43,062 nucleotides of DNA from Pseudobdellovibrionaceae bacterium (GTDB lineage Bacteria; Bdellovibrionota; Bdellovibrionia; Bdellovibrionales; UBA1609), in contig JANXMF010000214.1 in assembly GCA_025354795.1 (NCBI GenBank), forward strand, positions 1 through 43,062, given 5' to 3'. This document shows, piece after piece, positions 1 to 43,062 of the stretch. The notes below the pieces were generated by a model. It was given only the letters and a program-made list of their open reading frames with translations, was not told where the DNA came from and searched no databases. How positions within the stretch are numbered: position 1 is the stretch's first letter; each line of letters starts with the position of its first letter. The translations under genes were made by a program, and so were the position numbers.

Positions 1-342
1 AAGCATGTAGCGCTTGCCGCCGCCAGCCTCGTAACAATTGCCGATGCTCACGCCGTCTGCATAGAATGAACCTTCCGGTCCATGTTCGAACAATGGGCTG
101 GCGTGCTCGTTGACAATCTCTCTCGTCACGATATCGATATCAACGGCGCCCACTGAAGAGCGGTCTTCACGATCGCGTCCACTATAGAAAACCCGATAGA
201 CATCGTTCGCCAAATGTATCGGCAAGGGATTGGCGGCATGAGACAAAATTTTTGGATGCCGATGATTTCCGGAGGGTACGTAGAGCAAGCCTAATTTTCG
301 CCATTGTTTTTTCAAGACGCCCACAACCTTTGATCGCTGCAA
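1..342 (-). CDS. GH130-like glycosidase/phosphorylase (N-terminal part, runs off the left edge)
   Basis: An open frame of 114 codons on the minus strand continues past base 1. It reads like the first blades of a five-bladed beta-propeller of the GH130/GH43-like group: an early WRKLGLLYVPSG segment, then VYRVFYSGRDREDRSSVG and a GSFYADGVSIGN segment. Such proteins are common in bacterial polysaccharide gene clusters, where their substrate is usually unknown. An in-frame TAA lies just upstream of the TTG at 342, so the protein starts at that TTG or at the GTG at 324. Neither has a convincing ribosome binding site. It is transcribed away from the glycan operon that follows. Coding is likely; the family call is from motif resemblance only. 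Confidence 0.5.
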   Translation of the reverse strand, partial: MQRSKVVGVLKKQWRKLGLLYVPSGNHRHPKILSHAANPLPIHLANDVYRVFYSGRDREDRSSVGAVDIDIVTREIVNEHASPLFEHGPEGSFYADGVSIGNCYEAGGGKRYML

Positions 343-518
343 TAGTTAATAGTCCAAGTTTGGAGTGATTTGGACAAAAACTCCGATTTCGTGGCGCGTT
401 AAGAGTGAAAAATTCACTGCCGCGAACTGTAGATCGGCGTTAGATTTCGAGGTTTTAGCGCTCTTATCAGAAAGTTGAGATTCGTATTCAATCCAGTTCA
501 CCGCCCAAAATTAGTGTT

Positions 519-1430
519 GTGGTTCCCGTATACGGCTGCCGCAGCTGTCTCGATGAACTTTGCCGCCGGTTGGGCCAAACTCTCAGCCCAATGACTAAGA
601 CCTACGAAATCCTTCTTGTCGACGACTGTAGTCCTGATCAGGCCTGGTATTCGATTGTAGAATTGCAAAAAAAATACCCTGAGGTCAAAGGCTTGAGATT
701 GAGCCGGAATTTTGGTCAACACATCGCCATCTCCGCAGGCTTAGCCGAAGCGAAGGGCGATGTTGCGATTGTTATGGATTGCGATTTACAAGACCCCCCA
801 GAAAGAATCCCTGAGATCTACGCAAAACTTCTTGAGGGTTACGATTTGGTTTTGGCGCGGCGGACGAAAAAACATCATTCATCTTTTCGGGTGCTCGCTG
901 CCAAAACTTATTTTTATTTGGTCTCCTGGCTCAATCGAAAACCGATAGAGGGCTTTGGAACTTTCTCGATCCTGTCGAGAAAAGTCATCGATGCATTTTT
1001 GCTATTCAACGAACGTGAACGCCACTATCTCTTTATCTTAACATGGCTCGGCTTTCGCGCCGGTGTCATCGACTATGTCCATGAGAAACGTGCGAGTGGC
1101 AAAAGTTCGTACTCAGTACGGCGGCTAATTCAGCATGCAATCGACGGGCAATTCTTTCAAGCGACACAGCTGCTCAATTGGATCGTTGTCCTCGGACTGC
1201 TTTTCGCGGCCGGCGGGGTGGCGATGGCCGGCTTTTTTATCGTTCGCTATTTTGTTGAAGGCTCGCAACCCGGCTGGACAAGTTTGTCAGTGCTTATTTT
1301 GATTTGCACCGGCGCCATTTTGACCAGCTTAGGAGTTATTGGCGTCTACGTCGGCAAAGTTTTTGACCAAGCGAAGGACCGGCCGCTGTATGTGATTGAC
1401 CAGGTTTCGGAACGGGGTGTGCGATGGTAA
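519..1430 (+). CDS. GT2 polyprenyl-phosphate sugar transferase (GtrB/ArnC/DPM1-like)
   Basis: Family 2 glycosyltransferase that probably moves a sugar from a nucleotide sugar to undecaprenyl phosphate at the inner membrane. The GT-A fold is visible: VDDCSPD near residue 35 and the metal-binding MDCDLQDPPE near residue 87, then the NFGQ segment typical of the DPM1 group. Two hydrophobic segments follow near residues 219-245 and 255-280, as in GtrB and ArnC. The only standard start in frame, GTG at 519, cuts off part of the first beta strand. The frame stays open to a TAG at 456 and encodes the expected KISVVVPVY strand, so the true start may be further up at a rare codon (ATT at 480 or 486). 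It is the first gene of a plus-strand operon, overlapping the next gene by 7 bp. Confidence 0.88.
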   Translation: MVPVYGCRSCLDELCRRLGQTLSPMTKTYEILLVDDCSPDQAWYSIVELQKKYPEVKGLRLSRNFGQHIAISAGLAEAKGDVAIVMDCDLQDPPERIPEIYAKLLEGYDLVLARRTKKHHSSFRVLAAKTYFYLVSWLNRKPIEGFGTFSILSRKVIDAFLLFNERERHYLFILTWLGFRAGVIDYVHEKRASGKSSYSVRRLIQHAIDGQFFQATQLLNWIVVLGLLFAAGGVAMAGFFIVRYFVEGSQPGWTSLSVLILICTGAILTSLGVIGVYVGKVFDQAKDRPLYVIDQVSERGVRW

Positions 1431-2056
1431 AAAATGACGAACTCCTGCGCGAAGTCGCCAGTTATTACTCCGATAAAATAATCCAGTTTGGTGAGTCACC
1501 ACGCGGCGTGGACTGGAATAGTGAAGACGGCCAAGTTTTGCGCTTTAAACAACTGTGTAAAGTGATCGACCTTACTCGCATGTTTTCCGTAAACGATCTG
1601 GGCTGCGGCTATGGAGCTCTTTATGATTTTCTAACCCTGCAAATGAGCAATTTCACTTATTGTGGGATAGATGTTTCTGCGCAGATGGTTCAAGCGGCCA
1701 GCTCCCGGCATAACGGCCTCCGCTCGCGGTTTTTGCTGGCCGAGAAGCCCGACCAAGTCGCAGACTACGGGATCGCCAGTGGGGTTTTTAACGTCCGGCA
1801 GCAACGCACTGATGCGGAATGGGAATCCTATTTGAAAGCAAGCCTTGATATTTTAAATGAATCTAGCCGCAGGGGGTTTGCATTCAATGCCCTGACGTCC
1901 TATTCAGACGAGGATAAAAAACGCGCCGACCTCTACTACGCCGACCCCTGCGCTTTATTTGATTTTTGCAAGCGCAAGTATTCTCCCCAAGTTTCACTTT
2001 TACATGATTACGGGCTATACGAATTTACTATTTTGGTCAGGAAGTTGCCGCTATGA
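1424..2056 (+). CDS. Class I SAM-dependent methyltransferase
   Basis: A 210-residue protein with a Rossmann-type SAM-binding core. Motif I is NDLGCGYGAL at residues 57-66, and the acidic residue ending strand 2 is in GIDVS at 81-85. An N-terminal helical part contains GESPRGVDWNSEDGQ, a segment typical of methyltransferases found in polysaccharide clusters. The ATG at 1424 lies inside the end of the glycosyltransferase gene (7-bp overlap), with a GGGG-type ribosome site just upstream. Its stop overlaps the next ATG as ATGA, so translation is coupled on both sides. The position suggests that it methylates a sugar or sugar precursor of the same glycan; the acceptor cannot be read from the sequence. 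Confidence 0.82.
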   Translation: MVKNDELLREVASYYSDKIIQFGESPRGVDWNSEDGQVLRFKQLCKVIDLTRMFSVNDLGCGYGALYDFLTLQMSNFTYCGIDVSAQMVQAASSRHNGLRSRFLLAEKPDQVADYGIASGVFNVRQQRTDAEWESYLKASLDILNESSRRGFAFNALTSYSDEDKKRADLYYADPCALFDFCKRKYSPQVSLLHDYGLYEFTILVRKLPL

Positions 2057-2718
2057 GAAAAAAATTAATCGTTTTCGGCTCGGGCGACATTGCCGAGCTT
2101 GCCTATTATTATTTTTCGACCGATTCAGATTTTGAAATCGCAGCGTTTACAGTGGACCGCGCCTATCTGAAGGAAACGCAAATTTGCGGGCTTCCCGTGA
2201 TTGCATTTGAGGAAATTCACACGCAATTCCCTCCTCGCGAACACCAAATGTTCATAGCGCTCAGTTATTCGAAAATAAATGCCCTGCGCAAAGAGAAATA
2301 CTTCAAGGCTAAAGAAATGGGTTACAAGCTCACCAGCTATATTAGCTCCAAGGCCACACTCTTAAACGAAGGCCACATCGGGGAAAACTGCTTTATCCTT
2401 GAGGACAATACGATCCAACCTTTTGTCAAAATCGGCAACAACGTAACGCTGTGGTCCGGCAACCACATTGGTCATCACTCCACCATCGCCGATCACTGTT
2501 TTATCGCCTCCCACGTCGTGGTTTCTGGCGGCGTTGAAATCGGCGAATCTTGTTTTATCGGGGTCAATGCAACACTGCGTGATCATATTAAAATCGGTGA
2601 ACGATGCGTCCTTGGTGCCGGCACGCTATTGCTCGCAGATGCGGAGCCGGACGGCCTCTATATCGGCAGCGCGACGGCGCGCGCCGATATCTCAAGTGCG
2701 AAACTCAAAAAAATCTAG
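2053..2718 (+). CDS. NeuD/PglD-family sugar O/N-acyltransferase
   Basis: A 221-residue protein with the two-domain layout of NeuD and PglD. The N-terminal nucleotide-binding half begins with VFGSGDIAELAYYYF (residues 7-21). The C-terminal half, from about residue 100, is a left-handed beta helix made of hexapeptide repeats (IGENCF, VKIGNN, IADHCF, VEIGES, IKIGER). The GNHIGHH segment at 136-142 holds the histidine pair expected for acyl transfer from acyl-CoA to a sugar amine or hydroxyl. Start ATG at 2053 overlaps the previous stop as ATGA. It probably acetylates the sugar handled by this operon. The family call is strong; the donor and acceptor are unknown. Confidence 0.87.
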   Translation: MRKKLIVFGSGDIAELAYYYFSTDSDFEIAAFTVDRAYLKETQICGLPVIAFEEIHTQFPPREHQMFIALSYSKINALRKEKYFKAKEMGYKLTSYISSKATLLNEGHIGENCFILEDNTIQPFVKIGNNVTLWSGNHIGHHSTIADHCFIASHVVVSGGVEIGESCFIGVNATLRDHIKIGERCVLGAGTLLLADAEPDGLYIGSATARADISSAKLKKI

Positions 2719-2720
2719 CT

Positions 2721-4397
2721 GTGCACGCCAATAGGAAGATCTTTTCATTCTCAGTCTCGCTTTTTGTCATTGGCGTTTTGTACCTTCTCGTACAACGGCT
2801 TTTTTTCGGCGTGGATCTGCAAGACGAAGCTTTTTATTGTGCCCTTCCCAAATCTTTTGCCGAGGGCCGAATTCCTTTTCGCGAAGAATTAAATGGCGCT
2901 CAGGCCGCGGGCATTTTGCTGACTCCCTTGGCCAGTCTTTTCCTGCTATTTTCTGCAAAGGCGGAGGGAATTGTTGTTTTTTTTAGAATAACTTACTTTC
3001 TAAGCCTGTGTGGGCTCAGTTTTTTTGCTTTCGAAAAAATAAAAAAACATATTCCGGTACTCGAGGCGCTGCTCGCGGCTTTGCTGCTGCTCAGCTTCTG
3101 GCCTTTTGCGATTCCCAGCTTAAGCTACAACACGATGGGTGCGCTATTTTTAAACTGCGGACTGTTGGCACTCTTCAGTCAGGAAGAAAAAAAACAAATG
3201 GATTGGCGCCTGCCTGTGGGACTGTTGTTCTTGGGTACATCCGTATTTTGCTACGTGACACTCATCTTACCCATTGCCGTCGCCCTCGGCCTGTTTTTTA
3301 GGTTTTCACGCAATAAGAAATGGCCTCTCCCGAGCCGCGTGGCCTCGGCCACGGTGCTGGCCGGATTCATATTGCTCGCGTTATATCTCACGTTCCTTTA
3401 CATCGGGATGGCCCGTCTCGGATTGATATCACATTACATAGATTCTTTTGGAGATACCGGGGGTGGACTCAAAAAATTTCTGGTTCTCTTTGCCCAACTC
3501 AAACACAACCTCTTATTTGTGTCCTTGATAACTATTGGGACTTGGCTGATCATTTTTAGCGCAAAACGTATTCCTCAATTGGCGATTCTCTTGACCCTTC
3601 TTTTAGGCTGGAGCCTTTTCCGCTTTCCCTTCGTGATAACGATTCTCCCGTTTCATCTTTCAATTCTAGCCTACACCCTGACCGGTTTGCCCATGGCCTT
3701 GGACCGAAAACGAGAACAGAAATTTCCTTTCTGGCGTTCGGTGAGCCTGATTTCGTGCATGTTCGGAATTGTTTGCGCTTGGTCCAGTTCCAATGGACTT
3801 ACAAATTTCGCGGTTATGTCGTCCCTAGGAATTCTCGGAGGCGCCTGGTATATCAGCGATTCGCTGAACGGCCGAGGCTTGACGGCGAGGGCGGCGGGAG
3901 TCCTTCTCCTCGGGATCTTTTTAACATTTCAAGTTCGATCCCTTTACACCAACGTTTACGGCGACGATTCCAATCTGAAACTCCTTAATCGCATAGTCAC
4001 AAGCGGGCCTTATCGCTTTCTTAAGACCAGCCCCGCCAAAACCGAGTTTATCGATACTCTAAGCTCCGACCTCGGAAATTCCGTGCCCGATGGTGTCGCT
4101 TTTTATGAATCTTTCGTTTCCGGATATTTGTTTACAAATGCGAAAATCAAAGCACCGACGTTATGGGCGTACTCCTTAAAACAAGGCGGGTATGATCGCG
4201 AAATTTTCGCACGCTTTTACCAAGACCCGGAAAACCGCCCCGAGACTCTCTTCTGGCTCCACACCCTTCCAGTTTTGACCGGCTTTGAGGAACACTTGGA
4301 CCATGAACTTCCCGATCCGTTAAAAAATGAAGTGGCGGCCCATTATGGATTAAAATCGAAAAGCAAATACTACTCTATCTACCAACGCAAAGACTGA
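2721..4397 (+). CDS. Multi-pass membrane glycosyltransferase, GT-C/GT39-like
   Basis: A 558-residue integral membrane protein with about 11-13 hydrophobic segments and a soluble C-terminal part from about residue 440. After the first segment comes a loop with GVDLQDEAFYC, matching the acidic loop-1 motif that GT-C enzymes use to bind lipid-phosphate sugars. I chose GTG at 2721, which lies two bases after the stop of the NeuD gene; the frame is open further upstream, but only across that gene. There is no strong ribosome site, which fits coupled translation. Paired with the GT2 gene upstream, it resembles the GtrB/GtrC division of labour: one enzyme loads the lipid carrier and the other transfers the sugar in the periplasm. 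No GtrA-type flippase is visible here. The final acceptor is unknown. Confidence 0.7.
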   Translation: MHANRKIFSFSVSLFVIGVLYLLVQRLFFGVDLQDEAFYCALPKSFAEGRIPFREELNGAQAAGILLTPLASLFLLFSAKAEGIVVFFRITYFLSLCGLSFFAFEKIKKHIPVLEALLAALLLLSFWPFAIPSLSYNTMGALFLNCGLLALFSQEEKKQMDWRLPVGLLFLGTSVFCYVTLILPIAVALGLFFRFSRNKKWPLPSRVASATVLAGFILLALYLTFLYIGMARLGLISHYIDSFGDTGGGLKKFLVLFAQLKHNLLFVSLITIGTWLIIFSAKRIPQLAILLTLLLGWSLFRFPFVITILPFHLSILAYTLTGLPMALDRKREQKFPFWRSVSLISCMFGIVCAWSSSNGLTNFAVMSSLGILGGAWYISDSLNGRGLTARAAGVLLLGIFLTFQVRSLYTNVYGDDSNLKLLNRIVTSGPYRFLKTSPAKTEFIDTLSSDLGNSVPDGVAFYESFVSGYLFTNAKIKAPTLWAYSLKQGGYDREIFARFYQDPENRPETLFWLHTLPVLTGFEEHLDHELPDPLKNEVAAHYGLKSKSKYYSIYQRKD

Positions 4398-4409
4398 AGG
4401 AGAGCCCCA

Positions 4410-5201
4410 GTGCTGAATTCGATTCGCGAGTCATTGGAAAAGGACGGTTATGCGATCCTTCCCACCGTGCTTAAGCCTGATTTTTTAGCGCGCACCAAGA
4501 AGGTGATGCGCGCGGTTCAAGTTCAAATTGAAGCCGAAGTGGGAAGTGATCGCCTCCAGCGTGCCGGTGAAAGGGGCGTGCTTCGCCTGATGATGAAGTT
4601 TAGTCCGCAGTTTTTCACACTGCTCGAAATTCCAGAAGTCTTAGAAGTGATCGATGAGATGCTCTCACCCACGGCTATCTTGCATTTGCAAAATGGATTT
4701 ATTCTTCCCTCCCTGCCGGCCGAGGAGCGCGAGAACGTAGCGCAATTTCAATTTCACCGCGATTTTCCCCGCTATATGAATGGCTATCGCGCATCGCTCA
4801 ACTTCCTTTTTGCAATTGACGAATTCACCGAAAACAATGGCGCCACCTTGGTGGTTCCGGGATCGCATCGTAAGGCCAAGCCGCCGCCTGATGCCTACAT
4901 GCAAAAAAACGCGGTCAAGGCATTTTGTCCGGCCGGCGGAGTGATTGTTTTTGATTCCATGCTGTGGCATGCGGCCGGCAACAATACTTCGGGCCAAGAC
5001 CGCTTTGCGATCAATCACCAGTTTACCCGCTCGTTTTTCAAGCAACAGTTCGATTATGTACGCGCGCTCGGTGAAAATACGGTGATCGGGCTACCGCCAC
5101 GAAGCCAGCAATTTTTGGGTTATTACACGCGGGTGGTGAGTTCTTTAGATCAATACTATCAGCCCGAAGAAAAGCGCCTTTACCGGCGCCACCAAGGCTA
5201 G
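4410..5201 (+). CDS. Phytanoyl-CoA dioxygenase (PhyH) family protein
   Basis: A 263-residue Fe(II)/2-oxoglutarate dioxygenase of the PhyH family. The iron ligands can be placed: H116 and D118 in FQFHRDF and H187 in SMLWHAAGNN. R198 in the RFAIN segment fits the 2-oxoglutarate carboxylate contact. The GTG start at 4410 has a clear AAGGAGAG ribosome site and lies 12 bp after the previous stop, so the gene belongs to the glycan operon. PhyH enzymes hydroxylate diverse small molecules and are sometimes found in sugar or lipid tailoring clusters, so a hydroxylation of the glycan or its lipid is plausible but not shown. Its stop codon overlaps the stop of the convergent methyltransferase gene by 4 bp (CTAG). 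Confidence 0.83.
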   Translation: MLNSIRESLEKDGYAILPTVLKPDFLARTKKVMRAVQVQIEAEVGSDRLQRAGERGVLRLMMKFSPQFFTLLEIPEVLEVIDEMLSPTAILHLQNGFILPSLPAEERENVAQFQFHRDFPRYMNGYRASLNFLFAIDEFTENNGATLVVPGSHRKAKPPPDAYMQKNAVKAFCPAGGVIVFDSMLWHAAGNNTSGQDRFAINHQFTRSFFKQQFDYVRALGENTVIGLPPRSQQFLGYYTRVVSSLDQYYQPEEKRLYRRHQG

Positions 5202-5977
5202 TGATCGACTTTGGCGATTGCCAGCATCGTCAGACCTAAGCCTGTTCGATAAAAGAGCCGCTGCACTAAAAACAACGGATAGAGAGTGTAGCGATTCAGC
5301 ACAACCGAAAAAAAAGCCGGGAACACGGTCTTAAACGGAATTTCACGAATGCCGCTGGTTTGCGTTTGCTCATTCATACTGAGGCTGCGTTTTTCGACTT
5401 CCTTGGTTCTGCGAATCAGGAAGTTCCCAATGTGAAATAAAATATTAGCCACCGGCACGGCCACCGACCATACCAATTCATCGGACAAACTCGCTTTTTT
5501 CAGTACGTCTTTGAGATCTTGTCGGTCGTATCTGCGGAAATGCCCGACCGTCTCGTCCTCAATCCCCCAGCGGTCGCGGCGACCCGGAACAGCTACGAGC
5601 ACATGCCCGCCGGGCCGTACATGACGAGCCATGTTTTTAAGAAACTGAACGTCATCTTCCACATGTTCCATAACCATCATGGACATCGCGACGTCGAACT
5701 GGCGCGAGGGTTCGGAATATTCACCAAGTTCCGACTCCACCAAACTGTAGAGACCCTTATCGATAAATTCGCGCATCTTCTCTCGCCCGGCTCGAATCGC
5801 AGGCGGCGAAAAATCGATTCCCACACCCTGTAGCCCCATCTTACACAGCTTATAAGAGAGCTCCGCGGCGCCACAGCCAACCTCCAAAAATGAACGCGCA
5901 CCTGAATTTTGAATCATTTCAAAGACAGCTTCGTGATGGCACCAAGTCCCGGGAGGATCAATTCTGATAAATTTCAC
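5198..5977 (-). CDS. Class I SAM-dependent methyltransferase with C-terminal hydrophobic segment
   Basis: A 259-residue methyltransferase. Motif I is FLEVGCGAAEL at residues 30-40, followed by VGIDFSPPAI and a VMEHVEDD segment (motif IV region), then RPGGHVLVAVPG. The C-terminal 60 residues are hydrophobic and basic and may associate with the membrane. I chose the GTG at 5977, which gives the start MKFIRIDPPGTW. A GTG at 6022 would add 15 cysteine-rich residues and has only a weak GAAG site, so the start is uncertain. The gene converges with the PhyH gene, sharing a CTAG stop overlap. It probably belongs functionally to the glycan block, but the substrate is not visible. Confidence 0.8.
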   Translation of the reverse strand: MKFIRIDPPGTWCHHEAVFEMIQNSGARSFLEVGCGAAELSYKLCKMGLQGVGIDFSPPAIRAGREKMREFIDKGLYSLVESELGEYSEPSRQFDVAMSMMVMEHVEDDVQFLKNMARHVRPGGHVLVAVPGRRDRWGIEDETVGHFRRYDRQDLKDVLKKASLSDELVWSVAVPVANILFHIGNFLIRRTKEVEKRSLSMNEQTQTSGIREIPFKTVFPAFFSVVLNRYTLYPLFLVQRLFYRTGLGLTMLAIAKVDH

Positions 5978-6000
5978 GTAGTCACAATAACAGGAGACGC

Positions 6001-6060
6001 ATGAGTCAGCAAGAAAGAGCACAGAGCTACTTCAAAATCGCGGCTACAGATCGCCAATGA
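6001..6060 (+). pseudogene. 19-codon ORF with a strong ribosome site, possibly a truncated gene
   Basis: An AGGAGA ribosome site precedes ATG 6001 at ideal spacing, and the frame runs 19 codons (MSQQERAQSYFKIAATDRQ) to a TGA. The start signal is much better than its length. It may be the head of a gene cut by an insertion or deletion, or a short leader peptide. No continuation could be recognised in the other frames downstream. The ORF lies opposite the possible extended N-terminus of the neighbouring methyltransferase. Confidence 0.25.
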
Positions 6061-6310
6061 CCGCCATGTGCGGGCAAAGGTGACAGGCCCAAAAAATGCG
6101 CAATTCTCGAACATCATGGCCGGAAAAGACCAAACACTTCAAAAGATTGTCCGCCTGCTTAGACCAACTCAAGGCCATTTTTTTCATTACACCAAGTGCG
6201 TAACTTGCGAAAAGACTAAGTCTTCAACTCGTGGTCAGATCCCTAGCGGGAAATCAATGCTCGACAAGCCGTTCATGGATTTTAGAGGCAATTAAAACCA
6301 TTGCCTTCTT

Positions 6311-6340
6311 TGCCCACTGCTTGCCCAGTGAATGCCCACT
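6311..6340. repeat. Three 11-bp tandem repeats, TGCCCA(C/G)T type
   Basis: Units begin at 6311, 6322 and 6333: TGCCCACTGCT, TGCCCAGTGAA and TGCCCACT. The first six bases are identical and the spacing is exactly one DNA turn. Such helically phased repeats near a tRNA 3' end resemble arm-type binding sites of tyrosine integrases. The function is inferred. Confidence 0.6.
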
Positions 6341-6344
6341 AGAG

Positions 6345-6374
6345 CCGTTATTTTCGGTTATCTTCTGTTATTTT
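6345..6374. repeat. Three 10-bp tandem repeats, C(C/G/T)GTTAT(T/C)TT
   Basis: Units are CCGTTATTTT (6345), CGGTTATCTT (6355) and CTGTTATTTT (6365), directly adjacent. They begin four bases after the 11-bp repeat block and lie about 90-120 bp beyond the tRNA-Cys 3' end. Together the two blocks look like a second kind of integrase or excisionase arm site, or an iteron-like protein-binding array. Confidence 0.6.
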
Positions 6375-6464
6375 TAAAAATGCGGACCCAGCTAAGTCAT
6401 TGAATCCATTTGTGATTGATTTTGCGGGTTTGGGCTAGAAAAGCGAAACTTGATCGCAGACGAT

Positions 6465-6538
6465 TGGAGGTGGCGAGCAGATTCGAACTGCTGTAGCCGC
6501 TTTTGCAGAGCGGTGCCTGGCCACTTGGCTACGCCACC
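6465..6538 (-). tRNA. tRNA-Cys (anticodon GCA)
   Basis: The minus strand folds as a complete cloverleaf: acceptor GGTGGCG pairs with CGCCACC; D arm GCC/GGC; anticodon arm CCGCT-CTGCAAA-AGCGG with anticodon GCA; T arm AGCAG-TTCGAAT-CTGCT. The discriminator base is U, the identity base of tRNA-Cys, and CCA is encoded. The gene lies alone, with tandem repeats beyond its 3' end. Confidence 0.95.
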
Positions 6539-6580
6539 TTGGAATTGAGAGCCTGAGTGAAACAGATTCTCGCTTAAAAA

Positions 6581-7975
6581 TCACGCGAAAAGCTGTCGGA
6601 TGGCGTTCATTGGAGCTTCCACTCGCAAAAAGGCCTCGTGGTAATGATGGCTTTTCACTTCGCAGCTGGATTCGAAATCGGCAAGACCTCTAGCCACCCG
6701 CATTAAAGCGTTTCGACGACGGTGACTCACTTCCAAGTCATCTACCCAAGTAGGTACCCGTTGTGTGATTGGACCCCGGGCTTTGGCGAATGCAGTCAAA
6801 CGCTCGACGATCTTTTTGGCCTCTTCCATGGTGTGGCGTTTTCCTTTTCTAAGCCAGCTGTGGCTAAAGACCACCATGTCAAAGCGGTCCATGATCGGTC
6901 CGCTGAGGCGTGCGCAAACTGAGCGGCAGTGGGTGAGGCTGCGTGAACAGGCGTGGGGTCTGTCGGGACTTAGATCAAGTTTTCCGCAGGGACATAAATT
7001 GGTGGTGGCAAGCAGTTGGAAGTTGGCGGAAAAACGCGCTCGTTCACCGCAACGCGCGTGTTCCACAGATCCGTTTTGCATGGGCTCGCGCAAGGCTTCG
7101 AGCACTTGCGCATTGAATTCCAGAAATTCATCCATCACCAGAACACCGCCGTGCGCACGCGAAATCACGCCAGGCACTATGGGGACGCCGCCGCCGATCA
7201 TCGCGAGCGGAGTGATCGAATGGTGTGGCTGCTCAAACGGGCGCCACGCATTTTCCAAAACGCTATTGCCAAACATATCTTGCAACTCGGCCATTTGCTC
7301 GGCGCAAGGCGCGGGTGATAGAGAATAGGCCGCTTTGGCCCAGGTGGATTTGCCAGAGCCTTGCGGCCCCGCCACCAAAACGTTCAAACGCATGTGCGCG
7401 GCCAACCATAACTCCGAAAGTGCGCGCGAGTGCAGATCAAGTGCCATGAGAGGCGGGGCCTGCCAGTAGTTTTGCCAATCAAAAGCGCGACGATTCACTT
7501 TTAGTTCGGGCTGGTTGAGCGTGGCCAGCGACGACCAGGTCCCATCGCGTACGCTCTCATCGGCTTCGCCAGTGATTAAGTGAGGCGCAAAGGCCAGTGC
7601 CCGCGCGAGATCAGGAGGAGCGAAGACGCGTCCGTCGAGGCCGACCTCTCCGTACACCACGCTTTTTATAAGCGCTGGTAAAATGTCCTTGGAAATCTGT
7701 TTGGTCAGCGCCAGAAATCCAAGAGCGATGGCCAGATCAATACCGGCGCTGCTTTTGCGAAAATATGATGGCCTCAGGTTGACCACGATCTGATGTCCCT
7801 TGGGCCACAGGAAGCCGCAACTGCGGAGCGCTGATTTTAACTTAACGCCGCACTCGCGGATATGGGCGTCGGGCTGTCCCACTACCTGTAAAATTGGAAT
7901 GCCCGGCAAAAGTTTGATTTCCACCTCGCCGAAAGAAAACTCACCTTGTTGTTGAAAAAGTGTGCGTACACGCAT
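6581..7975 (-). CDS. comM: ComM/YifB-family Mg-chelatase-like AAA+ ATPase
   Basis: A 464-residue protein of the ComM family. In naturally competent bacteria ComM is a hexameric helicase that extends heteroduplex during uptake of foreign DNA. The N-terminal ChlI-like domain covers about residues 5-125. Walker A is GPQGSGKST at 203-211 and Walker B is GGVLVMDEF at 276-284. A cysteine-rich NLCPCGK segment and the LSGPIMDRFDM sensor region follow, as in ComM. It is somewhat shorter than the usual ~500 residues. Start ATG 7975 was chosen because MRVRTLF matches the family start; a TTG at 7984 is the alternative, and neither has a good ribosome site. The Xer-type recombinase gene ends 50 bp upstream on the same strand. 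Confidence 0.9.
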   Translation of the reverse strand: MRVRTLFQQQGEFSFGEVEIKLLPGIPILQVVGQPDAHIRECGVKLKSALRSCGFLWPKGHQIVVNLRPSYFRKSSAGIDLAIALGFLALTKQISKDILPALIKSVVYGEVGLDGRVFAPPDLARALAFAPHLITGEADESVRDGTWSSLATLNQPELKVNRRAFDWQNYWQAPPLMALDLHSRALSELWLAAHMRLNVLVAGPQGSGKSTWAKAAYSLSPAPCAEQMAELQDMFGNSVLENAWRPFEQPHHSITPLAMIGGGVPIVPGVISRAHGGVLVMDEFLEFNAQVLEALREPMQNGSVEHARCGERARFSANFQLLATTNLCPCGKLDLSPDRPHACSRSLTHCRSVCARLSGPIMDRFDMVVFSHSWLRKGKRHTMEEAKKIVERLTAFAKARGPITQRVPTWVDDLEVSHRRRNALMRVARGLADFESSCEVKSHHYHEAFLRVEAPMNAIRQLFA

Positions 7976-8025
7976 GACGAGCAAGGTTGCAAAGTGCGAA
8001 CCACGCCCAAAACAAAGGCGGTGGT

Positions 8026-8907
8026 TTAGCTGTCGGAGAGTGTTCGGATTCCGGAGAGTGGATGGTTTCTTTCGACTTCTTCTTTGAGTTTATGCGAAGT
8101 CACGCTCGCATAAATTTGCGTAGTTTGAAGACTCGAATGCCCGAGTAAAATTTGAATGGTGCGCAGGTCGGCGCCGTTTTCGAGCAGCGCGGTGGCGCAG
8201 CCGTGACGAAAACGATGGGGCCCGATCGGCTCGGTAAAACCGGCACGTTGTGACCAGGCCGCGAGCCAGCGCCACACGTCGACGCGCGACGGGCGGTGCC
8301 CACGGTCGTTAATAAGGATCGCATTGGTATCGCCCTTGAGCAGATGCGGGCGAATCTCCTTTATATATGTCTTCAGCTCTCCCAGCAGATGTTCAGACAA
8401 GGGAAGCAAGCGTTCCTTGCCTCCCTTGCCGACCACCTTGAGCCAAGCATCGGTGGGGTTGAAATCCAGCAAGCTCAAGCTCACCATTTCGCTCACGCGA
8501 CATCCCAAACCAAACAGCAAGAGCAGTGTGATTTGATTGCGCGCACTCCGCATCGGATCATCCACGCGACAGGCCTCAAAAAGTTGATGAAATTCCGTTA
8601 AAGAAAGGGGTTTGGGCAAATTTGGAGTCACGCGCGGCGGGCGCAGTTCGCGCAACTCGGGCGACTTGTTGCCCTGTAGTTCCAGAAAACGAAAATAGGT
8701 GCGTAAGCTGCTGATCACTCGCGCTTGCGAGCGAGTCGACAATTGGCGGGCCTTCATGTACTCGAAGAAGCGACCGATTTCTTGGCGGGTGGCATGAAAT
8801 TCGGCGTAGAGCTCGAGATCACGACGATAGGCCATTACCGTGTTGTGCGAGCGGCCGCGGACATGTTGCAAATCTTCGAAGAATTCCACCCATAGCTTTA
8901 GAGCCAT
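8026..8907 (-). CDS. Tyrosine recombinase, XerC/XerD type
   Basis: A 293-residue site-specific recombinase. The N-terminal SAM-like core-binding domain covers residues 1-85 and the catalytic domain about 100-285. The full catalytic set is present: R137 in GCRVSE, K161 in GKGGKERLLPL, H231 and R234 in PHRFRHG, H257 in LLGHSSL and nucleophile Y266 in TQIYASV. Length and motifs fit housekeeping XerC/XerD, which resolves chromosome dimers at dif, rather than a phage integrase. Which of the two it is cannot be decided here. The gene lies just upstream of comM on the same strand. A role for it in the repeats near tRNA-Cys is possible but not supported. Confidence 0.9.
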   Translation of the reverse strand: MALKLWVEFFEDLQHVRGRSHNTVMAYRRDLELYAEFHATRQEIGRFFEYMKARQLSTRSQARVISSLRTYFRFLELQGNKSPELRELRPPRVTPNLPKPLSLTEFHQLFEACRVDDPMRSARNQITLLLLFGLGCRVSEMVSLSLLDFNPTDAWLKVVGKGGKERLLPLSEHLLGELKTYIKEIRPHLLKGDTNAILINDRGHRPSRVDVWRWLAAWSQRAGFTEPIGPHRFRHGCATALLENGADLRTIQILLGHSSLQTTQIYASVTSHKLKEEVERNHPLSGIRTLSDS

Positions 8908-8947
8908 GTTTAATATTAGCTACGTAATTTAAACGAAAGGCAAGCGC

Positions 8948-9676
8948 TCAAAATCCGGTCAAGTTGGAAAACTTGCCTAAGAAATACTCATTTCCGCTTT
9001 CATCCAGCTGATAAACCCGAAGCTGCATCACTGAAGTCAGCTTGTCGCCGTCCACCTCTCTGGTACGCACCACCAACTTGACGCCCGAATCGCCGTCACT
9101 CATCAACGCCGAGAACTCACCATCTTTGATCGTGCCTTGTCCGGAAAATGCAAAATAGGTTAAGCCCGCGCTGCCCGTAGAAGTGGGAGTGGTGGGTCCG
9201 GTGGGAGGGGTCGGGGTGACGGGGCCGGTGTCCACACCAGTCGCCGGATCAACTTCCTTAGCCACCTTTATCGCGGCGCCAGATGGAATAGCAAGGCCGA
9301 GAATCAAAACATTGTTGTGACCTTCAGACGTCCGCTGATCAAGAAAAAACACTTGCGCATGGGGAATATTTTGCCAACTGAGTGGACCGGCGTGCAGCCA
9401 ATCCAAATTATAGAAAGCCAGAACACTGGCGACCGAGCCGCCTTCAATGTAATCGTCGTCAAAATAAATGGTGGTGTTGGGATCGTTTTGCATATCGGAA
9501 ACCATGGTCATGGCATTGCTACCGCTCCCCGATTGGGTGCCCGACTGCTGAGCGTCGGAGAGGTAGGACATGACCTGTGCGCGAGTAAGGCCAGGATCGC
9601 TCTCGCGCCACTGGTTGGAGCAGGCCGTGGTGCTGAGTAAGGCCAGCACTGTGAAAAATCGGTTCAGGTGTCGCAA
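8948..9676 (-). CDS. Predicted lipoprotein with Pro/Thr-rich linker
   Basis: A 242-residue protein of unknown function. It starts at a TTG (9676) with a good AAGGAGA ribosome site. A lipoprotein signal ends at STTAC, so the mature protein begins at Cys19. The N-terminal part (about 25-135) holds an acidic FDDDYIEGG stretch. Residues around 145-168 are a low-complexity linker of Pro, Thr and Gly. The C-terminal part (about 170-242) reads as a small beta-rich domain. It is probably anchored in the outer membrane facing the periplasm or the surface. No family recognised. Confidence 0.75.
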   Translation of the reverse strand: MRHLNRFFTVLALLSTTACSNQWRESDPGLTRAQVMSYLSDAQQSGTQSGSGSNAMTMVSDMQNDPNTTIYFDDDYIEGGSVASVLAFYNLDWLHAGPLSWQNIPHAQVFFLDQRTSEGHNNVLILGLAIPSGAAIKVAKEVDPATGVDTGPVTPTPPTGPTTPTSTGSAGLTYFAFSGQGTIKDGEFSALMSDGDSGVKLVVRTREVDGDKLTSVMQLRVYQLDESGNEYFLGKFSNLTGF

Positions 9677-9839
9677 TCCGTTCTCCTTGGTTTCATCCTT
9701 ACCAAAATGCGAGCTCCATGCCGTCCGGGCGAACGGCTCTAAATAGTCAATTCAGCACCACAATTCACGCCCGTGTCGCATTTTGAGACGCAAACCGGAA
9801 TGTCGAAGTCATAGAGAAGTGCCAAAAACAGGCACCGTG

Positions 9840-9866
9840 TTGCCGTGCACCGGGATGTGCTATAGT
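9840..9866 (+). promoter_or_regulatory. Candidate sigma-70 promoter with extended -10
   Basis: TGCTATAGT gives an extended -10 (TATAGT at 9861-9866) about 37 bp upstream of the acyltransferase ATG at 9904. A weak -35 TTGCCG lies at 9840-9845 with a short 15-bp spacer; the TGn element may compensate. A small hairpin GTGCC-(7)-GGCAC sits just upstream at 9819-9835. Confidence 0.4.
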
Positions 9867-9903
9867 ATTGAATACTTAACGAAATTAGGGCGAATAGAAA
9901 GCA

Positions 9904-10866
9904 ATGCCGAAAAGCTTACCTCCTGATCGCAAATTAGAACCACTTGGGGATTCGATCCCCGCAGAGCAACTGCTGGCTGAACTCAACCTCAGCGAGGTTT
10001 TAGTCGACTCGACCCCTGACAACCCGGGGCGCGGCTATAAAGTTTTTCGTGCCGATGGCCAGAAAATTCCGCAAACGCTGCTCGAGATCGGACGCCTGCG
10101 CGAACAAACCTTTCGCACTGTTGGCGAAGGAACCGGCGAAGCGCGCGACATTGATGGCTTTGATCTCGATTACGATCATTTCGTGTGTTGGGATAAAAAG
10201 ATCCAACAGATAACAGGCGGCTATCGCATTGGGCGCGTGGATAAAATCCTGAAGGCCAAGGGGGCAGCGGGAATTTACACCAACACTTTGTTCAATTTGG
10301 AACACTTGCTGCGCGAGGATTTTAGCGAGGGCACGCTGGAAGCCGGACGCAGTTTTGTGCGCCCTGAATTCCAGCGAGGCTTGAGCCTGCTGATGATCTG
10401 GATGGCACTGGCGCGTTTTGTCGCCGCCAATCCGCAATATAAATTTCTGATGGGCCCGGTGAGTATCTCCAATGAATTTCGCGAGGACTCCAAACATCTG
10501 ATGGTGAATTACCTGATGAAATACCATCCCCACGAAAAATCGGATCTGGTGTCGTCGAAAAATCCGCCTAAGTTTGAATCCAATATGACCCCTGAGGAAT
10601 TGACCGCCCTGGTGGACCAGACTATAAACTTAACTAGTTTACAAGAATTCGTGCGTCAGGCCGAGGGCAATCCGCGCGCGCAGATTCCGCAGTTGATCAA
10701 ACTTTACCTGGAGCTCGGCGTGCGCTTTTTAGCGTTTAACAAAGATGAGGTCTTTAACAGCATCGATGGCTTGATTTGGCTCGACATTCGCAAAATTCCC
10801 GACGAGATTATCACCCGTTATATGGGCACTGAGAACTGGGCCGCCTACAAAAACCGACACCGCTAA
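9904..10866 (+). CDS. GNAT-fold N-acyltransferase, OlsB/hemolysin-like (Acetyltransf_5 type)
   Basis: A 320-residue protein resembling OlsB-type acyl-ACP-dependent N-acyltransferases. Family signals are the LREQTFRTVGEGTG segment near residue 70, DIDGFDLDYDHFVCWD near 82-97, GGYRIG near 104, and an EAGRSFVRPEFQRG motif near 142-155, followed by FLMGPVSIS. OlsB attaches a 3-hydroxy fatty acid to ornithine to make ornithine lipid. Many relatives are fused to or paired with a PlsC-type O-acyltransferase; none is present here, so this enzyme either works alone or with a distant partner. ATG 9904 has an AGAAAG ribosome site. Its stop overlaps the stop of the convergent STAS gene by 4 bp (CTAA). 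Confidence 0.75.
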   Translation: MPKSLPPDRKLEPLGDSIPAEQLLAELNLSEVLVDSTPDNPGRGYKVFRADGQKIPQTLLEIGRLREQTFRTVGEGTGEARDIDGFDLDYDHFVCWDKKIQQITGGYRIGRVDKILKAKGAAGIYTNTLFNLEHLLREDFSEGTLEAGRSFVRPEFQRGLSLLMIWMALARFVAANPQYKFLMGPVSISNEFREDSKHLMVNYLMKYHPHEKSDLVSSKNPPKFESNMTPEELTALVDQTINLTSLQEFVRQAEGNPRAQIPQLIKLYLELGVRFLAFNKDEVFNSIDGLIWLDIRKIPDEIITRYMGTENWAAYKNRHR

Positions 10867-11366
10867 AAAAGGTTCCAGGTAATTTTGCGCAAATGGTCGA
10901 TCAGCATATCGATTTCCATTGGCTTTGCGCAGGTGGCGCATTTCATTTCCGCCTGAGAGTCGATTAACTCCGGCTGGGTCTTGTCGAAGCGAAAGTCCTT
11001 GCCGACGATCAACAATTTTTGCGCTTCTTGATCACAATCCGGACAGTAGTAAAGGGCATAAAAAGACTGGATGCGAGAATTGCGCGGAACGAAGCCCTTA
11101 ACTGAAATGAGTTGGCGAGTTAAAATAAGAGGCAGTTTTTCCAGACTCAGCAGGGTTTTCGGAAATCGTTGCCCAAAGTCTCGCACCCAATTCGTCCATC
11201 CCTGCACACCGCCGGAGTTGATATATGTCACTCCGCCGACATTCAAATCTACACGCGTGACGCCTTCAAGTTTCAGGTCCGGAAAGTCTGAGGCCTCGGT
11301 CACTTCGCCCCCAAACGTCAACTGAACGACTTCACCCGCTCTTGAAGTCGAAGCCACTAATTTCAT
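10863..11366 (-). CDS. STAS-like domain protein with C-terminal zinc ribbon
   Basis: A 167-residue protein. Residues 1-85 resemble a STAS/anti-anti-sigma fold: the strand VTRVDLNVGGVTYINSGGVQ near 36-55 matches the conserved region around the phosphorylatable serine, here S51 followed by GG. The C-terminal half carries two CxxC pairs (C108/C111 and C143/C146), which should form a zinc ribbon. This pairing is unusual for STAS proteins. It could be a regulator linking a switch domain to a metal-stabilised binding domain. ATG 11366 has an AGGA site. No kinase, phosphatase or sigma factor lies next to it. The STAS assignment is by resemblance only. Confidence 0.6.
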   Translation of the reverse strand: MKLVASTSRAGEVVQLTFGGEVTEASDFPDLKLEGVTRVDLNVGGVTYINSGGVQGWTNWVRDFGQRFPKTLLSLEKLPLILTRQLISVKGFVPRNSRIQSFYALYYCPDCDQEAQKLLIVGKDFRFDKTQPELIDSQAEMKCATCAKPMEIDMLIDHLRKITWNLF

Positions 11367-11454
11367 CTAAAGATTCCTAGCACAAAAAAGTTGCTGTCCA
11401 ATTTTGCCGTGGAAGGGAGCCTTCTGTCCATGCACGAAAATGCACAACGCGTCA

Positions 11455-11835
11455 TCAGGTGGAAAATTTCTGCAGCAGTGCCCATGTGATTTTCTTTCGC
11501 GCTTGAACCGAGGCGTCGCTGCCAATCATTTCGTCGATGCGGGGAAGATGCCAGTGGATCGATGGGCCCACTTCGCTGCGACTCGCCTGGCCTGAAAACA
11601 TAAGAACCTGTTTAGCCCGAGGCCGTTCCGGCGGAAACTCCCCTTGAACATGGATAAAATCCGTGATTTTCGCACTCGCCAAAATTTTCTGCAACAGTGC
11701 CAGTTGCTCCGCGCTTAGAGATGCAGTCCACACCAAAACTTCCGGCACCGCCTCCTCCACCTCTGCCGCCGAAAGCTTGCCGAGCGCGACTCCTAGGACC
11801 TCTTCAATATATTGACGTTGTGGCTCGCTCAGCAT
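11455..11835 (-). CDS. Hypothetical protein, 126 residues
   Basis: No family recognised. The protein is soluble, without signal peptide or membrane segment. The first 50 residues are helical and acidic (EEVLGVALGKLSAAEVEEA). A short strand-rich middle contains GEFPPERPRAKQVLMFSG, and the end is helical and basic. Codon use resembles the neighbours and the frame is uninterrupted, supporting a real gene. ATG 11835 has only a weak CTGGA site. It lies between the STAS protein and a divergent zinc-ribbon gene. Confidence 0.6.
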   Translation of the reverse strand: MLSEPQRQYIEEVLGVALGKLSAAEVEEAVPEVLVWTASLSAEQLALLQKILASAKITDFIHVQGEFPPERPRAKQVLMFSGQASRSEVGPSIHWHLPRIDEMIGSDASVQARKKITWALLQKFST

Positions 11836-11987
11836 AGTCCAGCTATTTTAGGGATACGCCCTGTCACGGTCATTAACTTTCGTTGACGCAGGATCTCAGG
11901 CGGGTCAGGTTTTTCAGCAAAATTAAAAAACGTCTCAAGTTGAGTCGCACTTCGCTCGATGAGTCAGCTGTCATAAGGAGACAGGAA

Positions 11988-12236
11988 ATGGACACATCAA
12001 ACAAAAGCAACAAAGACAAGGTTGCCTCCAGCGCCGAACTTAACCTCCCCTGGCCCAAGATCGAGAAACAAGCCTGGATAGACGAGAGCATCGACAATCA
12101 CCTCAACTGTGTATTGTGCGGCACCGTCTTACTAATGACCCACAAAACCGACTTCATCCATCAAGCCGTGCACGAAGAGGCCGACTGTCCAAATTGCAAA
12201 ATCCGCACGCGTCAGAGCGACTACCGGTTGCAATAG
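11988..12236 (+). CDS. Small zinc-ribbon protein, 82 residues
   Basis: An 82-residue soluble protein with two cysteine pairs, CVLC (41/44) and CPNC (67/70), spaced as in small zinc ribbons. I chose ATG 11988 because it follows a strong AAGGAG site; the frame is open 35 codons further up without a ribosome site. The N-terminus is polar and lysine-rich. It converges with the marR gene, leaving only 6 bp between the stops. Function unknown; nucleic-acid or protein binding is possible. Confidence 0.7.
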   Translation: MDTSNKSNKDKVASSAELNLPWPKIEKQAWIDESIDNHLNCVLCGTVLLMTHKTDFIHQAVHEEADCPNCKIRTRQSDYRLQ

Positions 12237-12242
12237 CCGATT

Positions 12243-12728
12243 CTAAGAAATGAGCTTACCGACAATCGATTTGAGTTGCACCCGCTCCGTTGGCGTAAGG
12301 GCGCGCAAGAATTCCCTTTCCGCTAAAGCCCGCGCTTGATTCATGCGTGCCAAACTGACACGCCCTTCGGCCGTGATCGCCAAAAGATTCGCGCGCCGGT
12401 CGATTTTCGACGGCACACGGGTGAGAAGAGCTTTTTCCTGTAAACCGTCGATCATCCGCACCATGGTGGCTTTGTCCATCGCCATAAAACTCGCGAGTTC
12501 ATTTTGCGACATTGAACCTTGCGACTTGAGTATGATCAGCATGCCAAATTGCGGGGCGAGCACTCCAAAGGGCTCGAGCCGCGCGTCCACTTTCGCGCGG
12601 ATATGCGCCGCCGCCTTGTAGAAGCAATAGCCCAAATATTCCTTGAGATCGGGATGTAAGCGGCAACCTAAAGCCGAGTCCACAGGGGCAGCGAGGGCGG
12701 GTTTTCTTATACCGAGATTTTGTTTCAT
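12243..12728 (-). CDS. MarR-family transcriptional regulator
   Basis: A 161-residue winged-helix regulator. The helix-turn-helix and wing are recognisable: GSMSQNELASFMAMDKATMV near 90-109, then DGLQEKALLTRVPSKIDRRA with the typical DRR of the wing tip. The N-terminal 30 residues are longer than usual for MarR. It diverges from the TolC-EmrA-EmrB operon and very probably represses it and itself, releasing DNA when a toxic ligand binds. Its ATG (12728) lies only about 9 bases after a good -10 box, so the message may be leaderless. Family call firm; ligand unknown. Confidence 0.9.
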   Translation of the reverse strand: MKQNLGIRKPALAAPVDSALGCRLHPDLKEYLGYCFYKAAAHIRAKVDARLEPFGVLAPQFGMLIILKSQGSMSQNELASFMAMDKATMVRMIDGLQEKALLTRVPSKIDRRANLLAITAEGRVSLARMNQARALAEREFLRALTPTERVQLKSIVGKLIS

Positions 12729-12736
12729 ACAAAATC

Positions 12737-12765
12737 ATTTTATATAAAATAGTTTGTAGTATCAA
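12737..12765 (-). promoter_or_regulatory. marR promoter overlapping a perfect palindrome
   Basis: Read on the minus strand: -35 TTGATA (12765-12760), 17-bp spacer, -10 TAAAAT (12742-12737). The -10 lies in a perfect 14-bp palindrome ATTTTATATAAAAT (12737-12750), a fitting site for a MarR dimer. Transcription would begin at about 12730, nearly at the marR ATG. Confidence 0.55.
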
Positions 12766-12781
12766 CTAATTTTCGTTAGTT
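12764..12781. promoter_or_regulatory. Second inverted repeat, candidate MarR operator for the efflux operon
   Basis: AACTAA (12764-12769) and TTAGTT (12776-12781) form an inverted repeat with a 6-base spacer. It overlaps a possible plus-strand promoter, TTGTAG (12754-12759), 17 bp, TAGTTT (12777-12782), placed 24 bp before the tolC-like ATG. Confidence 0.45.
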
Positions 12782-12805
12782 TAACAAATAGTCACGGAGC
12801 AAACC

Positions 12806-14095
12806 ATGCGATACATTTTATCCGCGCTATTTACCCTTCCCGCCCACGCCCTCACTCTGCGTGAGGCCCTGCGAAGCGCGCAACAAAACTCCCCCACTCT
12901 TCAACGTTCGGCCTCACAACGAAGGGAGAGCGCGGCGAAGGTCCGCGAAAGCAGTGCGCAGTACTACCCCAAGGTCTCGGGCGCTATCAATTATTTGCCA
13001 GCGCACAAATACACGCTCACCGATGTGCAATTGCCAGGCTCGCCGACGGCCCTCAGTTTCCCAGGAATTGTTCCGACCACCCGCTACGGCCTTACGGCTC
13101 AATATGGTCTATTTGATGGCCTCGCCACCACCAACCACCACCGAGCCGTGAAGGCACTCGAGAGCGCCTCAGTGCACGAACTCGACTGGACTCAGTTTCA
13201 GGTCGAGCGCGAGGTCATCCTGCGCTTTTACCGCGCCCTAGTCGCCAACTCGCTAAAGACTGTGGCCGATGCCAACTTGAAAACCCTTGTTGGCCACCTG
13301 AACGAAGTGCAGTTGCTTAAAAAAACCGGTGTCTCCACCACTTTCGATGTGTTGCGGGTCGAAGTGCAAGTTTCAGACGCGCAGTCCGAAGTGCTCAACG
13401 CCACTGACAACATCACCACCGCCAACGCCGCTCTCGCGGAAGTCCTTGGAGTGGAGAATGCGCTGGCGGCCGAGGGCGAATTGCCGCTGCTAAAGAGCGA
13501 AGCCGTCGACGCGCTGGAAACTAATGTCGCTCTCGACCGTGCCGACCTCACGGCCCTTGCAGGTCGTGTCGAAGCGCTCGACTATCAGAGCAAAGCGGCG
13601 GCCTCCCATTGGGCACCCTACGTTGGCTTGGTCGCGAACTATCAGTATTACAATAACCGCAATGACCGCGCGGAGGACTGGTCCGCTTTTCGCAACGCTT
13701 ACGAAGCCGGTGTGAATTTGACCTGGAATCTTTTTGAAGGGTTCGGCGCCGAGGCGAAGAAACGCGAGGCTCTCGAACAACGCGTGCAGCTCGATAAAAC
13801 ATTGCGAATCGCCCAGCTTAAGGCGCACCAAGACTCGGGTCTCTGGAAGCGCAAATACAAATACTTTTACTCGGTGTTTATTTCGCGCAAGAACAATATC
13901 GGCAAGGCGCAAGAGAGCGTGCGTCTAGCTCGCGAAGGCCGGCGCGCCGGAGCCCGCACCAATGCCGATCTGCTCGACGCCGAGACTGATCTTTACCGCT
14001 CGCAAGCAGGCGCTATCAACGCGCAGTTGGGCGTGATCGAGGCGCTAATCGAACTCGAACTCTCGACCGGACAAAAATTGTATGATTTCAATTGA
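12806..14095 (+). CDS. TolC-family outer membrane efflux protein
   Basis: A 429-residue outer membrane factor. A short signal peptide ends at PAHA (residue 15), then LTLREALRSAQQNSPTLQ, the conserved start of the TolC helical repeat. The protein has the two structural repeats of the family, rich in long helices, with NLTWNLFEGFGAEAKKREAL near residue 305 as the second-repeat signature. It would form the trimeric channel across the outer membrane. ATG 12806 has a CGGAG ribosome site. It is the first gene of a three-gene operon; the adaptor follows after 9 bp. Confidence 0.9.
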   Translation: MRYILSALFTLPAHALTLREALRSAQQNSPTLQRSASQRRESAAKVRESSAQYYPKVSGAINYLPAHKYTLTDVQLPGSPTALSFPGIVPTTRYGLTAQYGLFDGLATTNHHRAVKALESASVHELDWTQFQVEREVILRFYRALVANSLKTVADANLKTLVGHLNEVQLLKKTGVSTTFDVLRVEVQVSDAQSEVLNATDNITTANAALAEVLGVENALAAEGELPLLKSEAVDALETNVALDRADLTALAGRVEALDYQSKAAASHWAPYVGLVANYQYYNNRNDRAEDWSAFRNAYEAGVNLTWNLFEGFGAEAKKREALEQRVQLDKTLRIAQLKAHQDSGLWKRKYKYFYSVFISRKNNIGKAQESVRLAREGRRAGARTNADLLDAETDLYRSQAGAINAQLGVIEALIELELSTGQKLYDFN

Positions 14096-14104
14096 GGAGA
14101 TTTT

Positions 14105-14947
14105 ATGAAATCCAAAATACTCGGCACGGTGGCCACGGTTGCGGGCTTGATCGGCATTTATATGGTGATTGAGCACATGCGCTACGTCACCACCGACAAC
14201 GCGCAAATTGATGGGCACTTCGTTATGCTCGCGGCGAAAGTGGGCGGTTATGTGCGCTCGGTCGAGGCCGAAGAAGGTCAGCGAGTGAAAAAGGACACGG
14301 TGCTCGCCGAGATCGATGCGCGCGACTATGAAAATACGCTGCAGCAGATGCGCAGCACGCTGGTTTCGCTCGAAGCCAAAAAGCGCGACGCGGAAAAATC
14401 GTTCAAACGCATTTCACAGCTTTACTCGAGTGGAGTGGTGGCACAGCAGCAGTTTGACACGGCCTCGGCGGCCTATTCTGAGTCTAAGGCCAACTACGAT
14501 GCGATCAACGCACAAGTGGCGCAAGCCCAGCTGAATTTAGAAAGCACCAAGATCCGTGCGCCGTCCGACGGATTTGTCGCCAAAAAATCAGTTGAGGTCG
14601 GCCAGCTGGCGGCGCCGGGAGTACCGCTGATTGGGTTTGTCGACGCGCAAGAGCGCTGGGTGACGGCCAATTTCAAGGAAACCGAAATCGGTCGTGTGCG
14701 CGTGGGCGCAAACGTCAGCGTTGACATCGATGCGCTCGACGGGCCGGTTTACCAAGGTAAAGTGATTTCGATTAGTTCGGCCACGGGCGCCACCTTCACC
14801 CTTCTCCCACCCGATAACGCCACCGGCAACTTTACCAAAGTGGTGCAGCGGGTTCCGGTTAAGATCCAACTGGAAATCTTAAAGCCAGAGGACTTTGAAA
14901 AACTGCGTATTGGCCTTTCCGCCAACGTCAAGGTTTCCGTGCACTAG
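14105..14947 (+). CDS. EmrA/HlyD-type periplasmic adaptor (membrane fusion protein)
   Basis: A 280-residue adaptor with one N-terminal membrane anchor (about residues 6-23). The first half of the lipoyl domain (TTDNAQIDGHFVMLAAKVGG, then VEAEEGQRVKKDTVLAEID) is followed by an alpha-helical hairpin at about 70-150. The second half of the lipoyl domain is IRAPSDGFVAKKSVEVGQLA, then a beta barrel. It bridges the inner-membrane pump and the TolC-like channel. It is shorter than E. coli EmrA (~390 residues), mostly in the helical hairpin. An AGGAG site precedes ATG 14105. It is the middle gene of the operon. Confidence 0.9.
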   Translation: MKSKILGTVATVAGLIGIYMVIEHMRYVTTDNAQIDGHFVMLAAKVGGYVRSVEAEEGQRVKKDTVLAEIDARDYENTLQQMRSTLVSLEAKKRDAEKSFKRISQLYSSGVVAQQQFDTASAAYSESKANYDAINAQVAQAQLNLESTKIRAPSDGFVAKKSVEVGQLAAPGVPLIGFVDAQERWVTANFKETEIGRVRVGANVSVDIDALDGPVYQGKVISISSATGATFTLLPPDNATGNFTKVVQRVPVKIQLEILKPEDFEKLRIGLSANVKVSVH

Positions 14948-14956
14948 GGGTTTTTT

Positions 14957-16519
14957 ATGAATCGCCAGTCTGCCCTGATCGTGTTCGTCGCCGTTCTGGC
15001 TTCTCTGCTGGAAATTATAGACACGTCCATCGTTAACGTCGCCCTACCCACTATGATGGGAAATCTGGGCGCAACATTGGAAGACATCTCCATGGTTATT
15101 ACCGGTTATGCTATTGCCAACGCGGTGGTATTACCGGTGGCCTCATGGCTTGGCGAGCGCATTGGCCGACGCAAGTACTATCTGGGCTGCATCTTATTTT
15201 TCACCGCGGCATCGGTCGCCTGCGGTCTAGCCCCAAATTTATTTTGTTTAACCATTTTTCGCATCCTGCAGGGCCTCGCCGGCGGTGCCCTGCTGCCCAC
15301 CTCGCAAACTTTAATCTACGAGCAGTTTCCCAAAGAAAAGGCGGGAATGGCGGGCGCGATTTTTGGCATGAGCGTAATGATTGGCCCGGCCTTGGGGCCC
15401 GTGCTGGGAGGCTACCTCACCGATCAATTTGGCTGGCGCTCAATCTTCAACGTCAATCTGCCGTTAGGACTTTTGGCATTTTTTGTGGGAGCGCTGGTGA
15501 TTTCCAATCCCACCTACATGCAAGCCCAAGAGGGCAAGGCCAAGCCCAAACTCGACACCTGGGGCTTAGCTTTGCTGGTGGCCGGAGTCGGATGTTTGCA
15601 ATATGTTCTCGAGCGCGGCCAGTCGGAGGATTGGCTTAGTTCAAAGGCGATTTTCATCAACACGCTCATCGCCGGCTTTTGCCTTCCTACCTTTGTGTGG
15701 TGGGAACTGAGGGTCAAGGATCCGATCATTAACGTGCGGCTGTTTTTGGAATCTACGGTCCGCTATGGCGTAATGCTGATGATGTGCTTGGGATTTTTTC
15801 TCTACGGCTTAATTTTTGTTTTGCCGATTTTTTTAGGAGTGACGTATCACTATGATGCCACTCAAATCGGAGCGATGTTCATACCGGGTTCGCTGGTAAC
15901 CATCATGATGATGCCGTTTATCGGGCGCTTTATGCAGGCTGGGGTGAATCCAAAAATCTTAATCTTCACCGGATTTATGTGCCTTGAGTTGTGCTGCCTG
16001 ATGATGCTGCAGTTTTCGCCGGCGTCACCCAAAGAAGAAATTTTGCACATGCTCTACATGCGTGGGTTCGCGCTAGCGTTTTTATTCGTGCCGATCAATT
16101 CAGGGATTCTCAGCCAATTCACCGGCTCTGCCATGGGTCAGGTCTCCGGCCTGCTCAACCTGTTTCGACAAATCGGCGGTAGCATGGGAATCGCCCTGGT
16201 GGCCACGCTGCTGACCTCGCTGAGCCATCAAAACTATTTAGATTTAGTTGGGAGGGTCTCGCTCCTCAATCCTAATGTGCAAAACTTTTATGCGCGCTCA
16301 AACGGCGCGCTTGAGTCCAAGCTCAGCAAGGAAGTCGGCTTCAACGCCGGCGCTCAGGATGTTTTGCAAACCCTTTATCACAAGGTGCAGAACCAGGTTT
16401 TTATGATGGGCTTTTTGCAATTGGTCATGATCATGATGATTCTCACCGGCTTTGCGTTTGTTCCCCTGGCCTTGCTCAAGTTCAAACGCAAGTCCGCGGT
16501 AGTTCTCGACGCGCATTAA
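14957..16519 (+). CDS. EmrB-type DHA2 multidrug efflux transporter (MFS, 14 TM)
   Basis: A 520-residue major-facilitator pump with 14 predicted membrane segments, typical of the DHA2 drug:H+ antiporters. Segment 1 carries LEIIDTSIVNVALPTMMG (motif D1), loop 2-3 carries LGERIGRRKYYLG (motif A), and segment 5 carries motif C in GPALGPVLGGYL, followed by FGWRSIFNVNLPLG, which is nearly diagnostic for EmrB. It expels hydrophobic toxins together with the adaptor and the TolC-like channel. The start at 14957 is 9 bp after the adaptor stop, with a weak GGGG site. It ends the operon; no clear terminator hairpin was seen. Confidence 0.93.
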   Translation: MNRQSALIVFVAVLASLLEIIDTSIVNVALPTMMGNLGATLEDISMVITGYAIANAVVLPVASWLGERIGRRKYYLGCILFFTAASVACGLAPNLFCLTIFRILQGLAGGALLPTSQTLIYEQFPKEKAGMAGAIFGMSVMIGPALGPVLGGYLTDQFGWRSIFNVNLPLGLLAFFVGALVISNPTYMQAQEGKAKPKLDTWGLALLVAGVGCLQYVLERGQSEDWLSSKAIFINTLIAGFCLPTFVWWELRVKDPIINVRLFLESTVRYGVMLMMCLGFFLYGLIFVLPIFLGVTYHYDATQIGAMFIPGSLVTIMMMPFIGRFMQAGVNPKILIFTGFMCLELCCLMMLQFSPASPKEEILHMLYMRGFALAFLFVPINSGILSQFTGSAMGQVSGLLNLFRQIGGSMGIALVATLLTSLSHQNYLDLVGRVSLLNPNVQNFYARSNGALESKLSKEVGFNAGAQDVLQTLYHKVQNQVFMMGFLQLVMIMMILTGFAFVPLALLKFKRKSAVVLDAH

Positions 16520-16829
16520 CTAAAATTTGGTCCAGGTCGGTCAGAAAGGTCCTTCATTTTTATTATTGATACTCCGTAAGGAAGCCAGGCAAGCTCACAA
16601 TACGGCCTATTGATTACGATATTTTGAAAAGCAAAGTGAATGCACTTTTGCCGAAAGCTAAAAAGGTTCCGTCTGCTGCCGGTTAGGTGCGCATTCGCCT
16701 CAATTATTATCAATGTCCCGTCAGGCGGCCGCTCGTGCGTAAAATCGCTTTACACTCGTGCGAATCTCATGCGCTGGAACCAAGCAAAAGCCACTCTCGC
16801 CAGACACAAGACCTGCATCTTCGAGATGC
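16520..16829. other. 310-bp gap after the efflux operon, with a possible gene remnant
   Basis: No intact gene is supported. The only protein-like stretch is a receiver-domain-like tail at 16570-16686, described separately. A 65-codon minus-strand frame over the same bases has no ribosome site or motif. No strong terminator hairpin with a T run was found. Confidence 0.5.
16570..16686 (+). pseudogene. Possible remnant of a response-regulator receiver domain C-terminus
   Basis: A 38-codon open stretch between stops reads GKLTIRPIDYDILKSKV followed by NALLPKAKK. This matches the end of a receiver domain (strand 5 with Lys-Pro-like turn, then helix 5 ending in a hydrophobic LL and basic tail). 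There is no start codon with a ribosome site, and nothing of the phospho-acceptor part is present. It looks like the tail of a deleted gene, but chance similarity is possible. Confidence 0.25.
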
Positions 16830-17135
16830 ATGAAGGCCTTAACCCTTTCCGTTCTGATTCTCGCGCTCTCCATCGGCCCCAGTGTTCACGCGGTCAACGC
16901 GGGGGCCGACCTGCGCAGTGCTCAGGCAGTGATGGCGGAGGCGCTCAGTAAGCTCGAGCCTAAGCACGGCAATCCAGAAGCTCACTTGGTCTCACTCAAA
17001 ACTATTCATACGGCTTGCGTGTTTGTCGCCATGGCGGGTGCAATGGCGTATTATATAGCGTGCCCCGGTCAGTCGGCGCATCCCACACCCATGATTCCGC
17101 CCGCGTCCTCTTTGCTCTCGCCCGAGGCTAAGTAA
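16830..17135 (+). CDS. Small secreted protein, 101 residues
   Basis: A small exported protein of unknown function. ATG 16830 opens a clean signal peptide (MKALTLSVLILALSIG, cleavage after SVHA near residue 21). The mature part is about 80 residues, with a short helical region, a hydrophobic stretch CVFVAMAGAMAYYIACPG near residues 65-82 with two cysteines, and a Pro/Ser-rich tail. The ribosome site is weak. It lies between the efflux operon and uvrC, converging with uvrC with 3 bp between the stops. Confidence 0.6.
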   Translation: MKALTLSVLILALSIGPSVHAVNAGADLRSAQAVMAEALSKLEPKHGNPEAHLVSLKTIHTACVFVAMAGAMAYYIACPGQSAHPTPMIPPASSLLSPEAK

Positions 17136-17138
17136 GGC

Positions 17139-19004
17139 CTACTCTTCTTCTTGATCCATCTCACGCAATTGCAGCAACACACGCTCCGCCACGACTCGAT
17201 TCATGCCCGGCAATTCTGTCAGCGCCTCCAACGGCGCAAGCATAATTTTGTCGACGCTGCCAAACGTCTTGAGCAAAGTCTTTTTGCGTTTTTCGCCAAG
17301 CCCGCGAATCGCATCCAAGACACTGGTCAAAGTTTTGTCGTCACGCAGTTTACGGTGATAGTTGATGGCGAAACGATGGGCCTCGTCACGAATGCCGGTG
17401 AGGATTTGGAACGCTTCGGAGTTGGTGGGAAAAATCACCGGGTTCTGACGACCAGGGAGAAAAAACCGCTCTTGGCTCATGCTGACTTCGGATTCTTGAA
17501 AATCGCCTTGTATGCGCGCTTTGGCCAAGCCCGCCACTGGAATGTCCGGGCGGCCGATCTCCTTAAGTACCGCGACCGCCATACTAAGTTGGCCCTTGCC
17601 TCCGTCGACTACAATCAAATCCGGTTCTTCGTACTCAGTGTGGGTAAATCTTCGACTCAAGACTTCCTTCATCGCCGCGAAATCGTTGCTGCCCTCAACC
17701 GTTTTTATTTTGTAGCGGCGGTAGTCGGCTTTGCGCGGCAAACCGTCTTCAAACACCACTTGGCTCGCCACATTCTCCGCACCCTGAAAATTGGAAATAT
17801 CAAAGCACTCAATGCGCTGGGGAAGATTTGGCAACGAAAATTTTTCTTGAATCAGCGCCAAACCTTGGGCCTGCTGGTCCGCCTTGTTTACCGCGTCCTG
17901 GAAATGGCTCTTTGCATTGGTCAGTGCCAACTCCATTAGGGCTTTGCCCTCGCGGCCATTGACCACGGCTACTTTGGCGCGCTTTTTTTGACGCTCCACA
18001 AACACAGCTTGTAGTAGTTTGATAATATCTGAGCCAAGATCCACTGGCAGAATGATTTCGTCGGGAATAATATTCTCTGAGTAATATTGATTGAGAAAAG
18101 AGGTTAGCCAGTCTCTGATTTCCTCAAGATCGGAATGGCAATCAAAGCGGTTCATAAAGTGCGGACGCGAACCAATCATTAGGCCGCCGCGAACATGCAG
18201 AGTCTCAATCAAAGTGCCCCGCTTGTCGCCAACAAAAGCGATCACATCCTGATCGTAGTCCCTGTCGAGTGTAACCGCCGACTGCCGTTCCCAGATGCGT
18301 TCGATTGCGGTCAGCGAATCGCGGATTTTAGCGGCTTGCTCAAAGCGCTCTTCTTTGGCCGCGACTTTCATGCGCGTTTCAAGATCTTTGAGGGTGTTAC
18401 CGCTGCGGCCCTTTAGGAAACTCAAACACGACTCAATATCTTGGCGGTAGGCCTCCACCCTAATTAACTCCACGCAGGGGGCCGTGCACTGACCAATTTG
18501 ATAGGAGATGCATGGACGCGTGCGCGACTTAAAAAAACTATCGGTGCAATCGCGAATTTTGAAGGTCTTGTTCAAGAAACGGATGGTTTCGCGCACCGAA
18601 AGACCCGATGCGTACGGTCCAAAATAAACCGCGCCATCGGAGTGCACCCGCCTGGCCAAATAAAAGCGCGGGAATTTTTGCTCAATGCTCACGCGGATAT
18701 ATGGATAGGACTTATCGTCTTTAAGGCGGATATTGTAGCGCGGGCGGTACTTCTTGATGAGCGACGCTTCGAGCAAATAAGCTTCGACTTCGGTCTTGGT
18801 CAAAATGTATTCCACATTTTGCACCTGAAGCATTAAAAATTTAGTCTTAACAGCACTGTCGGGAAGGGCACCGAAGTAAGTTCGCACCCGCGCACGCAAG
18901 CTTTTGGCCTTGCCCACGTATACCACTTTGTCGCGGGCGTTTTTCATAATGTAAACGCCGGGCTCAGTCGGAAACTGCGCGACTTTTTCTTTGAGCCCGT
19001 TCAC
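17139..19004 (-). CDS. uvrC: UvrABC system protein C (excinuclease subunit)
   Basis: A 621-residue UvrC, full length for the family. The GIY-YIG nuclease domain is at the N-terminus (PGVYIMKNA and [18 protein letters not shown]), making the 3' incision. A UVR motif for UvrB contact lies near residues 205-240 ([19 protein letters not shown]). The RNase H-like domain with FDISNFQGA and [12 protein letters not shown] makes the 5' incision, and the end is a helix-hairpin-helix region ([16 protein letters not shown]). The GTG start at 19004 overlaps the uvrB stop as GTGA. It is the last gene of the gltX-cysS-uvrB-uvrC operon. Confidence 0.97.
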
Positions 19005-21085
19005 TTATCCCCCGCGACGACGGCGGAAAACTCCTTATCCACTTCGCCATTGTGCATGGACAAATCAAGTACCTCAAGACGTTTGATTTCATCGCGAATC
19101 CGCGCCGCCTCTTCAAACTCAAGACCGTTCGAAGCCCGCTTCATTTGCTTGCGTAGCTTGGCGATCTGAGCCGCCAACTTCTTAGGATCACCGGTGTAGA
19201 CCGCGATGTTTTCACGCAAGACTTTCTTACGCTCCTTGGCATCACGCACCATCACTTCCATCCCCATCAAATCACTAAGGCCCTCGCTAATGCGCTTTTT
19301 GATGGTAGTGGGAGTGATGCCGTTTTCCACATTGAACTTTTCTTGAATCGCGCGGCGGCGATTGGTCTCACCGATCGCCTTGGTCATCGACTCCGTCATT
19401 TTGTCGGCGTAAAGCACCACCTGCCCGTTGATATTACGAGCCGCGCGGCCAATGGTTTGGATCAACGAACGCGCTGAGCGCAGGAAGCCCTCTTTGTCGG
19501 CGTCGGTAATGGCCACTAACGACACTTCAGGAATGTCGAGACCCTCGCGCAACAAATTGATGCCAATTAAAACGTCAAAAATTCCGAGCCGCAAATCGCG
19601 AATAATTTCGGTGCGCTCCAAAGTCACAATATCGCTGTGGAGGTATTTGACCTTCACCCCGAGGTTTTCGTAGTAGCTGGTCAAATCCTCGGCTGTGCGT
19701 TTGGTTAGGGTCGTGATCAGTACGCGCTCGTGGCGGGCGGCCCGCGCGCGGATTTCTTGTAGAAGATCGTCGACTTGAAATTTCACCGGGCGCACGCTGA
19801 TCTGGGGATCGACGAGGCCGGTGGGGCGAATGATTTGCTCGATGACAATGCCTTCGCTTTTGCGCAGCTCGTATTCGCCTGGGGTCGCCGACACATAAAC
19901 CACTTTGTCCATGTGATTTTCGAACTCTTGAAAATTCAACGGGCGATTGTCGAGAGCCGAAGGCAGGCGAAAACCATGCTCCACCAGCGTCAGCTTGCGC
20001 GCGCGGTCGCCGCGGTACATGCCGCCAATCTGCGGCACCGTAACGTGGCTCTCATCGATAAAGCACAGAAATTCATCGGGAAAATACTCAATTAGCGTGG
20101 GCGGTGCCTCGCCCGGCGCGCGGCCGGTGAAGTGACGCGAGTAATTTTCAATGCCGGGGCAGGAGCCCATCTCCTGAATCAGTTCCAAATCGTATTGTGC
20201 GCGCATCTCCACCCGTTCGCGCTCCACATACTTCATCTCCGTCTGATAATATTGAATGCGTTCGCGCAGTTCATCGCGAATAGTCTCCACCGCGCGACGA
20301 TTTTGCTCCTCACCGCTGACGTAGTGGCTGCCCGGATAAATCGCCACTTTATCCAGCTCTTCGATCAGTTGCCCCCGCAATGGATCGACCCACGACAGCT
20401 TGTCGATAAAATCGCCAAAAAACTCGATGCGGATCGCCCGTTCTTCTTCCGACGGCGGAAAAACCTCAACGACATCACCACGCACGCGAAACGTACCGCG
20501 CGAAAAATCGATATCGTTGCGCTTATACTGAATGCGCACCAGTTCGCGCAGAAAAGAATCGCGGCGGATCTCTTTGTTCGCCTCCACCCGAATCATCATG
20601 TCTTGATAAGCCTCGGGACTGCCCAAACCATAAATGCACGAAACACTGCTGACAATAATCACATCGCGCCGATCAAAGAGCGAACGCGTGGCCGAATGGC
20701 GCATGCGATCGATTTGCTCATTGATCGCCGAATCTTTTTCTATATAGGTACCGCTTGAAGGCAAATAGGCCTCGGGCTGATAATAATCGTAGTAGCTTAC
20801 AAAATATTCCACCGCGTTCTTGGGAAAAAGCTCCTTGAACTCGGCGTAGAGCTGGGCCGCCAAAGTTTTATTGGGTGCCAAGATCAACGATGGTAAATTC
20901 ATTTCGTTTATAACGTGGGCCATGGTGAAGGTTTTGCCTGAACCTGTGACCCCTAGAAGAGTTTGATGGGCGATGCCCCGGCGGGTGTTGTCGATAAGTT
21001 CCCGAATCGCCTTCGGTTGGTCGCCCGCCGGTTTGAATTTTGATTCGAGTTTGAACTTGGACAGGGGCTCCCGTTTCATACTCAC
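19001..21085 (-). CDS. uvrB: UvrABC system protein B (damage-verifying helicase)
   Basis: A 694-residue UvrB. Near the N-terminus are [11 protein letters not shown] and Walker [11 protein letters not shown]; then the damage-probing beta hairpin [12 protein letters not shown], the DESH Walker B box ([12 protein letters not shown]), the C-terminal helicase motifs ([25 protein letters not shown]) and a final UVR domain ([14 protein letters not shown]). I chose GTG 21085: it has GGGAGG at seven bases and forms a GTGA overlap with cysS, like the other junctions of this operon. ATG 21079 is the alternative. UvrA is not in the window. Confidence 0.97.
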
Positions 21086-22536
21086 TTCGCGACCTCCCAC
21101 TCACTACCCTGAGCCCCGTCTTGCACCGCTATGCCCATATCTTTTAGCTGCACGCGCAATTCATCGGCGCGTTTGAAGTCTTTGTTGGCGCGGGCACTGG
21201 TGCGTTCCTTCACCAAACCATTGATTTGGGCGCGATCGAGTTTCTTTTGCTTTAAAAGCATGTCGTCCAAGGTTGTTAAAAATTCCGCCGGCGGTTCGGC
21301 AAAAAGACTCAGCTTTTGCCCCAGCCACTGGCTCCATTGCAAGAACGCCTGCCCGATGGCGGCCTTTTGCGGCGTCACCGCTCCCGGAGTGCGAGTCAAA
21401 TTATTAAAACCGCGTACCACCTCGAACAACCGCGCCAAGGCTTCGGGCGTATTGAAATCGTCATCTAAACTGGTTTCGACCCCCAATTTTGCGTCCGTCA
21501 AAACTTTGGCAAAATCCGCGGGCGGTGCCTTGTCCTGAGGGGATTGAATGATTTTCGTCGCCCAACATAGTGCCGAGTAAAGGCGCGCCAAATTGGAAAT
21601 CACATGCTCGATCTGCCCCGGCGAGAAATCCAAAACGCTGCGGTAATGCGCGGACAACATCAGGTACTTAAATATTTCTGGATTGTACTCCTGCATGAAC
21701 GAACGTGCCGAACGCACGTTGCCAAGCGATTTGGACATTTTTTGCGAGCCAAAGTTCAGCATATTGTTGTGCATCCAGTAGCGTGCCAGCACCTTGCCGC
21801 TAAGGCCCTCACTTTGCGCCACTTCATTCTCATGATGAGGAAAAATCAGATCGAGCCCCCCGCCATGAATATCAATCGTGTCCCCCAAGATTCCGCGCAC
21901 CATGGCCGAACACTCGATGTGCCAACCGGGACGACCGTCACCCCAGGGCGAGGGCCAGAACGGCTCACCTTCCTTAGCTTTCTTCCACAGGGCAAAATCC
22001 GAAGCGTGTTTTTTGCGCGAATCCACCTCGATGCGCACACCGGCCTCCAGGTCTTCAATGTTCTTATGGGATAATTTTCCATACTCTGGAAACGCATGCA
22101 CATCGTAGAACACATCGCCCTCGACTTCATAAGCTTTGCCCTTGGTGATAAGGTCGCTGACGAACGCGATGATTTCGGTCATAAACTCAGTGACTTTAGG
22201 GTTGCGCGTATGCTTGTGCAAGTTCAGCGCATTGAAGTCCTGTTCAAACTCGGCGATAAAACGGGTGGCGATCTCCTCGGCAGGAACTTTTTCTTTCAAG
22301 GCGCGATTAATAATTTTGTCATCCACATCGGTGTAGTTGTAAATAAACTGCACCTTTAGGCCGCGATACTCGAGCCAATTCCGAACCACATTGAAAAAAA
22401 TGGCGCCGCGAAAATTTCCCACGTGCAGAAAATCATAGACCGTGGGTCCGCACACATACATTTTCACTTGGCCCGGAGTGAGCGGAACAAACTCTTCCTT
22501 TTTATGGCTCTGGGAATTGTAAATGACAATGCTCAC
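21082..22536 (-). CDS. cysS: Cysteinyl-tRNA synthetase
   Basis: A 484-residue class I aminoacyl-tRNA synthetase charging tRNA-Cys. The zinc ligand C29 lies in [15 protein letters not shown], which also holds the HIGH-type motif (HVGN at 38-41). Other zinc-site residues are in GWHIECSAM and PHHENEVAQ. The KMSKS loop is intact (KMSKSLGN). The C-terminal helical domain carries [14 protein letters not shown]. The GTG start at 22536 overlaps the gltX stop as GTGA and its own stop overlaps the uvrB start in the same way. Complete, of normal length. Confidence 0.97.
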
Positions 22537-24017
22537 GTTGGCCCCTTTTCCATATGCTGCAAAACATGCTCCGCGCGGGCGATCAAAAGTTTTTTATTGA
22601 GCAACGGCACCAGCATTTTCAGTTCTGTTCCTTGCGGAGTGCCGATCACCGCGACCCGCACCGGTTGAAAGAGATGCTTGCCCTTTACGCCGAGTCCCTC
22701 TTTAATCGAGTCCTGCAATTTCAGGAAGTCACTTTCCTCCATGTATTCGCTATTAAATTTTTCAACGCCCGTTTTCCACGCCTCGATCACAATCTTAGTT
22801 GTCGGCCAACTCAAAACTTCGCGCGCATCCTCTTTCACCGGGACAGGTGCCTCATTGAGCGGGCGAAAGAGTTCCACCGCATCCTTGAGATTCGTCATGC
22901 TGGTTTTGAGCGTGTTCAAAGCCCGCTCACGCCACGCCGGATCTTTGGGCATTACCAAACCCGCCTCGGTCAAAAATGGTTCCACTCGCCGCCATAGTTC
23001 CTCCGCCGGTAGGGCGCGCAAGTGCGTGGCATTGACCCAGCTCAACTTTTGCTCGTCAAATACCGCCGGCGACGAGTTTAAACGCTCATAAGAAAACTGA
23101 TTGATCATCTCTTCCATCGACAAAATCTCCTGGGCCTCCGGAGAGCTCCAGCCGAGCAACGCCACAAAATTATTCAGCGCCTCGGGCAAGTAACCGTTTT
23201 GCGCATATTCAAAACAGCTCGTAGCCCCATGGCGCTTTGACAATTTCTGGCGGTCCGAACCCAAGATGATGGAAAGGTGCCCGAACTTCGGCAGCTCATA
23301 GTGAAAAGCCTCATAGAGCATCATTTGACGTAATGTATTGCTCAAATGTTCCTCAGCGCGAAACACGTGGCTAATCTTCATCAATGCATCGTCGATGGCA
23401 CAACAAAAATTGTAAACCGGCATGCCGCTCGAACGCAGCATTACGAAATCTCCCACCATATCCGACGGAAACGTCACCTCTCCGCGCACCAAATCCGGCA
23501 GGACATGATCTTTCTTAGTCCGCACCTTAAAGCGAACCGAGGCCTTATGGCCCTTTTCCTTGTGTTCTAAAGCCTTGGCCAGCGGCCAATCGCGATAAGG
23601 TGAATTCACTTGCGGAGGCTTTCCGAGCCGGAGGGATTCCTTACGCTGCACTTCGATCTCATCATCCGTCATAAAACAATGATAGGCTAAACCGTCGGCC
23701 AGCAGTTTCTCCGCGTGCTCTTTGTAAATGCTCAGGCGAAGGCTCTGGCGGTAAGGACCGTGCGGACCCACATCGATGAGCGATATTGAGTCGGGACCCT
23801 CTTGCCATTTTAGACCAAGCCAGGCGAGATCATTAATTTGCATCTGCATCGACTCTTCGGTGCTGCGGGCCTGATCGGTGTCTTCGATGCGCAAGATAAA
23901 TTCGCCGCCATGATGTTTGGCGAAGAGATAGTTGTAGAGGGCGGTGCGTGCACCGCCCACATGCAAATAGCCGGTGGGCGACGGGGCAAAGCGAACGCGA
24001 ACAGGGGAATTAGACAT
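22533..24017 (-). CDS. gltX: Glutamyl-tRNA synthetase
   Basis: A 494-residue class I synthetase. The HIGH-type motif is in RFAPSPTGYLHVGGARTALY near residue 8, followed by FILRIEDTDQARS, typical of GluRS. The KMSKS equivalent is QKLSKRHGATS near residue 257. The C-terminal anticodon-binding domain is present. Whether it is discriminating for tRNA-Glu cannot be told here. ATG 24017 has a GAGGTG ribosome site at good spacing. It is the first gene of the operon; a weak promoter (TTCAGT, 17 bp, TAGGAT on the minus strand) can be drawn in the 45 bp before it. Confidence 0.96.
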   Translation of the reverse strand: MSNSPVRVRFAPSPTGYLHVGGARTALYNYLFAKHHGGEFILRIEDTDQARSTEESMQMQINDLAWLGLKWQEGPDSISLIDVGPHGPYRQSLRLSIYKEHAEKLLADGLAYHCFMTDDEIEVQRKESLRLGKPPQVNSPYRDWPLAKALEHKEKGHKASVRFKVRTKKDHVLPDLVRGEVTFPSDMVGDFVMLRSSGMPVYNFCCAIDDALMKISHVFRAEEHLSNTLRQMMLYEAFHYELPKFGHLSIILGSDRQKLSKRHGATSCFEYAQNGYLPEALNNFVALLGWSSPEAQEILSMEEMINQFSYERLNSSPAVFDEQKLSWVNATHLRALPAEELWRRVEPFLTEAGLVMPKDPAWRERALNTLKTSMTNLKDAVELFRPLNEAPVPVKEDAREVLSWPTTKIVIEAWKTGVEKFNSEYMEESDFLKLQDSIKEGLGVKGKHLFQPVRVAVIGTPQGTELKMLVPLLNKKLLIARAEHVLQHMEKGPT

Positions 24018-24062
24018 GGTTTCACCTCAAATAGAGGATCTATCCTACAATGAAACCAAGTT

Positions 24063-24554
24063 TTACTGAATATTAAAGATGGCGCGAACTTCGTCTTGAG
24101 CGCGCAGTTCGTCGTGACCGGTGGCTAGCGAAAGCTCGCGCAGCAACAGAGTGCGAGCATTGTCGAGCATCTTACGCTCGCCAAAACTGAGTTCTTTATC
24201 GACTTTGAGTAAAAATAGGTCGCGCAGAACTTCGGCGATTTGATAAACCGAGCCGGTCTTAATTTTTTCCATATATTCACGATAGCGGCGATTCCAGGTT
24301 TGATTGTCGATCTTGACGTTGGTCTCACGCAGAATCTCAATAACCTTCTTGGCTTCATCACGCGAGATGATCGGGCGTAATCCAACGGCTTCCGCGTTGT
24401 TCTTAGGCACCATAATCTTCATGCCTGAGTCAATTATATTGATACTGTAGAATGTGTGTTTGGTGCCAAGGATCTCTTTGGTCTCGATCGCTGTGACTTT
24501 ACCCACGCCATGACCAGGATAAACAGCATTGTCGCCGACCTTGAATGAAACCAT
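24063..24554 (-). CDS. CarD/CdnL-family RNA-polymerase-binding regulator
   Basis: A 163-residue CarD/CdnL-type protein. The N-terminal Tudor-like RNA-polymerase-interaction domain starts with FKVGDNAVYPGHGVGKV, the family signature, and continues through KHTFYSINIIDSGMKIMVP. The C-terminal half is a helical DNA-binding domain (NRRYREYMEKIKTGS near residues 90-104, then EVLRDLFLL). Such proteins stabilise open complexes at rRNA and other sigma-70 promoters. I chose ATG 24554 because GGAGGG precedes it at good spacing; the frame is open 38 codons further up. It lies 45 bp upstream of gltX on the same strand. Confidence 0.92.
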   Translation of the reverse strand: MVSFKVGDNAVYPGHGVGKVTAIETKEILGTKHTFYSINIIDSGMKIMVPKNNAEAVGLRPIISRDEAKKVIEILRETNVKIDNQTWNRRYREYMEKIKTGSVYQIAEVLRDLFLLKVDKELSFGERKMLDNARTLLLRELSLATGHDELRAQDEVRAIFNIQ

Positions 24555-24717
24555 GAAAACCCTCCAGCCGTATTTGAAAGTTCGGATCTGATCCGAAAGA
24601 GCTAGTGGTTTACCATTTTTGACACGTATAATCAAATATAGTCGGGGCATATTAACAAAAATCGGCACTTGTCGTGAAATTTTTACTGAGTGCGCCTCGC
24701 CAAGTGTAGCTGGATCG

Positions 24718-26784
24718 TTACCCGACCCAAGTCTTCATTACCTGCTCAAGACGGACCTGCAGCTCGGAATGCTCGGCCTGACTGAGGGTCGGATCGCGTT
24801 CAATCAACGCAAACGCCGCAGCCCGGGCCTCTTGTAAAATGCGCACATCGCGCACCAAATTGGCCATTTTGAAACCGGGAAGTCCGCTTTGCCGGGTACC
24901 CAAAAATTCACCCGGACCGCGCATTTCTAAATCGGCCTCGGCAATCTTGAAACCGTCACTGGTACGCTCCATAATTTCAGCTCGCTGGGTGGCTTCATCA
25001 GAAAGTGCATAGCCTAAAACCAATATACAAAAGCTTTTGTGCTCGCCCCGGCCTACCCGCCCGCGCAATTGGTGCAGCTGGGAAAGTCCGAAACGCTCGG
25101 CATGCTCAATCACCATGAGCGTGGCATTAGGTACGTCCACGCCCACCTCGATCACCGTAGTCGACACCAGAATTTGAATTTCGCCAGCACGAAAACGCCC
25201 CATCACGTCGTCTTTTTCCGCGGCTTTCATGCGACCATGAAGCAGCCCGACTTTAAAACCGGCGAACTCCTTGGTCACCTGTTCAAATTCTTCCAGCGCG
25301 TTTTTTAGCTCCAGGGTTTCACTCTCTTCGATCAGCGGATAAACAAAATAGGCTTGGCGTCCCTTTTTGAGCTGCGCGGTCACAAAAGACGCAATCAAAT
25401 TCCGTTTACTCTGAAAAGTCTTGCGGGTGACAATCGGTTGACGCCCGAGCGGCATTTCGTCGATCACCGACACGTCGAGATCGCCGTAGACTGTCATTGC
25501 CAGAGTGCGTGGAATCGGCGTGGCAGTCATCACTAAAAAGTGCGGCGATAAACCTTTGCACTTGAGACGATTGCGCTGTTCTACGCCAAAGCGATGTTGT
25601 TCGTCGATCACCACCAGACCCAGATTGTGAAATTCCACGTCGTCTTGGATTAAAGCATGGGTTCCAATGAGGAGCTGCACGCGGCCGGCACCCAAGTCCC
25701 CAAGCAAAGTCGCGCGCTCTTTGGACTTGGTCTGACTGGTGAGCAGGCCCACGCCGATACCTAGCGGCCGCAAATATTTCTCGGCATTGTGAAAATGCTG
25801 ATCGGCCAACAGTTCGGTGGGTACCATCAGCGCGGTCTGCACTCCACCCTCGGCCGCGAAAGCCGCGGCCATCAAAGCCACCAAAGTTTTGCCACTTCCG
25901 ACATCGCCTTGAACCAGGCGATGCATGGGATGGGGTTTTTGTAAATCCAAGGTGATCTCTTGAAAGGCACGCAACTGAGCCTGGGTGAGCCGAAACGTAA
26001 GATTATTTTTGAGCGCTTCGCTCCACAAACCGCGCGCAGCAATGGGCGTCGATCGCTCTTTTTCAAGGCCTGCTTTCTTCAACGCTAAATGCAGTTCGAG
26101 AGTGAAGAACTCATCAAAAATTACCCGCCTTTGCGCGGGCGAGGAAAAACTTAAAAACTGATCGCCTAGCTCCACCGGCGGCTGGTGGATCTGCTTGAGC
26201 GCGGGATCTAAACTGAGGAGCGCATACTTTTCACGGATCCATGCTGGCAAAGTCTCGGGAATCGACTGCGTCAACAGGGTCTTGAGCAAGCGTGAAATCT
26301 TACTCGACGTCAACCCCTCGATCGCGGCGTAAATGGGAACTAAAGAATTTTCGTTGACCTCGTCTTGGGCCGTCGGGTGAATGTCGGGATGGTGAAACTC
26401 CATGGTACCGCGGTAATGGGTCACTTTGCCGATCACCCGCACCTCTTGAAACGGCTCGAAACGTTCGAAATAGCCCTTGTAGGGCATCCGAAAATATTTG
26501 CAGGCAATGCGGCCGGTAGAATCGGCGACAACCACTTCCCAGATGCGGCGGTTCGACTTACCCATTGGCATCGAGCGCACCTTATGGATATGCGCTTTGA
26601 GACTCACCAATTGATCCGGGACTAAAGACTGGATATGGCAAACGGCCCGGCGGTCCTCGTAGGCGCGCGGATAATACTCGAGCAAATCTTGCACGCGCTC
26701 GATTCCGCGGCTACGTAAAAAGTCGCCCAACTTTGGGCCAATCCCTTTTACGAACTGAACACTTGTATCAAACTGAAGCTCCAT
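24718..26784 (-). CDS. recG: ATP-dependent DNA helicase RecG
   Basis: A 688-residue RecG, which regresses stalled forks and processes branched DNA. The N-terminal wedge (OB-fold) region includes VKGIGPKLGDFLRSRGI and YYPRAYEDRR. Helicase motifs are all present: Walker A GDVGSGKT, DEQH box (VVIDEQHRFGVEQR), TATPIPRTLAM, VYPLIEES, STTVIEVGVDVPNATLM and QLRGRVGRG, followed by the TRG region. ATG 26784 was chosen for its GAGG site at six bases; ATG 26805 and TTG 26823 are also in frame. It diverges from the HD-GYP gene. Confidence 0.96.
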   Translation of the reverse strand: MELQFDTSVQFVKGIGPKLGDFLRSRGIERVQDLLEYYPRAYEDRRAVCHIQSLVPDQLVSLKAHIHKVRSMPMGKSNRRIWEVVVADSTGRIACKYFRMPYKGYFERFEPFQEVRVIGKVTHYRGTMEFHHPDIHPTAQDEVNENSLVPIYAAIEGLTSSKISRLLKTLLTQSIPETLPAWIREKYALLSLDPALKQIHQPPVELGDQFLSFSSPAQRRVIFDEFFTLELHLALKKAGLEKERSTPIAARGLWSEALKNNLTFRLTQAQLRAFQEITLDLQKPHPMHRLVQGDVGSGKTLVALMAAAFAAEGGVQTALMVPTELLADQHFHNAEKYLRPLGIGVGLLTSQTKSKERATLLGDLGAGRVQLLIGTHALIQDDVEFHNLGLVVIDEQHRFGVEQRNRLKCKGLSPHFLVMTATPIPRTLAMTVYGDLDVSVIDEMPLGRQPIVTRKTFQSKRNLIASFVTAQLKKGRQAYFVYPLIEESETLELKNALEEFEQVTKEFAGFKVGLLHGRMKAAEKDDVMGRFRAGEIQILVSTTVIEVGVDVPNATLMVIEHAERFGLSQLHQLRGRVGRGEHKSFCILVLGYALSDEATQRAEIMERTSDGFKIAEADLEMRGPGEFLGTRQSGLPGFKMANLVRDVRILQEARAAAFALIERDPTLSQAEHSELQVRLEQVMKTWVG

Positions 26785-26811
26785 AATGGGCCTCAAGTCT
26801 GCCATCTTTGT

Positions 26812-26840
26812 TTGGAGAGTCAATCAAAGCGTGGCATAAT
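26812..26840 (+). promoter_or_regulatory. Sigma-70-type promoter of the HD-GYP gene
   Basis: -35 TTGGAG (26812-26817), 17-bp spacer, -10 CATAAT (26835-26840). Transcription would begin at about 26847, which is the first in-frame ATG, suggesting a leaderless message or use of the second ATG at 26877. Confidence 0.5.
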
Positions 26841-26846
26841 CTAACT

Positions 26847-27800
26847 ATGACGGAATCCGGACAGGCGCAGAAGTATATGAAAATTCGGCTGCATAGTTTG
26901 CCTCCGGTGCAAGCTATTCCCTTCGATCTGTTCGTGCAAATAGGCGGACGCCGCGTGCATTATTTGCGCGCCGGCGATAAATTGAAGGCTGAAAAAATCG
27001 TCAACTTTGAAAAAAAGGCACCCGAAGCTTTTTACATTCTCTCGGCCGATCGTTCACGCTACCAAAATTTTGTGCGCGAGAGTTTGGTCAGTGACACCCT
27101 GGATACTAAACAAAAAGCGTTAATCTTGCGCGAAAGCACAATGGTGCTGGTCGAAGAGCTGTTTGAACGCCCTGACATTGAAGTCGCGCTCCACGATGCG
27201 CGCCAAGTGGTCGAGGATTTCGTTGCCTTTATGGAATCGGACGCCTCGGCTATGGCTAATTTGATCGGACTTTCAAGCCATGATTTTTACACCTACAATC
27301 ATTCCCTCGACGTCAGCATTTATTCGCTGGGGCTCGGCCAAGCCGTCGGCTTTCGCCATGCCGACCTAAAGGAACTTGGGCTCGGCGGCCTGTTTCACGA
27401 TATTGGCAAGCGCCACGTGCCAATTGAAATCATTTGTAAGAATGGCGCGCTGACCGATGCCGAATGGCTGCAGATGCAAAAACATCCGCAGTTCGGATTG
27501 ATGATTCTCAACGAACACAACTCTAGTGAAAATATTAAGGCGTGCGCGTTCGAGCACCACGAGAGTTTTTTAGGCAATGGCTATCCGCAAAAGCTGAGCG
27601 CGCAGGAGATTCACGCCATGGCCCGGGTGGTGTCGGTGGCTGACACTTACGATGCGCTGACTACCAAACGTTCTTATAACGAACCGATGATGCCTCTTGA
27701 CGCCATTGCCCTGATGAGCGGCAAACTAGCCGGGCGCTATGACCCTGAAGTGTTGCGTGCGCTAGTTGAAATTTTTCAGCGCCTTAAAAACGCTGCGTGA
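26847..27800 (+). CDS. HD-GYP domain cyclic-di-GMP phosphodiesterase
   Basis: A 317-residue protein. The N-terminal 130 residues form an accessory domain beginning MKIRLHSLPPVQAIPFDLFV, of a kind often found before HD-GYP domains. The HD-GYP domain (about 140-317) has H152, the HD pair H184-D185 in GGLFHDIGKRHVP, the later metal ligands around H213 and H237/H238, and the GYP triplet at 245-247. It should hydrolyse c-di-GMP. Start ATG 26847 sits at the predicted transcription start with no ribosome site; ATG 26877 is the alternative. Single gene, divergent from recG. Confidence 0.9.
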   Translation: MTESGQAQKYMKIRLHSLPPVQAIPFDLFVQIGGRRVHYLRAGDKLKAEKIVNFEKKAPEAFYILSADRSRYQNFVRESLVSDTLDTKQKALILRESTMVLVEELFERPDIEVALHDARQVVEDFVAFMESDASAMANLIGLSSHDFYTYNHSLDVSIYSLGLGQAVGFRHADLKELGLGGLFHDIGKRHVPIEIICKNGALTDAEWLQMQKHPQFGLMILNEHNSSENIKACAFEHHESFLGNGYPQKLSAQEIHAMARVVSVADTYDALTTKRSYNEPMMPLDAIALMSGKLAGRYDPEVLRALVEIFQRLKNAA

Positions 27801-27960
27801 ACGGCATTTCGCGAAAGGCTTTGCCTGGCGGCAAAAGATAGGCGCGAATTTTACCCTGCAGCAGCAGTTCCTCCTGCCCCGACTCTTCGATATTTTCATA
27901 AGGGACGAATATTGGCACAGGGAATGCATTATTTTCATCTCGTTCATCTCGAGAATTCAA
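27784..27960 (-). CDS. Possible small protein, 58 residues
   Basis: An uninterrupted minus-strand frame ends inside the 3' end of the HD-GYP gene (17-bp overlap of coding ends). It reads like a real protein: NNAFPVPIFVPYENIEESG, then EELLLQGKIRAYLLPPGKAF. The best start is TTG 27960, without a convincing ribosome site; the frame closes at a TGA about 40 bases further up. It could be a small gene or the tail of a damaged one. No family recognised. Confidence 0.4.
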   Translation of the reverse strand: MNSRDERDENNAFPVPIFVPYENIEESGQEELLLQGKIRAYLLPPGKAFREMPFTQRF

Positions 27961-28022
27961 GGTGCCGTAAAATGGCTCTTGAACTCGAGGACGCTGTCAA
28001 AAAACTGAGCAAGGGTGAAAAT

Positions 28023-28301
28023 ATGAAACTATTGATAACTGCACTTTTAGCCTTTTCCTGGAATGCCCATGCGGGAAACTCCTGGACCCTTGCAACATGT
28101 TTAGATGCCAAACGATTTATCGAGATCGCTGAGGAACCGACCGAGGGCAATCCCGATTTGTCCGTCCAAAAGACTGCAGAAGACGCAATGGTCGAACACA
28201 TTATTCGCGCCGTTTACTGCCCTAAGAATCCAGAGAGCGACTGTGTTTCCGCAATAAAAGCGAAAATTGACCTGGAATGCGGCAGCTCTCGGGCCTCTTA
28301 G
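28023..28301 (+). CDS. Small secreted cysteine-containing protein, 92 residues
   Basis: ATG 28023 follows an AAGGGTG site and opens a signal peptide (MKLLITALLAFSWNAHA, cleavage near residue 17). The mature part is about 75 residues, acidic, and has four cysteines (TC, YC, DC and EC contexts), suggesting two disulfides in the periplasm or outside the cell. No family recognised. It converges with the next gene, the two stop codons sharing TTAG. The frame is open further upstream, but without a signal sequence or ribosome site. Confidence 0.65.
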   Translation: MKLLITALLAFSWNAHAGNSWTLATCLDAKRFIEIAEEPTEGNPDLSVQKTAEDAMVEHIIRAVYCPKNPESDCVSAIKAKIDLECGSSRAS

Positions 28302-29668
28302 TTCCCCGCTAGACTCGCTAGTGCAAAATAAATTGCACGTTTATCTGCTTCAACTCCAGTCTTGGTGCCTATGCCGAAATCCCCTTGCGTTGCGCCTTCC
28401 TGACCGAGCTTACTCCGAACATTATCCGATATTGCTTCCGTCAACTCATGGCGGGTTGAGCTCGGGGAGAGGCCCGGTCTTGCGATTTTGCCCAACATCG
28501 GCAGTCCCTCAAATCCAGCAAAAGCCACTGACACGATGAGGTCGGTCAAGGCCTCATCAACAGCCACAGATTGAACAGCTCTCTGGTCATCCGAGGCCAG
28601 AAATCTCTCCTTTAACCGATGGAACTGGGATAGCGTTAATGCGATTTCTGTTCCCGACAGGATGCCGCCCCCGGCTGCACAACCTAGGGGTGTGCCATAT
28701 ACACATGCGCCGACAAGGGCAACGACACTTCCTGCCACGACACCATATTTCTTTAACTTAGAAATATGTTTAGCCCGCTGGTAACTTTCCACGACCGGTG
28801 CGCAGAGTTCAGGATTTTTGTGTAAGACCTCGTTTGCAAACTTTGGATAATCATAAAATAGACTACCGGGATTAGACGAGGCTAGAACTTCAGATTTCCA
28901 ATGTTCAAGGGTGCGCTTGGATCGTTCTAGGGAGCTTGCCAGCTGTTCATCCGAAAAATCTCCCCGACCAAAATAAATAATCATGGGCAACGAATCAATA
29001 ATTTTCGAGGACACGGACTGCATCTCGCTTTGGAACCAGATTTTTTGATTGATTTGATAGGCGTGGTACAGCCGACATTCCCGAGCCTCGCCGGCAGCTT
29101 CGCACATTCTGATAAGCGCGTCCTTGTCCATGCTCTTTCCATTTTTATCATGACCTTCAAACTGATCAATGAGTCCGAGAATCCGCTGACGAAGTGCCCT
29201 AGCCGCTTGAATTTCACCGCGACTCAAAGGCGCAAGCTCGGAACCACCAAAATAGCTGGGAAGAGCAATTCGGGGTGAAATTGCGTCTGTTCGCTTACCT
29301 AAGATTCCGTCTGCAGAAGTCCCGGAGAGGGCTAGACTATATCGTAACATCGTGATTTTTTGCCCGATCAATTTCTTAATCTCGGCGATCTTTTGCGGGC
29401 AATCTGCACGATCACTGCCAATGCAAGCTTGCAGCCCCTTACGGGCCGAAATTGTAAGATCAAAATAGGTGCTCAACTTGGCTTTGGTGAGCGCCGCAGC
29501 TCTTTCCGCTTGTTCCGACCTGTGCCTAAAGTCCCGGTTTTCGCCGATGGCTGCCAAACTGCAAGCGGGAAAAGGTGATTGATTGGGTTCAGATTGAGAC
29601 GATTCAGTTGCTCCGGCGAGACTGAAAAGTGATGTTAGGATCAGCCCTGACACTAACAGATTATACAT
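28298..29668 (-). CDS. Secreted protein of unknown function, 456 residues
   Basis: A signal peptide (MYNLLVSGLILTSLFSLAGA) starts at ATG 29668. The mature part is mostly helical. A glycine- and alanine-rich hydrophobic segment lies near residues 308-342 (VAGSVVALVGACVYGTPLG, then GCAAGGGILSGTEI), and a weaker one near 375-392. Such a hydrophobic hairpin between soluble helical domains suggests membrane insertion or contact, but no toxin or enzyme family could be recognised. Its first bases overlap the end of a 41-codon signal-peptide gene, so both are probably on one message. The start could also be GTG 29674. Confidence 0.7.
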   Translation of the reverse strand: MYNLLVSGLILTSLFSLAGATESSQSEPNQSPFPACSLAAIGENRDFRHRSEQAERAAALTKAKLSTYFDLTISARKGLQACIGSDRADCPQKIAEIKKLIGQKITMLRYSLALSGTSADGILGKRTDAISPRIALPSYFGGSELAPLSRGEIQAARALRQRILGLIDQFEGHDKNGKSMDKDALIRMCEAAGEARECRLYHAYQINQKIWFQSEMQSVSSKIIDSLPMIIYFGRGDFSDEQLASSLERSKRTLEHWKSEVLASSNPGSLFYDYPKFANEVLHKNPELCAPVVESYQRAKHISKLKKYGVVAGSVVALVGACVYGTPLGCAAGGGILSGTEIALTLSQFHRLKERFLASDDQRAVQSVAVDEALTDLIVSVAFAGFEGLPMLGKIARPGLSPSSTRHELTEAISDNVRSKLGQEGATQGDFGIGTKTGVEADKRAIYFALASLAGN

Positions 29669-29786
29669 AGACACCCGATTTGGGGCGGGCGAAGAGTGGC
29701 AGCTTATCAGCGTCAGCGGCAGGAAAGATCGGTGCCTCAAAGAAACTGAATGCGAGTAGAACCAAGGCAGAACTTAATCGCTTCAT
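29661..29786 (-). CDS. Short secreted peptide, 41 residues
   Basis: A 41-codon frame begins at ATG 29786 with a typical signal peptide (MKRLSSALVLLAFSFFEAP, Ala-rich cleavage region PAADA near residue 24). Only about 16 residues would remain after cleavage (KLPLFARPKSGVYV end). The stop overlaps the start of the 456-residue secreted protein by 8 bp, which is typical of translational coupling. The ribosome site is weak. It may be a secreted peptide or a coupling leader for the next gene. Confidence 0.45.
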   Translation of the reverse strand: MKRLSSALVLLAFSFFEAPIFPAADADKLPLFARPKSGVYV

Positions 29787-29979
29787 GTGTTTCAATCCGT
29801 TCCCGACTCTCATCCAATAGGAATGAGAATTTTGCGACCCTCATCATGAGGGCCATTGGAAGGCATATCCAGTATTCGAGCCAAGCTTATGACGAAACTG
29901 GAGGGTGGTGACTGCAGTAGGGTACGTAAAGATTTTATTGAGGGCCGATTATTGTCAGTTAGGTGGCCCGGTTCACTCA
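29787..29979. other. Gap with a protein-like frame, possible continuation of the lipoprotein
   Basis: On the minus strand a frame shifted by one base from the 34-residue lipoprotein stays open to 29811 and reads plausibly (SIKSLRTLLQ, VISLARILDMPSNGP, HDEGRKILIPIG). It has no good start of its own. Nothing else is visible here. Confidence 0.3.
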
Positions 29980-30084
29980 TTATAGGCGGGGCGGTTGCGG
30001 GGCCGCATCTTCGCCTCCTCCCGTCGCCTTGACCGAACATGCAGACATTGCCAACACACTAATAAACAGAATTAGTTTTTTCAT
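29980..30084 (-). CDS. Very small lipoprotein, 34 residues (possibly frame-shifted)
   Basis: ATG 30084 opens a clear lipoprotein signal: MKKLILFISVLAMSAC, with lipobox LAMSAC and the modified Cys at 16. Only 19 residues follow (SVKATGGGEDAAPQPPRL) before a TAA. The signal is unmistakable, but the mature part is very short, so either this is a tiny lipoprotein, as in some predatory bacteria and lysis systems, or the frame is broken in the GC-rich GGCCCCG run. The ribosome site is weak. Confidence 0.5.
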   Translation of the reverse strand: MKKLILFISVLAMSACSVKATGGGEDAAPQPPRL

Positions 30085-30170
30085 AAGATCTTTTTTGGCG
30101 TGAAGATTAGTGAGAAGTGCGGTGAGGAACAATGGGTTAGAGCCGGGCGGAGGACGGCAGGGCCGATTGT

Positions 30171-30187
30171 GCGCACAGTTTGTGCGC
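30171..30187. promoter_or_regulatory. Strong hairpin upstream of the DUF1993 gene
   Basis: GCGCACA-GTT-TGTGCGC is a perfect 7-bp GC-rich stem with a three-base loop, about 75 bp before the ATG at 30263. No T run follows on either strand, so it is not a classic terminator. It may be an operator or a 5'-leader structure. Confidence 0.4.
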
Positions 30188-30262
30188 GGGGCGCCACCAT
30201 CTGAAACCCCTTGAGTCTCTCCCTCTCAAAAGTTAGGTTCTCCCACAACTAAGGAGGCTCCC

Positions 30263-30769
30263 ATGCTGTATGATTTAAGCGTTCCCCAAATGACAAAAAT
30301 GCTGCACAATCTCGGCGCCCTATTGGCCAAAGGTCAGACCTTTGCCGAAAGTAAAAAGTTCGATATATCGGTCTTACTGCAGTCGCGGCTGGCGCCCGAC
30401 CAGTTCAATCTTTTGCGCCAAATCCAAATTGCCTGCGACACCGCTAAACTCGGAGTTTCGCGCTTGACGGGTAAAGATGCTCCGACCCATGACGATAAAG
30501 AAACCACCTTCGCCGAATTGCGCCAGCGGATTCAACAAACCACAGAGTACCTTTTTAGCTTTTCCGAAATCGACTTTAGCGACGCGGCCACTCGCAAAAT
30601 TACGACGCCACGGTGGGAAGGCAAATGGATGCTGGGTCATGATTTTGTGGTGCAGCACATGCTCCCGAACTTTTATTTCCACATGACCACCGCGTACTCA
30701 ATTCTTCGTCACAATGGCGTGGAAGTCGGCAAAAAAGACTACCTCGGTGAGATGCCCTACAAGAAGTGA
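30263..30769 (+). CDS. DUF1993 family protein
   Basis: A 168-residue soluble protein matching the DUF1993 family: [21 protein letters not shown] at the start, [19 protein letters not shown] near residue 46, and the [22 protein letters not shown] region near 125-147 with spaced histidines. The fold is a DinB-like four-helix bundle; the histidines suggest metal binding, but the function is unknown. AAGGAGG precedes ATG 30263 at good spacing. The stop overlaps the next gene as GTGA. Confidence 0.88.
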
Positions 30770-31236
30770 TACAAATCTTCATCGACGCCGACGGTTGCCC
30801 GGTCAAGGACGAAGTTTACAAGGTTGCCGCCCGCTATAAAATCAAGGTGTTGGTGGTGGCCAACAAGTATCTCACCGTGCCTATCGATCCTTTGGTGGAG
30901 ATGTGCGTGGTGAGCGGCGGTTTCGATGCGGCTGACGATTGGATCGCCGACAAGGTTACTAGTCTGGACATTACCGTGACCGCGGATATTTTGCTGGCCG
31001 AACGCGTGGTGAAAAAAGGCGGACGGGCGCTTGGACCTAAGGGCAATGAGTTTACCGCGGACAATATTGGGACGGCCGTAGCGAATCGGGAGCTGATGCA
31101 AAATTTAAGGCATATGGGCGAAATGCGCGGCGGACCGGCGCCGATGGATAAGAAAGCGCGCTCGCAGTTCTTGGGTAAATTGGATCAAATTATCCAATCA
31201 TTAGTTAGGGCCGGGCCAAATCATAGGTCACAGTAA
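30766..31236 (+). CDS. DUF188 (YaiI/YqxD) family protein
   Basis: A 156-residue PIN-like protein of the YaiI/YqxD family. The signature [18 protein letters not shown] is at the N-terminus, and acidic residues in [14 protein letters not shown] and [11 protein letters not shown] complete a PIN-domain-like acidic site, which suggests a nuclease, although activity is not established for the family. [14 protein letters not shown] near residue 83 is also typical. The GTG start at 30766 overlaps the DUF1993 stop, so both are translated together. Confidence 0.92.
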
Positions 31237-31368
31237 AATTTTTAAAATAGCTATGGCCAGGTAGACCACCCGTGGATGGTTTTCTGAAACAGGGAAAAAC
31301 CAAGCCGCGGAATGACGTTGTCCGAAAATGGCGAGAAATTCCGCCTCACTTGAGCTACAGTCCTAGTC

Positions 31369-32781
31369 ATGCACCAAGCCGACGTTTTTTACCAAGCCAT
31401 GCTCGCCCGGGACTATCGTTTTGACGGAAAGTTTTTTGTCGGGGTGCGCACCACCGGCATCTACTGCTGCCCGATCTGCCCCGCCAAACCCAAACGTGAA
31501 AACGTCGAATTTTTTAACAGCGCGACCGCAGCCGAAAAGGGCGGTTATCGCCCGTGTCTGCGTTGCCGGCCCGAGACCGCGCCACTTTCGCCCTCGGGGC
31601 ATTGCACCTCGGCCGTGGTGCAACGGGCCCTGCGCCGCATCGCCGCCAATCAATTGCTGGAGCTGCAAGAAGAGCCGTTCGCCGAACAGTTCGGAGTCAC
31701 CGCCCGCCATCTGCGCCGGCTGTTCGTCGAAGAGCTTGGCCATACTCCTAAACAAATTTCGGATAATAATCGGCTGAACTTCGCGTGCAAACTGATTGTC
31801 GAAACCCGGATGCCGATGACCGAAGTGGCGACTACCGCGGGCTTTGCATCTCTGCGCCGGTTCAATGACGCCTTTAAAAGACGCTTTGCGCGTGCCCCTC
31901 TGCAATTGCGCAAAAGCAAAGTGAGCGTGAGCGGTGACGGCGTCGAGCTAAACTTGGCCTTTCGCCCGCCCTACGACTGGGAGACCATTTTAAGCTTCTT
32001 TTGGTCACATCGAATTCCTGGGATTGAGACCATCGCCAACAATTCTTATCAACGCCAGTTTAAACTCGATGGCGAAAGCGGATGGTTGCGAGTGGGTCCG
32101 AGCGAACGACCTCACCAATTGCGCTTGCGCGTGATCTTGTCCAATCTCAAGCCGTTATTCGTGGTGGTCAGCCGTGTGCGCCAAATGTTTGATCTGGATT
32201 CTGATCCTCTGCTTATTGCCAATAGCTTTGCCCAGGTTGGGGTGCTGGCCACACTCACGCGGCAATTTCCGGGTCTGCGTTTGCCGCGCGGATGGGATCC
32301 GTTTGAAACGGCGACGTGCGCCATCCTCGGACAGCTGGTTTCGACCGATCGCGCCCGCGATTTGATTGGACAGCTGGTGGAACACTATGGTGAAGGGGTG
32401 GGTTTTCCCAGCGCCGAAAGCTTGGCCAACTGCGATTTGGCGCGAGTCAAAACCACGCAGGCGCGCAAAGCCACCCTCCGCGAATTTAGCCGCCAAATTA
32501 TGACCGGAGAAATTTCCCTCTCGGACGCCCAAGATCCGCAGCGTTTTCGTGAGTCCTTGCTTGCGATCAAAGGCATTGGCCCGTGGTCGGCGGAGTACAT
32601 CAGTCTGCGCGCGATTGGCGACACCGATGCGTTTCCCGCCACGGATTTGATTTTGCGCCGGGCTCTCGATCTTCATCCCGGGCTTGACCTCGACGCGGTC
32701 AAACCTTGGCGCTCTTATGCGGCGATTTATTTATGGAAGGGCTTTGCACAAGCCCTATCGCGACGAAAGGACAAGAAATGA
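31369..32781 (+). CDS. AdaA-AlkA fusion: methylphosphotriester sensor/activator plus 3-methyladenine DNA glycosylase
   Basis: A 470-residue fusion protein. The N-terminal Ada zinc domain has C33, C37, C63 and C66 (YCCPIC and PCLRC); C33 should accept a methyl group from DNA phosphotriesters. An AraC-type helix-turn-helix region covers about 85-185 (FGVTARHLRRLF, then EVATTAGFASLRRFNDAF). An AlkA-type N-domain and a HhH-GPD glycosylase follow (DPFETATCAILGQLVSTDRA near 310, IKGIGPWSAEY near 402, and the likely catalytic Asp in FPATDLI). It senses alkylation, activates transcription and excises 3-methyladenine. No ribosome site precedes ATG 31369. It overlaps the Ogt gene as ATGA. Confidence 0.93.
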   Translation: MHQADVFYQAMLARDYRFDGKFFVGVRTTGIYCCPICPAKPKRENVEFFNSATAAEKGGYRPCLRCRPETAPLSPSGHCTSAVVQRALRRIAANQLLELQEEPFAEQFGVTARHLRRLFVEELGHTPKQISDNNRLNFACKLIVETRMPMTEVATTAGFASLRRFNDAFKRRFARAPLQLRKSKVSVSGDGVELNLAFRPPYDWETILSFFWSHRIPGIETIANNSYQRQFKLDGESGWLRVGPSERPHQLRLRVILSNLKPLFVVVSRVRQMFDLDSDPLLIANSFAQVGVLATLTRQFPGLRLPRGWDPFETATCAILGQLVSTDRARDLIGQLVEHYGEGVGFPSAESLANCDLARVKTTQARKATLREFSRQIMTGEISLSDAQDPQRFRESLLAIKGIGPWSAEYISLRAIGDTDAFPATDLILRRALDLHPGLDLDAVKPWRSYAAIYLWKGFAQALSRRKDKK

Positions 32782-33266
32782 GTTGGTTTTATAAGGAAAT
32801 GACTTCGCCCGTGGGCAAACTCAAGCTGGTGGCGAGCGACGACGCCATCGTCGCGATCCTATGGGAAAAGGAAAAACTGGGCCGCGTGCGCCTCGAAAAA
32901 ATGCAAATCGCCAAACAGCACCCATTACTATTAAATGCCGAAGCGCAACTGCGCGAGTATTTTCTAGGTCAACGAAAAGTGTTTGATTTTCCGATCAAGG
33001 CCGTGGGCGGCACCACCTTTCAAACTAAGGTGTGGAAGGCGTTGAGCGAAATTCCGTTCGGAGTCACCCGCACCTACAGTGAGTTGGCCAAGTCCATTGG
33101 TTCACCAAAAGCCTCGCGCGCAGTGGGCGCGGCCAACGGTAAAAATCCGCTCTCAATCGTTGTACCGTGCCACCGAGTGATCGGCGCCAACGGTTCGCTC
33201 ACTGGCTTCGCCGGCGGTCTGAGTACCAAGGAAAAACTGTTGACGCTGGAACGGCCTAAGAAATAA
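32778..33266 (+). CDS. ogt: Methylated-DNA-[protein]-cysteine S-methyltransferase (Ogt/MGMT)
   Basis: A 162-residue O6-alkylguanine-DNA alkyltransferase. The active-site motif VVPCHRVI has nucleophile C131. The DNA-binding helix-turn-helix includes FGVTRTYSELA and the arginine finger in SRAVGAAN near residues 114-120; GSLTGFAGGL follows as in functional enzymes. It removes O6-methylguanine lesions directly, by suicide transfer. ATG 32778 was chosen for its AAAGGA site and the ATGA overlap with the AdaA-AlkA gene; the frame is open 24 codons further up. The pair forms a compact adaptive-response operon. Confidence 0.95.
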   Translation: MSWFYKEMTSPVGKLKLVASDDAIVAILWEKEKLGRVRLEKMQIAKQHPLLLNAEAQLREYFLGQRKVFDFPIKAVGGTTFQTKVWKALSEIPFGVTRTYSELAKSIGSPKASRAVGAANGKNPLSIVVPCHRVIGANGSLTGFAGGLSTKEKLLTLERPKK

Positions 33267-33704
33267 CTTTTAATTTGCGCAATTTGGCTTTGCCCGATTT
33301 GCTCAACTGCGCACAACGGTGCCTTCCTCAAGGGAACCGCGCTCGGCCGCGGCACCGGAATCGAACCCACGTGGAAAAACGGCGACGTCAGCTGTCCGAC
33401 CGCCTCCGCCACTGACGACTATATAGACGTTCCGCTGTTTCATGAGCTGGCCCAAGTTGCTCACACCGAACGTATTCCAGGCCTAAATCTTTTTTTGGTC
33501 GCGCCAAAGCAAGCCGCCGAGCTTGGATGAGCTGCGCGAACTGTCTTTTTCATCCAAGTGCCTGACGCCACCACATCTGTAACGAGAAATTTACAACTGG
33601 CGTTGCGCGATCGACGGTGTTAATCGTGTGCAACGTTACTACTAACTAAAAAGTGTTTGTAAATGCAGATCTCGGTGCAGGCGAACTAACAGTTGATCGG
33701 AGCC
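33267..33704. other. 438-bp gap with a tRNA-like T-arm sequence
   Basis: No gene is supported. At 33353-33372, read on the minus strand, lies CGTGGGTTCGATTCCGGTG, which has the sequence of a tRNA T loop but a mismatched stem. Upstream bases (to about 33410) vaguely resemble a class II tRNA D arm and variable arm, but no acceptor stem or proper anticodon loop could be folded. No terminator with a T run was found. Confidence 0.45.
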
Positions 33705-34103
33705 CTACTGGACTCGCGTCGCAATGACCTTAATTTTAAGGGCTTCGGGTTTGCCGGTTTCCGCCAACGACAGTTCGGCCGGCACGCCTGAGAGTGAAAC
33801 AATTTGCGGGCGCGAAATGACCTTGCGTTTGCCATTTTCGAAACGAGTCACGGTGAATTGAATCTTAATAGCGTTGTCCGCCTGCGCGGATGCGTAATCT
33901 GAGGCGACGACTTCGATCGTGGTGTCTGGATTGGCCGCAGTCTTCTGGCTAATCTTGGCGCGCTCGTTAGGCGCGGTCGAAAGGTGCGGGCTCGAAACCA
34001 GCTTGCCGTCGATATACACTTCGGCTTTAAGATCAAAGCCCTTGGTCATGGCAAGGCATGGAACTGAAAGTAAAGCCGCGATGAGCGAGATGAATTTAGT
34101 CAT
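33705..34103 (-). CDS. Secreted protein of unknown function, 132 residues
   Basis: ATG 34103, preceded by a GGGGGC site, opens a signal peptide (MTKFISLIAALLSVPCLA, cleavage near residue 18). The mature part is about 114 residues of alternating polar and hydrophobic strands (FDLKAEVYIDGKLVSSPHL, IKIQFTVTRFENGK, ALKIKVIATRVQ), suggesting a small beta-sandwich in the periplasm. No cysteines in the mature part. No family recognised. It follows the VKOR-DsbA block on the same strand after a 217-bp gap. Confidence 0.65.
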   Translation of the reverse strand: MTKFISLIAALLSVPCLAMTKGFDLKAEVYIDGKLVSSPHLSTAPNERAKISQKTAANPDTTIEVVASDYASAQADNAIKIQFTVTRFENGKRKVISRPQIVSLSGVPAELSLAETGKPEALKIKVIATRVQ

Positions 34104-34320
34104 AGTGTTGCCCCCATTTTCTGAATCGTACTCATTGCCGTCGTTCTCGGTCCGCAAAATTCGAAAAGCAGCGCCAGACCTGCCCCTTGGTCCAGGCCAA
34201 GGACGCGACTCAACCCACCCACAGCGAAAATCCCAACTGGGGGCGACCGAACCGAATAGTTATGACGAGGGCGTCAGTGAAATGACCGTGGTGCAAATTC
34301 CGTTTCAGTGGTGACGAAAC

Positions 34321-34527
34321 TCAATTGCCGGCCTTAACTGTCCAGAATTCTCCCTCGTCATTACCACGAAATCCCGTGACCTCAAACTTCTCGACGGGAT
34401 GGCCAAGCTCCATTCCTGAGTTTCGCAAATAAATTTGCAGAGCCTGAGTGCGCAATTCGCGGGAATTACTGCCAGGATCGGCGAATTCAAACCGTGCCGC
34501 AAACGGAAAATCGATGTGAACTTTCAC
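34321..34527 (-). CDS. Hypothetical protein, 68 residues, coupled to the VKOR-DsbA gene
   Basis: A 68-residue soluble protein (KVHIDFPFAARFEFADPG at the start, GFRGNDEGEFWTVKAGN at the end). Its GTG start overlaps the VKOR-DsbA stop as GTGA, the same junction type seen elsewhere in the window, which supports a real coupled gene. It has no cysteines, signal peptide or recognisable domain. Confidence 0.5.
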   Translation of the reverse strand: MKVHIDFPFAARFEFADPGSNSRELRTQALQIYLRNSGMELGHPVEKFEVTGFRGNDEGEFWTVKAGN

Positions 34528-35627
34528 TGGGCCTTGCCTTCCGCGCGACGAATGAGCTCATCGAACAGCGCCACCAAGACATGCAGCGATGGCGCGCCCT
34601 TAAGTTTGGTCCCGTTGACCACGAGCGTGGGGGTTGAAGTAATAACCACCGGCTCTGACGCCTTGATCACGGCCGCCACCTGTTGTTTGACTTCATCTTT
34701 TTCCATGCAATCACTCACACCATTCTTGCGCGCGTAATTCTCAAACCAGGCGTCAGAAAAGTTTTCCTGATTTTCAAAGATTTCATCGTGTACCCGGTCG
34801 AAATCATTGGGGAGGCACGCCGCAATCCACGCGGCCCGACAGGCGAAGGGATGCTGACGCACGCTCATCCACGGGTTACAAGCGGAGTCCAAAGGAAAAA
34901 AGAAATACTCTATGTCTAGCTTGTCGCCGTAGCGTGCCCTGAGTGGCGCGATCTTTTGCGCTAGCCCGCGACAACCCGGGCATTCGAAGTCCGAAAATAC
35001 CGCCATTTTGATTATGGCCCTTGGACTCGACGCTAATTTGAAAGGCGAAGACATTCTGGCGGCAACACCAGTGGGAAGCTGGTCAAAGGCCGCCGCTAAG
35101 CCTGGGCCTTGAGCGGCTAAATCCCGCGCTTTAGCCATCGCTAAAATGTGATAACCCATGCCGACCACGAGAATCGCCGCCGCATATCCGACAAGAACTT
35201 TGGCACTCACTTGCCAGCCGGTTTTCCACTTGTGCAATAAGAATAATGCGACAGCGCTCAAGAAATAGTAGCCGGTGCAGAACGGGCAAAGACTGCGCAG
35301 CTCAAGGAGAGAGTAGGCCAGCAGCCCCAAGCAGCCCAAGAAGTTCAGCAGCAGAATCACAAAGAGAGTACCCGCATGTTTGCGAATGAGCGCAGCGAGC
35401 ACCACGAAAGCACCGATCATCATGCCTAAAAAGGCGATGGGTGCGTCGAAAATTTGCGCCACGGGAGACTCTGTCGCTCGGTCACAGTTGAAATAGCTAT
35501 TGATCTGACATAACGAATCGCCGGCCAAGCCTTGCGCAAATCTCACCGCGAAATAGTGCTGAGTCAGGTACCATGACACGGCGGTCATGGACACGCCGAT
35601 AAGAGCAATTGTTACACGCAGTTTCAC
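34524..35627 (-). CDS. VKOR-DsbA fusion (vitamin K epoxide reductase domain plus thioredoxin-like oxidoreductase)
   Basis: A 367-residue inner-membrane protein. The VKOR domain has four or five membrane helices, the loop pair C40/C48 (CQINSYFNC) and the quinone-side pair C114/C117 (LCPFCTGYY). A linker leads to a periplasmic DsbA-like domain with a CPGC active site (C216/C219 in FECPGC) and the cis-proline in TSTPTLVVNG. Together they form a self-contained disulfide-forming system that passes electrons to quinone and replaces the DsbA/DsbB pair. The frame is open up to GTG 35723, but that would overlap the upstream gene by 61 bp; GTG 35627 gives a short cytoplasmic N-terminus and is preferred. 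Confidence 0.9.
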   Translation of the reverse strand: MKLRVTIALIGVSMTAVSWYLTQHYFAVRFAQGLAGDSLCQINSYFNCDRATESPVAQIFDAPIAFLGMMIGAFVVLAALIRKHAGTLFVILLLNFLGCLGLLAYSLLELRSLCPFCTGYYFLSAVALFLLHKWKTGWQVSAKVLVGYAAAILVVGMGYHILAMAKARDLAAQGPGLAAAFDQLPTGVAARMSSPFKLASSPRAIIKMAVFSDFECPGCRGLAQKIAPLRARYGDKLDIEYFFFPLDSACNPWMSVRQHPFACRAAWIAACLPNDFDRVHDEIFENQENFSDAWFENYARKNGVSDCMEKDEVKQQVAAVIKASEPVVITSTPTLVVNGTKLKGAPSLHVLVALFDELIRRAEGKAQ

Positions 35628-35662
35628 TAGCTCATGGTCGCGGATATGCCGGTAAAATGCAA

Positions 35663-36049
35663 CTAATCCGAGAACATGCGGGGCTCGCCACGCGCGCGCT
35701 TGACTCTGGGCTTTTTCGTCCACTGGAATTTCGCCATCTCGATCTCGTCCTTGGCGGAAAAGTGGATGCCCTCGCGGCGCAACTTAGCTTTCTGCGCCCC
35801 GTAGTTGGCGGTGATCGGTGGAAAGGAAATACGGCCGCGGGAATTTAAAACTCTTTGCCACGGCAGCTGATATTTACGCGCGCAGGAATTGAGAATCCAC
35901 GCCACGCCGCGACTGGCGTGAGGTTTTCCGCACAGAGCCGCGATTTGTTTATAGGTCGCGACCTTGCCGCGTGGGATTTTGAGCACGGTCTGAATGACTT
36001 TGGCCGAAAACTCACTGAGCTCAGCCAGGACTGACCTCGCGCAATTCAC
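35663..36049 (-). CDS. Alkyltransferase-like protein (ATL), Cys replaced by Trp
   Basis: A 128-residue MGMT-like DNA-binding domain. IPRGKVATYKQIAALCG carries the helix-turn-helix, and SRGVAW holds the arginine finger. The active-site motif PCHRV is here PWQRV (residues 63-67), so the acceptor cysteine is tryptophan. This defines ATL proteins, which bind O6-alkylguanine, flip it out and hand the lesion to nucleotide excision repair instead of repairing it. The start is unclear: GTG 36049 was chosen and overlaps the end of fadD by 29 bp; a longer frame reaches 36100. The UvrB and UvrC genes are elsewhere in this window. Confidence 0.88.
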   Translation of the reverse strand: MNCARSVLAELSEFSAKVIQTVLKIPRGKVATYKQIAALCGKPHASRGVAWILNSCARKYQLPWQRVLNSRGRISFPPITANYGAQKAKLRREGIHFSAKDEIEMAKFQWTKKPRVKRARGEPRMFSD

Positions 36050-37649
36050 GGCGCAAAAGCTTGCCCACGTTGGACTTGGGCAATTCTTTTCTAAACTCAA
36101 TATATTTAGGTAGTTTGTAGGTGGTCAGATTGATTTTGCAAAATCCCATCAATTCCTCGGCGGTCAGCGTGGGATCTTTGGCCACCACGAATATTTTGAC
36201 CACTTCCGTGGAGCGCTCATCGGCTACACCGATGGCGGCGACTTCCAACACCTTGGGATGCATGGCCACGATCTCTTCGACCTCGTTGGGATATACGTTG
36301 AAGCCCGACACCAAGATCATGTCCTTTTTGCGGTCGACAATTTTAACAAAACCTTGCGCATCCATCATGCCGACGTCGCCGGTTTTAAGCCATCCACCAG
36401 GCGCCATGACCTTGGCGGTTTCTTCGGGTTGATGCCAATATCCGCGCATCACCTGCGGGCCACGCACACAGACCTCGCCCGCTTCACCAATAGCAACCTC
36501 GGTACCGTTTTCATCGCAAAGTTTCACTTCAGTACTGGGGAGTGGCAATCCGATGGTGCCCATCTTGGGCTTGCCGTGGAGCGGATTCATGGTGGCCACG
36601 GGGGATGTTTCGGTGAGGCCGTAGCCCTCGGCGATCGCTTTGCCAGTGAACTTTTCCCAGCGTTCGGCCACCACCGATTGCAGAGCCATTCCTCCTGCCA
36701 CCGTGATTTTCAATTTGGCAAAATCGACCTCCGCAAATTCTGGATTATTCATCAAGGCGTTGAACAAGGTGTTGAGGCCGGTAATCACGGTGAACGGATA
36801 GAGCTTGAGCGTTTTAATAAATTCTGGAATGTCGCGCGGATTGGTGACCATGACATTCGTGCCACCATAGTGAACCATGGTCAGGGCATTTACGGTCAGT
36901 GCGAAGATATGGTACATCGGCAGCGCCAGCAGTGCCACTTCTTCGCCCATCTTCAGATACGGCCGCATCCACTCCACATTTTGCAATACGTTGGCAACGA
37001 TATTGCCATGAGTGAGTTCGGCACCTTTTGAAATGCCGGTGGTGCCGCCGGTATACTGCAAAAAGGCCAGATCGTTGGCCGTGCAGGCTTGGGGATTCAG
37101 AGGCTTGTCGGCGCCTAGTACGAGAGCCTGATAAAACGCATAAGCAGTGGGCAGCGCGAAAGGAGGAGCGACGCCATTGATCAGCATATCGCCCACACCG
37201 GCCACTACCACGGTCTCGATTTCAGTATCAGGCAAAACCTGCGCAAGCGCTGGCGCACAATCCGCAAAAATTACGATGGCCTTAGCGCCCGAATCACGAA
37301 ACTGTTGGCGCATTTCACGAGCGGTGTAGAGCGGATTGGTGTTGACGACCACTAGACCGGCACGCAGAGCCCCGAACATGGCCACTGGATATTGCAAAAT
37401 ATTCGGAAGCTGAATCGCCACCCGGTCGCCTTTGCGAAGCTTCGCCACATTTTGTAAAAACGAAGCAAAATCCCCCGCAAGTTTATCGAGGTTGGCAAAG
37501 GTTAAAGGCGTACCGAAATTGATGAAGGCCTCGCGCTCACTATACTTCTGCATCCCGGCCGCGGCCAGATCGTTAATGGACTGATATTGAGTCGGATCGA
37601 TTTCATGGGCAATTCCTGCCGCGTAATGCTCTAACCAAGGTTTGTTCAT
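36021..37649 (-). CDS. fadD: Long-chain acyl-CoA synthetase (FadD-like)
   Basis: A 542-residue AMP-forming acyl-CoA ligase. The P-loop-like AMP motif is LQYTGGTTGISKGAELTHGN near residue 180; GYGLTETSP is the second core motif, and GWLKTGDVGMMDAQGF with DRKKDMILVSGFNVYP marks the hinge to the C-terminal domain. The catalytic lysine lies in KSNVGKLLRREL near the end. It activates fatty acids for degradation. ATG 37649 has a GGGGGA site; an in-frame start seven codons up is less likely. It is divergent from fadE, so the first two steps of beta-oxidation share one 90-bp control region. Confidence 0.93.
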   Translation of the reverse strand: MNKPWLEHYAAGIAHEIDPTQYQSINDLAAAGMQKYSEREAFINFGTPLTFANLDKLAGDFASFLQNVAKLRKGDRVAIQLPNILQYPVAMFGALRAGLVVVNTNPLYTAREMRQQFRDSGAKAIVIFADCAPALAQVLPDTEIETVVVAGVGDMLINGVAPPFALPTAYAFYQALVLGADKPLNPQACTANDLAFLQYTGGTTGISKGAELTHGNIVANVLQNVEWMRPYLKMGEEVALLALPMYHIFALTVNALTMVHYGGTNVMVTNPRDIPEFIKTLKLYPFTVITGLNTLFNALMNNPEFAEVDFAKLKITVAGGMALQSVVAERWEKFTGKAIAEGYGLTETSPVATMNPLHGKPKMGTIGLPLPSTEVKLCDENGTEVAIGEAGEVCVRGPQVMRGYWHQPEETAKVMAPGGWLKTGDVGMMDAQGFVKIVDRKKDMILVSGFNVYPNEVEEIVAMHPKVLEVAAIGVADERSTEVVKIFVVAKDPTLTAEELMGFCKINLTTYKLPKYIEFRKELPKSNVGKLLRRELREVSPG

Positions 37650-37739
37650 ATTTCCCCCGAAATGGTCCAAGTCTTGGCGTAAAAAAGCAGAAATTCAAGC
37701 CTAAACTTCGAGCATCGCTAACGACACAGGAATTCGAGA

Positions 37740-40274
37740 TTGCGCTTGGCCAAGGCGCGCGTTATTTATCGATTCACACTGCTATCTGGAGGTCCTTTGC
37801 ACCCATTTTTCTTCGGATTTTTTTTCAGCGAACCCTTGGGACTTCTAGCTATGGCGCTTGCCTTCATAGCGGCTGGTTATTTTGCGTGGCCATTCTTAGT
37901 GTGGACGCTATTGATCGCGGCGCTCCTAGTGGGTCTTGCGGCTCCCGTTTGGCTAATGGCGTTATTTGCCGCGGTCGCGGTGGTCTTTTTGCTCGCACCC
38001 CTACGCCGGACGCTATTTTCGGCAATGGTGATGGAGACCATGAAGGCGTTCAAATTAATTCCCTATATCTCTCCCACCGAACGCACGGCGCTTGAGGCTG
38101 GGGTGGTGTGGATGGAGGCCGAGTTGTTCTCGGGCCAGCCGAACTTCAAGCGCATTTTGGCGCAGCCCTATCACCAACTCTCGGTCGAGGAAATCAGTTT
38201 CCTTGAAAACGAAGTCGAGCAGCTCTGCGCCATGGTTGACGACTATAAGATTTTTAGAACACGCACGCTCCCGCCCGAAGTATGGGACTTTATCCGGCGC
38301 AAGGGCTTTTTAGGGATGATCATCCCCAAAGAATATGGCGGAAAAGGCTTTTCCCATTCCGCGCACAGTGCGGTGATTCAAAAGGTCACCACCCGCGGGG
38401 TCTGTATGGTCACCTACGTGATGGTCCCCAACTCTCTGGGCCCGGCGGAATTATTGGTGCGCTATGGGACGGACGCGCAGAAACACAAATATTTGCGTCG
38501 CCTTGCCAGTGGTGATGAGATTCCCTGTTTTGGTTTGACCGAGCCTGCGGCCGGCAGCGACGCCGGCGCCATTTCCGCCGAGGGCGTGTTATTCCGCGGT
38601 GAAGACGGGCAGATTTATATCCGTTTGAACTGGAGCAAGCGCTGGATCACCCTGGCGGCGATTTCGACTTTGATCGGTTTGGCGTTTAAACTGCGCGATC
38701 CAGATAATCTTTTGGGTAAAGGTACGAGCGAGTTGGGCATCACTTGCGCTTTGGTTCCGGCGCATCTCAAGGGTGTAGTGGTGGGCCGCAGACATGACCC
38801 CATGGGTTTGCCGTTTCACAATTGCCCGACCCAGGGTCATGATGTGATCATGCGCGCCGATGAGGCGATCATCGGTGGCCTCGGTGGCGCGGGCCGCGGT
38901 TGGCAAATGTTAATGGAATGTTTGGGGGTTGGTCGTGGCATCAGCCTCCCCGCTCAGTCGGCGGCGGGTGCCAAACTGATCGCGCGCGTGGTGGGCAGCC
39001 ATGCCACGATTCGTAAACAATTTGGACTGTCGATCGCCAAGTTTGAAGGCGTCGAGGAGCCACTGGCACGTATTGCCGGCTGTGCCTATTACCTGGAGGC
39101 TTTGCGCAACTATGTTTTGAGCGCGCTTGATCAACATATTTCACCAGCTGTAGTCACGGCGATTGCCAAATACACTTCGACCGAAGAGTGCCGGGACGCA
39201 GTCAATGACGGAATGGATATTCTCGGCGGCGCCGGAATCTCCATGGGCCCGCGCAACACTCTCGCGCTCACCTACATCGCTACGCCCATCGGCATCACCG
39301 TGGAAGGGGCCAATATTCTGACTCGCACTTTGATGATATTTGGCCAAGGGGCCTTGCGCGCGCATCCCTTTGCTTTTGCCGAGATCAATGCAATTGAGCG
39401 CGGTGATCTTGTGGCCTTTGATCGGGCGTTGGTGGGACATATCGGTCACGTGCTGCGCAACCTGACCCGCAGTGTGGTGCTAAGTCTCACGCGCGGCGCT
39501 TTTGTGCGCTCACCGGTCGGCGGCCCAACCCGACGTTACGTGCAAAAACTCAGTTGGATTTCGGCGAGCTTTGCCATCATGAGTGATCTCGCCATGGCGA
39601 TGCTCGGGGGTAAATTGAAGGTCAAGGAGAAGCTGACCGGGCGCTTTGCCGACATTCTTTCGTGGATGTTTATCGCTTCGGCGGTTCTAAAACGCTTCGA
39701 GGCCGAAGGTCGCCGGCCGGAAGATAAAGTCTTTCTCGACTTTTCGATGGCTGTGGCTTTTCAGCGGATTCAAGAGGCGTTTGACGGCATCTTCGCCAAT
39801 TTCGATGTACCTGGCCTGCAGTGGTTTTTCAAAGGTCCGGTGCGCTGGTGGTCACGCATAAACTTAATTAGTTTATCTCCCAGCGATAGCTTGTCGCATC
39901 AGGTGGCGCACGCCATTGTTAGCAACGTTGAACAGCGCGACCGCTTGACCCAGGGTATGTACATCCCCTCACAGCCCGACCAGGCAATCGCGCGACTTGA
40001 GCGCGCCTACAAGATCGTGCGCCAAGCCGAGGCCGTCGAATGCAAAATTAGGGACGCGGTGCTGAGCCGCAGACTTAATAAAAAATCCAAAACTCTGCTC
40101 GATGACGCAGTCAAGGCCGGGGTGATTCAACCTGAGGAATTTGCTTGTCTCACCGAGGCCGACAAGGTGCGCGCCGACGCGATTCAGGTGGATGATTATA
40201 GCGATGCAGAATTTTTACATTTCGAGGCGCCGACGCCGGCGAAGCCGCAGCCGCGGGTGGAGATGGATCTTTAA
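37740..40274 (+). CDS. fadE: Acyl-CoA dehydrogenase, large FadE type
   Basis: An 844-residue enzyme of the E. coli FadE/YafH type, about twice the size of ordinary acyl-CoA dehydrogenases. Hydrophobic segments at about residues 18-85 anchor it in the membrane. The dehydrogenase core follows: MIIPKEYGGKGFS near 195, CFGLTEPAAGSDAGA near 262, GVGRGISLPAQSA near 398 and VEGANILTRTLMIFGQGALR near 521. The C-terminal 250 residues are the FadE-specific domain. It introduces the trans-2 double bond, passing electrons to the respiratory chain through a flavoprotein. The start is TTG 37740 with an AGGA site eight bases away; ATG 37851 is the next candidate. Confidence 0.94.
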   Translation: MRLAKARVIYRFTLLSGGPLHPFFFGFFFSEPLGLLAMALAFIAAGYFAWPFLVWTLLIAALLVGLAAPVWLMALFAAVAVVFLLAPLRRTLFSAMVMETMKAFKLIPYISPTERTALEAGVVWMEAELFSGQPNFKRILAQPYHQLSVEEISFLENEVEQLCAMVDDYKIFRTRTLPPEVWDFIRRKGFLGMIIPKEYGGKGFSHSAHSAVIQKVTTRGVCMVTYVMVPNSLGPAELLVRYGTDAQKHKYLRRLASGDEIPCFGLTEPAAGSDAGAISAEGVLFRGEDGQIYIRLNWSKRWITLAAISTLIGLAFKLRDPDNLLGKGTSELGITCALVPAHLKGVVVGRRHDPMGLPFHNCPTQGHDVIMRADEAIIGGLGGAGRGWQMLMECLGVGRGISLPAQSAAGAKLIARVVGSHATIRKQFGLSIAKFEGVEEPLARIAGCAYYLEALRNYVLSALDQHISPAVVTAIAKYTSTEECRDAVNDGMDILGGAGISMGPRNTLALTYIATPIGITVEGANILTRTLMIFGQGALRAHPFAFAEINAIERGDLVAFDRALVGHIGHVLRNLTRSVVLSLTRGAFVRSPVGGPTRRYVQKLSWISASFAIMSDLAMAMLGGKLKVKEKLTGRFADILSWMFIASAVLKRFEAEGRRPEDKVFLDFSMAVAFQRIQEAFDGIFANFDVPGLQWFFKGPVRWWSRINLISLSPSDSLSHQVAHAIVSNVEQRDRLTQGMYIPSQPDQAIARLERAYKIVRQAEAVECKIRDAVLSRRLNKKSKTLLDDAVKAGVIQPEEFACLTEADKVRADAIQVDDYSDAEFLHFEAPTPAKPQPRVEMDL

Positions 40275-40353
40275 GATACGCTTGGGGCTATGTCTGAATG
40301 TCGCAGGACTGACTGGGCTTTCTGTGCAGCTGCGCTTTAGAGAACCGGCTACT

Positions 40354-41094
40354 TTAGAGATCAACCATTGGATGGCTCTTGGTCAATGGTTCCGGCAGGT
40401 CCTCGACACTCAAAGTTTCGCGCCGCATTTCTTTTAGCGGGCCTAAGGTACGGAAGAAGAAGGTCTGAAACATTCTCCCGTCTTCCAAGGTTGAGCCGAT
40501 ACCGTCCGCGCCCGAATGCCACAGATCGCCGCGACCAATGATCAAGCGGTTAAACTTATTGGCGATCGAATCCATCGGTTGAAATTGCTCGGGATCATTA
40601 TCCATCTTCCACGGATTGTCGGACACCTTGCCCTTCGGACGCCAAGTGAACATGCCTGAAGTTACCTCTTGTGGCCGCAGAAATACAATCGCAGCCCAGC
40701 CATCCTTGCCGGTGTTGTTATAGGGATCATGCACATGGTTGTGAATTCCATTGCGATTGAATTGACCCGGCTGAAGCACCGGAGAGTCATCGAGATTTTT
40801 CACATGGATCTGTCCGTTCCACGGGGCGGGTCGGTTAAACCAGGTGTCGCGATCGATTTCGTCACCGGTGATGGTCTCCAAAACCCGAATCATTTTTTCG
40901 CGGTGAAAGACGGTATTTTCAATGTAGTCATTGTCACTGGTTTTCCACGTGCCGTCGTCGGGCGGAAGCGCTCCCGGAGGCGCGGTTTTTTCAACCGCGG
41001 CAAAGGGGCTACCCCACTTGATGGAGAGGGCGTAGTTGCGAACTTTCATAGGGTCTGGATAAAAATCGTCAATAATTATGGTTTCTGTGCGCAT
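40354..41094 (-). CDS. DUF6445-like protein, probable 2-oxoglutarate/Fe(II) oxygenase fold
   Basis: A 246-residue soluble protein. The start MRTETIIIDDFYPDPMKVRN and the central GIHNHVHDPYNNTGKDGWAA resemble the DUF6445 group, whose members look like prolyl-hydroxylase-fold oxygenases. Possible iron ligands are H118/H120/D123 in HNHVHD and H193 in DLWHSG; the RMFQTFFFR segment after it may supply the arginine for 2-oxoglutarate. Relatives occur near tryptophan halogenases and TonB receptors in other bacteria; none are here. ATG 41094 has a GGAG site. Family assignment is by motif resemblance. Confidence 0.65.
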   Translation of the reverse strand: MRTETIIIDDFYPDPMKVRNYALSIKWGSPFAAVEKTAPPGALPPDDGTWKTSDNDYIENTVFHREKMIRVLETITGDEIDRDTWFNRPAPWNGQIHVKNLDDSPVLQPGQFNRNGIHNHVHDPYNNTGKDGWAAIVFLRPQEVTSGMFTWRPKGKVSDNPWKMDNDPEQFQPMDSIANKFNRLIIGRGDLWHSGADGIGSTLEDGRMFQTFFFRTLGPLKEMRRETLSVEDLPEPLTKSHPMVDL

Positions 41095-41123
41095 TGTATC
41101 GACTCCGATCTATTTGCCAAATA

Positions 41124-41378
41124 TCATATAAAGGCGAAAAGAGGTTGTCCATCTCGGGGCGCATTACGGAACCACGTCGGCGAATTCAAATCTATCCTTG
41201 CCCAACTTCCAGACCTCGCGCTGGCCAACAAAAAATTTCTGCGGAAGGAAGGGCGAATCCACATCGGCCTGCCAGAGCCTGGTGGGATGTTTGGTCGAGT
41301 GCCATATTTGCAATCGACTTTGATAGGATCGCGGGCGGAAACGGAGAGCGGGAACAGAATGTGCAAAACCGCTAACAA
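41124..41378 (-). CDS. Possible small secreted protein, 84 residues
   Basis: A frame from TTG 41378 begins with a signal-peptide-like MLAVLHILFPLSVSARDPI and continues to residue 84 with one cysteine and many Arg and Pro residues. An AGAGG lies 12 bases upstream, too far for an ideal ribosome site. The opposite strand is open too, which weakens the case. If real, it is an exported basic protein just upstream of the DUF6445 gene. No family recognised. Confidence 0.3.
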   Translation of the reverse strand: MLAVLHILFPLSVSARDPIKVDCKYGTRPNIPPGSGRPMWIRPSFRRNFLLASARSGSWARIDLNSPTWFRNAPRDGQPLFAFI

Positions 41379-41588
41379 TAGGTAGCGAAACCTCTAGGTT
41401 TCCTTCACGGTCTCTCCTTTCGCCAGGCTTGTCCGAGCTGTCTAAATAACTTTAGTTGAGCCGGAACTCTCAGCAATATGTGGATGAGACTTCGCCAATT
41501 GGTGATGAGCAAGAGCTCCGCCGCACCTTTCAGAGCGGCGTGAATATTTTTTCAAGCAGGTCGGATAAAAATTATCTGCGCTACGGCC
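41379..41588. other. Gap between the possible secreted protein and the Bax-inhibitor gene
   Basis: No gene is supported. A 6-bp-stem palindrome, GAAACC-TCTA-GGTTTC, lies at 41387-41402 without a T run. A plus-strand frame starting at 41456 runs into the antisense of the next gene and was not accepted. Confidence 0.5.
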
Positions 41589-42320
41589 TTAGCGCTTCGA
41601 GATCTTACCTAAGAGGCGCAGGATTTCTAAGTATAACCAAACGATGGTCACCAGCAAAGCGAAGCCCGCATACCACTCCATATAGCGCGGAGCCCTTTGC
41701 GCGCTGAACTGCTCGATCATCGCGAAGTCGAGCAACAGATTCGCCGCCGCAACGCCCACCACTACCACCGAGAAAATGATTCCATATACGCCGCCAGAAT
41801 GAATCATCGGCATGGAATGCCCGAAAAACATCATCACTAAATCAATTATGTAGACAACCCCAATCGCCATGGTGGCGGAGAGAATCACCGACTTCATACG
41901 CTCATTCACCACAATTATACGCGTGCGGTAAAGTCCGAGCATGAGAGCCACACAAGCCGTCGTCAGCATCAGGGCGTTGAGCGCGACACCAGGATAGGCG
42001 CGGTCGGTCCATGCCGAAATCGCACCGATGGCGATGCCTTCAACCAACGCATAAGCCGGCGCCAGCGAAGGCGCTAAGTTTTGCTTGCGCACCAGCACGA
42101 GGCACAGCACTAGATTGGCGATCATCGCGCCGACCGTCGCGAACATGCCAAGTTCGGTGTCGGCGATATTCCACCCCACCACACTGGTGGCGATCATCAT
42201 CATCAATAGTAAACTTGTTTTATTTATAGAGCCGTGCACCGTCATGGTCTGCACTTCACTAGTGTCGAGGGCGAGATTTCTCAGAGTCTTAATATTGAAC
42301 ACGGGATTTTGCGCGGCCAT
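41589..42320 (-). CDS. Bax inhibitor-1 (YccA/YbhL-like) family membrane protein
   Basis: A 243-residue inner-membrane protein with seven predicted membrane helices after a 35-residue cytoplasmic N-terminus. It matches the bacterial BI-1/YccA-like group: ALVEGIAIGAISAWTDRAYP in the second to third helix region, then ALMLTTACVALMLGLY, and a C-terminal YMEWYAGFALLVTIVWLYLE with LRLLGK at the end. Relatives are pH-sensitive calcium leak channels or FtsH partners. ATG 42320 has GGAGG at good spacing and was preferred over the in-frame start four codons up. Monocistronic as far as can be seen. Confidence 0.88.
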   Translation of the reverse strand: MAAQNPVFNIKTLRNLALDTSEVQTMTVHGSINKTSLLLMMMIATSVVGWNIADTELGMFATVGAMIANLVLCLVLVRKQNLAPSLAPAYALVEGIAIGAISAWTDRAYPGVALNALMLTTACVALMLGLYRTRIIVVNERMKSVILSATMAIGVVYIIDLVMMFFGHSMPMIHSGGVYGIIFSVVVVGVAAANLLLDFAMIEQFSAQRAPRYMEWYAGFALLVTIVWLYLEILRLLGKISKR

Positions 42321-42389
42321 CGATACCTCCAAATTTTGGTCATTTTCACTAGCCAGCTTATCATGTCTTTGGGTTTGCAGGAACCATAT

Positions 42390-42527
42390 CTAGAGGTGCG
42401 TTAGGTTATTGAAATATTTAGGGTTTTTATTGGTGGCGTGGAGTGTGTAGGCAAATGAACCCGGAGGTAAATCCACCTTGATTTCGGGAATGGCCACATT
42501 GCGTACGATCAGAGGACGCCCCAGCAT
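42390..42527 (-). CDS. Possible small protein or gene remnant, 45 residues
   Basis: ATG 42527 has a good AGGGG ribosome site, and the 45-codon frame reads plausibly (IRNVAIPEIKV-like start, then DLPPGSFAYTLHATNKNP). Directly upstream on the same strand another short frame ends at 42536 with WLYALYHKLINI, also protein-like but without a start. The two may be pieces of one decayed gene, or a small gene following a remnant. No family recognised. Confidence 0.35.
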   Translation of the reverse strand: MLGRPLIVRNVAIPEIKVDLPPGSFAYTLHATNKNPKYFNNLTHL

Positions 42528-42580
42528 CGCGTCCCCTTAAATGTTGATGAGCTTGTGATAGAGGGCGTAGAGCCAAGGGC

Positions 42581-42600
42581 CCAGCCTAGCCCAGCCTAGC
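42581..42600. repeat. Two direct copies of a 10-bp repeat
   Basis: CCAGCCTAGC occurs twice back to back (42581-42590 and 42591-42600). It lies in the otherwise poorly coding gap between the Bax-inhibitor gene and the MotB-like gene. Confidence 0.7.
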
Positions 42601-42699
42601 CTAAGATCCAGACCTGGTCCATTTTCTTCAACAAACGCTCAATGAAAACCTTATATATCTCGATAAAACAATAATCACAGTGGAAGGCGCAGGATTAAC

Positions 42700-43062
42700 G
42701 TGTCATTTGATTATCAAAAATCTAGAGGCCATGGCGGCAACGATTCCTTTTGGACGTCGTACTCGGATTTATTTTTAGGCCTTTCCGCCATTTTTCTGAT
42801 GCTCTACGTGACCGCAAGTCTGCGCACCAGCACCGACGCCATCAACGCCGAAGTCCAAAATCGCAAACTCACCATGCGCGTTCAAGATCTTGAGAATCAG
42901 CTCAAAATGTACGACTCGATTCGCAAAGACTACTTGGAGAGTTCCGCCCCCCCCAGCGAAGCCAAAGAGTATCGGGAGCTAATGGACAAGCTCACCCTGC
43001 TTAAAGAAGAAGCCCGCGACGAAAAAGACAAACTGCAAAAAGCCGCGCTTGACAACGATGCC
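42700..43062 (+). CDS. MotB-like membrane protein with coiled coil (N-terminal part, cut by the window edge)
   Basis: GTG 42700, with an AGGA site five bases away, opens a frame of 121 codons that continues past the window. The start SFWTSYSDLFLGLSAIFLML is a single membrane segment with an aspartate at its beginning, as in the proton-channel helix of MotB and related ion-driven stator proteins. A long charged coiled coil follows from about residue 45 to the edge. Full-length relatives usually end in an OmpA-like peptidoglycan-binding domain, outside this window. No MotA gene is seen before it. It could be a stator-like or envelope-tethering protein rather than a flagellar MotB. Confidence 0.7.
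   Translation, partial: MSFDYQKSRGHGGNDSFWTSYSDLFLGLSAIFLMLYVTASLRTSTDAINAEVQNRKLTMRVQDLENQLKMYDSIRKDYLESSAPPSEAKEYRELMDKLTLLKEEARDEKDKLQKAALDNDA

Follow-up and report, generated by a model that had tools for sequence, protein, structure and literature searches.

The window analysed here is a stretch of 43,062 nucleotides that makes up the whole of contig C77 in the draft genome G000 (3.15 Mb, 243 contigs, 94% complete), and its base 1 is the contig end. Near this end lies a tRNA-Cys(gca) gene on the minus strand, so that its 3′ side corresponds to positions below 6465. On that side we found a module of about 155 bp (6310–6464), which consists of two blocks of short direct repeats followed by a conserved box and which ends on the CCA end of the tRNA, with the end of the profile model described below falling at 6464–6467. 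The conserved box is a third part of the module that was absent from the initial annotation. The coordinates of all features are given in Table 1.

Table 1. Features of the repeat module, its tRNA target and the flanking genes in the window.
Feature	Position	Strand	Remarks
Putative cargo genes	519–6022		GT2 glycosyltransferase, methyltransferase, NeuD-type acetyltransferase, 597-aa protein, PhyH dioxygenase, methyltransferase
Block 1, three 11-bp direct repeats	6310–6340	+	Candidate arm-type sites, which the tyrosine integrase of the element would bind with its N-terminal domain
Block 2, three 10-bp direct repeats GTTATnTTnn	6347–6376	+	Common to many elements; presumed to bind a protein
Conserved box TAAGTCATTGAATCCATTTGTGATTGATTTT (TAAGTnATTGAATCCATTTGTnnTTGATTTT), between block 2 and core	6393–6423	+	From alignments of sites; function putative
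Core/crossover region GATTGGAGGTGG	6462–6473	+	Complementary to the 3′ strand of the tRNA acceptor, including the encoded CCA
tRNA-Cys(gca), target gene	6465–6538	-	Complete and intact
ComM-like Mg-chelatase ATPase	6581–7984	-	Pfam PF01078/PF13541; conserved chromosomal side
XerD/XerC-like recombinase	8026–8907	-	NCBIfam XerD 268 bits, under the cut-off of 329.6; chromosomal housekeeping gene

The genes on the two sides of the module have different distributions. DNA matching comM lies beside tRNA-Cys in several relatives, and at least 10 relatives have the Xer-like gene no more than about 3 kb from tRNA-Cys. The Xer-like gene of the window was rejected as the integrase of an element: it adjoins tRNA-Cys as a conserved gene in many relatives, and its product matches XerD/XerC. 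On the other side, the 597-aa protein (2604–4397) has matches of 26–37% identity in two genomes of the same genus and none in the other 56 relatives, and it has no Pfam, PHROG or NCBIfam match. The element whose end this is would carry the glycan genes in 1–6300 as cargo.

Both repeat blocks were detected by TRF. Block 1 was reported as 2.8 copies of an 11-bp unit at 6310–6340 (TTGCCCACTGC / TTGCCCAGTGA / ATGCCCACTAG), and its units read TGCCCACT at 6311, TGCCCAGT at 6322 and TGCCCACT at 6333. Block 2 was reported as 2.5 copies of a 10-bp unit at 6347–6371, with the units GTTATTTTCG / GTTATCTTCT / GTTATTTTTA, the last of which reaches 6376. When the 265 bp downstream of the tRNA were shuffled locally, none of 1000 shuffles matched the observed score of either block, and when any period of 8–13 bp was allowed, the score of block 1 was matched in none of 300 shuffles. 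TRF and the shuffles thus confirm the two phased repeat blocks that the initial annotation had described near the tRNA-Cys 3′ end. All three copies are intact in both blocks.

The pattern of three 11-bp units was searched in 141 genomes of the order, and a control with the reversed pattern gave no matches. The matches were G102:C47 (beside a tRNA-Cys), G113:C38, G000:C151 in the window's own genome, and a simple TTCCCA repeat on C228. Block 1 occurs with 0–3 mismatches at the tRNA-Cys of G102, at a tRNA-Ser(tga) on G000:C151 and at an integrase junction in G113. At these three sites the likeness to the window covers the 11-bp units, the 10-bp units and the box TAAGTnATTGAATCCATTTGT and continues to the core, almost without gaps. 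The site in G113 adjoins no complete tRNA; it has a short tRNA-Cys end, and a Phage_integrase gene encoding 375 aa has its stop codon 80 bp further on. Genes for FtsK, TrbI-like and ArdC proteins lie near this site.

Two profiles were built to follow the module more widely. R1, a sequence-only profile built from the arm in the window and the three sites just described, matched 49 of the 141 genomes of the order; the arm in the window, itself part of the training set, is its second-best match. R2, built from 27 sites, matched 68 of 144 genomes of the class. Among 78 inspected R2 matches, 51 adjoin complete tRNA 3′ ends representing 12 anticodons, 13 lie at junctions with an integrase 82–793 bp beyond the core, one lies at a contig end, and the other 13 include several partial tRNA ends. 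The model end falls 1–3 bp inside the tRNA, on the encoded CCA, in 45 of the 51 tRNA-adjacent matches. The targets are tRNA-Cys (21), Ser (15, with four anticodons), His (8), Ala (2) and Arg, Leu, Asp, Lys and Glu (one each, the Lys case being doubtful at 78 bp from its tRNA). Because R2 includes just the last three tRNA bases, the adjacency to tRNAs is a largely independent check, even though the training sites had originally been located close to tRNAs or integrases. The genome of the window carries four sites, at tRNA-Cys, Ser(tga), Ser(gct) and His. Nearly identical arms were found at a tRNA-Asp in G003, which belongs to the same genus, and at a tRNA-Ser in G125, which belongs to a different family, and this similarity points to movement between tRNAs and hosts.

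In relatives, the elements have the order tRNA, arm, cargo, integrase and a core repeat of about 10–16 bp, and they are sometimes in tandem. A single contig of G029 carries a tRNA-Cys, an arm of related type, 9.3 kb of DNA, an integrase and a second ACCACCTCCA about 110 bp past the integrase stop codon. The core/crossover stretch of the window is seen again at the integrase end of the intact elements of G029 and G037. G037 has two elements in tandem, with the core and then the second element's arm coming after the integrase of the first; in the tandem of G087 an arm stands ahead of the next integrase, at a distance of 30 kb. In view of these two cases, treating an arm-core-integrase junction as one circular element was rejected as unsafe, and the pairing of an arm with an integrase is uncertain for elements in tandem. 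In the window's own genome, 16 bp (AAATTGGCGGAGAGGG) are common to the integrase end on C166 and the arm end on C151; from this shared sequence, C166 and C151 may be the two ends of one tRNA-Ser element. A different arrangement was seen on G040:C97 (4360–9828), where two arms with the same core lie 5.3 kb apart beside tRNA-Ser and serS. Between them we found no match to the integrase family and recognised none among the ORFs; the two arms may bound an element that relies on an integrase elsewhere.

For the element at the window itself, one well-preserved attachment end is present. The 6.3 kb of contig to the left of the site contain no integrase and no conjugation genes, and a search of the 94%-complete assembly found no integrase with a tRNA-Cys core. 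Six-frame translations of 6022–6310 gave nothing recognisable, and an integrase remnant in that interval was rejected. A search for the distal core with a 15-bp pattern and 2 mismatches gave 14 matches against 8 for the reversed control, with no convincing second core among them. The search of the assembly for a second tRNA-Cys 3′ end, with at most 3 mismatches in 23 bp, also found none. The initial annotation had proposed looking for a 36-bp second copy, a check that is uninformative given the short core repeat of relatives (about 10–16 bp); such a search would fail even for an intact element. The contig ends at base 1, and neither a cognate integrase nor a distal core was found in this assembly, so that 1–6300, which the initial annotation took for a possible integrated element with its integrase left of the window, is at most a candidate for a whole or still mobile element. 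The best of the other core matches is part of a 20-bp exact match between 6455–6474 of the window and G000:C147 (about 44086–44105), which lies inside an intact 879-aa ORF and is probably due to chance, though it is possibly a secondary site. A native left neighbour was also sought through a rhomboid-like gene of G001 and rejected, since this gene is not orthologous in G000 and no attL was found.

These results bear on whether anything at this locus is mobile now. The arm might be the fossil of a decayed or partly deleted element, with 1–6300 being ordinary chromosome or later insertions, and we regard this as a substantial possibility, if the less probable one. The missing integrase, both on the contig and with a tRNA-Cys core elsewhere in the assembly, is consistent with it, as is the G+C content of 1–6300, which differs little from the rest. 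Members of the integrase family in the window's assembly are the gene on C166, which has the tRNA-Ser core, and a truncated copy on C203, and the latter indicates that decay is occurring in this genome. On the other hand, a decaying scar should erode, whereas the arm is well preserved, and the genus offers no close relative of the 597-aa gene. The truncated copy (G000:C203, 4499–5250) matches the first ~223 residues of the integrase and then diverges to a stop codon, and it is not near the contig ends.

To compare the two repeat blocks, 34 sites were anchored on the box and aligned without gaps. The 11-bp units are 82% identical within a site and 33% identical between sites, and the 10-bp units read GTTAT or GTGAT (GTKAT) almost everywhere. 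Such a contrast between the blocks would be expected if each element's own integrase recognised block 1 while a less variable protein recognised block 2. In the arm of G099 (about 1500–1750) the box lies inside a perfect inverted repeat, TAAGTATGCGAAA/TTTCGCATACTTA, which was seen in G099 only; the family integrase of this genome is 54 kb from the arm and has CACTACCA after its stop codon.

On the basis of these patterns, we propose a tyrosine integrase of ~370–410 aa that would contact the three 11-bp repeats through a divergent arm-binding region at its N-terminus, while its core-binding and catalytic domains would hold the core at the CCA end of the tRNA. Block 2 would be occupied, one molecule per helical turn, by an excisionase-type protein (recombination directionality factor) or another accessory protein. 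The box, putatively the site of a DNA-bending or core-proximal protein, and the spacer would be bent so that the arm meets the core, and strand exchange within the core of about 10–16 bp would restore the tRNA. The integrase end of the window's element would lie on an unassembled stretch or have been lost. The assignment of a protein to each block, like the bending, is part of this predicted mechanism.

The roles of the two blocks might instead be exchanged, with block 2 as the arm array of the integrase and block 1 serving an excisionase or repressor specific to the element. In line with this arrangement, two integrases whose N-domains are 71% identical occur at junctions with differing block 1 motifs, and two with 44% identity occur at junctions that share one block 1 motif. 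However, such junctions can be tandem, as in G037 and G087, with the arm and the integrase coming from different elements. In addition, a motif that changes fast between elements yet is identical within an element, as in block 1, is usual for integrase-specific arm sites. We therefore consider the exchange of roles unlikely and retain the assignment of block 1 to the integrase.

The integrase of G113 has 277 relatives in a collection with one genome per species. The best 80 of these 277 are nearly all from Bdellovibrionales, Bdellovibrionaceae, Bacteriovoracaceae, Halobacteriovoraceae or Oligoflexia; the other records among them are some generic Deltaproteobacteria, Proteobacteria and bacterium MAGs and one Lysobacteraceae MAG. 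Judged by these best 80 of 277 relatives, the family is almost confined to Bdellovibrionota. The Lysobacteraceae MAG, which is named outside Bdellovibrionota, carries two family integrases ~27 kb apart on one contig (JAGTJX010000001.1). The integrases of relatives match PF00589 clearly, and their matches to Arm-DNA-bind_4 (20.4, 13.7 and 13.4 bits) are below the cut-off of 22.3.

Attachment sites of this kind are common in prophages, and one viral contig contains a full-length relative of the integrase with 38% identity; the site might thus come from a temperate phage instead of a conjugative or mobilisable island. This origin seems quite improbable to us. Phage and plasmid records show no close relative of the integrase, with at most ~32% identity to the family among the matches listed, the element of G113 has FtsK, TrbI and ArdC genes, and capsid and tail genes were absent from the parts read. 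As for an ordinary conserved element downstream of a tRNA (a terminator or a site of processing or regulation, unconnected with recombination), the position just 3′ of a tRNA gene would fit, but this explanation is refuted by the junction and empty-site data, since the module is found at many tRNAs in different genomes and at integrase junctions away from complete tRNAs, duplicates with short core repeats, and is not present at the tRNA-Cys of G001 and G003 of the same genus.

Taken together, the module abuts the 3′ end of an intact tRNA and has phased direct repeats at a fixed distance from the core. Its presence varies among relatives and among tRNA targets, with none at the tRNA-Cys of G001 or G003 and sites at Ser, His, Asp and other tRNAs elsewhere; G003 has the module at tRNA-Asp and none at tRNA-Cys, where its contig stops 68 bp past the gene and the flank is readable in part. 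A site lies beside an integrase gene in G113 and at 12 other junctions, and not at the window. The role in attachment that the initial annotation had suggested is supported by the whole module at other tRNA 3′ ends and by the arm-core-integrase junctions in relatives. The same annotation had named the presence of the repeats in all relatives alike as evidence against this role, and the relatives G001 and G003 show that the repeats are not so distributed. We conclude with high confidence that 6310–6473 is the attachment arm, at the end distal to the integrase, of an integrative element that targets tRNA genes.

More broadly, we lean towards the view that Bdellovibrionota, among them the predatory Bdellovibrio-like bacteria, harbour one class-wide family of tRNA-hopping elements that is defined by a rigid three-part arm and not by its cargo, that occupies several tRNAs per genome with tandem stacking, and whose arm predicts element ends without an integrase. 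The two short repeats then provide a searchable marker of element integration sites in about half of the genomes of the class, which includes predatory bacteria. Mobile elements of this class are little described in the papers searched. The arm would mark exact element boundaries at tRNA ends even where no integrase is assembled, and one genome can carry four such sites. The comparison of the blocks offers a testable division between element-specific and shared recombination sites, and the combination of a varying motif with a fixed spacing would be a natural experiment on how the arm-binding domains of integrases read DNA.

The genome of the window also contains integrases of other types. Two integrases of one such type, on G000:C161 and G000:C107, each have a pair of GTGGACC repeats spaced by 11 bp and TTGGTTGCGGGG after the gene; TTGGTTGCGGGG on G000:C161 is the 3′ end of a complete tRNA-Met; this is a second, distinct tRNA-targeting system in this genome. 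On G000:C154 (3510–3610), an integrase of a third type has three 11-bp repeats of ATGGGCA type and a pair of the 10-bp TGTAAAAACT just 3′ of it.

A tRNA-targeting attachment arm is a kind of site that is already known. No paper on such sites in these bacteria was found in a literature search that lay mostly outside subscription journals, and the layout of three 11-bp repeats, three 10-bp repeats and a box was not found in the papers searched; a three-part arm that is fixed across a class and has element-specific 11-bp units appears undescribed in them. The nearest parallels are the P-arm and P′-arm of lambda Int and the attP of IntS from ICEMlSym(R7A) (PMC11963761; classification in PMC8138268), which have in common with the present system an N-terminal region ahead of the core-binding and catalytic domains, phased short direct repeats some 125–155 bp from the core, and a tRNA target. 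The IntS attP has five arm-type motifs (PMC11963761). Here, in contrast to both, the repeat unit is element-specific and the spacing of the 155-bp module is fixed across a class. RdfS and BldC bind DNA as head-to-tail multimers, BldC-like proteins with one molecule per DNA turn (PMC11963761). A protein like RdfS or lambda Xis would fit three 10-bp repeats placed between the arm and the core, and by this analogy block 2 could serve an excisionase; a gene of this kind was not identified for the element. As in tRNA-associated genomic islands, ICEs and IMEs, the tRNA is left intact, its 3′ end is partly duplicated, elements accrete in tandem and the cargo is variable; the difference is that the core repeat here measures about 10–16 bp and consists of the CCA, the acceptor strand and a few flanking bases. 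Finally, the integrases of dusA-targeting islands (PMC4482086) are likewise a single family that is spread over many genomes and uses one kind of target, but they target one protein gene, whereas the elements described here use the 3′ ends of tRNAs with about 12 types of anticodon.
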